Shown here one piece after another: positions 1-64,000 of a DNA stretch of 64,000 nt. How positions within the stretch are numbered: the stretch's first letter is position 1; every line of letters starts with the position of its first letter. The position numbers and the translations under genes were made by a program. Source of the stretch: Bacteroidota bacterium (GTDB taxonomy: Bacteria; Bacteroidota; Bacteroidia; UKL13-3); contig JAUXUD010000047.1 of assembly GCA_030680835.1 (NCBI GenBank), positions 1 to 64,000 on the forward strand. Direction: 5' to 3'. A model generated the notes under the pieces. That model had not been told where the DNA came from. It made no database searches and worked only from the letters and a program-made list of their open reading frames with translations.

Positions 1-279
1 TTATTTTTAATGTTTATTCACATTTATCTTTCAAACCGTCCTGTTTCCGCCTCTTCTCTTGCCTTGCTCCCCTGCTCCCGCTCTCCGTTTCTTTTTCTCT
101 TAGGGGGTGCAAATGTATGCAGTTTTGCGCTTTTTGCAAATGTATTTACTCAATACTCCGACGTTTAATTGTAACTCACTGTATTTAAAGCCTAAATACT
201 TAATTATTTTGGCAACTCCACTTATTAAAATAATTTTGCATCCGAAAATATCAAACCAAATTTCAATAAATCCCTTTAT
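1..279. other. Intergenic region at window edge
   Basis: No gene is supported here. Bases about 30-105 are a pyrimidine-rich tract on the + strand (runs of C and T with few purines). An 11-base direct repeat, tgcaaatgtat, occurs at about 108-118 and 136-146. The right part holds the promoter of the aldehyde dehydrogenase. A gene outside the window on the left could extend toward this edge, but no convincing reading frame does so. Confidence 0.5.
208..238 (+). promoter_or_regulatory. Bacteroidota-type promoter of paaN
   Basis: TTTG at 208-211, a 19-base spacer and TAATTTTG at 231-238 match the Bacteroidota primary-sigma consensus TTTG-N19-TAnnTTTG without mismatch. The paaN start codon follows about 41 bases downstream, giving a leader of roughly 35 nt. 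The match is read from the sequence; its use as a promoter is inferred. Confidence 0.7.
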
Positions 280-1941
280 ATGAACACTACTATGCGTTTA
301 TTTGAAAAACATAAAGCAACACTCGATGCTGCTATTAAGGCTTTAACCGAAAGAACCTATTTTTCTCCCTACCCCGAAAGCCCCAAAGCATACGCTGAAG
401 ACGCAGATGCCAAAGCTAAATTCTGGATGAGTTCAACCATGAACAATAATTTTCAGGGTTTGAACAATGAGCATGCCAACGCATGGCTGGGTGAAGAAGT
501 TTCCCCTTTTTTACAGGTAGGTATTGGGGTTCAATATCCTGCATTTTCTGTTGAAACTTTAATAAACAATGCACAAGATGCACAAAGCGCCTGGAGCAAA
601 ACTAGTATTGATGATCGTACCGGAGTTTTAATAGAATGTTTGGATCAGCTAAAATCACGCTTTTTTGATATCGCCTATGCAACTATGCATACCACCGGAC
701 AGGCATTTATGATGAGCTTTCAGGCCAGTGGTCCGCATGCAAGCGACCGTGCCCTGGAAGCGGTGGCAATGGGTTATCGCGAATTAAAAAGTGTGCCTGA
801 GCAAGTTGATTGGATCAAACCAATGGGTAAATTTGATTTAAAAATACACAAAACCTGGATACCACAACCTAAGGGAATTTCATTGGTAATTGGTTGCTCT
901 ACCTTTCCCATATGGAATACAGTGCCGGGTGTTTTTGCCGCTTTAATTACAGGAAATGCATGCATTATCAAGCCGCATCCCAAAGCTGTTCTGCCAATTG
1001 CAATTGTTGTTGAAGAATTGCAGAAGTCACTTGCAGCAGCTGGGTTCAACCCGAAAACCATACAACTTGCCGTTGATAAAAGCGCTGAACCCATCACCAA
1101 ATTACTGGCTGAACACAAAGCAGTAAAAATGATTGATTATACCGGTAGCAGCGAGTTTGGAAATTATATTGAAAGTTTGCCTAAAACTACTTTTACAGAA
1201 AAAGCAGGCGTTAACTCTATTATTTTGGATTCGGTTACCGATTTGAAACCTGTATTGGGCAATATTGCCTTTAGCGCCAGCTTATATAGCGGACAAATGT
1301 GTACGGCCCCTCAAAATATTTTTGTAAGTAAACATGGCGTTCAAACCAGTGAAGGAATTGTAGCCTATGAAGATGTTGTAAAAGGAATCGCAGATGCAAT
1401 TACCGGTTTGATTGATAACCCAAAGGCAGGTCCGGGCACATTGGGTGCCATACAATCTGAAGCTACCCACAAGCGCGTTCAGGAAGCCAAAAACTTGGGA
1501 GGTACACTTATTTTAGATTCAAAACCAATAAAAAATGAAGAGTTTGCAGATGCGCGGATTGCTTCGCCCGTTGTGATAGAACTGGACAAAACCCAATCGG
1601 ATATTTTTAATCGCGAATGTTTTGGTCCCATCGTATTTATCATTAAAACCGACGGGGTTGAAGATTCACTTGCATTGGCTAAGAAATTGGTTCAGGAAAA
1701 AGGCGCGCTTACCTGCGGGGCCTATACCACCGATGAAACCACCATAACAAGAATTGCAGAAGAAATGAACAGTGCATTTGTACCGGTTAGTTTTAACTTT
1801 ACGGGTGCCGGCTTTATCAATTCCCATGCTGCATTCAGCGATTTTCACTTAACCGGTGGAAACCCTGCAGGCAACGCAAGTTTTGCCAACAGCGAATTTG
1901 TAAGCAAACGCTTTGTTTGGGTTGGAAACAGATATATGTAA
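280..1941 (+). CDS. paaN: PaaN-type aldehyde dehydrogenase (phenylacetate catabolism family)
   Basis: This 553-residue aldehyde dehydrogenase matches the stand-alone PaaN form (about 550 residues, no fused MaoC domain). The family oxidises the ring-cleavage aldehyde in the aerobic phenylacetyl-CoA pathway. The catalytic cysteine is visible in SGQMCTAP (Cys341), as is the general-base glutamate in FTEKAG (Glu307). The N-terminal extension before the NAD-binding fold is typical of PaaN. It is monocistronic: its own promoter lies upstream and a heptamer-repeat hairpin ending in T6 follows. No paaABCDE, paaZ or paaK is in the window, so the substrate here is inferred from family only. Confidence 0.85.
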   Translation: MNTTMRLFEKHKATLDAAIKALTERTYFSPYPESPKAYAEDADAKAKFWMSSTMNNNFQGLNNEHANAWLGEEVSPFLQVGIGVQYPAFSVETLINNAQDAQSAWSKTSIDDRTGVLIECLDQLKSRFFDIAYATMHTTGQAFMMSFQASGPHASDRALEAVAMGYRELKSVPEQVDWIKPMGKFDLKIHKTWIPQPKGISLVIGCSTFPIWNTVPGVFAALITGNACIIKPHPKAVLPIAIVVEELQKSLAAAGFNPKTIQLAVDKSAEPITKLLAEHKAVKMIDYTGSSEFGNYIESLPKTTFTEKAGVNSIILDSVTDLKPVLGNIAFSASLYSGQMCTAPQNIFVSKHGVQTSEGIVAYEDVVKGIADAITGLIDNPKAGPGTLGAIQSEATHKRVQEAKNLGGTLILDSKPIKNEEFADARIASPVVIELDKTQSDIFNRECFGPIVFIIKTDGVEDSLALAKKLVQEKGALTCGAYTTDETTITRIAEEMNSAFVPVSFNFTGAGFINSHAAFSDFHLTGGNPAGNASFANSEFVSKRFVWVGNRYM

Positions 1942-1950
1942 ATTAAAGAA

Positions 1951-2029
1951 GGTATGAATTATGAGGTATGAGTTATGAGGTATGAGAAAGTCAACTCATA
2001 ACTCATAACTCATAACTCATACCTTTTTT
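1951..2029. repeat. Heptamer repeat inverted pair, probable bidirectional terminator
   Basis: Five tandem copies of a 7-base unit (GGTATGA with variants GTTATGA and GGTATGA/ATTATGA) are followed after an 8-base loop by four complementary units (CTCATAA/CTCATAC) and then six T residues. The arms can pair into a hairpin of about 30 base pairs. It sits between the convergent ends of paaN and the Nudix gene, so a terminator role is likely. It belongs to the family also seen at 21442, 30600, 52552 and 54298. Confidence 0.8.
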
Positions 2030-2057
2030 CACCTGTTTTATTATTGCAAAATAATAA

Positions 2058-2501
2058 TCAGTGTAAAAACTTTTGTGCTACAATTTTATCAACCGGAAAT
2101 GTGAGTTGCTCTATATCAAAATTTTCAATTTTACTCCAAAAGAATCTCAGATTCTCGGTTCTGTTACCCATGGTTATTTCTTTTTCTTCCAAATCGATAA
2201 TTACAGGAATAGAAACGGGATTTACCTTGTAATATACGGCCAATAACTGATCAGTGGGTCGAAAAATACTGGGTTGAAAAAAATCTGTAGTATATAAATG
2301 CTCCCCTATCTCTACATCAATACCGGTTTCTTCTTTAAACTCCCTGGCCAGGCATTCGCGTAAACCTTCTCCAAATTCCAGTCCCCCGCCCGGAAATTTG
2401 GTAAAATGTAATTGGGGCATTTTTTCATGCACCAGTAACACTTCATGGTATTCATTTATAAGTATACCATAAACACGAATTGTAAATTTATTTACCGGCA
2501 C
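2058..2501 (-). CDS. Nudix hydrolase
   Basis: This is a small cytosolic Nudix hydrolase of 147 residues. The Nudix box is complete at residues 39-61: G39, E45, R53-E54, E57-E58 and G60, which are the metal-binding and catalytic positions. Members hydrolyse nucleoside diphosphates linked to another moiety; the substrate cannot be told from the sequence. Its start overlaps the 3' end of the outer-membrane protein gene by 14 bases, so it is the last gene of a leftward three-gene cluster (AsmA-like, outer-membrane protein, Nudix). The heptamer hairpin lies directly downstream. Confidence 0.85.
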   Translation of the reverse strand: MPVNKFTIRVYGILINEYHEVLLVHEKMPQLHFTKFPGGGLEFGEGLRECLAREFKEETGIDVEIGEHLYTTDFFQPSIFRPTDQLLAVYYKVNPVSIPVIIDLEEKEITMGNRTENLRFFWSKIENFDIEQLTFPVDKIVAQKFLH

Positions 2502-3306
2502 GCAGGTTACTTAAACTGTACATGATGCCAACATTGATGGTAAAATACCATGGATTTGATCTGATATCTCCACCTGAAACAGATAATGGGTAGTAACCCA
2601 ATAAAGGCTGTATAAAATAGATTTTATTTTTATCGGCTTTGTATTCAATTTTTGATCCGATTATCAGGTTCAAAGCAAACAATCTGGCATCAAAACCGGT
2701 TGAATCTATTTTAAAAGATTTTTGGCCTTCTATGGTAAATCCGGGATTGAGGTTAGCCTGTATCTGGTGCTTTAATAAAATATTGGCAACCAATCCCGCA
2801 CTAAAATTAAATACCCATTTAAAATCACCCGATCGTTTTACATAAGTATTTAACATTACAGGCAGCTGAATATACTGAAAGCGATAGTTGTAGGTAATAT
2901 CTCTTTGTGTATTGGTAGCATCCAATATTTTTCCTGAACCGATACCTGGATAAGTAGATTGATGAAAAATTAATCCACTTTGCTTCCTGCTAAAACCTGC
3001 TTCCAGGTATCCAATTCCTGCCTGTATATCCAGGTTCTTTTTAATAGAGTAGTTAACCCAGGCATGTATGCCCAGAGTAAGCCGTGCCCCCTGCGTTGAT
3101 TTTACCGAATCCCGGTAAATGGTATAAGCGTCCCCATTATTAAATGCCGATTCAACTGTTGGGGCTATGCTAAAGCCGCCTGTAAAAATAACTTTACTCT
3201 GTGCATGGCTCAACGGGGTCATGCTATACAAAGCCAGGAGTGTACAAAAAAAATTAATTGAAAACTTTTTTTTGCGGCAGTTAATTGGGTTCAAATTCAA
3301 TTTCAT
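2488..3306 (-). CDS. Outer-membrane beta-barrel protein (PorT-like)
   Basis: This 272-residue protein has an N-terminal signal peptide ending near SHAQ, followed by alternating hydrophobic/polar strands with glycine- and tyrosine-rich turns. That pattern fits a small outer-membrane beta-barrel of the PorT/outer-membrane-protein-beta-barrel type common in Bacteroidota. A longer frame reaches 3363, but it would overlap the AsmA gene by 83 bases and place a highly basic stretch before the signal peptide. The ATG at 3306 is preferred, still overlapping the upstream gene by 26 bases. The role is not known. Assignment to PorT itself is not supported. Confidence 0.65.
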   Translation of the reverse strand: MKLNLNPINCRKKKFSINFFCTLLALYSMTPLSHAQSKVIFTGGFSIAPTVESAFNNGDAYTIYRDSVKSTQGARLTLGIHAWVNYSIKKNLDIQAGIGYLEAGFSRKQSGLIFHQSTYPGIGSGKILDATNTQRDITYNYRFQYIQLPVMLNTYVKRSGDFKWVFNFSAGLVANILLKHQIQANLNPGFTIEGQKSFKIDSTGFDARLFALNLIIGSKIEYKADKNKIYFIQPLLGYYPLSVSGGDIRSNPWYFTINVGIMYSLSNLRAGK

Positions 3307-5776
3307 CATTTTTTTCATTTTTTTTCTCAGTTTTTTTGAGCGTACTGTCTTTCTTAATTCCAAACTCTTTCCTGAATAATTCTTTAATTGTTTCCTTTTC
3401 TGTTTTAATATCCTGGTTTATTTTCGTCTTTACTGCTCTTTTATCGTATGCAAATTTAAGATTATCTGCCTGACCTTTAACAGTAATAAAAAGATTCATC
3501 GTATTTGTTATTTCATCTTCTTCACCAAACTCATTGGGTTGCGGTTTCCTTTTCTTACTTAATAATTCAGATAACGACAATTTAACATTATAATCCATGT
3601 AATTGTCAAAGGTATGCGTACCTGATAGATTCAGGTTGAGTGCATTGTTTTTTAATTCCATCGCAGGAATATGCAATACCTTATTTTTTACTGTAATCAC
3701 GTTTTTAAAATCCGAAAATTTTAAATTATTCAGTTCATTTACATCCACAAAACGCGAAAGTGAATTCAGGGGTTCGTAATTCAACAACTGACCGTTTTTA
3801 ATGGAAATATCCGATACCATCTGTAATTTTTCAGTGAGCGGATTAAATTTTTCATCCCAAACAAGAACCATGTCTGTTTCTGCCGAAAGGGTTCCAAACA
3901 GGTTTTTATAGGTGAGTTCTCCCTGACCGAAATTATCAAATTCACTTAACACTTCATTGATGTTCAAATTCTTTGAACTTACATTTGATTTTAAAGTATA
4001 GCTCTTTTCATCTATCAGCAAAGTTGCTTTTGCTGTAATATTTCCTCCGTTTGTTTGCATTTGAACCTTTTCAAATTCAATATATGCCGGTTCTATCCAC
4101 AATTTTGCCTTCAGTTCTTTGGCAATAAATTTTTTGTATTTTAATTGTAACAGATGCATTTCCACAGAAATTCGGTAATCGAGCTTATTTTCATCCGTAG
4201 CAGTGACTTTTGGGGGGGAATAAATAAGCAGGTCTTCCAGGCCTACAAGATCACTTTCAATAATCATTTCGGCTGTGAGCTTTTGCTGCTTCCCAAAAAC
4301 ATAATCAAGTATTTTATGGATACTTCCACTTGCCTGTAACTTCGTTTTACCTGCAGTTAGCGACACTTTGTCAAAGCTTAATATATTGTTTGTAAATCGT
4401 GATTCGATGCTGCAATTTGTAATGGGTTTCTCAAAATCCCGCATTTTTAAATGCGTGATATTTGCTTTAAATAAACCTGCATTATAAGCATCCGACCAGT
4501 CCCAGGTATTATTTTTTTGTTCGCCTTTTACAGAACAGCTAAATTGAAGCTCGCCGGTGGTCTCCTGAATTTCCGGAATTTTTAAAAACCTGGTTAATAC
4601 TGCCAAATCAGTATTTCCGTTAAAATCAAGGATTAGTTTGGGATGTTCAAAATCCTGTAACTGTAATTTGCCATATAACTTTTGATTTTGCAGACTTGCT
4701 TCAATTTTTGAAAGGTTCAAAACAGAACCCGACAGTGATTTTTTGCTACCATTTGAGTATTCACCTTTAAAGGATATCTGCTCCAGTTTCAATTTAGATT
4801 CGGGGTCTGTTAAAGTGCCATTTTCTATTCCGAAGTTTAGCCGGATTAATGGAAATTCCTTTATGGACTTCAATCCTTTCAGCGTGCCTTTAAAAAACAC
4901 ATTGCCTTCACTGGCATAGTTGTTAATGGATTCCGGTAACTTAAAAGGAAGTATACTGAGCAGGTTTTGAATGCTTATCTGATTGGCCGAAAATTGTATA
5001 TCAAAATCAGTTTTTTTGTTCAGTTGTTTTACTTTACCGGCTAATTCCAGTTCAAGGGCATCAATGCTACATTCACTTTTTGCAATCGTATACAGGTCCT
5101 TTTTTCTATCTACCAAAAGTGCCGTGCTTAATTGAATGTGCTTTTCCTTAAACAGCTCTGTACCTCCCGATTCAAAGGTTTTAAGCCAGGCATCCAGGGA
5201 TAAGGTCAGTTCAAAAATTTCATCACTAAAGCTTCCGCTTAATTGTGCATTTTCTACAGCGGTTTCAATGTTAAATTCCTGAATAATATTGTGATATACC
5301 AAATGAACTTTATTAAACTTGAGTTTGTTTAATTTAAAAGAAAAGGGGCTTTTTTTCCTGGCACTATCCTGAACCGATTCTTTAATAATAAGATAGTTTG
5401 CCTGGTTTGTTGCATCAACAAATAAATGCAGCGTACCACTATCCAGTTCTAATAACTGAATCTGATATTTTTCATTTATGATATCGTAAAAATTAAAACC
5501 CAGATACAAATGTTGTGCTTTTAGTAATTTTTTATTTTTACGAATGGGATCATCAATACTGATTTCATTAAATGCCAGGCTAACATTTGGAAATGTGTTC
5601 CAAAAAGTAACATCAATACTTTTGGCCCTTAGCGTTGCGCTCAATTGTTTATTTACTTCTTTTAATGCAAGCTGTTTCAATTGATCCAAATTGTAATACA
5701 CATACAGAACAGCGCTTGTTAAAATGATAATAACAAATACAAATGAAATCAATACAGCTTTTACCCATTTAGGCAT
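3281..5776 (-). CDS. AsmA-like inner-membrane/periplasmic protein
   Basis: The 831-residue protein has one N-terminal membrane anchor (about residues 7-28) and a long periplasmic beta-rich body. An AsmA-like C-terminal region is followed by a charged Lys/Glu-rich tail (about residues 785-831). AsmA and TamB-like proteins bridge the periplasm and are linked to phospholipid transport to, or maintenance of, the outer membrane. The N-terminal pattern (anchor, then a segment with FWNTFPNVSLAFNEISI) is typical of Bacteroidota AsmA paralogues. It is the first gene of the leftward cluster with the beta-barrel and Nudix genes, which fits an envelope role for the first two. Confidence 0.75.
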   Translation of the reverse strand: MPKWVKAVLISFVFVIIILTSAVLYVYYNLDQLKQLALKEVNKQLSATLRAKSIDVTFWNTFPNVSLAFNEISIDDPIRKNKKLLKAQHLYLGFNFYDIINEKYQIQLLELDSGTLHLFVDATNQANYLIIKESVQDSARKKSPFSFKLNKLKFNKVHLVYHNIIQEFNIETAVENAQLSGSFSDEIFELTLSLDAWLKTFESGGTELFKEKHIQLSTALLVDRKKDLYTIAKSECSIDALELELAGKVKQLNKKTDFDIQFSANQISIQNLLSILPFKLPESINNYASEGNVFFKGTLKGLKSIKEFPLIRLNFGIENGTLTDPESKLKLEQISFKGEYSNGSKKSLSGSVLNLSKIEASLQNQKLYGKLQLQDFEHPKLILDFNGNTDLAVLTRFLKIPEIQETTGELQFSCSVKGEQKNNTWDWSDAYNAGLFKANITHLKMRDFEKPITNCSIESRFTNNILSFDKVSLTAGKTKLQASGSIHKILDYVFGKQQKLTAEMIIESDLVGLEDLLIYSPPKVTATDENKLDYRISVEMHLLQLKYKKFIAKELKAKLWIEPAYIEFEKVQMQTNGGNITAKATLLIDEKSYTLKSNVSSKNLNINEVLSEFDNFGQGELTYKNLFGTLSAETDMVLVWDEKFNPLTEKLQMVSDISIKNGQLLNYEPLNSLSRFVDVNELNNLKFSDFKNVITVKNKVLHIPAMELKNNALNLNLSGTHTFDNYMDYNVKLSLSELLSKKRKPQPNEFGEEDEITNTMNLFITVKGQADNLKFAYDKRAVKTKINQDIKTEKETIKELFRKEFGIKKDSTLKKTEKKNEKNDEIEFEPN

Positions 5777-5965
5777 AACAAAAATATTTATTCAAAGGAA
5801 ACGCCATTATCACAAAACAAAAAGCATAGATAATGAACAAACGGTGGATTTAAGTGAATCAATACGATTAATTTGATAAAAATAAAACATGTTTTGGCTT
5901 TATTAATACTTTTGCCTTTCTTTCCCTAATCAGTATAACTCAAAAATCATCACAATAAAGAAATC

Positions 5966-6706
5966 ATGAAATCTGCTTTTCAGTTTGTTTTTGCCTGTTA
6001 TATCGCGGTACTTTTTTTGGTAACTTTATTCTTTTTTTTTCCAGTCATTGCAATTCTCAGCATCCCCAATAAATTACCTTTCAGGGTAATGATTTGGAGG
6101 GTGAGCAGGTTCTGGAGCCGCATACTTTTATTTTGTAAGGGAATGAATGTCAGCATTTCCGGCAAGTTTCCTATTACGGGTAAAAATTATGTTATTGTTG
6201 CCAACCACTTGTCGTATTTAGACGCTTTGAACCTATTTGTAGTAATTCCGCATTATTTCAGGGCTTTGGGTAAAATTGAATTTTCTAGAATTCCTGTTTT
6301 TGGTTTTATATACCGGCAAACTGCAGTATTGGTTGACCGATCAAGCAACGGCAGCCGAACGCGAAGTATGAAATCAATGTGGCGGGTATTGGAAAAAGAG
6401 TGCAGTATTGCTATTTTCCCCGAAGGTACTTTTAATGAAACAGAATTGCCGCTAACCACCTTTTACGATGGAGCCTTTAAATTAGCCGCAAGTACAAATA
6501 CAGAAGTACTCCCCATAATTTTCCCTGACATGAAAGAACGCTGGCATTTTAGTGCCTGGTGGAAAATATGGCCGGGGATAAACAGGGCCATTATTTTAGA
6601 TCCCATAGCTCCAAAAGGCAAAGACGCTATAGCCATCAACAATTTAAAAAAAGAAGTTTTTGAAGTAATGAATAATGCTTTTAAAGAAGCCCACCCTTTG
6701 AGATGA
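5966..6706 (+). CDS. plsC: 1-acyl-sn-glycerol-3-phosphate acyltransferase
   Basis: This membrane-associated PlsC-family acyltransferase (246 residues) adds the second acyl chain to lysophosphatidic acid in phospholipid synthesis. The N-terminus holds a hydrophobic segment (about residues 6-32). The catalytic HX4D motif is present as NHLSYLDAL, and the phosphate-binding motif as FPEGTFNE. Length is normal for the family. It is transcribed away from the AsmA cluster and has no close downstream partner on the same strand. A lone TACTTTTG upstream (about 5908-5915) resembles a -7 element but has no matching TTTG 19 bases before it. Confidence 0.85.
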   Translation: MKSAFQFVFACYIAVLFLVTLFFFFPVIAILSIPNKLPFRVMIWRVSRFWSRILLFCKGMNVSISGKFPITGKNYVIVANHLSYLDALNLFVVIPHYFRALGKIEFSRIPVFGFIYRQTAVLVDRSSNGSRTRSMKSMWRVLEKECSIAIFPEGTFNETELPLTTFYDGAFKLAASTNTEVLPIIFPDMKERWHFSAWWKIWPGINRAIILDPIAPKGKDAIAINNLKKEVFEVMNNAFKEAHPLR

Positions 6707-6804
6707 AAGAAACAGAAAGGGAAAGTGGAAAACACTCTTTCTCTTACTCATTCTCTTTCTCTTTCTCTTTCTACTTTTGTGTGGGTGTGAGCGCGAGAGC
6801 GAAA
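6707..6804. repeat. Low-complexity purine/pyrimidine intergenic tract
   Basis: Between plsC and the tRNA terminator lies a stretch with a purine-rich left part and a CTTTCT-type pyrimidine repeat at about 6738-6775, then a GT/GA-rich part. All reading frames here give simple repeated residues (for example Arg-Glu or Phe-Ser runs) and no recognisable protein. No gene is called. Confidence 0.6.
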
Positions 6805-6856
6805 AAAAATCAGAGCGGGTGTGCGTGCGATCGTACGCACACCCGCTCTGATTTTT
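6805..6856 (-). terminator. Long palindromic terminator after tRNA-Val
   Basis: Two 22-base arms (6805-6826 and 6835-6856) are perfect reverse complements. The 8-base centre is itself nearly self-complementary, so the whole 52 bases form one hairpin with a single imperfect central pair. Read on the - strand, it begins 2 bases after the tRNA 3' end and runs into a T tract, as expected of an intrinsic terminator. The upper stem is GC-rich, in contrast with its surroundings. It could also stop transcription leaving plsC on the + strand, where the second arm ends in T5. Confidence 0.85.
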
Positions 6857-6858
6857 GT

Positions 6859-6932
6859 GGAGGCACACGGGTTCGAACCGCGGACCCTCTGCTTGTAAGG
6901 CAGATGCTCTGAACCAGCTGAGCTATGCCTCC
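6859..6932 (-). tRNA. tRNA-Val (anticodon UAC)
   Basis: A 74-base cloverleaf reads on the - strand: a 7-bp acceptor stem (GGAGGCA/TGCCTCC), D arm GCTC/GAGC, anticodon stem TCTGC/GCAGA with loop CTTACAA, and T arm CGCGG/CCGTG with loop TTCGAAC. The anticodon is TAC, so it decodes GUA and other valine codons by wobble. The variable loop is the short class I type. The CCA end is not encoded. The gene is flanked by its own promoter (6966-6996) and terminator (6805-6856), so it is a single-gene transcription unit. Confidence 0.95.
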
Positions 6933-6965
6933 ATTGGGATATTAACCCTTTTGTTAAAGGGGATG

Positions 6966-6996
6966 CAAAGATATGAATCACCAATAAAATTGCAAG
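6966..6996 (-). promoter_or_regulatory. Promoter of tRNA-Val
   Basis: On the - strand, CTTG (6993-6996), a 19-base spacer and TATCTTTG (6966-6973) match the Bacteroidota TTTG-N19-TAnnTTTG promoter with one mismatch in the upstream element. The tRNA begins 33 bases downstream. A small hairpin (CCCTTT/AAAGGG) lies in the 5' leader that would be removed by processing. Confidence 0.7.
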
Positions 6997-7054
6997 AACT
7001 ATTTAAACTATTTGTATCAATAGTTAAAATACAAAATGTAATCAACCATACGCT

Positions 7055-8620
7055 TTACCGTGTAACATCCAAAACCAGTGATGAAGGAAGATGTACCGGA
7101 CCGGATGGTCCAATTGCTATGATACTGGTAAGAATCACTTTGTCGCCTGGACGCGCATTACGCAGGAAATTTACCATTCTTCCGCTGATGGCCGTACCAA
7201 CACCATTTTCGATTTGTACCTGTATGCTATTTCTTGCCTGGTAAGCCAAAACCCAACTTTGAGGTGTATAGCTTACGCCATCAAAAATAAAATCCTTCAG
7301 TACCGTTGAAACCGTATTTGCAGCCCTCACTCTGGCCAGCGAAACCGGTCCGCTCGCTTCGATTGAACCCAACATGGGTATTGGCTTAGGTACCTTTCTG
7401 ATCCGGTATTTGCTGGTTCCCATTAACCTGCCGTTTACCGAAGCACTAATTGTAAGATCATGCTGCGTTGTATTGAGCCCCGGCCTTAATATATAAGTTC
7501 CAGCCGTTGATCCAGGGGTAAGCATACCTCCTTCACTGCACGAAACTTTCATATCCCGCGAACTTACACCGGGAACAGACACAGAGATTGGATTATCCAA
7601 ACCTATATATACCACGTTCATTCGGGTTGCTGAAATTACAGCCAGTGGAACCGAAGCAAAGAATGATCCGGTTGTTTCAAATTTTTCTTTCTCCCCGTCT
7701 GAATTTATTGTGGTAATTACTGCAGTATACCTGTTTTCTCCCGCGTGGTTCGCAATCACTTCATATTTACCAAAACCATCCTGAATGTTCAATGGTTTTC
7801 CATTCACTTCAATTTGTGGCTGTGACCTGGAACTTAAAGCCGCCAGGAAAATTTTTGCTTCATATGGATTTCCCAGGGTAATATTGTTCCCATTCACAGG
7901 AATAATGGCAGGTACCAGTTTATCCACAGCCTCCAAACCTTTGGTTATTGAATTTTTTAATACTTCAAGCACCTGTGATTCGGTATTTCTGATATCGTTC
8001 TGAATATTTGAAAGTAAGGCTATAACTGCAGCCAGAGGGGCGTTTTCGAACATCTGCGACTCCCATGTTTGAGATGTAAGCCTGGGATCTTCTGTAATCA
8101 GGTCGCTTTTAATATGCATGCGTTCCGAAGGTTTATCGAGTACGTTAATCAAGTGGGTTCGTAGTTCGTTTATCTTGTTTCTCACTTGTTTTCCCCTACC
8201 TTCGGTAATGAAAATATTGGCATGTAACTCCGTATTATCCGGGTTTCTTAATTCCTCCGCCGGATCTCCTTCAGGGTGTTTATCTGTTTTTACGCGGCCT
8301 CCCGCATTACGAACGAGTTCTTCCTTCAACAACTGAAAATAGCTGACTCCTTCATCCGAAATTTTTTTAACCTGAAGTGCTTTTGTTAAAGCTGTCTTTC
8401 CAATCAGATCATCCGGAAGGTCTTTATTGTATTTTACCATCATGTCAATTGCGCTCTTGTTTTTCATCATCATATTTTCTCCTGCCCGATCCATTTTTAA
8501 TTCCACGAGGTGGAATGACTTTAAAATTTCTGCAGATACATTTAATGCTAATAATGCTGTTAATACCAGGTACATCATGTTAATCATTTTTTGTCTGGTT
8601 GTTAATTTTACTGCTGTCAT
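7055..8620 (-). CDS. Second GldM-like T9SS motor protein
   Basis: This 521-residue paralogue of GldM aligns with gldM (9815-11374) over its whole length, with roughly half the residues identical. It keeps the single N-terminal transmembrane helix (about residues 12-32) and the membrane-embedded arginine at position 9 (RQKMINMMYL). In GldM that arginine pairs with a glutamate of GldL for proton-driven rotation. The periplasmic domains follow, including the conserved stretch around YIGLDNPISVSVPG. It lies downstream of gldN but is separated by 333 bases and a terminator, so it is probably transcribed separately. It could replace or mix with GldM in the motor; no data here decide. Confidence 0.85.
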   Translation of the reverse strand: MTAVKLTTRQKMINMMYLVLTALLALNVSAEILKSFHLVELKMDRAGENMMMKNKSAIDMMVKYNKDLPDDLIGKTALTKALQVKKISDEGVSYFQLLKEELVRNAGGRVKTDKHPEGDPAEELRNPDNTELHANIFITEGRGKQVRNKINELRTHLINVLDKPSERMHIKSDLITEDPRLTSQTWESQMFENAPLAAVIALLSNIQNDIRNTESQVLEVLKNSITKGLEAVDKLVPAIIPVNGNNITLGNPYEAKIFLAALSSRSQPQIEVNGKPLNIQDGFGKYEVIANHAGENRYTAVITTINSDGEKEKFETTGSFFASVPLAVISATRMNVVYIGLDNPISVSVPGVSSRDMKVSCSEGGMLTPGSTAGTYILRPGLNTTQHDLTISASVNGRLMGTSKYRIRKVPKPIPMLGSIEASGPVSLARVRAANTVSTVLKDFIFDGVSYTPQSWVLAYQARNSIQVQIENGVGTAISGRMVNFLRNARPGDKVILTSIIAIGPSGPVHLPSSLVLDVTR

Positions 8621-8953
8621 GACCTTATTATTAAATTTGTTTAATCAACGCTACAAATTTTACAGCATGAGCAATGGAAACCCGTGAGCATACTTTTATG
8701 CTTATTATTGTTTGGGGCTTTAAACCGCTAATTCTATAAAGGGTAATAAAGATGATGTTTTAAGCAGTTCTTAAAACATTGTGTTTTAGATCATCCTTGT
8801 TTCTTACTGACAATATAAAAACGCTAAATGCAGTTATTATTGTATAATAGTAGTAAAAAAAAATGCTGCCAGTTATTTAACTGACAGCATTTTATATTTT
8901 GAAACAAGTATATTCTTACCGACATCCTTTAACCGATTGTCGTTAAGCTTGTC
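8621..8953. other. Intergenic region between gldN and second gldM
   Basis: No gene is visible in these 333 bases. The region contains the hairpin terminator at 8860-8893 and AT-rich DNA upstream of the second gldM. A partial -7-like element (AAAATTTG, about 8655-8662 on the - strand) is present, without a convincing partner 19 bases upstream. Confidence 0.5.
8860..8893 (-). terminator. Intrinsic terminator after gldN
   Basis: AAAATGCTG and CAGCATTTT arms with an inner CAGTT/AACTG stem form a near-perfect hairpin around an ATTT loop. Each inner junction has one unpaired base. On the - strand it is followed by a run of T. It lies 60 bases after the gldN stop codon and closes the gldKLMN operon before the second gldM. 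Confidence 0.8.
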
Positions 8954-9790
8954 TTAATATTCCCAGAGATCATGTTCTTTTTCAAACAACTCATTCTTAA
9001 TTCTTTCACCCTCTAATAGTGCAGCAACTCCATTATCTTTATATTCGGCATACTGCTTAATATACATATCCTGCTGGTTGGCTTCTTTGGTAATATAACT
9101 CGCAAAGAAACGCTGTTCAAACCAGTCATCGTAGGTTAAACGGGCAGCATCATTTTGCCGGTTAAACACCTCATAATTGATCAGGTAATGCCGCAAATCG
9201 GCAGCATCATTGGAATGGTATTTCAATACACATAAATCCTGTTCACCCAAATCAACACCACCCAAACGTACTGCATAAAGGGGTGCAATCGATATAATTC
9301 TTACAAAAAACTGCGAATGTTTTTTGTCAAACAACCAATCTTCCACCAACCTGAATTTTGAGATGCGCAAATCAGGAATCATCGGGTTGATAATGGTATC
9401 GGTTCTGGTAAAGGTAGGATCATTGGGATCAATCGGAACATCAATATATTCGGTATCTGTACCCAGAGTTAAGAAGTACTCAATCGACATTTGAGTGGTA
9501 AGTGAATCATTATAATAAGGTATGAGTTTTCCATCCCTCACGGCGTTGTATAAAATAATGCTCAAAGGATTTTTGGGCCATGCCATGGGCTGATTTTGTT
9601 TTTCACGTGTATCAATAACGCGAACCACACGTTTGGCAAACATTACATCGGCCTCACGCAAATAGGGCCATGGAACTACTTTACGTTCTGTAACTGCCTG
9701 ACGATTGTAAATAAAATCATCATACACGCCCTGAGCCATTGAACTCAATGAAAGCAGAACAAAAACTAAAACACCTAATGATTTTTTCAT
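8954..9790 (-). CDS. gldN: GldN, T9SS periplasmic ring component
   Basis: GldN (278 residues) is a periplasmic protein that forms, with the lipoprotein GldK, the large ring under the outer membrane in the type IX secretion system. A signal peptide ends near SSMAQ (residues 1-20). The mature N-terminus carries the family pattern of a short tyrosine-rich region followed by READVMFAKRVVRVID. Length matches the family. It is the last gene of the gldK-gldL-gldM-gldN operon, starting 24 bases after gldM, with a terminator downstream. Confidence 0.92.
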   Translation of the reverse strand: MKKSLGVLVFVLLSLSSMAQGVYDDFIYNRQAVTERKVVPWPYLREADVMFAKRVVRVIDTREKQNQPMAWPKNPLSIILYNAVRDGKLIPYYNDSLTTQMSIEYFLTLGTDTEYIDVPIDPNDPTFTRTDTIINPMIPDLRISKFRLVEDWLFDKKHSQFFVRIISIAPLYAVRLGGVDLGEQDLCVLKYHSNDAADLRHYLINYEVFNRQNDAARLTYDDWFEQRFFASYITKEANQQDMYIKQYAEYKDNGVAALLEGERIKNELFEKEHDLWEY

Positions 9791-9814
9791 CTTATTATAA
9801 AATTCAAATACGAA

Positions 9815-11374
9815 TTAAGGTCTAACTTCTAATGATAACGATGCGGGTAATGGTACCAGGCCGGCAGGACCAACTGCTTTAATATTCATCAAAATAAAAC
9901 GGTCGCCGGGACGGGCATTATTCATGAAACTTTTTGCCCTTGAAGTAATCGCGGTTCCGGTTCCATTTTCAACAGTTGCCTGTCCGTTTTTAGGCTGATA
10001 AACCAAAGACCAGCTTTGTGGTTTAAAATCTACTCCTTCAAATGCAAAATCCTTTAATGGGGTGAGTACAAAATTGGCAGATTTTAACATACCCAGAGAT
10101 ACCGAACCGCTTGATTCGATCGGACCTAACATAGGTGTTGGCTTTGGAATCTGGCGAATTCTGTATTCTGCAAAACCCATTACCCTGCCTTTTACTGTCG
10201 CGGTAATTGTTACTTTTCTTATTGCCGGATTTTGCTGAACTGTTAACAGGTAAGTTCCGTTATTTTTATCTGCTCTTAAATTACCACCTGCCGAGCAGGA
10301 AACGGTAACTTCTCGGGCTGAAACGCCAGGTACTGAAACCGAGATGGGATTATCCAAACCAATATAAACAATATTCATTTTGGTTGCTGAAATAACCGCC
10401 AATGGAGCCAGGGCAAAGAAACTGCCTTCTTTTTCATATCTCATTGCTTTACCGCTTGAATTAACCGTTGTAATTACAGCTTTAAATTTGTTTTCACCTT
10501 CACGGGTAACGGTAGTTGAGTATTTACCAATTCCTTTTTCTGAAACCAGTTTATTTCCGTTCACAGTAATATCTGCCTCAGATCTTGAGCTGGATGCTGC
10601 AAGAAAAATGTCAGCTTCATATTTATTACCTAAAGTAATGTTGGTTCCATTAATAGGGATAATCTGGGCTTCAAAATCTGTCACAATCTGTACATCATCT
10701 GTTAAAGTACCTTTTAAAATATCCAAAACCTGAGATTCAGTATTTTTAATATCATTCTGGGTTTTCGACATCAGTGCGATTACCGCGGCTAAAGGAGTAC
10801 GTTCAAATAATTGCGACTCCCATGTTTGCGTAGAATTTTTAGGATCATCGGCATATAAATCACTTTTTACAAATGCTCTTTTTTCCGGAGGGCACAGCGC
10901 AAGAAGCTTGGTACGAATCTCATTGATTTTCGCTTTTACTTTAGCACCTTCGCCTTTATTGATCATAAAGTTTGCGTGTAATTCTATATTATTAGGTTGA
11001 GCAACTTCTTCATTTGGGTCCCCTTCAGGAAACTCGTCAGTTTGCTTACGGCCACCTGCATTTGTTATGAGGGTTGCCTTTAATTCTGCAAAATACTTTA
11101 AACCTTCGTCGGCAATTTTCTTAACTTCCAGTGATTTATTATACGCTTCTGTACCTTTGGTATCATCCTTTAAATCGTTATGAAATTTGGCGATACTTTT
11201 CATGGTATTGGCATTTTTCTCATCAATATTTCTTCCTGCACTGTCCATGCTCACTTCCACCATGTGGAAAGACTTCAAAACTTCAGCAGATACATTTAAC
11301 GCTAACAATGCAGTCAGCACCAAATACATCATGTTGATCATTTTTTGCCTTACAGTTAATTTTCCTCCAGACAT
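9815..11374 (-). CDS. gldM: GldM, T9SS/gliding motor rotor protein
   Basis: GldM (519 residues) is the periplasm-spanning partner of GldL. One N-terminal transmembrane helix (about residues 12-32) is followed by a long periplasmic part that in known structures forms four domains and a dimeric shaft reaching the GldKN ring. Arg9 in RQKMINMMYL is the residue known to pair with the GldL glutamate. It lies 36 bases after gldL and 24 bases before gldN in the operon, so this copy, not the one at 7055, is the canonical gldM by position. Confidence 0.95.
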   Translation of the reverse strand: MSGGKLTVRQKMINMMYLVLTALLALNVSAEVLKSFHMVEVSMDSAGRNIDEKNANTMKSIAKFHNDLKDDTKGTEAYNKSLEVKKIADEGLKYFAELKATLITNAGGRKQTDEFPEGDPNEEVAQPNNIELHANFMINKGEGAKVKAKINEIRTKLLALCPPEKRAFVKSDLYADDPKNSTQTWESQLFERTPLAAVIALMSKTQNDIKNTESQVLDILKGTLTDDVQIVTDFEAQIIPINGTNITLGNKYEADIFLAASSSRSEADITVNGNKLVSEKGIGKYSTTVTREGENKFKAVITTVNSSGKAMRYEKEGSFFALAPLAVISATKMNIVYIGLDNPISVSVPGVSAREVTVSCSAGGNLRADKNNGTYLLTVQQNPAIRKVTITATVKGRVMGFAEYRIRQIPKPTPMLGPIESSGSVSLGMLKSANFVLTPLKDFAFEGVDFKPQSWSLVYQPKNGQATVENGTGTAITSRAKSFMNNARPGDRFILMNIKAVGPAGLVPLPASLSLEVRP

Positions 11375-11410
11375 TTTATCTTAATTAGTAAATTATGATT
11401 TTTTTAAAAT

Positions 11411-12202
11411 TTAGTTACCGCGAACATTCATGGCTGCAAGCATATTGCCATATACATTATTTAATGATGTAAGATTTTTGGATAATTTATCCATTTCTCC
11501 TCTGAATACTTCCGCATTGGTATTGCTATCCTGTAAAGTAGTAACCACTTTAGACAAACCACCCACAAACTCATTGATTGATTTCAAATGGTTATTTGAC
11601 TCCGAAATTTCCAATTCATAAATCGAATTTAAAGACGATAAATTCTTGGTCATTTTTTCAATTTGCTGACCGTATTCGCGTGAACCTTCAGATGCACTCA
11701 CCAATCCATCCATGGCATTGGTTGCTTTCGAATAAGTGGTGTTCAGGCCGGTTAAAGATTCGGCAGCCTGCTGCACATTTTTAGTATAGGCATCAGTAGC
11801 AACAACGGCACTTGAAAGATCTTTCATGTTGCTTACATTATCGCTTAAAGTGCGCATTCCGTTACCCAGGCTGCTGATTAAATCCGGACCAATTCTGGCT
11901 TCTTCCATCATTTTATCCAACTGTTGGGTAATAGTGCCCTTATTTCCTTTTTTCTCTTTTGACTCCAAACCTGCCAATTCAGGATAAACAAGCGTCCAAT
12001 CGGGCTCCTGATGTGGTGGTTCAAACGCTGAAAGGAAGAAAATAGCTGCTTCTGTCATCAGACCAAGCATCAGCATAATGTCCGCACCTTTCCAGTGTAG
12101 AATTTTAAAAAGTGCACCAATAATTACAACAGACGCTCCAATTCCATAAGCCTTTGCCATGAAAGACTTAAACCCTTTGCTTTCTAAAAAACTGTTTTTC
12201 AT
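11411..12202 (-). CDS. gldL: GldL, T9SS/gliding motor stator protein
   Basis: GldL (263 residues) forms the inner-membrane pentamer that couples proton flow to rotation of GldM. Two transmembrane helices lie at about residues 18-36 and 41-60. The family signature ILHW ends helix 1. Helix 2 carries Glu51 (in MTEAAIFF), equivalent to the essential membrane glutamate, and a second acidic residue, Glu61, at its end. The cytoplasmic part (about 70-263) is largely helical and predicted coiled-coil, with repeats of SLN. It is the second gene of the gldKLMN operon, 46 bases after gldK. Confidence 0.95.
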   Translation of the reverse strand: MKNSFLESKGFKSFMAKAYGIGASVVIIGALFKILHWKGADIMLMLGLMTEAAIFFLSAFEPPHQEPDWTLVYPELAGLESKEKKGNKGTITQQLDKMMEEARIGPDLISSLGNGMRTLSDNVSNMKDLSSAVVATDAYTKNVQQAAESLTGLNTTYSKATNAMDGLVSASEGSREYGQQIEKMTKNLSSLNSIYELEISESNNHLKSINEFVGGLSKVVTTLQDSNTNAEVFRGEMDKLSKNLTSLNNVYGNMLAAMNVRGN

Positions 12203-12248
12203 TTGTTTAATTGTTAATTTTTTTTTGGTTGATGATTTATTTTAATTT

Positions 12249-13541
12249 TTATTTTTTGTCTCTGTTAGAGCGGCCTACATAACTTTGAACACAACGGAAT
12301 CCAACATATGAGTTTGCACTGTCCTGGTATTCGTAAGCGCGTGCACCATTTGAAATATAATGTGCAATATCTTTCCAGGAACCGCCGCGAATTACTTTAC
12401 GCTTTAAGGTTTCAGAATCTTCTTTTTGGGCGTCATATTGATAATCCGAGTTTAAATCATGTGAAAACAAATGTCCAGATTCTGCAAAAGCAGATATCGT
12501 CCACTCTGCCAAATTTCCACTCATATCATATAAACCATAATCATTCGGGAAATAAGAAGCCACGCGAATTGGATAAACGCCACCATCAGCACCGTAATCA
12601 CCTCTGCCGGGTTTGAAATTTGCCAATGAGCAGCCTTTTGCATTGCGTACATACGGACCACCCCATGGATACATGGCCTGATCTCTTCCACCTCGTGCAG
12701 CATATTCCCACTCATATTCTGTAGGTAAACGGAAAGCAGTTACACCATTTTGTTCCGTTTCAGCATAATATGAGTTCAAATGGAAAGTTCGCCAATGGCA
12801 AAATGCACGTGCCTGTAACCAGCTTACGCCCATCACCGGATACTCATCATATTTTGGATGCCAGTAGTACATGGTTGCAATCGGCTCATTATATGCATAG
12901 GTAAAATCACGCATAAATACTAAAGTATCCGGATAAATTTCAACAACCTGTTCGTGCTTGAATTTGGCCTTTGAAGTTTTATAGGCATCCTGTTTGTGAA
13001 GTTGAGCGGCTGCGCGTAAATCAATATAATCGTATTTATATTTTAACTTTCTTACGTCAATTTGTTTGGTACGGTAATAAATTTCATCATTTTGATAGAA
13101 CATATCATTGATATCGCCTGCCTTTAAATCTTCAGGTTCTAATTTTAATTTATAATTAATGGCATGCTCTCCGGTTTCTTCCTCAGTAATTGGGTCAATT
13201 AATGGAATCCAGTATTTGTCACCCAGTTTTTCACGGATAATGGAATCGAATACGTTGTCAACAAACTGGCGATACTCGTTATTGGTAATCTCAGTTTCGT
13301 CCATGTAAAACGCCGTAATTGTGATTTGTTTGTTAGGTGCGATCATAGAGTTGGGAATATCCTGCTCATTTTGTCCAACATGAATCGTACCTGACGGAAT
13401 GTATACTGTACCATAAGGCATGGGATGAAACCACGCACTTCTGCCACCTACACCCACTAATTCTCCCCTATTGTTGCTCAGTGTGCAACCAGCAAATGTA
13501 GCCGCCAGAGAGAAGAAGATTAACCATCTAAATTGCTTCAT
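12249..13541 (-). CDS. gldK: GldK, T9SS outer-membrane lipoprotein
   Basis: GldK (430 residues) is the lipoprotein of the periplasmic GldKN ring. The N-terminus is a lipoprotein signal with lipobox FAGC (Cys19). The body is a formylglycine-generating-enzyme-like (sulfatase-modifying factor) fold, with recognisable blocks FYMDETEITNNEYRQF, the RLPTEYEWEYAARGG block and SGNLAEWT. The related GldJ shares this fold; assignment to GldK rests on its place as first gene of the gldKLMN operon. A consensus promoter lies just upstream (13573-13603). Confidence 0.93.
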   Translation of the reverse strand: MKQFRWLIFFSLAATFAGCTLSNNRGELVGVGGRSAWFHPMPYGTVYIPSGTIHVGQNEQDIPNSMIAPNKQITITAFYMDETEITNNEYRQFVDNVFDSIIREKLGDKYWIPLIDPITEEETGEHAINYKLKLEPEDLKAGDINDMFYQNDEIYYRTKQIDVRKLKYKYDYIDLRAAAQLHKQDAYKTSKAKFKHEQVVEIYPDTLVFMRDFTYAYNEPIATMYYWHPKYDEYPVMGVSWLQARAFCHWRTFHLNSYYAETEQNGVTAFRLPTEYEWEYAARGGRDQAMYPWGGPYVRNAKGCSLANFKPGRGDYGADGGVYPIRVASYFPNDYGLYDMSGNLAEWTISAFAESGHLFSHDLNSDYQYDAQKEDSETLKRKVIRGGSWKDIAHYISNGARAYEYQDSANSYVGFRCVQSYVGRSNRDKK

Positions 13542-13572
13542 TGTTCCTAAAAAATTAAATTACTGTAATTGG

Positions 13573-13603
13573 CAAATTTATAAAAACTGTATTAAAAACC
13601 AAA
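13573..13603 (-). promoter_or_regulatory. Promoter of the gldKLMN operon
   Basis: On the - strand, TTTG (13600-13603), a 19-base spacer and TAAATTTG (13573-13580) match the Bacteroidota consensus without mismatch. gldK starts 31 bases downstream. This separates gldKLMN transcription from the upstream PorP/SprF-like genes on the same strand. Confidence 0.75.
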
Positions 13604-13643
13604 TTTTACTTTTTGTTAAGAAAACGTTAAGTTTTTCATTTTA

Positions 13644-14696
13644 TTACATAAACCTTGGTGTGTATATGGGTCTGATATAGCGTGGGCGGGGTGGAATCTT
13701 GATTCCAAAGCAATATCTGATCATTATTTCATGCGAGCCGGAGCTGTATTTTAAAATTTTGGAAGTGGTTAAATCATAGCTGTAACCTACGTTTAAACCA
13801 AATGGAAATTCATAACCCGCCAGAACTACTACGGCGTCCATAGGCCTCCAGGTTAGCCCTCCCCGGATGTTTTGGTTCCAGAGTAAAAAGCAGTTCAGAT
13901 CGGCCTGAATTTTAGCAGGGTCTTTTTTTATGAGAATATTCGGTTGCAAACGCATGGAGGGAATGGGTAGCTGATACTCTGCACCCGTCACTATATAAAA
14001 GTGCATTTTATTATCGATGGTAATAGAACCGGTTGGTTCAAACCACTCATAAGTAATTTTGCTTTGGTTAATATGCGTAACGGAAGCCCCCACATAAAAA
14101 TTCTCGAACAATCGACCCAGGCTGGGTAAAGTATAATATAAGCCAAAATCAATATCGTTTCCGGTACCCTGTACATTCCCTTTGGGTACTCTGGGATCCG
14201 CCTTGTCTAAGGCATTCAATTTACTTCCATCCAATCCTTTTTGCATCAATCCAAATGCTACCCCAATGCCCAGTACACTCTGATTGCTAAATGGCTGTCT
14301 GAAAGCCAATGAAAACTTAGGCATTACCGTTGTTTCAAATCCCAACTGATCTTTTGAAAAAGTTAAACCCACACCTATTCTGGACATAAATTTTTCCACA
14401 TTTGGCGAAAGGGCTGCATTTATTGAACCTACCAAATCAACCGGTGCATCACCCTGGTATAAATCTTTGTACAAAATCGGATCCTGCTGGGTATTTTTGC
14501 TGCTAAATCCCATCCACTGGGTGCGATGAAGCAGGGTAACACAAATTTTACCATCTGTAGCCCCGGCATAACCCGGATTAAAGGTAAGTTTGTTAAACAT
14601 AAACTGACTATAGTGTGGATCCTGCTGAGCCCATATTTTACTACCAACCAGAGAAAGTACGAAGAAGACAATAACCTGAGTAAAATTTCTATTCAT
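13644..14696 (-). CDS. PorP/SprF family T9SS membrane protein (copy 1)
   Basis: This 350-residue outer-membrane protein has a signal peptide ending near IWAQ, then the family hallmark at the mature N-terminus, QDPHYSQFMFNKL followed by NPGYAGA. PorP/SprF proteins are beta-barrels that work with the T9SS motor and periplasmic ring (PorP) or help secrete and anchor specific cargo (SprF). Genomes usually hold many paralogues. Its position immediately upstream of gldK, as porP is upstream of porK in Porphyromonas, favours the core PorP role for this copy, but sequence alone cannot settle it. Confidence 0.88.
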   Translation of the reverse strand: MNRNFTQVIVFFVLSLVGSKIWAQQDPHYSQFMFNKLTFNPGYAGATDGKICVTLLHRTQWMGFSSKNTQQDPILYKDLYQGDAPVDLVGSINAALSPNVEKFMSRIGVGLTFSKDQLGFETTVMPKFSLAFRQPFSNQSVLGIGVAFGLMQKGLDGSKLNALDKADPRVPKGNVQGTGNDIDFGLYYTLPSLGRLFENFYVGASVTHINQSKITYEWFEPTGSITIDNKMHFYIVTGAEYQLPIPSMRLQPNILIKKDPAKIQADLNCFLLWNQNIRGGLTWRPMDAVVVLAGYEFPFGLNVGYSYDLTTSKILKYSSGSHEIMIRYCFGIKIPPRPRYIRPIYTPRFM

Positions 14697-14843
14697 TTCT
14701 TATTCTTTAATACTATATTAACACAATTCAACTATACGAATATATAAAATAAAAAAGAAAAAACATAATTGTTGAAAATTAATGAAAAATTATGACTTAT
14801 TGGACAGTGTTACGATACTGTAGCCCAAATGTCAATTTACATA

Positions 14844-15833
14844 TCAAAAGCTCAAACAATACCTTAAAACAATTTCTTGTGAACCCGAATTATATTTCAC
14901 GGTTTTTGAGATTACAAAGTCATAACTATATCCCATATAGAAACTGCTCCGGCCAAACTTTGGAAACTGGTAACCGCCCATCACCACAATAGCTTCCATC
15001 GGTCTCCAGGATAAACCGCCTCTGATACGCTCTTTCCAGATAAGAGAACAATTCAGGTCTGAACGAAATTTATACGGAGATGTTATCATGAGGATATTTG
15101 GCTGTAATTTCAGGGAAGAAACCGGCAGTTGAAATTCGGCACCCATTGTTAAATAAAAGTGCTTTTTATTTTCAATTATAGTTCTGCCATACAATGCACC
15201 CGGCAATTCGTATGTGATTTTGCTTTCATTAAAATGCGTCACCGAAATGCCTGCATTAAAACGGGTAAAGCGCTTTGTTAAATCCCTTTTTGAATAAAAA
15301 AGTCCAAGATCAATATCCAGCGCTTCTCCGTTAACTTCAGCAGGGTATTGCAAGCCTGTACCCATTAAATTTATTTTTGTGGCATCCAAAGATTTTTGAA
15401 TCATACCTATTCCAATTCCAAAAGCAAGGGTATTCTTGTTGCCAAATGGATGCATATAAGACACGGCCAGTTTTGCTTGAGTAGTTGTTTCAAAACCTAT
15501 CTCATTTTTAAAAAAACTAAAACCTGTCCCTATACGCGAAAGAAATTTTGTGCTATCCTTACCCAGAGCTGTATTTATAAAGAGTGCAAGGTTGCTGGGT
15601 GGGACTCCTATATATCGGCCATACAAGCTGTCAAACAACTTGTTTCCAAAGCCAAAGGATTGTTTGTGATTCATTAAAGTTGCGCAAATTTTGCCATCGG
15701 TGGCACCTGCAGTACCCGGGTTAAAAGTGAGCTTATTAAACATAAACTGGCTATATGTTGGATCCCCTTGTGCATAAATTTTACATACTGCCAGAATGGA
15801 AAACATAACCACCAAATTTTTTGTAAAATTCAC
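14844..15833 (-). CDS. PorP/SprF family T9SS membrane protein (copy 2)
   Basis: This is a second, diverged PorP/SprF-type outer-membrane protein of 329 residues. It has the same opening (QGDPTYSQFMFNKLTFNPG) after a signal peptide ending IYAQ, and the same closing strand pattern as copy 1. No ATG exists near the start. A frame reaching 15884 would need TTG and gives a poor signal peptide. The GTG at 15833 gives VNFTKNLVVMFSILAV, which aligns with the copy 1 start, so it is preferred. The two copies look like an old tandem duplication. Confidence 0.85.
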   Translation of the reverse strand: MNFTKNLVVMFSILAVCKIYAQGDPTYSQFMFNKLTFNPGTAGATDGKICATLMNHKQSFGFGNKLFDSLYGRYIGVPPSNLALFINTALGKDSTKFLSRIGTGFSFFKNEIGFETTTQAKLAVSYMHPFGNKNTLAFGIGIGMIQKSLDATKINLMGTGLQYPAEVNGEALDIDLGLFYSKRDLTKRFTRFNAGISVTHFNESKITYELPGALYGRTIIENKKHFYLTMGAEFQLPVSSLKLQPNILMITSPYKFRSDLNCSLIWKERIRGGLSWRPMEAIVVMGGYQFPKFGRSSFYMGYSYDFVISKTVKYNSGSQEIVLRYCLSF

Positions 15834-15957
15834 TTTTTTTTTTGCCAAAGTAAACCGAGGCAAGCTAATCAGCAATAGGATCAAATCAAAATAAATAAAA
15901 TATTATTTATAATTTTAAGTAATAATATAATAATAAAGGAATGAAATGTTTAATATA

Positions 15958-16716
15958 TCAAACTGCTTTGTGCCAGGCATCGATAAACTTATCAATAGAC
16001 ATAACCATGGAGGGAGAAATTGGGGTGGGCGCCTGAATATTTACTGTAAGCGAGGCATCAACAATTGCCTTCACGGTAGTGGCACCAAAACCGGCAATGA
16101 GTGTATTGTTTTGCTTAAAATTCGGGAAATTTTCGTACAGTGAACGGATATCGGCCGGACTAAAAAATACAATAATATCGTAATTAACATGGGTTAAATC
16201 GGATAAGTCGGCAGATTTGATACGGTAAAAGAACGCTTCTTTAAAAGAAAGTTTCGCTTTTTTCATAAACTTTTCGATATCCAGTTTACGCCAGTCGCTG
16301 CATGGGAACAGGTATTTTTCGGTAGGGTGATTTTTAAACAGTGGGAACAATTCTGTTTCGGTGCCTTTGCCAATAAATACTTTTCTTTTCCTTACCTGTA
16401 TATACTTGGCCAGATAGTTTGCAATACTTTCATTAACGCAAAAATATTTCAGCTCAACCGGAATGTCAATTTTTAACTCCGTGCAAATCCTGAAGAAATT
16501 GTCAACCGAATTTCTTGAGTTTAATATCATGGCTGTATGGTCCAGGATATTTACCTTTTGTTGACGGAACTCTTTCCCTGAAATAGGTTCAACCTGAATA
16601 AACGGACGAAAATCCATTTTTAGTTTGTACTTTTTTTCAAGGTCAAACCAGGGAGATTTTTCACTTTCCGGGCGGGGTTGAGATATAAGGATACTCTTAA
16701 TTTTTGTGTTTTTCAA
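15958..16716 (-). CDS. hemD: Uroporphyrinogen-III synthase family protein
   Basis: This 252-residue cytosolic protein is a HemD-family uroporphyrinogen-III synthase, the enzyme that closes hydroxymethylbilane with inversion of ring D in tetrapyrrole synthesis. The Bacteroidota-type N-terminus (ILISQPRPESEKSPWFDL) and the block EFRQQKVNILDHTAMI are clear, as is the late IVFFSPADIRSL region. The start codon is TTG, one base after the DUF4271 stop. The next ATG, at residue 33, would remove the conserved N-terminus. It ends the leftward Omp85-like/DUF4271/hemD operon. HemD is poorly conserved, so enzymatic activity is inferred from family. Confidence 0.8.
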   Translation of the reverse strand: MKNTKIKSILISQPRPESEKSPWFDLEKKYKLKMDFRPFIQVEPISGKEFRQQKVNILDHTAMILNSRNSVDNFFRICTELKIDIPVELKYFCVNESIANYLAKYIQVRKRKVFIGKGTETELFPLFKNHPTEKYLFPCSDWRKLDIEKFMKKAKLSFKEAFFYRIKSADLSDLTHVNYDIIVFFSPADIRSLYENFPNFKQNNTLIAGFGATTVKAIVDASLTVNIQAPTPISPSMVMSIDKFIDAWHKAV

Positions 16717-16717
16717 C

Positions 16718-17851
16718 TTACCAGCTATTTAAAAATAACTTAAAAACGATTAACCAAGGGAATATTTCAAAGGCGCAAAGATATAAAAATAAGTAAATAA
16801 TAGGATACCCCGATACTTTTGGAGCCATCAGAATATTTTTAATAAGACGGTAAATAATGGCAGCCAGTATGGTTAGAAAAGAGATTCCGGTTATGGTTAC
16901 CAAGCTGTTAGAATCTGGTCCATAGATGTAAATTAGGGTTAAAAAAACCAGAACAATCCCCAAAAAATTGTTTATAAAAACTGCATTGAGCAATGTTAAA
17001 ATCGCCATACCCCTCATTTTAAAAATTCCGCTTATCATCAGGTTTAAGAAAACTTTAAGGATATAAATCAGAATCAAACCCAGAATGATCCAAAAGAATA
17101 ATTTAAAATAATTATCGGTTTCATAACTTTTTGTTTTTTCGATAACACTTACCAGAAACAGCGAAATTGAAACCAGAAAGGCAATGAATAAACTGATGGA
17201 AGTGAGCAGGTAATTGGAACCTTTTTCGTTAAAATTTTTAACCACCGATGTTAAGTCAAAAGCAGAACCCAACACTTCATCAAAACGTTTTATATTCACC
17301 AGCCGGATAATGCCAATATAAAAAATCAGCAAAATCAATACAAAAAATTTCCAGTTCTGACTCTTAACCGGTCGCATTTTTATTGCTTTTAAGCGGGGAA
17401 AATCCCTGGCAAGTTTTTCCTCTTCAATGGCTACCCTGATCCCTTTAATATTTTCATTTAAAAAAAAGATTTTTCTGAGCAACTGTATGCCCGACAAAGT
17501 GTCTAAAATATTGGGTGCATGTGGCAATGAATGCATTTGGGTATATGCCGAATCACTCACCCAACCTGCGGTATCTTTCAATAGTGTTACGGTATCATTA
17601 TTATATACCGGTGCTATTTTCTTTTTAGCAATTGTATCCTTTTTATGATATGATACGATTTTCTTATTACCTGTTGTGTCATTTTTATGAACCGGTTTTA
17701 TTCTCTTTTTTACTATGGGTATATTTTGATGAACCGATGTGTCATTCCGGTTAATAATTGAATCATTCTGCTGATAAGGCACAGATAAATTTACAGCAGG
17801 TAAATTACCATATACACAAAATAATCCTAAAAAGATGTAAATCAGCTTCAA
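16718..17851 (-). CDS. DUF4271 membrane protein
   Basis: This 377-residue protein of unknown function belongs to the Bacteroidota-specific DUF4271 family, commonly found beside hemD. A signal peptide (residues 1-19) is followed by a basic/asparagine-aspartate linker. In it, three degenerate units of about 13 residues (pattern KKxxxxxHKNDT) run over roughly residues 45-88. A helical region comes next, then six or so transmembrane segments from about residue 170 to the end. Translation starts at TTG directly after the stop codon of the outer-membrane protein gene (TAATTG), suggesting translational coupling. The topology puts the repeat linker in the periplasm. Confidence 0.75.
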   Translation of the reverse strand: MKLIYIFLGLFCVYGNLPAVNLSVPYQQNDSIINRNDTSVHQNIPIVKKRIKPVHKNDTTGNKKIVSYHKKDTIAKKKIAPVYNNDTVTLLKDTAGWVSDSAYTQMHSLPHAPNILDTLSGIQLLRKIFFLNENIKGIRVAIEEEKLARDFPRLKAIKMRPVKSQNWKFFVLILLIFYIGIIRLVNIKRFDEVLGSAFDLTSVVKNFNEKGSNYLLTSISLFIAFLVSISLFLVSVIEKTKSYETDNYFKLFFWIILGLILIYILKVFLNLMISGIFKMRGMAILTLLNAVFINNFLGIVLVFLTLIYIYGPDSNSLVTITGISFLTILAAIIYRLIKNILMAPKVSGYPIIYLFLYLCAFEIFPWLIVFKLFLNSW

Positions 17852-19621
17852 TTAAAAATAGTTAATAAATCCAAAATGTATTTTGGCATTGCGAATCTCT
17901 ATCGGGTTATCCATTTGTTTACCTACTGCATAGTATAACGAAAAAATACCTGCACCGGTTTCAATATTCATCCCTGCTCCCGCTCCCCAGGGTTTGTCTT
18001 CAATGGCTGGTTTCCGAACAGTATTCTGCAACCAGGCTCCGTTCCAAAAAAGGATAAAGGATGAATTTTGCTGAAACAAATAACGTAACTCAACATTTAC
18101 AATACCGTATTTATTGGCAAAGATACTCTGTTCGTCAAATCCCTTTAAAGTTTTTAATCCACCAATGCGGAAAAGTTCGTTTAAAAACAGATTTTGTGCA
18201 TACACCAATGCACCCCTTCCCTGGCCGAGCAATACAAAATTACCCGGTAATTTAAAGAATTTCGAAAAGTTAAAACTGGCACGATACTGCATGGTAACCA
18301 GCTTTACCGAATCATAGAGTTTGTAAAACTCACTACCTGATGGAATCTGCAGTGCATCAATGGCTGCATTTCTAATGATTCTCTTTGTGCCCACACCCGC
18401 ATCCATTTCTATCAAATACCCTTTTGATGGGTTCAGGAAATAATCGAGTTTCGATTTTCTGATTCCGAATCCGTATAAATCATTTCTCACATCATTAAAT
18501 GCCGGCAGTGATTTGTTAACAAGAATCGAGTTTGTATCAACCTGAAACAGGGAAACGCGTTGCACCTGGTAAAAAACTTTCAGGTAATTATTGCCTGTAA
18601 AACGATATTGCAAACCGATATCATTAAATACATCCAGATACGTGGTATCAAATTTCAATAATCTGAAAACATAATCAATGCCCATCCGGGTATTCATGAA
18701 ATAAGGCCAAAGCACTTTTAACTGTAAATCCTGCGACTGGTTTAAAAAGCTTCTGAAATTTAATTCCAGCGATTTGCCTGAACCCAGTAAGTTTTGAAGT
18801 TTAAGGTTTACTTCACCGGTTACCATCAGCTTATTGTTGCGCGAACTATTGGGTGCAAAACCAATGATGCCGTCGAATGAACTGGCTTTTCGGTTGCTCA
18901 GATATACAACCGGCCTGGCTTTGTTGCCGTAAAAGTAAACTCCCATGGGCCGGGTAACCTGAAGGAAAGGGAGTTCACTCAAGCGCGCATCGAGATTAAT
19001 TAAAAGCGATTCGTTGTAGAGCGAACCCGGAGTGATATTGGCATAATTTTGAAGAAAACGTTTTTTAATTTGAACGGTTCCTCCAAAATCAAGGGTATCA
19101 AAAAAAATCAATGTATTTTTTTCAAGCTTCAAACAGGCCATAAGGGATGAGGTATCAATAATTACAGAATCAAGGCTGATGGAAGCAAAAGGGTAACCAT
19201 TGTTTTGCGCAAAAATTAATAATGCCTGCATGTTTTTAAAGAGCACAGCAGGTGAAAAAGTTTGTCCTTTTATTTGGTTCAGCCTGAAACCTGTATTTGT
19301 AAACCATTCGGTTGGAACATTCCCCTGTGTGAGCTGTGCGGTTTTATAACTATTTCCCAAACCGATCACAACAAAAACCGAATCGTTTCTTTTATCCGCT
19401 GATTTTACGGAAGCTGTTAAAAAAGAAGCCTCATAACAATTGAGCAAAATTTTGTTTATTTCGCTTTGAACCGAAAGTGAATCATTGTGTTCATGTCTGA
19501 TATATTGTTTTGACAGGGCTGCGTGGGCGGGTTCAAACCGGATAAAAAGTTTTAAAACGGCCTGGGCTTTAACAAAACCAAAACCCAACAAAAACAAAAA
19601 TGCAAATAATATCTTTTTCAA
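17852..19621 (-). CDS. Omp85/BamA-TamA-like outer-membrane protein
   Basis: The 589-residue protein has a signal peptide (ends near VKAQ), a periplasmic N-terminal part with POTRA-like segments (about residues 40-190) and a C-terminal beta-barrel of the bacterial surface antigen type (about 240-589), ending in an aromatic residue (INYF). Omp85 proteins insert or secrete other proteins or lipids at the outer membrane. It is much shorter than BamA, with few POTRA units, so it is not BamA itself. The start codon is TTG, immediately preceded by an in-frame TAA. It is the first gene of the operon with DUF4271 and hemD, and divergent from hemW. Confidence 0.78.
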   Translation of the reverse strand: MKKILFAFLFLLGFGFVKAQAVLKLFIRFEPAHAALSKQYIRHEHNDSLSVQSEINKILLNCYEASFLTASVKSADKRNDSVFVVIGLGNSYKTAQLTQGNVPTEWFTNTGFRLNQIKGQTFSPAVLFKNMQALLIFAQNNGYPFASISLDSVIIDTSSLMACLKLEKNTLIFFDTLDFGGTVQIKKRFLQNYANITPGSLYNESLLINLDARLSELPFLQVTRPMGVYFYGNKARPVVYLSNRKASSFDGIIGFAPNSSRNNKLMVTGEVNLKLQNLLGSGKSLELNFRSFLNQSQDLQLKVLWPYFMNTRMGIDYVFRLLKFDTTYLDVFNDIGLQYRFTGNNYLKVFYQVQRVSLFQVDTNSILVNKSLPAFNDVRNDLYGFGIRKSKLDYFLNPSKGYLIEMDAGVGTKRIIRNAAIDALQIPSGSEFYKLYDSVKLVTMQYRASFNFSKFFKLPGNFVLLGQGRGALVYAQNLFLNELFRIGGLKTLKGFDEQSIFANKYGIVNVELRYLFQQNSSFILFWNGAWLQNTVRKPAIEDKPWGAGAGMNIETGAGIFSLYYAVGKQMDNPIEIRNAKIHFGFINYF

Positions 19622-19678
19622 TTAATGCTAAACGATTTAGGTTTGTGTGGTATTGCTCGCTTAATTTGCAATAATAAC

Positions 19679-20809
19679 ATGGCAGGAATTTATATACATA
19701 TACCATTTTGCAAACAGGCTTGCCATTATTGTAATTTTCATTTCAGTACCTTGTTAAAATACAAAGAAAAGCTTGTTTGGGCAATTGGTAAAGAAATTTC
19801 TTTGAGAAAATCGTTCCTTGAAAACCATAAAATTGAAACGGTATATTTTGGAGGTGGAACGCCCAGCATTTTAAATGAAGGCGAACTCTTTTCACTTATT
19901 GATTCATTGAACCAATCCTTTGATCTGTCGGGTGTAAAAGAGTTCACTTTTGAAGCAAATCCAGATGACCTGAGCCCCGAATATCTTGCGGTTTTAGCCA
20001 AAACTCCCATAAACCGCCTGAGTATAGGGGTGCAAAGTTTTTTTGATGAACACCTGGTTTGGATGAACCGTGCCCATAAAAGTCGTGAAGCCATAGCATG
20101 CATAAAACGTGCACAGGATTTGGGATTGGAAAATATAAGTGTAGATTTAATTTATGGAATACCTCTGCTTTCAAATCAGCAATGGGAAGAAAACCTGCAG
20201 CACATTATTGACTTGGATATAAAGCATGTTTCTGCGTATTGTTTAACGGTTGAACCTAAAACTGCGCTGGCTAAAATGATAGATTCCAAAACAGTTCCGA
20301 ACATAAATGAAGAGCAGGCAGGTATACAATTTGATATGCTGATGAAACAAATGAAACATCAGGGCTTTGAACATTATGAGATTTCGAATTTTGCCAAACC
20401 CGGAAATTTTGCAATACACAATACCAATTACTGGCACGGAAAACATTACCTGGGCCTGGGACCGGGCGCACACAGTTTTAAAGGGAACCAAAGAAGCTGG
20501 AATATTTCAAACAATCAGTTATATGTACAGGGCATTGAAAGCTTTGAGCCAAAAATAGAAACAGAAACCTTAAAAGAAAATGAATTGTATAATGAATATA
20601 TCATGACCAGTTTGAGAACGCAATGGGGTTGTGACAGAAGTTTGGTTCAAACAAAATTTGGTTCAGCCTTTTTAAAAAACCTGGATCAGGAATTAAAAAA
20701 TGAAATGTTAAACGGCAGGGTTCAACTGATAAATAACGCGTATGTTTTAACAGCTACCGGTAAATTTTTCGCCGACGGTATTGCTTCTTCAGCTTTTATT
20801 ACGGAGTAA
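19679..20809 (+). CDS. hemW: HemW-like radical SAM heme chaperone
   Basis: The 376-residue radical SAM protein has the cluster motif CKQACHYC (CX3CX2C) near the N-terminus, followed by GGGTPS, and is of the HemW (formerly HemN-like) type. HemW binds heme and delivers it to apoproteins; older annotations call it oxygen-independent coproporphyrinogen III oxidase. A frame opens at 19625, but the ATG at 19679 (MAGIYIHIPFC) is the family start and leaves room for the divergent gene. Its 3' end overlaps the convergent cyclophilin gene by 11 bases. The neighbouring hemD makes a tetrapyrrole theme. Confidence 0.88.
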   Translation: MAGIYIHIPFCKQACHYCNFHFSTLLKYKEKLVWAIGKEISLRKSFLENHKIETVYFGGGTPSILNEGELFSLIDSLNQSFDLSGVKEFTFEANPDDLSPEYLAVLAKTPINRLSIGVQSFFDEHLVWMNRAHKSREAIACIKRAQDLGLENISVDLIYGIPLLSNQQWEENLQHIIDLDIKHVSAYCLTVEPKTALAKMIDSKTVPNINEEQAGIQFDMLMKQMKHQGFEHYEISNFAKPGNFAIHNTNYWHGKHYLGLGPGAHSFKGNQRSWNISNNQLYVQGIESFEPKIETETLKENELYNEYIMTSLRTQWGCDRSLVQTKFGSAFLKNLDQELKNEMLNGRVQLINNAYVLTATGKFFADGIASSAFITE

Positions 20810-21434
20810 AACTAAATTCTGTTTTAAGCTGATCCAATGTTTTTTCAATGATGTTAATATCCATGGGAATGTTTGTAATAGGCCGATCGTTGGTGTTTCT
20901 AGGCTGTACAACAATTTTTTCAGCAACTTCCATACCTTTTATCACAGTTCCAAAAACAGTATAATTACCATTTAATGTGGGAGTACCGATTTTAGGTATC
21001 ACTATGTAAAATTGTGAGCCGCTTGATGCTTTGGCCGGGTTATTGGTTCGTGCTGCACCCAATGCGCCGTACGTATGCTTGAACTTTCCTGTATCAATAA
21101 TTTCTGCAGGAATTGTGTACCCGGGACCACCATTTCCATCATTTGAAGGATCTGCATCCTTTGTATTGGGGTCTCCTCCCTGAATTACAAAACCCGGAAC
21201 AATTCTATGGAAAGTACTGCCATCAAAATAATTAGTATCTGCCAATGCCAGAAAGTTTTTGCGATGCAAAGGAGTTTCTTTGTATAACCATATATACATA
21301 GTGCCAAATGAGGTTTTGAGTTCTACAATTTTTTCGGTTGGAATTACCGGTGCCGGTTCAGGTTCAACTTTTGCTTTGGGTTTTGTGCAGGCAATTGTTG
21401 AGAGAATTAAAACGATGGCGTAAATAGGTTTCAT
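20799..21434 (-). CDS. Cyclophilin-type peptidyl-prolyl isomerase lipoprotein
   Basis: The 211-residue protein has a short lipoprotein signal (Cys16 in STIAC) and a proline/glutamate linker, then a cyclophilin domain (about residues 40-200). The active-site signature FHRIVPGFVIQGGDP, the GSQFYI block and the VFG block are all present, so isomerase activity is likely. It probably assists folding in the periplasm or at the outer membrane. An 11-unit heptamer array ends about seven bases before its start codon. The upstream gene on the same strand is kdsB. Confidence 0.88.
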   Translation of the reverse strand: MKPIYAIVLILSTIACTKPKAKVEPEPAPVIPTEKIVELKTSFGTMYIWLYKETPLHRKNFLALADTNYFDGSTFHRIVPGFVIQGGDPNTKDADPSNDGNGGPGYTIPAEIIDTGKFKHTYGALGAARTNNPAKASSGSQFYIVIPKIGTPTLNGNYTVFGTVIKGMEVAEKIVVQPRNTNDRPITNIPMDINIIEKTLDQLKTEFSFTP

Positions 21435-21441
21435 TTTTTTA

Positions 21442-21518
21442 GGTATGAGTTATGAGGTATGAGGTATGAGGTATGAGGTATGAGGTATGAGGTATGAGGT
21501 ATGAGTTATGAGTTATGA
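21442..21518. repeat. Eleven-unit heptamer array upstream of cyclophilin gene
   Basis: Eleven uninterrupted 7-base units (GGTATGA, with GTTATGA at the second and last two positions) fill the space between the kdsB stop region and the cyclophilin start codon. No complementary arm is present, unlike the arrays at 1951 and 54298, so it cannot form the same hairpin. On the transcribed (-) strand it reads as repeated CTCATAC in the 5' leader of the cyclophilin mRNA. Confidence 0.9.
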
Positions 21519-21578
21519 GTTTTTAGTTTTTAGTTTTATTTAGATGCAAGGTAGTATGTTTAGGCATTAAATCAACAA

Positions 21579-22319
21579 CTATTTCAACTTCATTAATTTT
21601 AGAACTTTTTCTATATCCTCTGGAGTATCAATACAATGGCTGTCAAATTGCGTTTGAACCAGCTTAATTTTATAGCCATTTTCCAGCCAGCGCAACTGTT
21701 CCAGGCTTTCGGCTTTTTCAAGCAGTGAGGGTTTTAATTTTGTTATGGCTTGCAGAATATCTTTTCGGTATGCATACATACCCACATGTCTGAAATAAGG
21801 ATGATGCAAGTGCCATTCATTTTCGGGAATGCCCTTAATAAATGGTATAACCATACGGCTGAAAAAAAGGGCCTCTCCTTTATGGTTGAGAACTATTTTT
21901 ACCTCTCCTTTATCAAATAAAACCGGATGACTATCTACCTGAATCATTTGAGTAGCCAGTTCAGTTTGACCATCACACACAGCTGCCAGTTCATTAATTT
22001 GTTCGGGATTAATAAAGGGCTCATCGCCTTGTATATTAATTATATAATCATAATTACTACCCGCTTTTTCAAGGGCCTCAGCACATCTGTCGGTACCGCT
22101 TGGGTGACTTTTATGGGTTAACACCACTTCGGCTCCAAATGTAGCGGCATGTTTTACAATGCGTTCATCATCGGTTGCAATGAGCACCTTGTGGAGTTTT
22201 GATGCCATTAAAGATTGCTCGTAAACACGCTGAATCATGCTTTTGCCCATGATGTCAATAAGCGGTTTCCCCGGAAAACGGGTGCTTTCATAGCGTGCCG
22301 GAATAATCCCTAGTATCAT
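21579..22319 (-). CDS. kdsB: 3-deoxy-manno-octulosonate cytidylyltransferase
   Basis: KdsB (246 residues) activates Kdo with CTP to give CMP-Kdo for lipopolysaccharide inner-core assembly in the cytosol. The nucleotide-binding N-terminus IPARYESTRFPGKPL, the ATDDERI block and the QGDEPFI block are intact. Length is typical. It is separated from the cyclophilin gene by about 145 bases that contain the heptamer array. The presence of KdsB indicates a Kdo-containing outer membrane. Confidence 0.93.
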   Translation of the reverse strand: MILGIIPARYESTRFPGKPLIDIMGKSMIQRVYEQSLMASKLHKVLIATDDERIVKHAATFGAEVVLTHKSHPSGTDRCAEALEKAGSNYDYIINIQGDEPFINPEQINELAAVCDGQTELATQMIQVDSHPVLFDKGEVKIVLNHKGEALFFSRMVIPFIKGIPENEWHLHHPYFRHVGMYAYRKDILQAITKLKPSLLEKAESLEQLRWLENGYKIKLVQTQFDSHCIDTPEDIEKVLKLMKLK

Positions 22320-22522
22320 GTTTTTTAAGCTGTTAAATTATTAAGTTATTTTTTTTCAAAACTTTATTCCTTATTGCTTTTAATGAGCACTCCGGCTCCA
22401 AATATAATCATTTTTATATGTGTACATAATCCTGCCTCACCTGTTTGCAATCCCATACCACCCAAGCTCATAAGGAATTAAAATATTTGTCTGCGTTTTT
22501 ATTAGTTTTTAGCTAATCTTGT

Positions 22523-23791
22523 GTGATGCAAAAAATAAAATATTTATTACTCATACTTTTTGTCCAGGTAAAATTTGTGCAGGCACAAGTTACCGCGAAT
22601 GAAAATGCAATTTACGACGAGAATGTAAATAGTGTTCAATTTACCAAAACAAACAGCGAAGACCGCTATCCAATAATATTACTGAACGGCTCGGATGTTT
22701 TGAAATTAAGTTTCGATAAATTGGGTGCGAATTCTGAAAATCTTCAGTATACAATTATCCATTGCAACGCTGCCTGGGAGCAAACAAAACTCAATCAAAA
22801 TGAGTATTTGTCGGGAATGACTTTTGATAATATTACCGATTTCAAGTTTTCCACCAACACTTTTGTGAGATATGTACATTATAATGTTTTTGTGCCCAAC
22901 GAAAATATGAAACCCCGGATTGCGGGCAATTACCTGGTAAAGGTGTTCCGCAATTTTGATGAAAATGATCTGCTGTTTACCCGGAGAATGATGGTTTTAA
23001 ACAACAGCACCGAAATTGAAGGATTTGCCCGGCCGGCAACATTGGCCGAAAGCCGTTTTAGCAAACAGGAGGTTCAGTTTACAGTTGCCATCAATCCCTC
23101 TCAGGTGATTAATCCGTTGCAGGATGTAAAGGTGGTTATCATGCAAAACAGCAGATGGGATAATGCCATTACCGGTTTGCAACCTCTGTTTGTAAGTAAC
23201 AATAAACTCGATTACAGTTACCTGGATAAAACCCTGTTTAACGGGGGAAACGAATTCAGGTGGTTTGATACCCGGAATTTACGTTTGTTCAGTCCGAATG
23301 TTCGCAGCAAAAGAGTAGACTCTGTAGTGCATGTAATGCTTAATTATGACGAGAGCCGGGGTGCAAACCAGTATTTTCAATATGCCGATTATAACGGGAA
23401 ACGCATTATTTTTAACAAAGAGGGAAACAATCCCGATATTGACGGGGATTATACCTATGTGCAGTTTTTTTTGTCGGCGGCTCTCGGAGTTCCGCCCGAC
23501 GCAGAAGTTTATGTTTTTGGCGAATTTACAGATTGGCGCCTGGCGCCCAATTATAAAATGTATTATAATAAATCACGTCAGCGTTACGACCTTGAAGTGC
23601 CCCTAAAACAAGGCCGTTACGAGTATTGTTATGCGATAAAAAACGAAGCGGGAAAGCCCGATGAAACACAGTTGGAAGGCAATCACTTTCAAACTGAAAA
23701 TGAATATATGGTTTTGGTGTATACCCGAAACCTGCTTTATGGATATGATGAATTAATAGGTTCAAAAAAAATCGTAGTGAATGCACCTTAG
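22523..23791 (+). CDS. Type IX secretion system plug protein
   Basis: This 422-residue periplasmic protein belongs to the former DUF5103 family. In the solved SprA translocon, a member of this family plugs the periplasmic side of the giant pore. A signal peptide ends near VQAQ. The body has two beta-rich domains, including the N-terminal block NSVQFTKTNSEDRYPIILLNG and an early-set-like C-terminal domain with EVYVFGEFTDWR. It stands alone in the rightward direction, with the TlpA-like gene 76 bases downstream behind its own promoter. Confidence 0.88.
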   Translation: MMQKIKYLLLILFVQVKFVQAQVTANENAIYDENVNSVQFTKTNSEDRYPIILLNGSDVLKLSFDKLGANSENLQYTIIHCNAAWEQTKLNQNEYLSGMTFDNITDFKFSTNTFVRYVHYNVFVPNENMKPRIAGNYLVKVFRNFDENDLLFTRRMMVLNNSTEIEGFARPATLAESRFSKQEVQFTVAINPSQVINPLQDVKVVIMQNSRWDNAITGLQPLFVSNNKLDYSYLDKTLFNGGNEFRWFDTRNLRLFSPNVRSKRVDSVVHVMLNYDESRGANQYFQYADYNGKRIIFNKEGNNPDIDGDYTYVQFFLSAALGVPPDAEVYVFGEFTDWRLAPNYKMYYNKSRQRYDLEVPLKQGRYEYCYAIKNEAGKPDETQLEGNHFQTENEYMVLVYTRNLLYGYDELIGSKKIVVNAP

Positions 23792-23823
23792 GAAGGCAGA
23801 GGGCACTCTATTCTGAGTTGCAA

Positions 23824-23854
23824 ATTGCCAATCAGCTTTTTAAAAATAAATTTA
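23824..23854 (+). promoter_or_regulatory. Promoter of the TlpA-like lipoprotein gene
   Basis: ATTG (23824-23827), a 19-base spacer and TAAATTTA (23847-23854) match TTTG-N19-TAnnTTTG with one mismatch in each element. The start codon is 14 bases downstream, so the leader would be very short. Confidence 0.5.
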
Positions 23855-23867
23855 GTCAAAATATAAA

Positions 23868-25001
23868 ATGAAGTCCAAAATAAATATTGTTTCCTTTATC
23901 TTTTCCTGCCTCCTCATATGGGGAATGCCCTCATGTCAGAATCCGGTGGTAAATGAACCCGGTGGATTTTTCATAAAAGGTAAAATAAAAAACAGTACGC
24001 CCGTTAAAAGCATCAGTATTCATGAATTAACACCTACCGGTTTTATTTTTATAGACTCATCATCCGTTGAAACCGATGGCAGCTTTGTTTTAAATGGAAT
24101 GATTTCTGAAAAAACCTTTTGTACCATAAGGTTTGATAAGGGGGATATTGTTGTTTTGGTTGACTCAAACAGCAATTTTGAACTTGATGTGGATGTAAAT
24201 GATATTGATAATTATCGTTTGAAAGGTTCTCAGGAATATGAGGACATGAAACAACTTACAAAAATTAATTCCAAATATTTAAAATTGGGACAGCGTATTG
24301 CCGATAAATATGCGGTATACAAAAATACAGAACTCAGCAAAAGCATTGAAACACAAATTCAGTTTGAATTTGACAGCATTCAAAGTGTCCATAAAAAAGA
24401 AATAAAAGGGTATGTTGAAACTTTAAAAAACTCAATGGTTCCATATTTTGCCACCACGTTTTTATTGCCCGAATCGGACTTTGATTTTTTAGACAATATT
24501 GATAGAAATTTGTTTGTTAAATTTTCGCAATCCAAATATGCCGGCATCCTCCATCAAAAAGTGGAAGATTTACGCAAAACAGCCGTAGGTGCCATTGCCC
24601 CAGATATTGTTATGAATGATCCTTTTGGTAAAAATATCTCTCTGGCCTCATTGCGGGGTAAATTTGTTTTAATTGATTTTTGGGCAGGATGGTGTAAACC
24701 CTGCAGAGATGAAAATCCGCATCATGTTGCCTTATACAACAAATACAAAACGAGGGGATTTGAAATTTTTGGAGTGAGTCTTGACGACAGCCGCGAAACC
24801 TGGATTAATGCCATCAATAAAGACAAATTGCTGTGGTGGCATGCCTCTGATTTATTAAAATGGAATTCGCCTGTTGTGAGACAATACAGTATCGAAAACC
24901 TCCCGCTTACTGTATTGCTTGATCGTGAAGGGAAAATAATTGCACGTAATTTAAAGGGAAATGAACTGGATATTAAATTAGCTGCCTTATTTGGGTTCTA
25001 A
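23868..25001 (+). CDS. TlpA-like thiol-disulfide oxidoreductase lipoprotein with DUF4369
   Basis: The 377-residue protein has a lipoprotein signal (Cys24 in MPSC). A DUF4369-type beta domain (about residues 30-130) and a helical linker lead to a C-terminal thioredoxin/AhpC-TSA domain (about 235-377), whose redox motif is WCKPC. Such proteins reduce or shuffle disulfides on the periplasmic face and are abundant in Bacteroidota. The substrate is unknown. It is followed by a two-component pair, separated by about 90 bases. Confidence 0.85.
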   Translation: MKSKINIVSFIFSCLLIWGMPSCQNPVVNEPGGFFIKGKIKNSTPVKSISIHELTPTGFIFIDSSSVETDGSFVLNGMISEKTFCTIRFDKGDIVVLVDSNSNFELDVDVNDIDNYRLKGSQEYEDMKQLTKINSKYLKLGQRIADKYAVYKNTELSKSIETQIQFEFDSIQSVHKKEIKGYVETLKNSMVPYFATTFLLPESDFDFLDNIDRNLFVKFSQSKYAGILHQKVEDLRKTAVGAIAPDIVMNDPFGKNISLASLRGKFVLIDFWAGWCKPCRDENPHHVALYNKYKTRGFEIFGVSLDDSRETWINAINKDKLLWWHASDLLKWNSPVVRQYSIENLPLTVLLDREGKIIARNLKGNELDIKLAALFGF

Positions 25002-25090
25002 AAACGCATATACGGCACTTAACATTTAGTTAACCATTGCTTAACATTGAAATAAACCGGTATTACTATTGTTACACAAAATTAACACAT

Positions 25091-25768
25091 ATGGAAAATC
25101 CTTATAAAATATTGGTTGTTGACGACGAAGAAGACATTCTGGAATTTATTGACTATAACCTGAAAAAAGAAGGTTACCAGGTATTTATGGCTCAGAATGG
25201 TAAAGATGCCATTGCAAGTGCGAAAAAGAATAAACCCGATTTAATCCTGCTGGATGTGATGATGCCTGTTATGGATGGAATAGAAACCTGCAGGCAAATT
25301 AAATCGGATCCGGGTTTTGCCAAAACATTTGTGGTTTTTTTAACAGCCAGATCCGAAGAATATTCTGAAATTGCAGGATTTCAGGCGGGCGCCGACGATT
25401 ATATTGCCAAACCCATAAAACCAAGGGTACTTATCACCCGCCTCAATGCCATATTACGTCGCAAAGTGAAGGAAATTGCCGATACCAAATTAACAATCGG
25501 GAACATCATAATCGACCGGGAATCGTTTTTGGTATACCGCGATGATCAGAAAATACAATTGGCCCGAAAGGAATTCGAGTTGCTGTTTTTGCTTGCAAGT
25601 AAGCCGGGTAAAGTGTTTACACGTGATTATATACTTGAGAAGGTTTGGGGTGATGAGGTGTTGGTTGTTGACAGGACCATAGATGTACATATACGGAAAA
25701 TAAGAGAAAAACTCGGCGATAGTTATATCGGCACTGTAAAAGGTGTAGGGTACAAATTTGAAGCATGA
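25091..25768 (+). CDS. OmpR/PhoB-family response regulator
   Basis: The 225-residue response regulator has a receiver domain (residues 5-120) and a winged-helix DNA-binding domain (about 130-225). The acidic pocket VVDDEED, phosphoacceptor Asp55 (in LLDVMMPVMDG) and the conserved lysine in IAKPIKP are present. The frame opens at 25037, but the ATG at 25091 begins the receiver fold and is preferred. The stop codon overlaps the kinase start (ATGA), so the two are co-translated. PhoB-like regulators in this phylum often answer phosphate or envelope stress; the signal here is unknown. Confidence 0.88.
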   Translation: MENPYKILVVDDEEDILEFIDYNLKKEGYQVFMAQNGKDAIASAKKNKPDLILLDVMMPVMDGIETCRQIKSDPGFAKTFVVFLTARSEEYSEIAGFQAGADDYIAKPIKPRVLITRLNAILRRKVKEIADTKLTIGNIIIDRESFLVYRDDQKIQLARKEFELLFLLASKPGKVFTRDYILEKVWGDEVLVVDRTIDVHIRKIREKLGDSYIGTVKGVGYKFEA

Positions 25769-26817
25769 AAAGAAATCCAAAACCTATTTATGTTGCCATA
25801 TTCATTTCATTGATACTTTCGGTGATACTGGCAAGTGTTACATTCATGTTAAATGATTGGGACTTTATAAATACCGTTATTATTTTCACGCTCTCATTCG
25901 GACTTTCATTCTTCTTATTTTTTTATACCCTTGAGTTTTTTATATATCGAAAAATTAAACTTATTTATAAAACCATTCACAGTCTGAAAACCCAAAAATA
26001 TGATGCCATATTAAGTAATTTCGATTGGGATAGGGACCCTATTTCTGAAATGAATAAGGAGGTAATTAAATGGGCACGGGATAACCGGCATGAAATTGAT
26101 CAACTTAAGCGTTTGGCCGACTTTAGAAAAGAGTTTTTAGGAAATGTTTCCCACGAATTGAAAACACCTATTTTCAATATACAAGGATATATTCATACCT
26201 TGATTGATGGTGCCATGGATGATCCGGAAGTGAATGTAAGGTTTCTACAGAAAGCGGCCAAAAGTGCCGATCGCTTAAGTGATCTGGTAGCTGATTTATT
26301 GGCCATATCTCAGTTGGAAAGCGGTGAACTGCTAATGGAAATGGAGCGGTTTGATATTAATTCGTTGGTTAAAGATGTTTATGAACAACTGGAAGGAAAG
26401 GGAGATAACAGGAATGTTAATTTAATAATTAAAGAAGGTTGTAATAAACCTTTTTATGTGTTTGCTGATAAATACCGGATCAGGCAGGTACTGGTTAATT
26501 TAATAAGCAATTCGGTAAAATATGGCCGCGAATATGGCACCACAACCGCTGCGTATTATGATATGGACGAAAATATATTGATAGAAATAGCTGATAACGG
26601 CGAAGGGATTGAACAGGAATATTTGCCTCGCATATTCGAACGGTTTTTCCGTGTGGATAAAAGCAGATCCCGCGAAAGCGAAGCAGGTGGAACCGGACTT
26701 GGTCTGGCTATTGTAAAACATATTATTGAAGCACATAAACAGACAATTAATGTAAGAAGCACATTAAACCTGGGTACTACATTCGGTTTCACACTAAAAA
26801 AAGCAACAGCAAATTAA
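25765..26817 (+). CDS. Sensor histidine kinase (PhoR-like)
   Basis: This is a membrane histidine kinase of 350 residues. Two transmembrane helices (about 8-29 and 35-60) have almost no loop between them, so it has no sizeable periplasmic sensor. A HisKA dimerisation domain carries His130 (NVSHELKTP), and a HATPase domain has N box NLISNSVKYG, DNGEGI and GTGLGLAI. It is co-transcribed with the response regulator through a 4-base overlap. The lack of an external domain suggests sensing within the membrane or through a partner protein. Confidence 0.88.
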   Translation: MKRNPKPIYVAIFISLILSVILASVTFMLNDWDFINTVIIFTLSFGLSFFLFFYTLEFFIYRKIKLIYKTIHSLKTQKYDAILSNFDWDRDPISEMNKEVIKWARDNRHEIDQLKRLADFRKEFLGNVSHELKTPIFNIQGYIHTLIDGAMDDPEVNVRFLQKAAKSADRLSDLVADLLAISQLESGELLMEMERFDINSLVKDVYEQLEGKGDNRNVNLIIKEGCNKPFYVFADKYRIRQVLVNLISNSVKYGREYGTTTAAYYDMDENILIEIADNGEGIEQEYLPRIFERFFRVDKSRSRESEAGGTGLGLAIVKHIIEAHKQTINVRSTLNLGTTFGFTLKKATAN

Positions 26818-27011
26818 TGTATCAAAGCTAAAGATGAAATCATTCCCACCTTCCTATCTTCTTACACTCCTACCCACCTACCCAATACCCTCATACGCAT
26901 TCTAAATTAGCAATTTAACAAATTAATTGATAGGAATTTACAAAAATAGTTTGTAAAGTGGATGAAAAATATATATTTGCCTGTAACCAACAACCCAAAA
27001 ACAATCTGATA

Positions 27012-27398
27012 ATGGTTAAGAGTACAAAGAAAAAAATTAGAATGGAGTTTGAAATCAAGGCATCTCCGGCCATGCTTTTTAATTACATCAGCTCTCCTTC
27101 CGGACTTTCACAATGGTTTTGTAATGATGTTGATATTTACAATAACTTTTATAAATTTAAATGGGATGGTGATGAAAATATTGCCGAAATGGTGAAGAAA
27201 ACAGTTAATAAAGGAATTAAATTTCGCTGGAAAGATACACACCCTGAAGAATATTTTGAGTTTGAAATACAGCAGGATGAGTTAACAGATGATGTTGCTT
27301 TGGTGGTTACTGATTTTGTTGAACCTGCTGATGAAAAAAATTCAATGTTGCTGTGGGAAAACCAGGTACATGAATTAAGAACCCTTCTGGGTGGCTGA
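27012..27398 (+). CDS. START-like domain protein
   Basis: This 128-residue soluble protein has the SRPBCC/START-like fold of the Bacteroidota-specific family. The early block FEIKASPAMLFNYISSPSGL and the LSQWFCNDVDI block, with a late acidic helix, are diagnostic. Such folds bind hydrophobic ligands, but no ligand is known for this family. The ATG at 27012 removes 18 residues of a longer frame that lack family similarity. Its stop codon overlaps the permease reading frame, so the two are probably one operon. Confidence 0.75.
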   Translation: MVKSTKKKIRMEFEIKASPAMLFNYISSPSGLSQWFCNDVDIYNNFYKFKWDGDENIAEMVKKTVNKGIKFRWKDTHPEEYFEFEIQQDELTDDVALVVTDFVEPADEKNSMLLWENQVHELRTLLGG

Positions 27399-28845
27399 TG
27401 TGAAGAAATTTTATCAACTTATTTTAAGAAGCTACTTAGCCGCCTTTATTCCAACATTTTTAATTGTAATGCTTATCCTGCTTATGCAGGTTATATGGCT
27501 TTATGTAGATGAATTGATTGGAAAAGGACTTGATTGGCTGGTTATAGCCGAACTCATGTTTTATTTCTCGGCAAGTCTGATTCCACAGGCTCTGCCCCTT
27601 TCCGTTTTACTTTCATCCATTATGACCTTCGGCAATCTGGGTGAAAGTTATGAGTTGGTGGCTGCCAAAGCTTCCGGAATTTCAATATGGAAAATGTTTA
27701 AGCCCATGGTTTGGTTAATGATGTTTATAGCCATATTTGGTTTTTTTGTTTCAAATATTCTCATTCCTCAGGCAAATTTAAAAAGAGGCTCGCTGCTTTA
27801 TGACGTCCGCCAGCAAAAGCCGGCATTGGCTATTAAAGCAGGTGTATTCAGCCAGGACATTCCCGGTATAACCATTCGGGTGGGCAAAAAAAATAAAACT
27901 ACCCAGGAACTTCAGGAAATTATTATTTACGACCTGCGCGAAAGTCAGCTTCACCCGGTAATAATTTATGCAAAACGGGGAAATATGTCGACGAGTGAAG
28001 ACGGACGTTATTTGTTTTTAACCCTATTTGAAGGTGCCCGTTATGAGGAGATGGAAAAACAAAAAGGTTACTACACTTCTCAGCCGCATACAACTACAGA
28101 GTTTGGTGAAGAACGCATTGCTTTTGATATGAATAGTTTTAAATTTAACCGAACCGATGAAAACCTGTTTAAGCATCATTGGGAAATGTTAAATATATTG
28201 GAATTGCAAAAAGCCAGCGATTCGTTAGATCTTGTATCCGAATACAAAAACAGGGAACTTGCCGGCTTTATTATGCCTTACTATTATTTTACAAGGGCCG
28301 GTGCCGACAGTTCCGGAAAATTAAAAACACTTAAAGCCATTCCCGTAACTTCAAAAATAAGTGATATCCCTAAGCACTTTAAAGAGTTAAATTCGAGTGA
28401 GATTTATGCCAGTGCGATTAACAATACGCGAAGTGTTAAAAATATCGTTGAATACAGTATCAATGAATATAGTGAACTCACAAAACTCAGGGCACGTCAC
28501 AAAATTGAATGGCACCGGAAATTTATATTATCCGTAGCTTGTATCATCATGTTTTTTATTGGAGCACCCCTGGGATCTATAATTCGTAAAGGAGGCTTCG
28601 GGTTGCCCATTGTGGTTTCCGTTATCATGTATGTATGTTATCATATCGTTTCCCTTTCGGGCGAAAAGTTTGCCAAAACCCAGGCATGGACTCCCATGGA
28701 AGGCATGTGGTTTGGAATTTTTACATTTATACCCCTGGGAATGCTTTTAACTTATCAGGCTGCAAACGACTCGAAATTAATTGATGCTTCACTTTATATT
28801 AATATAGGAAGAAAAATTAACAAACTGTTCAGTAAAAAAGTTTGA
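27391..28845 (+). CDS. LptF/LptG family permease
   Basis: This 484-residue inner-membrane protein is of the YjgP/YjgQ (LptF/LptG) family, the transmembrane half of the lipopolysaccharide export ABC transporter. Three N-terminal helices (about residues 12-125), a periplasmic beta-jellyroll-like region (about 130-370, longer than in E. coli) and three C-terminal helices (about 375-470) are visible. The first possible start is GTG at 27391, overlapping the START-like gene by 8 bases. A second in-frame GTG at 27400 (VKKFYQLILRSYL) fits the family N-terminus equally well. No lptB ATPase is adjacent. Confidence 0.85.
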   Translation: MADVKKFYQLILRSYLAAFIPTFLIVMLILLMQVIWLYVDELIGKGLDWLVIAELMFYFSASLIPQALPLSVLLSSIMTFGNLGESYELVAAKASGISIWKMFKPMVWLMMFIAIFGFFVSNILIPQANLKRGSLLYDVRQQKPALAIKAGVFSQDIPGITIRVGKKNKTTQELQEIIIYDLRESQLHPVIIYAKRGNMSTSEDGRYLFLTLFEGARYEEMEKQKGYYTSQPHTTTEFGEERIAFDMNSFKFNRTDENLFKHHWEMLNILELQKASDSLDLVSEYKNRELAGFIMPYYYFTRAGADSSGKLKTLKAIPVTSKISDIPKHFKELNSSEIYASAINNTRSVKNIVEYSINEYSELTKLRARHKIEWHRKFILSVACIIMFFIGAPLGSIIRKGGFGLPIVVSVIMYVCYHIVSLSGEKFAKTQAWTPMEGMWFGIFTFIPLGMLLTYQAANDSKLIDASLYINIGRKINKLFSKKV

Positions 28846-28858
28846 ACTCAAATAATTC

Positions 28859-30055
28859 ATGAAAATTCTTCAGATATTTTCACGTTTTCCCTGGCCATTA
28901 AAAGATGGAGGGGCTCTTGCTTTTTATTCTTCATTAAATGGGTTCAAACAAAAGGGATATGAAATTACTGCGGCGGTTTTAAATACAAGCAAACACCATA
29001 TCGACTTTAAACTGTTGCCACAGCATGTTAAAAACCTGGCAAGTTACCATCTTTTTGAAATTGATAATTCCATACGTTTTCAGGGTGCTTTTTTGAATCT
29101 GTTTCAAAAAGATTCATATATCATCAGCCGGTTTTATCATCCTGAATTTGAAAAATTATTAATTAGCCTGGTTCAGAAAAACAATTATGATGCGATACTA
29201 TTTGAAAGTCTGCAAACTACTGTATATATTGATAAAGTAAAAGAACATACCCATGCTCCCTGCATATATAGAGCGCATAATATTGAGTACAAAATATGGG
29301 AAACGCAGTCACGTATTGAAAAGAATCTGGTTAAGAAAATTTATTTGAAATTACAGTCGGAAAGACTGGCACAATTTGAACAGAATACTGTTCTTAAATT
29401 TGATGCCATCCTCCCAATAACCCCGGCTGATAAAGTTTCTTTCAAGGAAATGGGAGTTCAAAAACCCATGCTGGTAATGCCCGCCGGAATTGATACCGAA
29501 ATATTTGCCCTGCATGAACCCAATAATACAGGACCGGTATTTCATATAGGTTCTATGGATTGGATGCCCAATCAGGAAGCCGTTCACTGGTTTTTAAAAG
29601 AAGTATGGCCTGATTTATTTAAGCAATTTCCAGATATTGAGTTTTATATTGCAGGCAGAAATATGCCTGAAGAATTTTTAAATATTGAAAAAGCCGGAGT
29701 AAAAGTAATTGGTGAAGTTAACAACGCCTATGATTTTATGCAACTTCAGGGCCTTATGGTGGTACCTTTGTTTTCGGGCAGTGGCATGCGTGTAAAAGTT
29801 GTTGAAGGGATGGCTATGGGAAAATGCATTGTTTCAACGGGATTTGGTATGGAAGGTATATTTGCCGAACCCGGTAAACATTATTATTTGGCCAATAATG
29901 CCAATGATTTTATTATTGCACTTACCCATTTAATATCAAACCCGGCAAAAGCGCAGCAAACCGGTGAAGAAGCCCGGAGATTTGCCTTTGAACATTTCAA
30001 TAATACCCAAATTATGGACCAGGTTATTGCATTTATCAAACAAATAAAAAAATGA
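28859..30055 (+). CDS. Family 4 glycosyltransferase
   Basis: The 398-residue GT-B fold glycosyltransferase of the GT4 type has an N-terminal acceptor-binding half opening with FSRFPWPLKDGGAL. Its C-terminal nucleotide-sugar half has the GSMDWMPN and PLFSGSGMRVKVVEGMAMG blocks. The Glu of the latter block is the donor-binding E of the EX7E motif. It probably builds a cell-surface glycan or glycolipid in the cytosol; donor and acceptor cannot be read from the sequence. It overlaps the DUF6913 gene by 4 bases. Confidence 0.85.
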   Translation: MKILQIFSRFPWPLKDGGALAFYSSLNGFKQKGYEITAAVLNTSKHHIDFKLLPQHVKNLASYHLFEIDNSIRFQGAFLNLFQKDSYIISRFYHPEFEKLLISLVQKNNYDAILFESLQTTVYIDKVKEHTHAPCIYRAHNIEYKIWETQSRIEKNLVKKIYLKLQSERLAQFEQNTVLKFDAILPITPADKVSFKEMGVQKPMLVMPAGIDTEIFALHEPNNTGPVFHIGSMDWMPNQEAVHWFLKEVWPDLFKQFPDIEFYIAGRNMPEEFLNIEKAGVKVIGEVNNAYDFMQLQGLMVVPLFSGSGMRVKVVEGMAMGKCIVSTGFGMEGIFAEPGKHYYLANNANDFIIALTHLISNPAKAQQTGEEARRFAFEHFNNTQIMDQVIAFIKQIKK

Positions 30056-30597
30056 GATTTATTGAAAATATAAAAAACAGATTGGGCAGGTATCTGTTGG
30101 ATAAAAACACGAAACTTAAATCACACCGGATACAACCCTCATTTGAACAGCTGCACGAAATTGGAATTGTATATAATGCCAATGAAAAAAACAATGAAGA
30201 AAAAATTAATCTGATTGCAAATTATCTGAGAGAACAGGGTAAAAAAGTATTTATGTTGGGTTATGTAAATTCCAAAACCCTGCCGGTTTCAAAGAAATTT
30301 CACATTACTTCCGAATATTTCTGGCGCGAAAAACTTACCGGATTTAACTTGCCTGATAAAATAAAAATAGGGCGTTTCCTTGAAACCCCCTTCGATCTTT
30401 TAATGAATATTTATTTTGAGGCCGATTTGCCCTTACAGGCTATTGGGGCTTACACCAAAGCCAAATACCGCATAGGCGCCCGGATTCCCAATGCCCTCAG
30501 CTTTAACGATACCCTCATTGATACCGCACAAAATAAAGACCTGCAGCATCTGGCTTCGCAAATGGTTTATTGTCTGAAAGCCGTTAATGTTAAATGA
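30052..30597 (+). CDS. DUF6913 family protein
   Basis: The 181-residue protein has no signal peptide or membrane segment and matches the Bacteroidota-specific DUF6913 family. It opens with a basic N-terminal helix, has the block IGIVYNANEKNNEEKINLI, and ends with a region around ADLPLQAIGAYTKAKYRIGA. Function is unknown. Family members often sit near dapA, but here dapA is 13 kb away. Its start overlaps the glycosyltransferase stop by 4 bases. The heptamer repeat region begins two bases after its stop codon. Confidence 0.65.
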   Translation: MRFIENIKNRLGRYLLDKNTKLKSHRIQPSFEQLHEIGIVYNANEKNNEEKINLIANYLREQGKKVFMLGYVNSKTLPVSKKFHITSEYFWREKLTGFNLPDKIKIGRFLETPFDLLMNIYFEADLPLQAIGAYTKAKYRIGARIPNALSFNDTLIDTAQNKDLQHLASQMVYCLKAVNVK

Positions 30598-30599
30598 TA

Positions 30600-30648
30600 G
30601 GTATGAGGAATGAGGTATGAGGTATGAGGTATGAGGTATGAGGTATGA
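30600..30648. repeat. Seven-unit heptamer array (left arm)
   Basis: Seven copies of GGTATGA (second copy GGAATGA) start directly after the DUF6913 stop codon. A complementary set of units lies at 30770-30800, so the two arms can pair around a 120-base interior that holds a different heptamer array. The location between convergent genes fits a terminator. Confidence 0.85.
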
Positions 30649-30691
30649 ATACAAATTAGAAAATAGAATTTTCGTATATTGTAAATCACCA

Positions 30692-30754
30692 TACATTGTA
30701 CATTGTACATTGTACATTGTACATTGTACATTGTACATCGTACATCGTAAATCG
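30692..30754. repeat. Nine-unit TACATTG heptamer array
   Basis: Six perfect copies of TACATTG are followed by two of TACATCG and one of TAAATCG, in exact 7-base register over 63 bases. The unit is unrelated to TATGAGG but has the same length, and it sits between the two arms of the TATGAGG-type inverted pair. Reading frames across it give a repeated seven-residue peptide and are not genes. Confidence 0.9.
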
Positions 30755-30769
30755 TCATAAGTAAATAAT

Positions 30770-30800
30770 ACTCATACCTAATACCTTATACCTCATACCT
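30770..30800. repeat. Heptamer array (right arm, inverted)
   Basis: About four units of CTCATAC / CTAATAC / CTTATAC / CTCATAC complement the array at 30600-30648. This arm lies 14 bases beyond the stop codon of the hydroxybutyryl-CoA dehydrogenase gene, whose transcript would run into it. Confidence 0.8.
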
Positions 30801-30813
30801 TGTTTTCGTACTT

Positions 30814-31698
30814 CTAAAACCTCGGACTTACCACCAATTCTTTATTACCGGGCGTGTACACATAAAACCCTTCACCCGATTTTACGCCTAGTATTCCGGC
30901 TGTAACCATATTCACCAATAATGGGCATGGCGCATATTTATCCTGACCCAAACCCTCGTATAATACATTCATGATGGCCATACATACATCGAGTCCGATG
31001 AAGTCGGCAAGCTGTAAGGGACCCATTGGATGAGCCGTTCCCAGCTTCATTACCGTGTCAACAGATTCTACCGATCCCACACCCTGTTGTATGCATAATA
31101 TGGCTTCGTTAATCATGGGCATTAATATACGGTTGGCAATAAAACCTGCATAATCCTTAGCCTCCGCTGGTACTTTGCCAATTGCTTTTGATAAATTCAC
31201 GATGGTCAGACTTACTTCCGGAGCTGTTTTAAAACCATTGATAATTTCAACGAGTTTCATTACCGGCACCGGATTCATAAAGTGCATTCCGATAACCTTT
31301 TCAGGTCGTTTGGTTACACTGGCAATTTTTGTAATTGAAATGGAGGAAGTGTTTGATGCCAGAATGCAATGTGCAGGCGTATATTCATCCAGTTGCTTAA
31401 AAATATCCAGTTTAATATTGATGTTTTCGCTGGCTGCTTCTATTACCAAATCAGCATTCGAACTGGCTTCTTTTAAATTTGTAAAGGTGGTAATATTGGC
31501 CAGCGTCCTAACTTTATCCTCCTCTTTAAGTGACCCTTTGGCTACTTGCCTGTCGAGGTTTTTACCAATTGTCTCAATTGCTTTTTTTAACTGTGTCTCA
31601 TTAACATCAATTAAATTTACTGTGTAATTGTTTTGTGCGAATACGTGGGCAATACCATTACCCATTGTTCCGGATCCTATAACCGTTATGTTCTTCAT
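30814..31698 (-). CDS. 3-hydroxybutyryl-CoA dehydrogenase
   Basis: The 294-residue enzyme of the 3-hydroxyacyl-CoA dehydrogenase family interconverts acetoacetyl-CoA and (S)-3-hydroxybutyryl-CoA with NAD(P). The dinucleotide-binding GSGTMGNGIAH motif starts the protein. The catalytic His lies in GMHFMNPVPVM, with the partner Glu in the VEII that follows, and the C-terminal domain has HPMGPLQLADFIGLD. A longer frame to 31773 lacks support; the ATG at 31698 starts directly at the Rossmann fold. Function in beta-oxidation or butyrate metabolism is likely. It is not the R-specific PhaB of polyhydroxybutyrate synthesis. Confidence 0.9.
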   Translation of the reverse strand: MKNITVIGSGTMGNGIAHVFAQNNYTVNLIDVNETQLKKAIETIGKNLDRQVAKGSLKEEDKVRTLANITTFTNLKEASSNADLVIEAASENINIKLDIFKQLDEYTPAHCILASNTSSISITKIASVTKRPEKVIGMHFMNPVPVMKLVEIINGFKTAPEVSLTIVNLSKAIGKVPAEAKDYAGFIANRILMPMINEAILCIQQGVGSVESVDTVMKLGTAHPMGPLQLADFIGLDVCMAIMNVLYEGLGQDKYAPCPLLVNMVTAGILGVKSGEGFYVYTPGNKELVVSPRF

Positions 31699-31799
31699 TT
31701 TGTTAAAATTTGCAGGGCAAATGTATAAAACCCATTGACATAAAAAAGTTGATTTCAATATCAATTTGTTCACAATTAAACTTTATGTTTGATTCCGGT

Positions 31800-33188
31800 A
31801 TGAGAAAACAAAATATCTTGTTGTTTTTTAGTGTGTTAGCACTAATTACGATTGGGCAGGCCCAAAACTGCGCCACACAGATGGGTGTTGAACAAATGAA
31901 AGAATTGAGGTTATTTCAGCAACAACTCGTGTCTGGTACTGTAAATCTGGGTAAAAAAGCCACTGTGTATATTCCTGTAAAGATACATATAGTGGGCAAT
32001 AGCAGCGGCATTGGATATTATAGTGTTTCAAGAATGCTCGAAGCATTATGTGATATAAATCATGATTTTATTCCCACCGGATTTCACTTTTACCTGGCCG
32101 ACAGCATCGATTATATAAATGATGATGCACTTTATCAGGGTTCAAGCGATGCCATCTGGAACTATGCCGAAGATTACAAAATGAATGGGGTGGTAAATAT
32201 TTTTTTTCATGGGGTAGGTTCACAATGGTGTGGTGTGTATTTCCCGGGAGTGGATGTGGTGTTTATAAAAAATTCTTGTCAGAACAGCAATTCCACAACC
32301 CTTACCCACGAATTGGGGCATTTTTTTAGCTTGCCGCATACTTTTTATGGATGGGAAAATAATAATACACCTATTAATAAAGAAAATATAAACGGCAGCA
32401 ACTGCAGAACCACCGGCGATGGGTTTTGTGATACCAAAGCCGATTATGTTTCTCAAAGATGGACCTGCCCTTTGGCGTGGACATTAACAGATCCCAACAA
32501 TGTTACTTTTAAACCCGACAGTTCTATTTATATGTCGTACTCTTATGATGAATGTCAAAGCCGGTTTAGTGAAGAACAAATGGCGGCCATGCGATATAAT
32601 GTGCAACAAAGAGGGATATCCACAACAACAGCAAATATTGCTGCTTTACCTGCACCTGTATTAAAATCTCCGCTAAATGGAGATACCAACCAAAATGCAT
32701 CGGGAGTGAGGCTCAAATGGCATTCGGTGCCCGGTGCTTTTGCTTATTATTTGCAGGTTGCCCGTTTTGGTGCATGGGAATTTTTGAATGCCGACCGATT
32801 GGTTTTTGATACTACAGCAGTAGTGAAACTTTTTGGAAAATGGCCCTATGCCTGGCGGGTAAAAGCAATTACAGCCGCCAATACCTGTACCTCCTTTGGA
32901 GTATCTGATACCTTTGTTACTTATGAAGTTCCCGCAGGTTTTGCCGAATTAAAAATGGATGATGAACTGACAGTTTATCCAAATCCTGTTTATGCCTCAC
33001 AAACTTTCAGTATTCGTATTCCGCATAATGCCGAATTGATTGTTAACAATGCACTCGGACAATTGGTATTTAAACAAAACCTTTATGAATCCACTCAACA
33101 ATCGTTTTCAATTGCAACAAGAGGTATGTATATATTGAACTTGAATATTGAGGGAAAAGCTATTCGAAAGAAACTATTGGTTCAGTAA
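31800..33188 (+). CDS. Secreted M43-like zinc metalloprotease with T9SS sorting domain
   Basis: The 462-residue secreted protein opens with a signal peptide (ends near GQAQ). The zinc site is HELGHFFSLPH (His170, Glu171, His174, His180 from the chosen start), followed by a Met-turn in YMSYS, which is the pattern of pappalysin/cytophagalysin (M43) metzincins. A beta-sandwich region follows (about 290-385). The last 75 residues form a T9SS type A sorting domain, with VYPNPV and a basic C-terminal KKLL. It should be exported by the T9SS encoded here. The ATG at 31800 is chosen because it begins the signal peptide. Confidence 0.85.
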   Translation: MRKQNILLFFSVLALITIGQAQNCATQMGVEQMKELRLFQQQLVSGTVNLGKKATVYIPVKIHIVGNSSGIGYYSVSRMLEALCDINHDFIPTGFHFYLADSIDYINDDALYQGSSDAIWNYAEDYKMNGVVNIFFHGVGSQWCGVYFPGVDVVFIKNSCQNSNSTTLTHELGHFFSLPHTFYGWENNNTPINKENINGSNCRTTGDGFCDTKADYVSQRWTCPLAWTLTDPNNVTFKPDSSIYMSYSYDECQSRFSEEQMAAMRYNVQQRGISTTTANIAALPAPVLKSPLNGDTNQNASGVRLKWHSVPGAFAYYLQVARFGAWEFLNADRLVFDTTAVVKLFGKWPYAWRVKAITAANTCTSFGVSDTFVTYEVPAGFAELKMDDELTVYPNPVYASQTFSIRIPHNAELIVNNALGQLVFKQNLYESTQQSFSIATRGMYILNLNIEGKAIRKKLLVQ

Positions 33189-33218
33189 GTCTTGAAGCAA
33201 TTTTTATTAGTTCGTTAA

Positions 33219-33812
33219 TTAAGTTTTGCGAATTTTAAATTTTTCAAAATCTTCAGGTGTATCAAAACTTTTTATATGTGTTGGATTTTCAGCCTCAACT
33301 TTTATGGCGCCTGTCTGGTTTAAAAACAATCTAAGGGATTGTTGCCCTGCTTGATAAAAGTGCACAAGTTTTTGCAAATCATCGGGATGATAAATAGCCA
33401 ATAAGGGTTCTTCCATTTTATGCGAACCACTTACATAACAACAGCTTTTATTTGCTGATTTATAGGTTTGAATTAATAATTGAATATCCTCTTGCTGCAA
33501 AGCGGGGTAATCGCAACCTAATAACAAAACAGCATTTCCTGCACATATTTTTATTGCCGATAATAATGCAGCCATCGGGCCTGTATTTTCATACGCAGTT
33601 TCATCAAAGCAGAGTGGTATATTTGGGCTGAACCAGGCAGATTGCGAAGTTTTACATGAAACAAACACTTGATTGCATAAAGGCGCTAACAAATGATAAG
33701 CTGCCAGATATTGAGGCAACTCATTATATACCAGCAAAGCTTTGGCCATTCCCATTCTTTTGCTTTCGCCTCCACATAGAATAATTCCTGTTAAGTTTTG
33801 CTCCACCTGCAT
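33219..33812 (-). CDS. mobA: MobA-like nucleotidyltransferase
   Basis: The 197-residue nucleotidyltransferase has the N-terminal GIILCGGESKRMGMAKAL signature of MobA, which attaches GMP to molybdopterin to form the guanine dinucleotide cofactor. The GCDYPAL block holds the metal-binding aspartate. No other molybdenum cofactor gene is in the window, so a different substrate within the NTP-transferase family cannot be excluded. It converges with the metalloprotease gene, with 30 bases between their stop codons. Confidence 0.75.
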   Translation of the reverse strand: MQVEQNLTGIILCGGESKRMGMAKALLVYNELPQYLAAYHLLAPLCNQVFVSCKTSQSAWFSPNIPLCFDETAYENTGPMAALLSAIKICAGNAVLLLGCDYPALQQEDIQLLIQTYKSANKSCCYVSGSHKMEEPLLAIYHPDDLQKLVHFYQAGQQSLRLFLNQTGAIKVEAENPTHIKSFDTPEDFEKFKIRKT

Positions 33813-34031
33813 AAAAACTGGCTGAAAAAAGCTGAATTTATCAAATTTGAATGATTTCGAATAAATAATTGCAAAAAAAATGCTGGCAGGTGTTTTGCAG
33901 TAGTACTAAAATGTGTAATTTAGCACTTTGATTTTGTAATCATTCAGAATAACTGTAACAAGTCCGGCTTGTTTGCTATAATGAATTGAAGCAAAGCTTT
34001 TTGCACTTTCTATTGTAATAAATAATATAAA
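33813..34031. other. Intergenic region between mobA and thioredoxin-like gene
   Basis: These 219 bases separate divergent genes and must hold both promoters. No element matching the TTTG-N19-TAnnTTTG consensus well is seen. No gene or repeat is visible. Confidence 0.4.
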
Positions 34032-34538
34032 ATGAAAAAACTATTTTTAGGTGTATGGGTAAGTTTTTTTGCCTTGAACACTTTTGCACAAAAGGATGTG
34101 CAAACCATGCCATCCATGATGCTGAAGGATATGAATGGCAAAACCATAAACATGAGTGATTATTCGAAATCAGGTAAAATTACCATCATTAGTTTTTGGG
34201 CAACCTGGTGCTCTCCCTGTAAAAAAGAGCTTAATAATATCAACGAACTCTACGACGATTGGAAAAATAAATACGATTTGGTTTTGGTTGCGGTTTGTAC
34301 CGATAATGCACGTAATGTACAAAAAGTAAAACCTTATGTCGACGGTCAGGGCTGGGAATATGATATTATTATGGATGTAAACCAGGATTTTCAGCGGGCA
34401 CTTAATATTGTTCAGATACCCCATACTTTTTTGTTGGATCAAAACGGAAAAGTTGTATACCAGCACAGCGGTTATGTTGAAGGGGATGAATACGCACTTG
34501 AAGAAAAAATAAAAGCTCTATTGGCAAAAGACAAATAG
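34032..34538 (+). CDS. TlpA-like thioredoxin-fold protein
   Basis: The 168-residue exported thiol-disulfide oxidoreductase has a signal peptide ending near TFAQ. A single thioredoxin-like domain carries WCSPC as redox motif and the cis-proline in IVQIPHTFLL. It probably reduces periplasmic disulfides, for example in cytochrome maturation or envelope redox repair; the partner is unknown. It is shorter than the TlpA-like protein at 23868 because it lacks DUF4369. It stands alone, convergent with argH. Confidence 0.85.
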   Translation: MKKLFLGVWVSFFALNTFAQKDVQTMPSMMLKDMNGKTINMSDYSKSGKITIISFWATWCSPCKKELNNINELYDDWKNKYDLVLVAVCTDNARNVQKVKPYVDGQGWEYDIIMDVNQDFQRALNIVQIPHTFLLDQNGKVVYQHSGYVEGDEYALEEKIKALLAKDK

Positions 34539-34604
34539 TTAAGCGAAAAATCAAATACCTTACAATCTTTATATAAATTGGTAAAATAGAGTAATTCTTT
34601 TTTG

Positions 34605-35921
34605 TTAGTTTTCATTTCGGGCATATAAATATTCAAATTTTTTCATCTGTTCCCTTATTTCTATATGGCATAAATTTCCCATACTTCCTTCATGGGTGTG
34701 GTTTAATTTCCCGGGTGGAGTAAATGTGTTTTCTTCTATTTGTTTTGCAATCTCACGATATGCCTCTCTAAAAGGGGTACCCGCTGATGTCAATTCATTT
34801 ACCCGCTCAACACTATAAATGTGTGCATATTTTTCATCTGATAAAATATCATTTTTTATGATGATGTGTTCAAGCATAAACTGAAATATTTTCAAGCTGG
34901 AATGCATTTGATCTATTGCAGGAAACAAACATTCTTTGGTTAATTGCAAATCGCGGTGATAACCCGATGGAAGGTTGTTAATCAGCAATGTGATTTCATT
35001 GGGCAGTGCCTGAATGCGGTTACACTTAGCCCGGATCAGTTCGAAAACATCCGGATTTTTTTTATGAGGCATAATGCTTGAACCCGTTGTTAATGCGTTG
35101 GGAAAACAAATGAATCCGAAATTTTGATTCATGTATAAACAAATGTCATAAGCGAATTTTGATAAAGTAGCAGCAATGGATGATAAAGCAATTGCAACCG
35201 CCTTTTCAGATTTACCCCGGGTCATTTGTGCATACACCACATTGTAATTCATGCTGTCAAAGCCCAGCAACTCTGTGGTTAGCGTACGGTTTAGCGGAAA
35301 GGAAGAACCAAATCCGGCACCCGAGCCCAATGGATTTTTGTTGCAAATCAGGTAAGCCGCATTTACAAATTCCAAATCATCAACCAGACTTTCGGCATAG
35401 GCTCCAAACCACAATCCAAAAGAAGAAGGCATGGCAATTTGCATATGGGTATAACCGGGCATTAGCGCATGTTGATGCGTTTTGCTTAAACTCATGAGCT
35501 GCTCAAACAGTTGATAAACAGATTTTGATATTTGAATAAGTTCTTCCCGCAAATAAAGTTTAATTGCTAATAAAACCTGATCATTGCGCGAACGTCCACT
35601 ATGAATTTTTTTGCCTGTTACTCCAATTTTTTGCGTTAGTATATACTCAATTTGCGAATGAATATCTTCCATCTCTGCATCTATTGTAAAGATACCTGAT
35701 TCTATTTCTACCAGTATGGCTTTGAGTTCAAAATGAATTTGCTCAAGCTCTTGTTTTGTAAGTAATCCAATACTTTCAAGCATTTGTGTATGTGCCAGCG
35801 AACCCTTGATATCGTGTTTGGCGATTAATAAATCAAATTCACGGTCATTGCCAACCGTAAACTTTTCAATCCATTGTGCAGATACTTGTTCTATGTCCTT
35901 ATTTTTTTGCCAGAGTTTCAT
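34605..35921 (-). CDS. argH: Argininosuccinate lyase
   Basis: ArgH (438 residues) splits argininosuccinate into arginine and fumarate, the last step of the pathway. The fumarase/aspartase superfamily signature GSSIMPHKKNP is present, with the catalytic serine loop, and the early SRNDQ block (HSGRSRNDQV) is conserved. It is the last gene of the leftward arginine operon and overlaps argE by 4 bases. Length is slightly below that of E. coli ArgH (457). Confidence 0.93.
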   Translation of the reverse strand: MKLWQKNKDIEQVSAQWIEKFTVGNDREFDLLIAKHDIKGSLAHTQMLESIGLLTKQELEQIHFELKAILVEIESGIFTIDAEMEDIHSQIEYILTQKIGVTGKKIHSGRSRNDQVLLAIKLYLREELIQISKSVYQLFEQLMSLSKTHQHALMPGYTHMQIAMPSSFGLWFGAYAESLVDDLEFVNAAYLICNKNPLGSGAGFGSSFPLNRTLTTELLGFDSMNYNVVYAQMTRGKSEKAVAIALSSIAATLSKFAYDICLYMNQNFGFICFPNALTTGSSIMPHKKNPDVFELIRAKCNRIQALPNEITLLINNLPSGYHRDLQLTKECLFPAIDQMHSSLKIFQFMLEHIIIKNDILSDEKYAHIYSVERVNELTSAGTPFREAYREIAKQIEENTFTPPGKLNHTHEGSMGNLCHIEIREQMKKFEYLYARNEN

Positions 35922-36994
35922 TTTTGAAGTATGAGTTGGTCTAATATCTGAATATAAATTGCGATGCCTTCTTCCAGTTCATGAAGGAAAATAAATTCAT
36001 CTGCGGTATGCGAACGCAATGAATCTCCCGGTCCTATTTTTATTGAGTTAAAAGGCATCAGTGCCTGATCCGAAGTGGTTGGGGAGCCAAATGTTTCCCT
36101 TCCCATTTTAATTCCTGCTTGCACAAATGGATGGTGAATGGATAGGGCAGAAGGTTTCATTCTGAGGGAGCGGGGGAATACCTGACTTTGTACATTTTCT
36201 TTAATTATAGCAATAATTTCTTCGTGGGTATATGCATCGGTAGTACGCACATCCACAACAAATTTGCAGGTATCCGGAATTACATTATGCTGTGTACCCG
36301 ATTCAATTTGGGTTACATTCATTTTTACTTTACCCAATGTATCAGAAATTTTTGGAAATTGAAATGATTTAAACCAATCGATATCCCGCATTGCGTTATA
36401 GATGGCGTTGCTGCCGGCTTCCCTTGCAGCATGGGCCGCTATTCCCGAACTCACACAATCCAGTACCAGCAACCCTTTTTCGGCAATGGCCATATGCATT
36501 AGGGTGGGCTCTCCCACTATAGCAAAATCAATATTTCCGAGTTCATACAGAATACACGCAATACCATTCTGTCCTGATATTTCTTCCTCTGCGGTAGCTG
36601 CATAAATAAGATTATATGAAAGGTTTTGTTGCTTGTAATAATGCAGAAATACTGCCAGCAAACTAACCAATGAAGCTCCTGCATCATTGGAACCCAATCC
36701 GAATAGTTTACCATCTTTTTCTATGGGTTGAAAAGGATTTAAAGTATACCCCGAATTGGGCTTTACTGTATCATGATGGGAGTTGAGTAATATTAAAGGT
36801 TTTGCAGGATCAAAATATAAATTAACTGCCCAAACATTATTCTCTTTTCTTTTGGATTCAATATCATGGGTAATTAAAAACGACTCAATACAAGATGCTG
36901 TTTTATTTTCTTCTTTACTAAAAGAAGGAATCCTGATTAATTGTTTTAATAAACCGATTGCCGCTGCGTTATGCAATGATGTGTGTGCCTTCAT
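35918..36994 (-). CDS. argE: M20 family N-acyl-ornithine/citrulline deacylase
   Basis: The 358-residue M20 metallopeptidase-fold hydrolase probably removes the N-acyl group in arginine synthesis. Metal ligands appear in NSHHDTV, the catalytic Glu-Glu in ATAEEEISG, and further ligands in VGEPTLMHMA. Because the pathway here carbamoylates acylated ornithine, the natural substrate should be N-acylcitrulline (acetyl or succinyl), not acetylornithine. Its start overlaps argB by 26 bases and its end overlaps argH by 4, so it is firmly within the operon. Confidence 0.85.
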   Translation of the reverse strand: MKAHTSLHNAAAIGLLKQLIRIPSFSKEENKTASCIESFLITHDIESKRKENNVWAVNLYFDPAKPLILLNSHHDTVKPNSGYTLNPFQPIEKDGKLFGLGSNDAGASLVSLLAVFLHYYKQQNLSYNLIYAATAEEEISGQNGIACILYELGNIDFAIVGEPTLMHMAIAEKGLLVLDCVSSGIAAHAAREAGSNAIYNAMRDIDWFKSFQFPKISDTLGKVKMNVTQIESGTQHNVIPDTCKFVVDVRTTDAYTHEEIIAIIKENVQSQVFPRSLRMKPSALSIHHPFVQAGIKMGRETFGSPTTSDQALMPFNSIKIGPGDSLRSHTADEFIFLHELEEGIAIYIQILDQLILQK

Positions 36995-37763
36995 TTTTTT
37001 GTTTGTTTACCAGTTTAATTAATTGTAGTGCATCACCAATCACCACGCTGTTTACTCCATTTTCAATCGCATCAAAAGCATGATCCAATTTAGGTATCAT
37101 TCCTCCGCCTATTACTGAATCTTTTTTTAACTGCAGATAGCTTTGTTTATTGATATAAGGAAATACCGAATTTATATCATCTGTATGTTTCAATACCCCG
37201 TTGTGCTCAAAACAATAAATTAATTTTACCTTATACAGCCTTGATAATGCGATGGCCAAAACCGACGCAATGCAATCTGCATTGGTATTCAGCAATTGTC
37301 CGTTTCCATCATGGGTAATAGGCGCTATAACAGGAATCAGTCCACTTTTTATTAAATTATTGAGTAATTCTATATTAACATTTGAGGGATCCACATCACC
37401 CGCAAAACCATAATCAATGTTTGTTTTTATTCGTTTTGTTGCACGCATTAAATTGGCATCCACACCGGTAAGTCCAATGGCATTGCATTGTTTTGCCTGT
37501 AACAGCGCCACAATTTTTTTATTAATCAAACCTGCATATACCATCGTTACCACTTCCAGTGTATTTGTATCCGTAACGCGTCTGCCGTTTATCAGTTTGG
37601 GTTCAATACCTAACTTACTGCTTAAAGCGCTGGCACATTTGCCTCCTCCATGTACCAGTACAAAGTGTTCATTTAACTCACTCAACTTTTCAATAACTGC
37701 AATTAAAGCATCATCATCATCTATGATGTTACCTCCAATTTTAATGATGTTTAATTTTTTCAT
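36969..37763 (-). CDS. argB: N-acyl-glutamate kinase (acetylglutamate kinase family)
   Basis: ArgB (264 residues) is an amino acid kinase that phosphorylates the gamma-carboxyl of N-acylglutamate. The N-terminal phosphate-binding IKIGGNIID, the VHGGGK loop and the late GGMIPKLDHA block are present. A longer frame begins at 37808, but the ATG at 37763 shares its A with the argF' stop (TAATG) and starts at the family N-terminus. The acyl group could be acetyl or succinyl. Feedback inhibition by arginine cannot be judged; the N-terminal helix of arginine-sensitive enzymes is absent. Confidence 0.92.
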   Translation of the reverse strand: MKKLNIIKIGGNIIDDDDALIAVIEKLSELNEHFVLVHGGGKCASALSSKLGIEPKLINGRRVTDTNTLEVVTMVYAGLINKKIVALLQAKQCNAIGLTGVDANLMRATKRIKTNIDYGFAGDVDPSNVNIELLNNLIKSGLIPVIAPITHDGNGQLLNTNADCIASVLAIALSRLYKVKLIYCFEHNGVLKHTDDINSVFPYINKQSYLQLKKDSVIGGGMIPKLDHAFDAIENGVNSVVIGDALQLIKLVNKQKNEGTHIIA

Positions 37764-38713
37764 TATATATTTTCCAATATTTTTTTCAGTACCGTTTGAG
37801 CGGCCCATAAACGATTATCTGCCTGTTGAAGAATAAGAGAATCCGGACCGTCTATCAATGCATCACTTAATTCCAAATTTCTTCTTACAGGCAAACAATG
37901 CATAATTTTAGCCTGATTTGAAATTTTCAAACGCTCCGGAGTTAAAAACCAGTCTTTATCCGGATGAATTATTTTACCATAATCCTGGTAGGCTGACCAG
38001 TTTTTAACGTACACAAAATCCGCATCTGCTACTGCTTCATTTTGGTCATAACAAATGCGGGCCCCCGTTGTAAATTGTTCGGCCAACTCAAGTTCAGGAG
38101 GATGTGTAATCACAAAATCTACATCCGACCTGCACATCCATTGTGCAAAAGAATTGGGCACTGCCTGAGGCAATGCTTTAATATGAGGTGCCCAGCTTAA
38201 TACAACTTTTGGTTTACGAATTTCTTTCCACTTATCTTTTATCATTATCAAATCGGCAAAACTTTGTAAGGGATGCAGCGTTGCAGACTCCAAACTGATT
38301 ACGGGCACTTTGCAATATCTTATTAACTGAGTTAATAGTTGCTCACTGTAATCTTGTTTGCGGTCTTTTAACAGGGGAAAGCAACGTATTCCAATAATAT
38401 CACAATATTGCCCCATTACTGCAGAGGCATCTTTTATATGTTCAACACCCGACCCATTCATTACCGATCCATCTTCCAGTTCCAATGCCCATCCTTCTTT
38501 ATCAAGATTCATAACCATTACATTCATGCCTAAATTAATAGCGGCCTTTTGGGTACTCAAGCGGGTTCTTAAACTGGGGTTCAAAAAAATTAAACCCAGG
38601 GTTTTGTTATTGCCCAAATGCTTATTTAAATAGGGATTTAGTCTTACTGAAAACGCTTCTTCAACAAGCGCATCTACATCTGTCACATCTTTTATACTGA
38701 TAAATTGTTTCAT
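37763..38713 (-). CDS. argF': N-acetyl/N-succinylornithine carbamoyltransferase
   Basis: The 316-residue transcarbamylase is of the AOTC/SOTC type, which acts on N-acylated ornithine instead of free ornithine. The carbamoyl phosphate loop is SLRTRLSTQ, and the family HPLQSFADL and HCLPVRRN blocks are intact. In the specificity loop (NGSGVEHIKDA) the residue before Glu-His is valine. The acetyl-specific Xanthomonas enzyme has glutamate there and the succinyl-specific Bacteroides enzyme has proline. A small uncharged residue points toward succinylornithine. It overlaps argD by 4 bases and argB by 1. Confidence 0.88.
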   Translation of the reverse strand: MKQFISIKDVTDVDALVEEAFSVRLNPYLNKHLGNNKTLGLIFLNPSLRTRLSTQKAAINLGMNVMVMNLDKEGWALELEDGSVMNGSGVEHIKDASAVMGQYCDIIGIRCFPLLKDRKQDYSEQLLTQLIRYCKVPVISLESATLHPLQSFADLIMIKDKWKEIRKPKVVLSWAPHIKALPQAVPNSFAQWMCRSDVDFVITHPPELELAEQFTTGARICYDQNEAVADADFVYVKNWSAYQDYGKIIHPDKDWFLTPERLKISNQAKIMHCLPVRRNLELSDALIDGPDSLILQQADNRLWAAQTVLKKILENI

Positions 38714-39852
38714 GAAATTGTTTTTTGTGAATGCGTTACTTTTTCAAATGCTTCGAGAAAAATTGCCAGTTCCCTTTGAGTAATATTTAATGCCGGCAAA
38801 ATTCTCAGCGTATTTTTATGGGAAGCCGAACCGGTAAAAATATGATGTTCGAATAAAAGTTTTTTCCTGATTTCATGGCAAGGAAAATCAAATTCTATAC
38901 CTATCATTAATCCTTTACCCCGAACCTCTTTCACAAGTGGATTTTGCTTCAATGCGTGCATCAATTCGTTACCGGATTGTTTTGCCTGTTCAGGCAGGTT
39001 TTCTTTTTTTATCACATCCAATACCGCAATAGCTGCGGCACATGCCAGATAGTTTCCTCCAAAGGTGGTTCCCAATATGCCATGTTTTGCTTTAAATTTT
39101 GGTGAAATTAATACGCCTGCGACCGGAAACCCATTTCCCATTCCCTTGGCTACCGTAATCAGGTCGGGTTTAATATTTGCATACTGATGCGCAAAGAATT
39201 TGCCCGAACGCCCATATCCCGATTGCACTTCATCAACAATCATTATTGCGCCACATGCATTACATAAATTTCTGATCTTTTGCAAAAAGCCGGGTGTTGG
39301 TATATTCACACCGCCTACTCCCTGTATGCCTTCAATAATAACCATCCCAATTTCCTCATTCATAGCCGATTCCAAAACTGCTTCTTCATTTAAGGGCAAG
39401 AATATTACGTTACCGGTTTGATTTACAGGAGCACAAATCTTAGCATCATCGGTTGCCTCAACAGCCAGTGAAGTACGACCATGAAATGAATTGTTAAATG
39501 CTATTATTTTCTTTTTCCCGGTATGAAATGAAGCCAGCTTAAATGCATTTTCATTTGCTTCGGCACCCGAGTTGCATAAAAACAATTCGTATTCGGGATA
39601 ACCCGACTGCTCACCCAATTTATTTGCCAGTTCTTCCTGCAGGGGTATTTTTACTGAATTGGAATAAAAGCCAATCTGCCTTAACTGCTGTTCTATTTTT
39701 TGTATGTAATAAGGATGTGAATGACCTATGGAAATAACCGCATGGCCTCCATATAAATCAAGGTATTGCTGTCCGTTCACATCCCAAAGGTTTGAACCTA
39801 GTGCTTTTACCGGTTCAATATCAAATAATGGATAAACTTCAAATGTTTTCAT
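38710..39852 (-). CDS. argD: N-acyl-ornithine aminotransferase
   Basis: ArgD (380 residues) is a class III pyridoxal phosphate aminotransferase that converts N-acylglutamate semialdehyde to N-acylornithine. Visible are NSGAEANENAFKLA, the FHGRT block, the cofactor aspartate in IVDEVQSGYGRSG, and the Schiff-base lysine in TVAKGMGNGFPV. It lies between argC (3-base gap) and argF' (4-base overlap). Substrate is assigned from the operon; class III aminotransferases are hard to separate by sequence alone. Confidence 0.92.
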   Translation of the reverse strand: MKTFEVYPLFDIEPVKALGSNLWDVNGQQYLDLYGGHAVISIGHSHPYYIQKIEQQLRQIGFYSNSVKIPLQEELANKLGEQSGYPEYELFLCNSGAEANENAFKLASFHTGKKKIIAFNNSFHGRTSLAVEATDDAKICAPVNQTGNVIFLPLNEEAVLESAMNEEIGMVIIEGIQGVGGVNIPTPGFLQKIRNLCNACGAIMIVDEVQSGYGRSGKFFAHQYANIKPDLITVAKGMGNGFPVAGVLISPKFKAKHGILGTTFGGNYLACAAAIAVLDVIKKENLPEQAKQSGNELMHALKQNPLVKEVRGKGLMIGIEFDFPCHEIRKKLLFEHHIFTGSASHKNTLRILPALNITQRELAIFLEAFEKVTHSQKTIS

Positions 39853-39855
39853 CTT

Positions 39856-40830
39856 TTAAAATCCTGTTGCCTTTAATTTTAGTCCTGTGGTTTCTTCAAT
39901 TCCAAAAAGCAAATTCATGTTTTGAACCGCTTGTCCCGATGCACCTTTTAGTAAATTATCAATTGCTGAAGTGATGAGCAACTGATCTCCCTGCTTTTCT
40001 AAATAAAGCAAACACTTATTGGTATTTACCACCTGCTTTAAATCTATCGGAACCCCACTGATATGCACAAACGGATGCGTTGCATAATATTTTTCATACA
40101 ATAGGTTCAGGGCTTCTAACGACAATTCGCTTTTTGTATATAGCGTGGTATAAATACCCCTTGTAAAACATCCACGATTGGGTATAAAATAAATTGCAGG
40201 ACTTATTCTGTTTTGCAATTGCTGAATGCTTTGATGAATCTCTTTGAGATGCTGATGTGTAAAAGTTTTGTAAGCCGATATATTATTATTTCTGTAACTA
40301 AAATGAGAGGTATTGCTAAGTGATTGCCCGGCACCGGTTGAACCGGTTATACCGTTCACATGCACATCATGTTTGAGTAAACGGGCATGAGCCAAAGGCA
40401 AAATGGCCAATTGTATACATGTTGCAAAACAACCCGGATTGGCAATATTTAATTCCCCTTTCTTAATTTCATTTCGGTTCAGCTCCGGTAAACCATAAAC
40501 CCAATGTTTATTTTTTCCGATCCTAAAATCTTCACTCAAATCAATACATTTCACCTGTTTACTGATATTGTTTCCAGCTAAAAATTTTTCCGACTCACCA
40601 TGTCCAACACATAAAAACAGGACATCTATTTCGTTAACGATTGTATTTGTGAATTGCTGATGCGTGTCTCCCAATAAATCGGTATGTACCTGTGACAGCG
40701 CTTTACCGGCATTGCTTTTACTGTGTACAAACACCATTTCAACCAGTGGATGGTTCAATAATACCCTGATTAATTCACCGCCCGTATAGCCTGCTCCTCC
40801 TATGATGCCAACTTTAATTTTCTTTTGCAT
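39856..40830 (-). CDS. argC: N-acyl-gamma-glutamyl-phosphate reductase
   Basis: ArgC (324 residues) reduces N-acylglutamyl phosphate with NADPH. The N-terminal dinucleotide fold GIIGGAGYTGGEL and the catalytic cysteine in ANPGCFATC are clear, as is the later HQHLKEI block with the conserved histidine. It is the shorter Bacteroidota/plant-like form. It overlaps argG by 17 bases and precedes argD by 3 bases. Confidence 0.93.
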   Translation of the reverse strand: MQKKIKVGIIGGAGYTGGELIRVLLNHPLVEMVFVHSKSNAGKALSQVHTDLLGDTHQQFTNTIVNEIDVLFLCVGHGESEKFLAGNNISKQVKCIDLSEDFRIGKNKHWVYGLPELNRNEIKKGELNIANPGCFATCIQLAILPLAHARLLKHDVHVNGITGSTGAGQSLSNTSHFSYRNNNISAYKTFTHQHLKEIHQSIQQLQNRISPAIYFIPNRGCFTRGIYTTLYTKSELSLEALNLLYEKYYATHPFVHISGVPIDLKQVVNTNKCLLYLEKQGDQLLITSAIDNLLKGASGQAVQNMNLLFGIEETTGLKLKATGF

Positions 40831-42031
40831 TTTTCTGGTTCATTAATTTTACCTGCTGATGAATGAAGGTTTGGTTTCCGAAAATTTTTGCAAATCCTTT
40901 TACATCATCCCCGCTCCATGATTTGTTCATCTCTCCATAACTTCCAAAAGTATCCAGCATCAGATCATAAGATGATTCAATGCCAGTGATTGCAAACCGA
41001 TAGGGTTTTAAACTTACAAAAACCGTCCCGCAAACGTGGGCTTGTGTACTTTGCATAAATGCTTCCAGATCGCGCATTACCGGATCAAGATATTGACCCT
41101 CATGCAGCCAGTTTCCGTACCATGCGGCTAACTGGTCTTTCCAGTATAATTGCCATTTTGTTAAAACATGTTTCTCCAAAGTATGATGCGCTTTGATGAT
41201 AATTAAAGGGGCAGCCGCTTCAAACCCTACACGTCCTTTAATGCCAATAATGGTATCGCCTACATGCATATCCCTGCCAATGGCAAATGCTCCGGCCAAC
41301 TCCTGCAAAGCAATAATCGCATCAACAGGATGATCATATATTTTCTCATTGATACCGCGCAGTTCTCCTTGTTCAAAATGAAGGGTAACCTGCACTTCAT
41401 CATTTCTGCTGAGTTTGGTTGGATAAGCTGTTTCGGGCAATTCCTGGAATGAATTCAGGGTTTCTTTACCACCTATGGATGTGCCCCAAAGTCCTTTATT
41501 GATGCTATATTGCGCCTTTTCAAAATCCATTTTAATTCCGTTCAATCTGAGAAAAGCTATCTCATCTTCACGGGACAAATGATGGTCACGGATGGGTGTA
41601 CAAATTGCTATATCCGGAATCATACTATTGAAAATCATATCAAACCTTACCTGGTCATTCCCTGCTCCGGTACTTCCATGAACCACAAAATCTGCATTTA
41701 CTTCTTGGGCATATGCTGCAATGGCAATTGCCTGCACAATACGCTCGGCACTAACCGACAGCGGATAGGTATTGTTTTTCAACACATTTCCATAAACCAA
41801 AAATTTAATTACCTGCTGATAAAAATTTTTTCTCTCATCAAGACAGGTAAAAGAAACAGCTCCCAATTTTTTTGCATGGATTGCCATTTCATTAATTTCT
41901 TCATCGCTAAAAGCCCCTGTATTCACAGTTATTGCATGAACATCTGCACCTTTTATTTTTGAAAGATAAACGGCGCAATAACTTGTATCCAGGCCACCGC
42001 TAAAGGCCAGTATTGTTTTTTTGTTTTTCAT
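40814..42031 (-). CDS. argG: Argininosuccinate synthase
   Basis: ArgG (405 residues) joins citrulline and aspartate using ATP. The ATP-binding PP-loop AFSGGLDTSYC is at the N-terminus. The block VVHGSTGAGNDQVRFD, for citrulline and aspartate binding, is conserved with one substitution: serine in place of the usual cysteine in HGSTGAGNDQ. It follows the GNAT gene by 11 bases and overlaps argC by 17, so it is the second gene of the operon. Confidence 0.93.
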   Translation of the reverse strand: MKNKKTILAFSGGLDTSYCAVYLSKIKGADVHAITVNTGAFSDEEINEMAIHAKKLGAVSFTCLDERKNFYQQVIKFLVYGNVLKNNTYPLSVSAERIVQAIAIAAYAQEVNADFVVHGSTGAGNDQVRFDMIFNSMIPDIAICTPIRDHHLSREDEIAFLRLNGIKMDFEKAQYSINKGLWGTSIGGKETLNSFQELPETAYPTKLSRNDEVQVTLHFEQGELRGINEKIYDHPVDAIIALQELAGAFAIGRDMHVGDTIIGIKGRVGFEAAAPLIIIKAHHTLEKHVLTKWQLYWKDQLAAWYGNWLHEGQYLDPVMRDLEAFMQSTQAHVCGTVFVSLKPYRFAITGIESSYDLMLDTFGSYGEMNKSWSGDDVKGFAKIFGNQTFIHQQVKLMNQKNAKEN

Positions 42032-42042
42032 TTTAACAGCTT

Positions 42043-42588
42043 TTAAATTGTTTTGGGTTCATAAAGCATGGCAGTACACAAACAGTTTTTGCGTTCCTTA
42101 CTGTTAAGTATTTCAAAATTGATGCAGCTTTCACAGCCGTTCCAAAAGGCATCATCTTTGGTAAGTTCAGAATACGTAACCGGATAATAACCCAGTCCTG
42201 AATTAATTTTCATTACAGCCAATCCGGTTGTTAATCCAAATATTTTAGCATGCGGATATTTTGTTCTCGAAAGCTCAAATATTTTTTGTTTGATAAGTTT
42301 TGCCAGTCCGCTTTTACGAAATGGAGGCGCCACGATTAATCCCGAATTGGCCACATATTCACCATGTCCCCAGGTTTCGATATAGCAAAAACCTGCCCAT
42401 TCCTCTTTGTCGGAGAATGCAATTACCGCCTTACCTTCAAGCATTTTTTGCTTTAGATATTCAGCACTTCTTTTGGCAATTCCTGTTCCTCTTGCCCTGG
42501 CCGATTCTGACATTTCATGACAGATTATATCAGCAGTATGATGATGCGACGAATCAGCCACATACACTGTAAATGTATTTGTATCCAT
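42043..42588 (-). CDS. GNAT acyltransferase, probable N-acylglutamate synthase
   Basis: The 181-residue GNAT-fold acyltransferase is the first gene of the arginine operon. The acyl-CoA binding region is visible around the block VAPPFRKSGLAKLIKQKIFE, with the QxxGxA-like pattern reduced to RKSGLA. By position it should do the first step, acylating glutamate. A homologous gene in the arginine locus of Bacteroides thetaiotaomicron has been assigned as an N-succinylglutamate synthase. No argA or argJ of the classical types is in the window. The ATG at 42588 is preferred over 42612. Several cysteines lie near the C-terminus (CESC, CLC) and could bind metal. Confidence 0.75.
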   Translation of the reverse strand: MDTNTFTVYVADSSHHHTADIICHEMSESARARGTGIAKRSAEYLKQKMLEGKAVIAFSDKEEWAGFCYIETWGHGEYVANSGLIVAPPFRKSGLAKLIKQKIFELSRTKYPHAKIFGLTTGLAVMKINSGLGYYPVTYSELTKDDAFWNGCESCINFEILNSKERKNCLCTAMLYEPKTI

Positions 42589-42663
42589 TGATAAATGAAC
42601 AAAATAATGCAAGGCCGGTTTACACCTGACTATGCAATGATTAATAAATTATTAAATTGATTT

Positions 42664-42841
42664 TTTCTGCTGCGTAAGCAGAAATGTATTGATGAACGCG
42701 TTTAGCGATTGATGCCTTGCGGTCTTCGTATAAGTATAAAAACGATTCGTTGCTGAACAGAAAACAAGGCCTTTACCATGCCATTAAGGCTTATGGTTCT
42801 AAGGCTGAGCATTAGCTTGTTTTTTTTCATTTCTAAAGATA
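42664..42841. other. Structured element upstream of the arginine operon
   Basis: A compact hairpin (TTTCTGCT, loop GCGTA, AGCAGAAA) lies at 42664-42684. A long three-part hairpin lies at 42761-42823, with nested stems AAAACAAG/CTTGTTTT, AAGGC/GCCTT and ACCAT/ATGGT plus an inner GCC/GGC. A 7-base inverted repeat, AGAAATG/CATTTCT, encloses most of the element. On the + strand the long hairpin is followed by T8, as in an intrinsic terminator of a small RNA. On the - strand the element would be in the 5' leader of the arginine operon. No known riboswitch or T-box motif was recognised. Confidence 0.5.
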
Positions 42842-43135
42842 TCTGTTGTTTTAATATTTAAACCTTAAAAAATTTGTGGCTGCAAAAGTGATGTTTTAAT
42901 TTAATAATGCAAGAAAAAAAATATTTTGCTAAAAATAATTTATTAAATCCTGATTCTATTTAACCAATTATTTTATAAAATATAAGACCTGAAATCCATA
43001 AGTGAAAATATCAGAAAGCAAATTGTGTTATGCCTGTTTATGATTAGTGATGAAAATGAGAAACAAATGAAATAAATAACGAAACACTAAAATCAAATTA
43101 ATGAGTAAATCTAAAATTGATTCGTTTCTTTGTTA

Positions 43136-43171
43136 CTTTGTAGCACAGGAATGATTCCAGTTGCTACAAAG
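43136..43171. repeat. Inverted repeat downstream of dapA
   Basis: CTTTGTAGC (43136-43144) and GCTACAAAG (43163-43171) pair over 9 bases, with an inner GGAAT/ATTCC stem. The hairpin lies 45 bases past the dapA stop codon. No T tract follows on the - strand, so it is not a typical intrinsic terminator; it could protect the 3' end or stop transcription with a factor. Confidence 0.6.
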
Positions 43172-43216
43172 AAACAAAGGAACTAAGAGGAACAAAATAA
43201 AAAGGCATTTGAAGTA

Positions 43217-44089
43217 TTAATTTCCTATTTCTGCCATGAATCCGATTAATTTTTTTTCTATATCTTTATTAACGGTTGCAAGCGGCAAACGAACCACATT
43301 TTTGCACAATCCCATTTGGCTCAGTACCAATTTAACCCCACCCGGACTGCCATCCAAAAAGATTCCCTTCATCATATTATAGAGTTTATAATGAAGCTGG
43401 CGGGCCTCTTCAAATTTACCATCCAAACCCAAACGCACCATGCTGGTAAATATTTTTGGGTAGGCTTGTGCGATAACAGAAATAACTCCGCTCATGCCCA
43501 TGGCTAAAAAGGGTAAGGTTAAATTATCATCTCCTGATATGATATCAAAGTTGGCAGGTTTTTCGTTGAGCAAGTCCATAAACTGTTCCGGATTTCCACT
43601 GGCTTCTTTAACAGCTGCAAACTTTTCACTGGCGTTTGCAAGCCTTAGCGTGGTTGCTACCGACATATTACTGCCCGTACGTCCGGGAACATTGTATAGA
43701 ATTATAGGTAAAGGAGCCACTTCGGCAATGGCCATATAATGCCGGTAAATGCCTTCCTGGTTGGGTTTATTATAATACGGACTTACCGATAAAATTCCTT
43801 CAAATCCGTTGAAATCAAATCCTTTAATGGTATCGCACAACTCAGTGGTATTGTTCCCTCCTATTCCGGCAATAACGGGTACACGGCCTTTTGCCTGCTC
43901 GGTTATAAAGCGGTAAACCCGTTTCTTTTCTTCATGGGTTAAAGTGGCACTTTCGCCGGTTGTACCCAAAGCTACCAGATATTCCAGTCCCCCATCGATA
44001 CAATGCTCAATAATATTTGACAATGAATCAAAGTCGATGCTGTAATCTGCATTAAACGGGGTTACCAATGCTACTCCTGTGCCTTTCAT
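43217..44089 (-). CDS. dapA: 4-hydroxy-tetrahydrodipicolinate synthase
   Basis: DapA (290 residues) condenses pyruvate and aspartate semialdehyde at the start of the diaminopimelate/lysine pathway. The Schiff-base lysine lies in AVKEASG. The GTTGES loop and the catalytic tyrosine in YNVPGRTG are intact, and length is typical. It is a single gene between the arginine operon (upstream regulatory DNA on its 3' side) and the divergent exonuclease gene. Confidence 0.94.
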   Translation of the reverse strand: MKGTGVALVTPFNADYSIDFDSLSNIIEHCIDGGLEYLVALGTTGESATLTHEEKKRVYRFITEQAKGRVPVIAGIGGNNTTELCDTIKGFDFNGFEGILSVSPYYNKPNQEGIYRHYMAIAEVAPLPIILYNVPGRTGSNMSVATTLRLANASEKFAAVKEASGNPEQFMDLLNEKPANFDIISGDDNLTLPFLAMGMSGVISVIAQAYPKIFTSMVRLGLDGKFEEARQLHYKLYNMMKGIFLDGSPGGVKLVLSQMGLCKNVVRLPLATVNKDIEKKLIGFMAEIGN

Positions 44090-44212
44090 ACTTAAAAATT
44101 TATGTGCAATATTAATTTTTTAGAACCGCATTTGTACATTTCGGATTACTAAATGATAAAAAGTTAATAATTTGAAGCCGCAGGTTTATCAGAACTGTAT
44201 ATTTTTGCCATC

Positions 44213-45604
44213 GTGTACGCAATTGTTGATATAGAAACCACAGGGGGGCATGCAAGTCAGCACCGCATTACCGAAATTTCGGTTTATGTGCATGACGGGG
44301 AGCGTGTTATCAATCAGTTTGAAACGCTGATAAATCCCGAAATGCCCATTCCGCCCTATATACAAGCATTTACCGGCATCAGCAATGAAATGGTGGAAGA
44401 CGCACCGGTATTCAGGGAGATTGCCCCCAAGCTGGTAGAACTGTTTAGCGGAAATATTTTTATTGCACACAGTGTAAATTTCGACTATACCTTTATCAAA
44501 CACCAATTGCAAGAGGCGGGCTACGATTTGCAGTTAAAAAAATTATGTACCGTTCGGCTGAGCCGGAAAATTATTCCGGGCCACCGTTCTTATTCTCTTG
44601 GAAATATTTGTTCGGCCCTGAACATTCCATTGCAAAACAGACATCGTGCAGGCGGCGATGCAGAAGCCACAGTGAAACTGTTTGAATATTTAATTGCCAA
44701 CGACAAAGAACATCATATTGCCGATTCATTAAAGAGAGGTTCCAAAGAACAGGTATTGCCCCCTAATGTAAACAAAAGTGATTTCGAAAAATTACCCAGG
44801 GCACCCGGGGTATATTATTTTATAAATGATAAAGGTTTGGCTGTTTATGTGGGTAAAGCCAAGAACATCGTTTCACGTGTTAGTTCTCATTTTAGTGGAG
44901 ATTTAAAAAGCAAACAGAAACAAAATTTCATGCGCGAAATCCACGGCTTTAGTCATGTACCCACCGGAAATGAATTGCTTGCCATTATTTTGGAAAGCCA
45001 TGAAATAAAACGTTTATGGCCTGATGAAAACCGTGCCCAGAAACGCACGCAGGCTGTTTATGGTTTGTTTGATTACCTCGATCAAAACGGGAAAATACGC
45101 TTTGGCATTGATAAGGTAAGAAAGGAAATGCGGCCATTGGTTATATTCAGCACCCATGCTTCGGCCCTGCAATACTTAAACGAGTTGATTGAAGTGTATA
45201 ACCTTTGTCCCAAGTTATGCAATAGCCAAACCAATAACGAAACCTGTATACAGGTAAATAAAAACATTTGCGACGGCTATTGCATGGCCAATGAAAACAT
45301 AAAAGAATACAACAGAAAAGCACAGGTATACTTTGACCAGTTACAGGCAGATAAAAAGGCATATTTTATTGTAGGCAAAGGCCGTAGTTTTAACGAACAA
45401 TGTGTAATTGTATACGAGCCCGGCAGTTTTATCGGCTATACATTTACCTCGGTAAAAGATCAGCTTGATTTTGATGCCGTAAAAGACATGTCGCAACCCC
45501 TGCGTTTAAACAGTTTAATGGAATCGGTACTGGCACCTGTTGTAAGCGGCGAAAAAAGCAAGGGCTACAAAGTTTATACGCAGATGAAGATTGCAGTGAT
45601 GTAG
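44213..45604 (+). CDS. DEDDh exonuclease fused to GIY-YIG nuclease domain
   Basis: The 463-residue two-domain nuclease starts at GTG. Residues 1-165 form a DnaQ-like (polymerase III epsilon type) 3'-5' exonuclease with DIETTG, HSVNFDY and HRAGGDAEAT, a complete DEDDh set. Residues about 195-275 form a GIY-YIG domain like that at the UvrC N-terminus, with GVYYF and VYVGKA. The rest (about 280-463) resembles the UvrC-linked region with several cysteines and has no UvrC C-terminal endonuclease or helix-hairpin-helix. Such fusions act in DNA repair, similar to Cho; the exact role is inferred. Confidence 0.87.
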   Translation: MYAIVDIETTGGHASQHRITEISVYVHDGERVINQFETLINPEMPIPPYIQAFTGISNEMVEDAPVFREIAPKLVELFSGNIFIAHSVNFDYTFIKHQLQEAGYDLQLKKLCTVRLSRKIIPGHRSYSLGNICSALNIPLQNRHRAGGDAEATVKLFEYLIANDKEHHIADSLKRGSKEQVLPPNVNKSDFEKLPRAPGVYYFINDKGLAVYVGKAKNIVSRVSSHFSGDLKSKQKQNFMREIHGFSHVPTGNELLAIILESHEIKRLWPDENRAQKRTQAVYGLFDYLDQNGKIRFGIDKVRKEMRPLVIFSTHASALQYLNELIEVYNLCPKLCNSQTNNETCIQVNKNICDGYCMANENIKEYNRKAQVYFDQLQADKKAYFIVGKGRSFNEQCVIVYEPGSFIGYTFTSVKDQLDFDAVKDMSQPLRLNSLMESVLAPVVSGEKSKGYKVYTQMKIAVM

Positions 45605-45707
45605 CGCATTAAAACCTATAACCGGTCGAGTGGGTTATGGTTGGCAAAACTGTTATGAACGACCTTGCATTAATTTGAGTAAACAAACAAGTACCCGATA
45701 AGTGGAG

Positions 45708-47507
45708 TTATTGTCTTTTTTTATTAACCGCTTTCCCCTGCTTTTTATTTATCACGGGTTTTTGCTTCACAACAGCCGGCGTTTCTGCAACATAAAGCCC
45801 TGAACCTACCAGGTACGTCTCATCTTTATAGTTCACCTTTCTAATATAAGTTTGTTTAAGTGCAGGAATATTATCACCCGGCTTATACCAGTAACATTCG
45901 AGCCAGACACTGCCTGTAGTCATGGCAGCAGCTATCTGATCCCTGATTACCAGTTTCCCTTTGAGGTCCCTGAGGTCAATCAGATTCTTTCCTTCCAGGC
46001 TGGGCTGTGCCGGGTTCACGAGCTCGGTACCATCCGGACTTTGCACAAAAATATATGTGTTCATAAATACAAAGGGGCCTGTTTTGTCGCGTAACTGAGC
46101 AAAGGCTTCCTTACCTCTATCTGCTATTAGTTTGGCTGCGCTGTTTACCACGTCTTCAATAAAAACCTTATGTATTTGCATACTGTAAATACCACAACCT
46201 ATAATGTATTGTTTACCTGATGGGAATAGTACCCGCTTTACAAAAGTGGATTTCCATGTTGGGAAAATATTTCCGGGTTCAGGGTACATATAGTGTATCC
46301 ATCCTTCTCCTGAAGGTGTGGAACCGGCCTTCAGTATCATACTTCCAATGGGTCTCCCGTTTACGTCTTTCAGTTCACCTGCGTTTATTCCTTCACTTGC
46401 TGAATCGGCAGCGTGAAAAACTCTTACAGCATCCATTGTCCACACAAAAAAATAGGTATTGTTATGGAACCATTTGCCCCCTTTATTTCTAAACTCAGGG
46501 TAGGCTTTTTCTCCTCGCTGTTCAAACACTTTTGCAGCAATACGTACCAGTGCCAATAATTCAGGAGCCGCCATTTCATTATATTTTGGGATGGATTTGG
46601 AGGCTTCAGGCAGGTAAACACCGCATCCCACAAGCACCCATTTATCTCCAAGCTTTGCTTTACTCACAAAAGCTGATTTAACTGTTGAAACACTCTGGCC
46701 CGGTTTGGGCCACATATAATCAACCCAACCCGAATTTTTCTCATTTACCGTGTTAATCATTTCACGTACCAGGAACTTGCCATGCGTGTCTTTCTGGTCC
46801 ATCATGTTACGTCCTTCGAGATAAGGAAATCCGGGGTTAACGAGATCTGTACCATTTAAGTCGAACAAAAAAACATAGGCATCCTTCACCATAAAAGGAC
46901 CGGAGGGATCGTGAAAAAATTTGAATGCTTCCTCCTGATTTTTCTCAATTTGGGCAACAGCATCTTTCACCATATCAACCACAAATTCCCGCTCCATCCG
47001 GTCGTTGTACATACCACTGCCTACAATATAACTTTTGCCCGAAGGTGCATTCACCAGCCGCACAAAACTGCTCTTCCACCTGGGAAGGAGTTCGCCGGGT
47101 ACCGGCCATTGGTAATGATACCATCCTTCGGGTTTATTGGGAAAAGTAGTCGCTGCTGCAAGCAGTCCGCGAACGATGGGCTTACCATTGATGTCTTTCA
47201 GGTTTATAATGTTTTTGCCTTCCAAAGCAGGATCGGGGTGAAGTACCATCACGCCTTCGGGATCCAATACAAAGATGTATTTATCCCATTTCCGCCAACG
47301 TGTATTGGGCATTCGGAAATCGTCAAATGCCACTTCACCTTTATTGCGAAGCAACTCAGCGGCATCATTAACCAATAAAATAAGTTTCCGGGTTTCATCC
47401 TGCTCATATACTTGAGTAGTTTTTATATTTTGACCCCATACAAAATTAATTTGCAATACAGCAAATATTGAAAATGCTGTAATAAACGGCAGGGCGACTC
47501 TTTTCAT
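45708..47507 (-). CDS. Secreted protein with four tandem cache-like domains
   Basis: The 599-residue exported protein has a signal peptide (ends near VWGQ) and is almost entirely four repeats of a cache-type sensor module, each about 135-145 residues. Every repeat shows the order: helix with a GKEAF-like end, FVxDxxGTxLVNP-like strand, LEGKN, D-x-x-G-K, GWxxYxWPxPG, then SFVxxV and IVGxGxY. Cache modules normally sit outside receptors and bind small ligands such as carboxylates or amino acids. Here no membrane helix, kinase or chemotaxis output domain follows, and a basic tail ends the protein. It could be a periplasmic ligand-binding protein. The chosen ATG starts the signal peptide. Confidence 0.8.
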   Translation of the reverse strand: MKRVALPFITAFSIFAVLQINFVWGQNIKTTQVYEQDETRKLILLVNDAAELLRNKGEVAFDDFRMPNTRWRKWDKYIFVLDPEGVMVLHPDPALEGKNIINLKDINGKPIVRGLLAAATTFPNKPEGWYHYQWPVPGELLPRWKSSFVRLVNAPSGKSYIVGSGMYNDRMEREFVVDMVKDAVAQIEKNQEEAFKFFHDPSGPFMVKDAYVFLFDLNGTDLVNPGFPYLEGRNMMDQKDTHGKFLVREMINTVNEKNSGWVDYMWPKPGQSVSTVKSAFVSKAKLGDKWVLVGCGVYLPEASKSIPKYNEMAAPELLALVRIAAKVFEQRGEKAYPEFRNKGGKWFHNNTYFFVWTMDAVRVFHAADSASEGINAGELKDVNGRPIGSMILKAGSTPSGEGWIHYMYPEPGNIFPTWKSTFVKRVLFPSGKQYIIGCGIYSMQIHKVFIEDVVNSAAKLIADRGKEAFAQLRDKTGPFVFMNTYIFVQSPDGTELVNPAQPSLEGKNLIDLRDLKGKLVIRDQIAAAMTTGSVWLECYWYKPGDNIPALKQTYIRKVNYKDETYLVGSGLYVAETPAVVKQKPVINKKQGKAVNKKRQ

Positions 47508-47645
47508 AATTATAAATTTTACTGAATAAAAAATGAAGAACAAGAGAAACAATTTCGACTCGCTAAACTATACATGCAATTTAGCAGAAATTATGAGAAT
47601 CATCAATATTTCACATGATATCGGTCAAAAACATGATTTGTTTGA

Positions 47646-50600
47646 CTACTTAATAAGAATTAGTTTCTTATTTAAAAATTGGCTACCCGATTTAATTCTT
47701 AAAAAGTAAATCCCTTCACTTAATGTGCTTATATCTATACTTGTTGTACCATACAAATTCAGAATTAATATAAGGTCTCCATTTCCATTATATAATTCCA
47801 ACTTTTTCAATTCAGAAGAAGTTGATTCTATAATATATTTTCCATTGCCCGGGTTGGGATAAATATTATACAAATCTCCGGAAACTGAACCAATACCTAC
47901 CGGGGTAATAATTTTCACATGAAGCCTGATGGTATCACCATTGCAATTATTTGATGAAGTCTCCACCAATTTTATCTGATCCGTACCAATTGTGTTCCAG
48001 GTAATATTAATTGAATTGATGGTACTGATACCTGAACCATTATTAAAATACCAATGATAGGAAGACCCTACTGCGTTAATTACAGAATATGTTTTCATCG
48101 AATTTATGTCCGGTGTCGATTCTCCATTTATTGAACTTGTAACCGGGAGCGGGTAAACACTTATCTGTACTGGATTACTTGTATCTATGCAGCCACCTGA
48201 ATTTATTAATCTTTTGTACCAGCTTGTTTGTGAAATTGCAGGTAAATATGAAACAAGGTTACTGTCATTTGCACCAGCTATGCTAAAAACACCACCTGCA
48301 CCTGTTTGGTTTACCAACCATTTACATTCAAAATTACCTGAACCACCTATAGGGAGAGTGCCTGTGATGGCGGTTGGAGTTGCACCGAAACAAATGTTCT
48401 GGGTTCCATTAATTACATTATTACTTATATGCTGACTTACGATTACCTGTGCGGTATTACTTGTATCACTACAGGCACCTGATTTAACCAGTCTTCTGTA
48501 CCAGGTTGTATTATTAATTGGAGTTGGATTATAACTGAGAGTACTATCATTATCACCTGCAAAAATCAGGTTATTAGTATCATTTACCAGGCATTTTAGC
48601 CACTTGTACAAATATGAGCCGTTACCTCCATTTGTTACCGAACCTGATATGACTGCCGGAATGGCACCTGTACAAATATTTTGACTACCTTGTATTGAAT
48701 TGCCTGATATCACAGGTATTGTTAGTATTGGAATTGCCATACTGGTATCCATACATCCCCCCGAACTAATTATTCTCCTGTACCATGAATTCACTGTAAT
48801 GTTTGTGGGTGAATAATTTACACTGGTGTCATTTAAACCTGCATTGCTAAAATTATTGAAGCTATCCGTGATACTTTTTATCCATCCAAATGTAAAACTT
48901 CCATTACCCCCAAACGGCATGCTTCCGTTAATCGGTAAAGCTGAAGCACCGGCACAAATATTTTGTGCACCAACCAGATTATTATTGGCTATTTGTGGAT
49001 TTACATTCACCTGAATAGCATAGCCTGAATCTTTACATACTCCAGACATCACTAATCTTTTAAATTGAGTAGTTGAAAAAAGACTGGAAGGATAATAGTC
49101 AAATGTACTATCATCTTCACCTGCATAAATATAACCAGCACTCATGCCACTGACTTTTTTAAGCCACCTAAACGAAAAGGAACCGATTCCACCGCTTGGT
49201 ATGGTTCCTGACAGAACGGATGGAGAATTACCTCCGCAAACCGATTGTGCCCCATATATTAAATTGTTTGTTATAACAGAATGAGTAGTAATCTGAACTG
49301 TATTGCTTATATCTGTACATCCGCCTGAACTGACAAATCTCTTAAACAGTGCATTTACAATAAGCGGTCCTGAAGAATAATTATTCGCACTATCATTTAA
49401 TCCAGCATTGGTAAATGTATTTCCATTGTCGGAGCTTTTTAACCATCTGAACGTAAAACTACCAACACCACCAATTACTGTTGAACCTGAAAAAATAGAA
49501 GGTGCCGTTCCCAGACAAATGGTCTGTGTACCGCTTATGATATTGTTGCTAATTGCAGGATTTACAATAATCCAGGTAGCTAAACCTGTATCTCTGCATG
49601 CTCCAGAAATGACTATTCTTTTATACCATGTTGTAACGGCAGGTGAATTTGGACTATAATTAATTGCACTATCATTAAACCCCGCATTACTAAAATTATT
49701 CGCAGAATTTGTGGTACTCAACAACCATTTATAGCTATAACTACCATATCCGCCGGTAGGTATTGAACCAATAATATTGGATACATTTGAACCTATACAA
49801 ATCATTTGTCCCTGAGATTCGATATTATTTACTATTGTTGGAATTACAGATATTGCAACCGGATTGCTACTATCCATGCATCCACCTGATGTAACCATTC
49901 TCTTATACCAGGTATTTGTTACCAACGCAGCAACATTGTAATTTAAGGAGGTATCTGATAAACCTGCGTTGATAAAATTTATATTGGCATTTGCCTGACT
50001 TTTTATCCATTTAAAAGTATAATTTCCATTTCCACCACCTGGAACAGAGCCTGACAGAAGTGTTGGAGTAGCACCGGAACAAATTGTTTGGACACCCGCA
50101 ATTGAATTTCCTGTAATTACTGAAGTTACTTTTAATATGGCCATGGTTGAATTAACAGAACCACATAAACCTGTTAGCAAACATTGAAAAGTGTCGTTGT
50201 TAAAAGTTGAATCAACAGAATTAATGACCAATGTATTGGTAGTTGCACCATTATATTTATTGTTATTTACAACATTAACAAACAGACCTCCTTGTTTAAT
50301 TTTCCATTGATAATTGTAGCTATAAAGAGCTGATAAAGTAAAAATCGCATTTTTACCTGAGCAGACAATAGTATTCACAGGCTGACTTGTTATAAGCGGA
50401 GGCAAAACGCCCGTTACCTTCCTTATTCGGTCATTTAATGTAATATAAAGATTGCCGGTTGCATCAATTGCTACGGCATTTGGAAGGCCTAATCCGACTG
50501 TGGTTGCAATGCTACCATCACCGGTAGGATAACTTAATGCATTTCCGGCTATTGTGGTAATTATTCCGGTTAAAGCATTTATACGTCTGATGCGATAGTT

Positions 50601-52439
50601 GTATAAATCTGCTATAAATAAATTTCCTGCTGTATCCAATGTTATACCGCTTGGATTATTTAATCCTGCTAAAGTTGCAAGTCCCCCATCTCCTGAATAT
50701 CCATTGCTATTACCAGCTACCTTGCTTATAATTCCTGATGAAATGGTTATTTTGCGGATTGTATTCACTGTAGCGTAATCGGAGAAATACAAATTACCAG
50801 AAACATCTAAAGCCAAAGAATTTGGACTAACGGCTGCTACATATGCTTGTCCTCCATTTCCACCTGTTCCATTACCAGCCATGGTTGTTATAATCCCTGT
50901 TGAAGCGATAACTTTTCGAATTTTGCTGTTCCCCCTATCAGCTATAAATAAATTTCCTGAAGGACTAACAGCAATTCCACAGGGACTTTTAATAGCAGCT
51001 AATGTTGCTTGTCCGTTATCCCCTGAATATGCAGGAGAACCATTTCCTGCAACAGTTGTTATAACTCCGGTTAAATAATTAACCTTACGGATCCGATTAT
51101 TACTCTTATCTGCAATATATAGGTTACCCGAAGTATCAACCGCAACAGCAAGGGGCGCATTCAAATTTGCAGACGTTGCCGGATAACCATCTCCAAGAAA
51201 ACCGGCATACCCGTTTCCGGCAATCGTAGTGATTATACCCGAACTTGCGTTTATTTTACGTACCCGGTTATTATCGGTATCGGCAAAATAAACATTCCCA
51301 AATTTATCAACAGCAGCACCTGCAGAATTATTAAAACTTGCGCTATTTGCCGGATATCCGTCTCCTGCAAAACTCACCAGGCCATTTCCCGCAACGGTTG
51401 AAATAAATGTGGTTATCGCATTAACTTTCCTGATGCGTGCACTCACATAGTCAGATATATATAAATTCCCGGAAGCATCAGAAAATACATCACTGGGATA
51501 ATTCAAACGTTTCTTTGTGGCGCTGTCACCATCTCCGTTATAACCATCAACTCCGGTTCCTGCAACTGTTCTTATAATCCCAGTTGTAAGTTCCACTTTT
51601 CGAATCCGGTTATTATTCTGGTCTGCAATGTATAAATTCCAGTTCGCATCAATAGAGATCGCTCTGGGATTACTCAAATTTGCAGAAGTGGCTGGGCCCC
51701 CATCACCTGAAAAACCAGGAGTACCACTACCTGCAATGGTAGAAACTGTTCCACCTATCGAAGGAATTTTTCGTATCCTGTTTATTTCAACAATAAATAA
51801 ATTACCCGATGGATCGCAAGTAATATCGTTTGGATAATTAAAGCTGGCAAAACTACTTAAGATACCACTTGCATTTACTTTATAGATTGTATTGACGGCC
51901 CCGTCTGCAATAAACATATTCCCTGAACCATCAAAAGCAATGCTTACCGGATTAGGCAATGCTGCCAGCTTAGCATTACATGGGTAGCCGCCAACGGGAA
52001 CTGTTGTTGTGCCATTTCCTGCCACAGTAGTTATTATTCCTGTATTCGCATCTACTTTACGGATTCGTTTACCGCCAATGATATATAGATTTCCGCTGCC
52101 GTCCAATTCTATTGCCGACACCTGATCGAGGCTTGTTGAATTTGCCAATACACTATCTCCGGCATATCCATAAAGATTATTACCTGCTACCGTTGTGATA
52201 ATACCCGTTAATGCATCAATCCTGCGTACTGAATATCCATTTAGTTTTGTTATGAACATATTTCCAATTGCGTCAGCACAAACATTTCCTGGTGTGAAGA
52301 GACTTACCGATACCGCAGGGGTTCCATCTCCATTGCCAGCACCTGCATAGGTACTAATAATTTGTGCTCTAAGCTGTCCTGAATGAAAAATAAAAATATT
52401 GATAACAATTAGATGGAATAGAATTCTTGGTATTTTCAT
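47646..52439 (-). CDS. Large T9SS-secreted NHL-repeat and Ig-like repeat protein
   Basis: The 1597-residue cell-surface or secreted protein has a signal peptide (ends near LRAQ). Twelve NHL-like repeats (GNLYIADxxNNRIRKV ... ITTVAGNG) span about residues 28-680, enough for two six-bladed propellers. One Ig-like domain (about 690-770) leads to seven copies of a roughly 80-residue module (pattern NNxxxGxQxIC-G ... SGSxPxGGxGSFxFKW) over about 775-1440. A PKD-like domain and a T9SS type A sorting domain (YPNPGNG ... LNKKLILIK) end it. It is likely T9SS cargo anchored to the surface; adhesion or glycan binding is inferred only from architecture. Confidence 0.85.
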   Translation of the reverse strand: MKIPRILFHLIVINIFIFHSGQLRAQIISTYAGAGNGDGTPAVSVSLFTPGNVCADAIGNMFITKLNGYSVRRIDALTGIITTVAGNNLYGYAGDSVLANSTSLDQVSAIELDGSGNLYIIGGKRIRKVDANTGIITTVAGNGTTTVPVGGYPCNAKLAALPNPVSIAFDGSGNMFIADGAVNTIYKVNASGILSSFASFNYPNDITCDPSGNLFIVEINRIRKIPSIGGTVSTIAGSGTPGFSGDGGPATSANLSNPRAISIDANWNLYIADQNNNRIRKVELTTGIIRTVAGTGVDGYNGDGDSATKKRLNYPSDVFSDASGNLYISDYVSARIRKVNAITTFISTVAGNGLVSFAGDGYPANSASFNNSAGAAVDKFGNVYFADTDNNRVRKINASSGIITTIAGNGYAGFLGDGYPATSANLNAPLAVAVDTSGNLYIADKSNNRIRKVNYLTGVITTVAGNGSPAYSGDNGQATLAAIKSPCGIAVSPSGNLFIADRGNSKIRKVIASTGIITTMAGNGTGGNGGQAYVAAVSPNSLALDVSGNLYFSDYATVNTIRKITISSGIISKVAGNSNGYSGDGGLATLAGLNNPSGITLDTAGNLFIADLYNYRIRRINALTGIITTIAGNALSYPTGDGSIATTVGLGLPNAVAIDATGNLYITLNDRIRKVTGVLPPLITSQPVNTIVCSGKNAIFTLSALYSYNYQWKIKQGGLFVNVVNNNKYNGATTNTLVINSVDSTFNNDTFQCLLTGLCGSVNSTMAILKVTSVITGNSIAGVQTICSGATPTLLSGSVPGGGNGNYTFKWIKSQANANINFINAGLSDTSLNYNVAALVTNTWYKRMVTSGGCMDSSNPVAISVIPTIVNNIESQGQMICIGSNVSNIIGSIPTGGYGSYSYKWLLSTTNSANNFSNAGFNDSAINYSPNSPAVTTWYKRIVISGACRDTGLATWIIVNPAISNNIISGTQTICLGTAPSIFSGSTVIGGVGSFTFRWLKSSDNGNTFTNAGLNDSANNYSSGPLIVNALFKRFVSSGGCTDISNTVQITTHSVITNNLIYGAQSVCGGNSPSVLSGTIPSGGIGSFSFRWLKKVSGMSAGYIYAGEDDSTFDYYPSSLFSTTQFKRLVMSGVCKDSGYAIQVNVNPQIANNNLVGAQNICAGASALPINGSMPFGGNGSFTFGWIKSITDSFNNFSNAGLNDTSVNYSPTNITVNSWYRRIISSGGCMDTSMAIPILTIPVISGNSIQGSQNICTGAIPAVISGSVTNGGNGSYLYKWLKCLVNDTNNLIFAGDNDSTLSYNPTPINNTTWYRRLVKSGACSDTSNTAQVIVSQHISNNVINGTQNICFGATPTAITGTLPIGGSGNFECKWLVNQTGAGGVFSIAGANDSNLVSYLPAISQTSWYKRLINSGGCIDTSNPVQISVYPLPVTSSINGESTPDINSMKTYSVINAVGSSYHWYFNNGSGISTINSINITWNTIGTDQIKLVETSSNNCNGDTIRLHVKIITPVGIGSVSGDLYNIYPNPGNGKYIIESTSSELKKLELYNGNGDLILILNLYGTTSIDISTLSEGIYFLRIKSGSQFLNKKLILIK

Positions 52440-52551
52440 GGCTATGATTTTATTTTAAATCAGTAATTAATTCCAACTGCCTTTAAAGTTAGCAAGTATA
52501 GATAAAAAAAATTATTTTGCATTCCTAAATTTCATCATCCAAACTTTATAT

Positions 52552-52621
52552 TCATACCTAATAACTCACACCTAATACCTAATAACTCATACCTAATACC
52601 TAATAACTCATACCTAATACC
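52552..52621. repeat. Ten-unit heptamer array abutting a start codon
   Basis: Ten 7-base units run in register: TCATACC, TAATAAC, TCACACC, TAATACC, TAATAAC, TCATACC, TAATACC, TAATAAC, TCATACC, TAATACC. The last seven or so show a 21-base higher-order period. The array ends three bases before the ATG of the PolX-like gene at 52625, so it fills that gene's 5' leader. No complementary arm is present. Confidence 0.9.
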
Positions 52622-52624
52622 TCC

Positions 52625-54295
52625 ATGACCAATTCCGATATAGCTGATATCTTAAAATTATATGCCGATTTAAGCGAGCTGCATGATGGCAATCCCTTTA
52701 AAATAAAATCGTTTGCCGCTGCTTCTTTTCGCATAGATAAAATGCCTGAACCTCTTGCCGGTAAAAACATTGAGGAACTTGAAAATACAGAAGGAATCGG
52801 AAAAAGTATTGCAGCAAAAATTATAGAGATCAATACGCGTGAATCGTTTAAAGAACTGGATGAATTGCTTGAAGCCACTCCGGTTGGAGTGCGCGAAATG
52901 ATGAAGGTGAAAGGCATTGGTCCGAAAAAAATTGCCATGATCTGGAAAGAAATGGGAGTTGAAAATATTGGCGAACTGCTTTATGCCTGCAAAGAAAACA
53001 GGCTGGCTCAGGCCAAAGGATTTGGATTAAAAACCCAGGAAAATGTATTGAAGCAAATTGAATTTATGTTTGTAAGCGCAAACAAATTTCATTATGCAAA
53101 AGCGTTAGATCCTGCCTTGAACCTGCTCGACATACTGAAACAAACCGAAGAGATTCATAACGCTTCCTTCAGCGGTGAAATCAGGCGAAAAATGGAGATA
53201 TTGGAAGTTATAGAATTATTAATCAGCTGTTCGGATTTGAACGCGGTTCAGCAAAAAATTATTGAGCATGAAATATTAACAGATATTAAAACGGATGATG
53301 CAGGCATGCGTGGAAAATATGAAGCCTATCCCGTTAAAATTTCATTCACAAACGAAGCATCCTATTCAACAGAATTGTTTAAGCAAACAGGCTCCCTGAC
53401 ACATGTAAATAAAGTATTTTTTAAAATCGGTTCAACCCAAAATAACTTTACAAGCGAAGCAGAACTATACCGGGCTGCAAAGCTCGGTTATATTGAACCC
53501 GAAATGCGCGAATCGAGGGGTGAAATTGAAAAAGCTGCAAACGGAACCTTGCCTAAACTAATTGAATTTACTGACCTTACCGGTCCGCTGCACAACCACA
53601 GTACCTGGAGCGACGGACTCAATACCATTGCAGAACTGGCTCAATACTGCAAAGAAAAAGGGTATCAGTATCTGGGTATGGCTGACCATTCCAAATCGGC
53701 TTTTTATGCCCATGGACTGAGTGAAGAAAAAGTGTTGGTACAACAAAAGGAAATTGCAGCTTTAAATGAAAAAATGGGACCGGATTTTAAAATATTTGCG
53801 GGCATTGAAAGTGATATTTTATATGATGGCAGCCTCGATTATGAAAATGACATTTTAAACACTTTTGACTATGTGGTTGCCTCAGTTCACAGTGTATTAA
53901 AAATGGCAGAAGATAAAGCCATGAGTCGCTTGATCAGAGCCATTGAAAATCCATATACTACGATATTGGGACATCCCACAGGAAGATTGTTATTAATGCG
54001 CGAAGGTTATCCCATTAACCACCATAAAATTATTGATGCATGCGCAGCAAATGGAGTTATTATTGAAATTAACGCCAACCCCTATCGTTTGGATCTGGAC
54101 TGGCGTTATATTGATTATGCCTTAAAAAAGAATGTAAAACTAAGTATCAATCCCGATGCACATGAAATTGCCGGTTTTTATGATATGTTTTATGGTGTTG
54201 AAGTAGCACGTAAAGGCGGGTTAAGCAAAGGCATGTGTTTAAATACAATGAGCCTTGCTGAGTTGGATCAGTACTTTAAAAACAGGAAACCTTAA
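52625..54295 (+). CDS. PolX-type protein with PHP domain and degenerate polymerase domain
   Basis: The 556-residue protein has a helix-hairpin-helix N-terminal region (about residues 1-145, with GIGKSIAAKI and GIGPKKIAMI), a polymerase-beta-like middle and a C-terminal PHP phosphoesterase (about 318-556) with LHNHSTWSDG, ADHSKS, GIESDIL and ASVHS. The PHP metal ligands look complete, so 3'-5' exonuclease or endonuclease activity is plausible. In the polymerase palm (about residues 182-200) the GDxD catalytic aspartates are replaced (EVIELL), so polymerisation is unlikely. This form occurs in Bacteroidota. It probably acts in DNA repair. Confidence 0.85.
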   Translation: MTNSDIADILKLYADLSELHDGNPFKIKSFAAASFRIDKMPEPLAGKNIEELENTEGIGKSIAAKIIEINTRESFKELDELLEATPVGVREMMKVKGIGPKKIAMIWKEMGVENIGELLYACKENRLAQAKGFGLKTQENVLKQIEFMFVSANKFHYAKALDPALNLLDILKQTEEIHNASFSGEIRRKMEILEVIELLISCSDLNAVQQKIIEHEILTDIKTDDAGMRGKYEAYPVKISFTNEASYSTELFKQTGSLTHVNKVFFKIGSTQNNFTSEAELYRAAKLGYIEPEMRESRGEIEKAANGTLPKLIEFTDLTGPLHNHSTWSDGLNTIAELAQYCKEKGYQYLGMADHSKSAFYAHGLSEEKVLVQQKEIAALNEKMGPDFKIFAGIESDILYDGSLDYENDILNTFDYVVASVHSVLKMAEDKAMSRLIRAIENPYTTILGHPTGRLLLMREGYPINHHKIIDACAANGVIIEINANPYRLDLDWRYIDYALKKNVKLSINPDAHEIAGFYDMFYGVEVARKGGLSKGMCLNTMSLAELDQYFKNRKP

Positions 54296-54297
54296 TT

Positions 54298-54381
54298 TGA
54301 GGTATGAGGTATGAGTTATTAGGTATGAGCAAAAATATATTTACTTATACCTCATACCTTATACCTCATACCTCATACCTT
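54298..54381. repeat. Heptamer repeat inverted pair between convergent genes
   Basis: About four units of TGAGGTA type (54298-54329) face five complementary units (54346-54381) across an AT-rich loop of about 16 bases. The pair lies between the stop codons of the PolX-like gene and phaC and probably acts as a terminator in both directions. It is the same family as 1951-2029. Confidence 0.85.
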
Positions 54382-54382
54382 C

Positions 54383-55435
54383 TTAAGACCTATCCGACAC
54401 CCATTTTGCAACTTTGGGGCCGAGTTCTTTTTGCGATTTTGTGCCTACAAATACACCAATATGACCGCCCGGAAATGCATACTCTTCTTTGTCTTTTGAA
54501 CCTATGGCTTTCATAATGGGTATACTTGATGAATTGGGAATAATAGTATCACCCGTTGCATAAATATTCAGGAAGGGCATGGTAATATTTTTAAGGTTTA
54601 CTTTTTTACCGCCAATCTCCAATTCCCCCTTTATTAACTTGTTATCGCGCCATAAATCCTTAATGTATTTGCGGAATAATTCACCGGCTAAATCCGGACA
54701 ATCATTTTTCCATTTTTCCATACGCAGGAAATTAGTAAGTTTTTCTTCATCCTGCATCAAATCAACCATACCCAGAAATTTGCTGATTTCAGAACTGGGT
54801 TTCAGGGAACCAAATCCTGCATTTAACATATCAGCAGGGATTATACCCAAACTGTCAACCATTGCATCCACATCAATGTCCTTGGTCCATTGATACAGCA
54901 TGCACTCGTTGCCGCTAAAATCAAATGGGGCTACAAAAACGGAAAGGGTTTTAAATTTTTCGGGAAATAATGCCGCATATATTGTACTGAAAGTACCACT
55001 CTGACAAATACCCATCATGTGAATTTTGGGATTTTTAGTTGATTTTCTTACGAAATCAACGGCATCACCTAAAAATCCCAGGATATAATCTTCCATGGTT
55101 AAATACCGGTGCTGGCGTTGCGGATAACCCCAATCCAGTATGTATATATCCAATCCTTCATCCAGTAATTTTTTCATTAAACTGCGGTCTGGCTGTAAGT
55201 CCAGTACATCATGCCTGTTCATAACCGCAAAAGATACCAAAACGGGAATTTTACAGGTGGCCGGAGTTTCGCGCCGGTAGTGATATAATTTTACCAAATC
55301 ACTTTGCCATACCAAATCTTTTGGGGTCATTGCCACTTCTACTTCTTCTACCCGTGAAAGAACCTCATAACCCCTGACAATTTTTTCACTGGTTTTAGTC
55401 ATCTCCTCCATCATTCCATTAACATTAACATTCAT
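54383..55435 (-). CDS. phaC: Class III polyhydroxyalkanoate synthase catalytic subunit
   Basis: PhaC (350 residues) polymerises (R)-3-hydroxyacyl-CoA into polyhydroxyalkanoate. The length is that of class III enzymes (about 355), not class I/II (about 560). The lipase-like box GICQSG gives nucleophile Cys144; Asp296 (TGDTIIP) and His325 (GGHIGVF) complete the triad. The spacing is close to that of the Allochromatium enzyme (149/302/331). Its partner subunit PhaE is encoded directly upstream, as class III requires. A separate promoter lies in front of it (55450-55480), after a terminator hairpin that follows phaE. Confidence 0.93.
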   Translation of the reverse strand: MNVNVNGMMEEMTKTSEKIVRGYEVLSRVEEVEVAMTPKDLVWQSDLVKLYHYRRETPATCKIPVLVSFAVMNRHDVLDLQPDRSLMKKLLDEGLDIYILDWGYPQRQHRYLTMEDYILGFLGDAVDFVRKSTKNPKIHMMGICQSGTFSTIYAALFPEKFKTLSVFVAPFDFSGNECMLYQWTKDIDVDAMVDSLGIIPADMLNAGFGSLKPSSEISKFLGMVDLMQDEEKLTNFLRMEKWKNDCPDLAGELFRKYIKDLWRDNKLIKGELEIGGKKVNLKNITMPFLNIYATGDTIIPNSSSIPIMKAIGSKDKEEYAFPGGHIGVFVGTKSQKELGPKVAKWVSDRS

Positions 55436-55449
55436 ATTTGCTGTTTTAA

Positions 55450-55480
55450 AAAATTTATTTTATATCGTTTATTACCCAAA
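55450..55480 (-). promoter_or_regulatory. Promoter of phaC
   Basis: On the - strand, TTTG (55477-55480), a 19-base spacer and TAAATTTT (55450-55457) match TTTG-N19-TAnnTTTG with one mismatch at the last base. phaC starts 14 bases downstream. It allows phaC expression independent of phaE. Confidence 0.6.
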
Positions 55481-55510
55481 TTTGTGGGTTCAATATAGTT
55501 TTTTTTACTA

Positions 55511-55554
55511 TTAAAAAGCCACAGATTGTTGGATGTATTCCAAAAATCTGCGGC
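55511..55554 (-). terminator. Hairpin terminator or attenuator between phaE and phaC
   Basis: GCCGCAGATT and AATCTGTGGC (55554-55518 on the - strand) form a 10-bp stem with one G-U pair. Inside is a second stem, TGGA/TCCA. TTTTT follows at once on the - strand. It lies 24 bases after the phaE stop codon, so phaE transcripts should end or be thinned out here. Confidence 0.8.
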
Positions 55555-55578
55555 CTTCAATTTAAGCAAACCCTAAAC

Positions 55579-56880
55579 CTATGCGTTTTTAGAAGTTTTT
55601 TTTGCAGATTTCGGGGCTTCAACTACCGGTTCAATATCGTTATCAATTTGCTTTTCGAGAATATTGATCCGTTTTTTTAATTCGTAAATGGTTTTATACA
55701 ATTCATCCATCTCAGTACGATTAATCAATGGCAAATGACTCATTGCTTTTTCCATCTGGATTTCAATTTGCTTTTTCAGGGTTAATTGCAAAGTACTTAC
55801 TTCACTCATTAATTTAGAATATTCTTCAGTTTCGAACAAGGTTACAAATTGCTTGTCGTTAATGTTCAGCCAATCCTGATATACATTCATGAAGGTACTT
55901 AAATCATCTCCCTTACGCATTTTTGTATACAAGTCTTCAGATAATGTTTCCATTGCCTTTACCCCATTGGTATACATCATGTATTGCAACTGGGCATTTT
56001 TCAGGTTATAAACATTCATCATATTACTGATTTCCTTAATGGCTTCCATTTGCTGCTTATTGCTGTTATTCGGCATTAATTTGGTTAATGGAGCAAACGT
56101 ATTGTTCATTTGGGTGAACCAATTGTTGTAGTTTGTTAATGCGGCACCAAACATATCGTTAGGCATCATATTGTTCATTTGGGTGTTCATCATGTTTTTC
56201 ATGTTGTCAAACATTCCCTTGTTTGAATCCATCATGTTTCCCATGGTATTTTTAAGGTTGGCAGCAGCATCTGTCATCATGTTTTTCATGAAGTCGGGTT
56301 GCATATTGAACATTTTGTCCATCAATTCCTTAAATTTTTCGTTGTTAAATGTTTGCTTAAACAATTCAGGTGTATAGGTTTTATCCTGTAAGCTTTTCAA
56401 TACCGGCATCATAAACTCATACACTTTGGTGTACATCTCGGCATTGTTAAATAAACCACTGAAGGTATCTTTTGAAGTTCCTTTATTGAAGTTATTCAAC
56501 AATTCCTGATAAGAAGTGGTCAGTGTGTTTTTCCATGCGTTAAAAATATTCATCATGCCGTTCAAGTCTTTATTTATTGCCATGTCAGGCATTCCTTTAA
56601 ACATATTCTGGTTCATTTCCTGCCAATTTTTAGCAATGTTCATTTGTGTGGTCATCCAATTGTTAAAAAATTCAAACGCATGCATATTTTTATGCACTCC
56701 CGGTGCCTGATTAAACCATGCCATCTGGCTATCATACCATTTTTTGAATACATCAGAGTTAAAGTCAACATTACCTCCGTTGGTAAAGGCTTTTTGCATA
56801 GTTTCGGCCACGTTGGTAAAAGATTCGGCTGCTTGTTTTTGCATATCAGCAAAATTTTCAAACATGTTTTTGTTTTCCAT
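55579..56880 (-). CDS. phaE: Class III polyhydroxyalkanoate synthase subunit PhaE
   Basis: PhaE (433 residues) is the non-catalytic partner that activates class III PhaC and binds the granule surface. The protein is all-helical and unusually rich in Met, Asn, Phe and Lys. The C-terminal part has a heptad-like segment (about residues 388-412, with IYELKKRINILEKQI) as in other PhaE proteins, then a short Lys/Pro tail. It is longer than typical PhaE (about 360), through Met/Asn-rich sequence in the middle (about 180-260). Assignment rests on fold type plus the adjacent class III phaC. Confidence 0.82.
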   Translation of the reverse strand: MENKNMFENFADMQKQAAESFTNVAETMQKAFTNGGNVDFNSDVFKKWYDSQMAWFNQAPGVHKNMHAFEFFNNWMTTQMNIAKNWQEMNQNMFKGMPDMAINKDLNGMMNIFNAWKNTLTTSYQELLNNFNKGTSKDTFSGLFNNAEMYTKVYEFMMPVLKSLQDKTYTPELFKQTFNNEKFKELMDKMFNMQPDFMKNMMTDAAANLKNTMGNMMDSNKGMFDNMKNMMNTQMNNMMPNDMFGAALTNYNNWFTQMNNTFAPLTKLMPNNSNKQQMEAIKEISNMMNVYNLKNAQLQYMMYTNGVKAMETLSEDLYTKMRKGDDLSTFMNVYQDWLNINDKQFVTLFETEEYSKLMSEVSTLQLTLKKQIEIQMEKAMSHLPLINRTEMDELYKTIYELKKRINILEKQIDNDIEPVVEAPKSAKKTSKNA

Positions 56881-56937
56881 TTTATATAGGTATTATTGTT
56901 CTAAAATCAGTCATTCAGGTTCTGCTGAAATCGGGCG

Positions 56938-56966
56938 CAAAATTAAACCAATTTATTTATTTCCAA
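56938..56966 (-). promoter_or_regulatory. Promoter of phaE
   Basis: On the - strand, TTG (56964-56966), an 18-base spacer and TAATTTTG (56938-56945) resemble the Bacteroidota promoter: the -7 element is perfect and the spacer is one base short. phaE begins 57 bases downstream. Confidence 0.55.
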
Positions 56967-57127
56967 TAGGGCAAATGTTAATTAATTGCAATCCCTCCAA
57001 ATGCAGCCACTATCTAGGCAAGAAACTTTTCTGATATTTGTCAACGCGTTCACCGTTAGCTCTTTTTTCATAAAAAAAGTTGACTTTTGACAATAAATTG
57101 TCACATTCGCATCAAAATTTTAAAACC

Positions 57128-57544
57128 ATGAACGCACCAAAAATCGGAGATGTTTTTACACACGACATCACCTACACCCAAAAACAAGTTGATTTATATG
57201 CACAAATCAGCGGAGATTTGAATCCCTTACACACAAACCCGGAAATTGCCAAAACCGGTATGTTTGGCCGCTGCATTATCCATGGTCATTTCAGCGCCAG
57301 TGTTTTTACCAAGGTATTTGGCACCTTGCTCTATGCCGATGGTCATATATACATGAAACAAAATACTATATTCTTAAAACCCATGTTTGTAGATACTCCC
57401 TATCAGGCAATTATTATTGTTAAAGAAATATTCCCCGAAAAAAACCGGGTTTTATACGAAACCAAAGTAATCGATGCCGCCACCGGAGCAGAAACCATTA
57501 CCGGTGAAGCCTTGCTAATGAATAAGAAATTTTATGTTTGGTAA
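57128..57544 (+). CDS. phaJ: MaoC-type (R)-enoyl-CoA hydratase (PhaJ-like)
   Basis: The 138-residue hot-dog fold hydratase of the MaoC family shows the hydratase 2 signature as SGDLNPLH, with catalytic Asp and His, followed by the GRCIIHGHF block. PhaJ converts trans-2-enoyl-CoA from beta-oxidation into (R)-3-hydroxyacyl-CoA, the monomer for PhaC. It is divergent from phaE, so a pha cluster (phaJ, phaE, phaC) is formed. The ATG at 57128 is chosen over the frame start at 57080 because it begins the family N-terminus. Other MaoC hydratases cannot be fully excluded. Confidence 0.82.
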   Translation: MNAPKIGDVFTHDITYTQKQVDLYAQISGDLNPLHTNPEIAKTGMFGRCIIHGHFSASVFTKVFGTLLYADGHIYMKQNTIFLKPMFVDTPYQAIIIVKEIFPEKNRVLYETKVIDAATGAETITGEALLMNKKFYVW

Positions 57545-57575
57545 TGATTGATTTCAGATTTTGCAAAACTTAACC

Positions 57576-60500
57576 CTAACGCATCAAATAAATCTTCCCG
57601 GTTTTGCCAGTAAAAAAGCTTGATTCCTCCTTGGCTGTGGTGTTACGACGCTCCAATTCCTTACCTTCAATACGCGTATAAACCTGATACAAATAAACCC
57701 CGTTCGCCAGGCGGTCTCCGTATTCGTCGGTACCATCCCAGGCAAACTCGCTGATGTTATTGCCAATGTGAATGGGACCAAATTCATCTTTGCGAATTTC
57801 CCTCACAATCCTGCCACTTATGGTCAAAATTCTTACCATTAACTGATCGGGTACTTTACTGCCGGTTAAGGTAAATACAAATCGCATACTGGTGGTAAAC
57901 GGATTGGGGTACGGATAAAAATGCGTGATGCTGGTTTTGTTGATTACTTCAAAGTCAACGCTGTATTCATTGGCTCCTGCCTTATTGCCACTGGCATCAA
58001 TCGACTGTACTTTTAAGGTATAATACTTTCCATCTTTTAAATGAGTGGGTGAATACTGTAATACGGCTGTATTTTGTTTATCCGTAGCCGGGAAAAACTG
58101 CACCCTTGCATCGGTAAAATGAATGCGTTCAAAATCTGAATCCGGGGTTTTAAAATACAAAGCAAAAGTTCCGGTATCGTTTTGCAACAGAAATTTATTT
58201 TGGTCTGATGAGCTAATACGGATAATTGGATTGGGAGAAACAATATCCCTGTTAAAGATGCGCTGCCCATCAAAGGTTACATCCAGAAACGGACTTTTAT
58301 CATCGTTTTTTATCGTAAATTCCTGATCAAAAAAATTGTTGTTATAATTGATTTCAGGTACTTGCTTGTCGGAATTAATTTTAACAGTTAACCTGTGTTT
58401 CCCATTTAAAGTATTAGTTGGAATTTTCTTTTTTAATAAAGTAGTATTTCCGGCTTCGATGCTTCCTAATTTCTCAAGTAGTCCATATTTTACAATCCTG
58501 TTTTCATCGCTTATTTCAACCGAAACCAGACTGCTGTCAAATACCGAATATCCGATATTCTTTACGGGTAATGTAAATTGCAAAGTATCTCCCTGATCAA
58601 TCAGTTCTTTATAAAACGAAAACGCATTGTTTTTTTCAACTGTTACTTCCGTTGCCGGTTCAAAATTTACCTGCCAGTTGCCAAACTGCAAGGGGGTTCT
58701 TGAATTGCTGTCGATATTAAATAGCTGAAGTTTCAGGTTTGGAAATAATTTGGCATCAATAAAATTCAATGCAATTTTATTACCTGTCAAATTTTGTAAC
58801 AAAACAGTGTCTTTGCCATCTTTACTCACTCCATTAATTTGCCACCACCATCTGCCTGTTGGATTTTTATCTTCATCAATCAAATTAATTTGTGCTTCAG
58901 CATAACTTTTAGCCGGCCCAACCAATGCCGATGTAAAATCGCCCTGATGCCATTTAAAAGTAAAATACTTTGTTACCTTAAAGCTTGTATCTGATGAAGT
59001 AGTAGCATAATACATGGTATCTTCGGCAGCAGAACCTATCGCATCGCCCTTCTTACCAAGAACCGCCCAGGCAGTATTAAAGCTTTGCACATGTTCAATT
59101 TTGGAAGAACCAATTTGTGAAAACAAGGTTTTTGTATTCGCACTCCAGTTTTCAATATTGGTTCCATATCTTGAAAACATGGCTACAATATATCCCTGAG
59201 GTACCGAATCAATCAATCGTTTTAAATCGGCTTCACCCTGCGTAGTATTGGTATTAAAAGGATAATAACGAACACTCTGAGACTGCTTATTGGCCTGAAC
59301 ATAGGCACAATTAAACGGATAATTGGGGAGTTCGTAAGGGAACTCAACCTGGAATGGTTCAAATACCAGTACCACAACACCACTTGAAATACATGCGCCC
59401 ACAGCTGCATTTAAACGGTATGGAATAATAACACCCATATTGCTATGATCCCACCTCTTATTTTCAATGCCCAAAGCCAGTTCATTATCGGCAAATTCAA
59501 TTTTTTGCAGACTGTCGTTAAACTGAATAAAATTGCCGGCTGTAACATTCTTTATCTGCTCATATTTACTCTGCCGCCAACCACTTGCACCATTAACGAT
59601 ATGAGTAAAGCTTTGCGTTACCCATACCCCACCTTCTTTTTCGGGAACATTTAATCGCGAGCGCCAGTAAAATACTGTGGAATCATTTCCGGGAATTTTC
59701 TTTTTCCAGGAAATCAAAGCAGAACCGGTAACCTCAACCGAATCGAAAAAAGAACTTACAGGAGAAAAATTCAGACTGGTATCTATTTCAAAAATACAGG
59801 AGACTTTGATTGCCGATAAATTGTTGTTTTGAACGATAAATTCTACAGTATCCGTGTTTATAATTGCATAGTTATAGGGCATTAAAGCCTGTATGCCACT
59901 TCCTGGAATAAAATAAGAAATGTTTGCATTGTTATTACCAAAATTTATTTCATCAGCAACATGATCTTTGTTAATCTGAATGTTAAATTTATTCTCTCCG
60001 ATTTCAGTTTTCTTCAGAGAACGTATCCAAAAATAAAAGGTATCCAAATAAAAAGGAGCCGTTATTTTTATGCCCGGATAATTAATCGTTTTGTTATCAG
60101 GAAGAGTGCGGTTACAGTGTATGGTAATGGTATCACCCGTAGCTTTGGCCAGATTTTTAATAATAACCCCAATGGCTAATGAATCATTTTGAATGGTTGC
60201 ATTTTTTGGGCTGATAAATAAATCCGGATCCTGAATTTCATAATCGGCCAAGGCGGGTGCATACAGTATAATAGCCGGATCGCCCTGATACATTAATTGC
60301 AAGGCATGTGAGCGTGAAAAAACATCATTGGATGCACCGGTTATTTCAAGTGTAGTTTTTAAATTGATTCCTACAGGTAAACCATATCCCGGTCCACTAA
60401 TCTGACTATAAAACCGGTTCATCTGTATTTCGAGATTGTTGGTAAACGTTAAATTGGAATGTGCCAGCCATCCTATTGCTCCCTTTGATTGTGCACACAA

Positions 60501-62579
60501 ATAATCTTTTCCATAAATAAGCCCCGAACCCAATGGATCCACATCACTGGCATTTCCAATGTTACATCCGTTAAAGTAATAGAAAGTATATCGGTTTGTT
60601 GTTTTCAAATCTCCTATTGAACCAAAATCCATATCCAAAACCGATAAGGAACCATGCCCATAAAAAGTCATAAAATTAATCCCTGAATTTAATTTGTCAA
60701 TCAAAACCCCTTTTAAATCAGGATCAACAGGAGCGGTGGTTGTTTTGTAATAAGCATTAACTTTTGCACCCACCGGTTTATTTTTAACGAAACCTGCAAT
60801 TGAATTTAATTGATTTCTAAATTGTGTTTGGAAGGAAATATCTTCACCACCACTCAAATGCAAATAATTCTTCCGCCATATCTGAACCGAATCCGGATTG
60901 GTTTCATAATATTTAACTTTATCAAGGTAATTTTGTGCTTCCTCATTGCTGGCTGCAGGAACTCTGCCTGTTGCAATAGAAGGTGCCCCGGTATTTTGTT
61001 CAAATCCATTGGTAAATAAATTGTCGGATGAAGGCACACCGATTGCAGGTACCAGGTTCATTGTAAAATTTGCTGCTGATGTTTTAATTAAATTGTTTTG
61101 ATACCCTCTGCCCAACAACAGTAAAAACTTTGGCTTATTACTTTGCGCTGTAAACAAATGCCGGCAAAATCTCCGGATGGCTAAGGGATGCGGATTGCCG
61201 TATGTGTAATAATCATATAATTCTCCCGAATACGTTAAGAGGGTATTATATTTTTTACTCCGGTATGCCTGGTAATTCAGTGCAGCATTCGCAAGTATTG
61301 GATGTGATATGATTAAGTATTCAAAGTTGGAACCCGGATTGATTTGCGGAAATAGTACAGGTCTGATTGCCGGAAATGTTAAAATCTCGGTTTCATCCAC
61401 AACAAACATTTGCCTTCTCAAAGAGGTAAATGGCAGCAATGCATTAAACAGGTTTCCGCTTTTTAAACCTTCTACCCTTCTATCATTTGTAAGATCCAAA
61501 AGCAAGGGATTGCTTTTGGTATAGTTGTTAAACTGAATCAGTGTTTTTGCTGCAGGAATTGGATTTTTCAACCCGAATCTATCCGGCTTATTGGCTGCCT
61601 GATTGCTTCTTACATAATTTAGTTTAATATAGGAAACTCCAATAAAATCGGAGCCTACCGACAAATCATTAACTACCTGAATGTTTATGATTGTTGAATC
61701 TCCGATTAACCCCGAACTTAAATTTCTTACCCATAGATGCTCGCCATAACCCCTGAACGTTGAATCGATAACCAGAGCCGGACTGATTCCGTTTTGTGAA
61801 ACAAAAACTTTGATATGATGGTTTGGAAGATTGGGGTCATTGAGAAAAAAATCGGATGAACCCACCACTTTTATTTCCAGATACGCGTTTTGTAAATTGG
61901 CCGCATTGGGTGTTTTAAAGGTATAATTTCTTTGCTCTCCCAAACCAATCAGCGAACTGATCATTCCTTCGGCATCGCCATACTCCGAGAGATAATATTT
62001 GGTACTTGCAGGCACAAAAGTTCCATAATAATAATCTTCCTGAGGTGTAATAAATTGTTCTGTTTCGTAATAGGGTTCAGGCGTAAATGACGAATAATCA
62101 TTATCGGTAAAAGGCAAAAATCTTTTTCCGGTTTGAACCGAAGTATCCGGTAATACAGTAAGAAAATAATAAGCTGTATCTGAAAACAAACTACGCAATG
62201 TGTGCGGTTGTTCTATCGGCGTGCGATATAATTCCTTGTCGAGTATTCCGTCGTTAGGCTCAGCATATAATTCCAAAAAATCGATTCCATTAAAAACGCC
62301 GTCACTTTGACCATTAATAAAAACTGCCTGTTCAATCCCATTTTTAAATACCTGTATTCGTTTTGGGTCAATATTAATGAGCGAAACGCCCCTTGCCGCC
62401 AAACCAGCAGAATCTATCCTGTAGAGCCCATTCTGTGCAATTTTAAATTTATAATACGGTTGATATTTTTTGATCCATTCAAACCCAAATTGTTGTGCAT
62501 GTAAATTAAACCCTATGCAAAAAAAAACTGCTAAAATAAACTTTAATAAAAGCACACTATTTGGCCGGCGTTTATTCAT
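57576..62579 (-). CDS. porU2: PorU2-type C25 peptidase family protein
   Basis: The 1667-residue exported protein has a signal peptide (ends near LHAQ). The N-terminal beta region (about 30-380) precedes a gingipain-like C25 peptidase domain (about 400-790), with catalytic His642 (YGHGS) and Cys672 (FNGCNIGN). Several beta-sandwich domains follow, then a C-terminal FlgD-like Ig domain (about 1560-1650), which resembles a T9SS sorting region (YPYPNPF) but lacks its usual basic end. PorU is the sortase that removes cargo sorting signals and links them to lipopolysaccharide; the longer PorU2 form is a putative second sortase. It overlaps creD by 8 bases. Confidence 0.83.
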   Translation of the reverse strand: MNKRRPNSVLLLKFILAVFFCIGFNLHAQQFGFEWIKKYQPYYKFKIAQNGLYRIDSAGLAARGVSLINIDPKRIQVFKNGIEQAVFINGQSDGVFNGIDFLELYAEPNDGILDKELYRTPIEQPHTLRSLFSDTAYYFLTVLPDTSVQTGKRFLPFTDNDYSSFTPEPYYETEQFITPQEDYYYGTFVPASTKYYLSEYGDAEGMISSLIGLGEQRNYTFKTPNAANLQNAYLEIKVVGSSDFFLNDPNLPNHHIKVFVSQNGISPALVIDSTFRGYGEHLWVRNLSSGLIGDSTIINIQVVNDLSVGSDFIGVSYIKLNYVRSNQAANKPDRFGLKNPIPAAKTLIQFNNYTKSNPLLLDLTNDRRVEGLKSGNLFNALLPFTSLRRQMFVVDETEILTFPAIRPVLFPQINPGSNFEYLIISHPILANAALNYQAYRSKKYNTLLTYSGELYDYYTYGNPHPLAIRRFCRHLFTAQSNKPKFLLLLGRGYQNNLIKTSAANFTMNLVPAIGVPSSDNLFTNGFEQNTGAPSIATGRVPAASNEEAQNYLDKVKYYETNPDSVQIWRKNYLHLSGGEDISFQTQFRNQLNSIAGFVKNKPVGAKVNAYYKTTTAPVDPDLKGVLIDKLNSGINFMTFYGHGSLSVLDMDFGSIGDLKTTNRYTFYYFNGCNIGNASDVDPLGSGLIYGKDYLCAQSKGAIGWLAHSNLTFTNNLEIQMNRFYSQISGPGYGLPVGINLKTTLEITGASNDVFSRSHALQLMYQGDPAIILYAPALADYEIQDPDLFISPKNATIQNDSLAIGVIIKNLAKATGDTITIHCNRTLPDNKTINYPGIKITAPFYLDTFYFWIRSLKKTEIGENKFNIQINKDHVADEINFGNNNANISYFIPGSGIQALMPYNYAIINTDTVEFIVQNNNLSAIKVSCIFEIDTSLNFSPVSSFFDSVEVTGSALISWKKKIPGNDSTVFYWRSRLNVPEKEGGVWVTQSFTHIVNGASGWRQSKYEQIKNVTAGNFIQFNDSLQKIEFADNELALGIENKRWDHSNMGVIIPYRLNAAVGACISSGVVVLVFEPFQVEFPYELPNYPFNCAYVQANKQSQSVRYYPFNTNTTQGEADLKRLIDSVPQGYIVAMFSRYGTNIENWSANTKTLFSQIGSSKIEHVQSFNTAWAVLGKKGDAIGSAAEDTMYYATTSSDTSFKVTKYFTFKWHQGDFTSALVGPAKSYAEAQINLIDEDKNPTGRWWWQINGVSKDGKDTVLLQNLTGNKIALNFIDAKLFPNLKLQLFNIDSNSRTPLQFGNWQVNFEPATEVTVEKNNAFSFYKELIDQGDTLQFTLPVKNIGYSVFDSSLVSVEISDENRIVKYGLLEKLGSIEAGNTTLLKKKIPTNTLNGKHRLTVKINSDKQVPEINYNNNFFDQEFTIKNDDKSPFLDVTFDGQRIFNRDIVSPNPIIRISSSDQNKFLLQNDTGTFALYFKTPDSDFERIHFTDARVQFFPATDKQNTAVLQYSPTHLKDGKYYTLKVQSIDASGNKAGANEYSVDFEVINKTSITHFYPYPNPFTTSMRFVFTLTGSKVPDQLMVRILTISGRIVREIRKDEFGPIHIGNNISEFAWDGTDEYGDRLANGVYLYQVYTRIEGKELERRNTTAKEESSFFTGKTGKIYLMR

Positions 62580-63939
62580 TGCGGTTGATTTTATACCAAT
62601 TAATATTTCGTGTCAGATACATTATCAGCGCAAGTATCACCAGCAGTCCCAGACTACCAAATAATAAGGAATAATCTTCAAGCTGTAACAGGGAATAGAA
62701 AAATGCATAGAGTGTTATAAAAATTAAACCTACGATAGCGGTTAATTTCAAGTTCTTTAATATATAAGCTGAATAGGAAATTTCAAGCGCAATGATAGCA
62801 AGACTTGAAATCAGATAAGCATAATCAAATTTGACATGCTCACTGATTGATAAAAGTAACACATAGAACAAAACAATTCCAAAACCTATTAATAAATACT
62901 GTAAAGGATGAATCCGTTTTTTGTTTAACACTTCAACAAAGAAAAAAGTCAAAAAAGTCAGCAGAATAAACATCACATTATATTTTGCAGAGCGCATTGT
63001 TTTTTGATATTCATCAATGGGTAACAATAATTTTACCCCAAATGCTGATTTGGCAGTCTGATCTTTTTCAACTTCGCCATCTTCTGAATAATGTGAAATA
63101 AAGGAACCGGTTCCCTGCTGCGGATAATTTCTGTTTAATTCCAACACTTTCCAACTGGCTTTAAACCCTTCCTGACTAATTTCACGCTGGTCGGGTAAAA
63201 AATTTCCATCAAAGCTGGGACTCGGCCAGGCAGAAATTAAGTTCACAACAGTTACTTTACCCAAAGGTAAAAAGTGCAGATATTTACTCCCGTTTAAATC
63301 CAGGGTAAATTGAAAATCATATAACAATTCAGGGTCAACAGAAGCAGGTGCGCTAATTCCTGAAATAAATAAATCATTTGATTCTACTCCGGGTTGAAAA
63401 GGAATTTTTTTTCCGTTTAGTTCAAGCAGGACCGACTCATTAATACCCTTCATATCACTGATGCCCATGTTGAAAAAAGCATTGTTAAATTGCAGTTTCT
63501 CCATTGGAATTTTTAATAATTCAGGTTTTAACTTATTAAACTTTCCCTTTATGGTGAGCTTGCTCTGATAAAGCATGACAACATAAATACCCCGATATCT
63601 TTTTTCCGGAATAATTTTTCCATCAACAAATAATTCATCCGGCAAAAAATGAGCATATCTTGTTTCGGTACCTTTTGTTCCGTTTTCATATTTTACTTCC
63701 GTAAAATAGGGCACAGTAAGTACCAGACCACCTAATGTCTGTTCTCCTCCCCATTTTTCAGTGATTTCATTTTGAGCGTCATTTCTTAATTCCTGACGTT
63801 CATATATAAGACCACTGATCATACCTGAAGGTATCAGGAGAATGAGAATAAAAATTCCAATGGTAAAAAGTTTCAGCATGATTGAACCTTTTACCCAATT
63901 GTTGAACCGATCAAAAAAGGCAGGATTTTTCTCTTCCAT
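62572..63939 (-). CDS. creD: CreD-like inner-membrane protein
   Basis: The 455-residue CreD family protein (inner membrane, linked to envelope stress and beta-lactam tolerance in Proteobacteria) has one N-terminal helix (about residues 20-42). A large periplasmic domain follows (about 45-305), with GLVLTVPYFTE early and FLPLGKVTVVN later. Five to six C-terminal helices (about 310-450) complete it. Its stop overlaps the PorU2 start, so the two are co-transcribed. The upstream 60 bases to the window end show no clear promoter. Confidence 0.88.
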   Translation of the reverse strand: MEEKNPAFFDRFNNWVKGSIMLKLFTIGIFILILLIPSGMISGLIYERQELRNDAQNEITEKWGGEQTLGGLVLTVPYFTEVKYENGTKGTETRYAHFLPDELFVDGKIIPEKRYRGIYVVMLYQSKLTIKGKFNKLKPELLKIPMEKLQFNNAFFNMGISDMKGINESVLLELNGKKIPFQPGVESNDLFISGISAPASVDPELLYDFQFTLDLNGSKYLHFLPLGKVTVVNLISAWPSPSFDGNFLPDQREISQEGFKASWKVLELNRNYPQQGTGSFISHYSEDGEVEKDQTAKSAFGVKLLLPIDEYQKTMRSAKYNVMFILLTFLTFFFVEVLNKKRIHPLQYLLIGFGIVLFYVLLLSISEHVKFDYAYLISSLAIIALEISYSAYILKNLKLTAIVGLIFITLYAFFYSLLQLEDYSLLFGSLGLLVILALIMYLTRNINWYKINRNE

Positions 63940-64000
63940 AATTTAGCAAAACGTTAATGTCGGTTGTAAAGTATGTTACTCAAAAAACTATTTAAGGGCT

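Follow-up and report, generated by a model that had tools for sequence, protein, structure and literature searches.

Between positions 30599 and 30801 of the window (the whole 64,000-nucleotide stretch analysed, from a genome of 4.30 Mb in 104 contigs), the spacer of two convergent genes is mostly filled by three heptamer arrays. These probably belong to a single family of dispersed intergenic heptanucleotide repeats, specific to the lineage, whose members are copied to the ends of genes and change size by slippage, with the array-bearing tails of two genes meeting at this site. The arrays and their neighbours are as follows.

30052..30597, + strand: DUF6913 protein gene (PF21857), left neighbour
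30599..30648, + strand: array A, about seven GTATGAG (TATGAGG) units, first base 1 bp past the DUF6913 stop, sense to the DUF6913 gene
30692..30754, - strand: array B, nine units, sense to the dehydrogenase gene
30766..30801, - strand: degenerate array A (GTATGAG, GTATAAG, GTATTAG, GTATGAG), behind the dehydrogenase stop and sense to the dehydrogenase gene
30814..31773, - strand: 3-hydroxyacyl-CoA dehydrogenase gene (PF02737 + PF00725), right, convergent neighbour; its GTG start as listed may lie too far upstream

Structure and setting of the spacer

Using TRF, array A has been identified as AGGTATG at 30599-30648 (7.1 copies, 95% match). Array B reads on the + strand as six TACATTG units (30692-30733), two TACATCG (30734-30747) and one TAAATCG (30748-30754), and on the - strand as GATTTAC-GATGTAC-GATGTACAATGTACAATG... 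Both the coordinates and the 6-2-1 gradient of these nine units are exactly as the original prediction gave them, and array B is indeed flanked by an inverted pair, A at 30599-30648 and, at about 30766-30801, a degenerate inverted copy of it. The description of the TACATTG array as nested within the other is not borne out: arrays begin about 10 bp past stops in a fixed sense orientation, so that the tails of two convergent genes meet here, DUF6913 followed by A, and the dehydrogenase followed by A and then B. Given this strand rule, facing, inverted arrays arise automatically wherever such genes converge. The strong stem-loop predicted at the locus (z -10.3) likewise results from two gene tails with inverted arrays facing each other.

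Many relatives have, 0-28 bp past the DUF6913 gene, a second gene on the same strand, encoding about 200 aa, which we read from its sequence as a putative QueE; the match to this gene in the present genome lies on contig C12. In the closest congener by DUF6913 protein (G018, 75% identity, matching JACMQU01, 'Bacteroidia bacterium LF-bin-458'), a different convergent gene follows DUF6913 across a heptamer-free spacer of 45 bp; directly past the DUF6913 gene there (L082/L111), a 9-base repeat, AAAGTTAAT, is present in about three copies. Since the order DUF6913-QueE of the relatives is broken here, with another gene again in the closest congener, the junction occupied by the array is specific to the lineage. 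Around QueE in this genome, 3.6 kb contain no array, so that rearrangement of gene order driven by the arrays is only a suggestion, as it also is for Gramella in the work of MacGregor (PMC4679880).

Dispersal, orientation and period

In 1.23 Mb of the genome, arrays of A or B number 83, only 3 of them inside called genes; the gene calls come from a simple ORF method, and arrays sharing a spacer are not independent. Most (59 of 83) have a facing stop codon no more than 60 bp away, the median distance of these being about 10 bp. Among them, the coding-strand form of A is GTATGAG in 26 of 30 cases (26:4, p=6e-5), and that of B is GTACGAT or GTACAAT in 27 of 29 (27:2, p=2e-6). Over the same 1.23 Mb, convergent spacers are enriched in arrays (odds ratio 5.0, p=1e-9) and divergent spacers are depleted of them (odds ratio 0.10, p=1e-5). 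Replication strand was rejected as the cause of the orientation, as the facing A arrays of a single spacer each lie in sense to the gene they follow. Four further places in the window illustrate the rule and its exceptions.

1950..2021: facing A arrays, without B, in a second convergent spacer
54298..54380: facing A arrays, without B, in a third convergent spacer
21441..21519, + strand: long A array of 11 units, an exception to the sense rule, antisense and 58 bp from the nearest facing stop
52554..52622, - strand: A array with periods of 7 and 21 bases, between divergent genes, where arrays are otherwise rare

The gene at 52625-54295, with helix-hairpin-helix and PHP domains in a DNA polymerase X-like layout, has heptamer arrays at both ends, one being the divergent-spacer array just listed.

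Seven is the dominant period in this genome. Arrays of at least 3 perfect copies in 584 kb of the genome number 19 at period 7, against 1, 2, 0 and 0 at periods 5, 6, 8 and 9, and an order-2 Markov copy of 0.58 Mb has no such period-7 array. The best TRF rows in 1.06 Mb fall at periods 7 (32), 14 (20) and 21 (11), with one each at 6 and 8; an order-3 Markov copy of the same length gave no period-7 TRF array, against 47 period-7 rows in the real sequence. (The statistics on this genome cover 1.06-1.23 of its 4.30 Mb.) Intergenic arrays in 29 related genomes, sampled over 1.55 Mb, show 17, 18 and 9 at periods 7, 14 and 21 and 0, 0, 1 and 2 at periods 5, 6, 8 and 9, though unevenly spread, a few genomes holding most of them. 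Their units differ: AAAACCC, AGCTTCT and ACCAAAG in G014; AGTAATC/AGTAGTC and TACATCG in G021; AATTACG in G004; and GTTTCGA, AGTTGGC and ACCCAAA in G047. Across 395 genomes of the class an exact A trimer occurs in 1 and an exact B trimer in 3. Period 7 is thus strongly over-represented against 5, 6, 8 and 9, and the lack of any excess at 7 bases, named in the original prediction as the outcome that would tell against it, was not found. That interpretation is therefore half right: the precedence of unit length over sequence holds in general, period 7 going with other units in relatives, but the local argument for it, from unrelated units, nesting and growth at the left, does not. A preference for 7 whatever the sequence had already been put forward by Mrazek et al. 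2007 (as reported in PMC4679880 and PMC4692102).

Several repeats were seen in passing. Contig C15 carries a rare non-7 array at 89830-89890 (period 8, GAGGGTAG, 7.6 copies), and stretches of GGGTAGGAGTGTAGGAG, similar to that unit, come after some A arrays. One short contig of G018 (L118) has long heptamer arrays at 8704-8858 and 13741-13894, with units CATCTCC and GTACATC/ATCAATC, and 120 kb of G014 (L127 and other loci) contain TTCGGTTTGAACCAAA 15 times. On contig C66 (L048) of the present genome, ATTTCTACTATTGTAGAT recurs sixteen times at regular spacing from 14701 onwards, presumably a Cas12a-type CRISPR repeat array, to judge from the repeat alone.

Relationship and spread of the units

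The two units had been taken as unrelated. In the sense form found behind stops, A is GTATGAG and B is GTACGAT or GTACAAT, and GTATGAG and GTACGAT are identical at 5 of 7 positions, two substitutions apart. A bridge unit, GTATGAT, one step from each, occurs 17 times within arrays, and an array on contig C60 passes unbroken from GTACGAT through GTATGAT to GTATGAG; on contig C44, ACGAGTT, ACGAATT, ACGATTT and ACGATGT follow in succession. Descent of A and B from a common unit is well supported by these sequences rather than proven, because the C60 array is the only clear A-B hybrid and because A and B at 30599-30801 are out of phase, offset by 6. Same-strand A/B pairs within 42 bp number only three, two of them in phase, too few to weigh. 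Substitutions alter the unit and not its length, and so descent alone explains the period common to A and B at this locus, with no need of a length-fixing process.

The unit gradient in array B had been read as growth at the left end. Of 34 B arrays, 14 have a TTACGAT-like unit ahead of their first perfect unit, towards the stop, and 0 have one after the last, on the far side (p=2e-5); the decayed unit of the array at 30692-30754 is one instance of this recurrent boundary, hence no record of local growth. Independent decay would not yield one variant at 14 places, which points to a boundary shared by copied arrays or to a shared seed. The phases at which arrays start and end are non-random for the B start, the B end and the A end but not for the A start. 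This holds in a flank-matched simulation, the analysis having been rerun against simulated flanks since the raw end-phase result was partly due to A/T-rich flanks; the arrays are partly non-independent, some having a palindromic neighbour in common. The boundary unit common to 14 of 34 B arrays and the end phases that stay non-random after the flank-matched control favour copying over independent birth, while runs of one variant within arrays (GAAAAAA here) fit local expansion and support resizing in place.

Short pieces of array may accordingly be pictured as copied to new gene ends, retaining their orientation and often the stop-proximal boundary unit, for example by template switching or by gene conversion, at short homologies and with existing arrays as the source. 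Each copy would then grow or shrink by whole units through replication slippage. Length would be inherited while sequence drifts, substitutions changing the unit; with slippage in whole units, the period would stay 7 as units mutate. Selection may leave arrays where they are least harmful, past the ends of genes and outside coding sequence and divergent promoters. A bias towards the sense strand is not expected from plain slippage, which counts against slippage as a full account, and the rule hints at a part played by the transcribed strand as well. A phage origin was rejected, exact trimers turning up, over 2.9 million contigs, in no more than 2 viral-contig stretches for B and 7 for A.

The position directly past stops and the strong sense orientation in two unit forms could also be those of a functional 3'-UTR or transcript-end element, the sense array being selected as a signal (transcript protection, pausing or a protein-binding platform) and 7 being the spacing of binding sites. 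B in G021, a member of another genus, has the same orientation as in this genome, and of 26 arrays with other units that lie within 100 bp behind a stop in relatives, 20 are richer in G than in C on the coding strand (p=0.009), both of which would suit such an element. The majority of gene ends, however, have no array, and array number and unit vary freely; exact A and B units are absent from 18 congeners. Facing A arrays are predicted to fold strongly. Intrinsic terminators (G+C hairpin followed by a T run) are no rarer at array-bearing gene ends, their frequency there not being significantly different, and no Rfam family scores above its gathering threshold, the matches lying far below. We consider a signalling role rather unlikely as the explanation of the arrays. 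A copying process tied to transcription, writing G-skewed heptamers behind stops on the coding strand in machinery-set 7-base steps from a template that differs between species, would be a very improbable alternative.

Mobilization by a transposase, the heptamer array being part of a REP-kind repeat, would account for the REP-like palindromes CCGATAGCTATCGG, GCCTGCCGTAACTTTAGTGAAGGC and CCCTTCGACAAGCTCAGG that recur beside arrays, for the non-random end phases, and for the flank GGCGTCAGC common to several G021 arrays. (Palindromes neighbour arrays at, for example, C15 9960 and 119693, C30 113489 and C77, and CCGATAGCTATCGGGA is repeated in G021 too.) It is nonetheless improbable: no flank is common to most arrays in this genome, array length varies with decay at one end, and matches to Y1 transposases number 3 here against 15 in G022, 80 kb of which showed no 7 or 14 base array. 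Nor do Y1 transposases track the arrays: most relatives have them, both where arrays were seen and where they were not. Independent local births, in which each array springs from a local seed and the replication machinery favours 7-base slips (as the original prediction and Mrazek et al. would have it), draw on the many different units at period 7 across the class and on period 7 in other phyla (PMC4679880, PMC4692102). Separate seeds would give differing units from site to site, whereas the great majority of arrays here draw on one connected unit set, obey the same orientation rule and have a boundary unit in common. We give independent births little credence overall; they are hard to hold for A and B here, but may underlie the preference for 7 seen across the class. 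A single copied and resized family remains the reading that we prefer.

Comparison with known repeats

REP/BIME repeats are intergenic, lie behind genes, often as facing pairs, and have a defined palindromic core. The present arrays share that placement but are head-to-tail 7-base repeats of variable length with no such core, and the class fits them poorly, since most arrays share no flank and Y1 transposases do not track them. With head-to-tail 7-base copies beyond chance, in many dispersed, mainly intergenic arrays, they are instead heptanucleotide SSRs of the LSSR type. Of such long simple sequence repeats, heptanucleotides are the most abundant, unit length being constant and sequence not, and a contact of the polymerase has been proposed to underlie them (Mrazek et al. 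2007, as presented in PMC4679880 and PMC4692102). As so presented, the LSSRs are a statistical class, to which strand rule, unit drift and gene-tail position are added here.

Closest in arrangement are the GGGAATC / GGGGA(C/T)T heptamers of Xanthomonas and Nostoc, of which 89-186 dispersed, mainly intergenic arrays of no known function occur per genome, close to the upstream gene, preferentially downstream on the coding strand, with few between divergent genes and with 70-75 facing inverted pairs in Xanthomonas (Rehm et al. 2015, PMC4692102). The arrays described here resemble them in dispersal, intergenic location, side and strand preference, divergent depletion and facing pairs, so that this kind of object is already known. 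The Xanthomonas and Nostoc repeats differ in phylum and unit and form G-quadruplexes; GTATGAG and GTACGAT lack the G runs needed (3-4, in GGGNATC or GGGGA(C/T)T), which rules out that class, and the drift series from unit to unit and the shared boundary unit are shown here. The TAACTGA direct repeats of marine Beggiatoaceae, cyanobacteria and five Bacteroidetes (MacGregor 2015, PMC4679880) are likewise dispersed intergenic heptamers with an orientation rule, but lie mostly just upstream of start codons, in forward orientation, and rarely have single-base variants as repeats; the units here are other, such variants are common and the arrays lie just behind stops, so this class too has been ruled out. 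Spacers in Gramella and Elizabethkingia hold mixed heptamer assemblages, and a tie to rearranged gene order has been suggested (PMC4679880). The STRR heptanucleotide repeats of heterocystous cyanobacteria (Calothrix) also comprise several heptamers per genome (PMC4692102), and are set apart, by description, by their units and phylum.

The present repeats are therefore best read as adding to a kind known from Xanthomonas, Nostoc, Beggiatoaceae and some Bacteroidetes. They place the puzzle of the 7-base preference in long bacterial simple repeats in a group with different units and the same period, add a strand rule that goes beyond plain slippage, and let one heptamer be seen drifting into another within an array, so that a length inherited by descent becomes separable from a length imposed by a machine.
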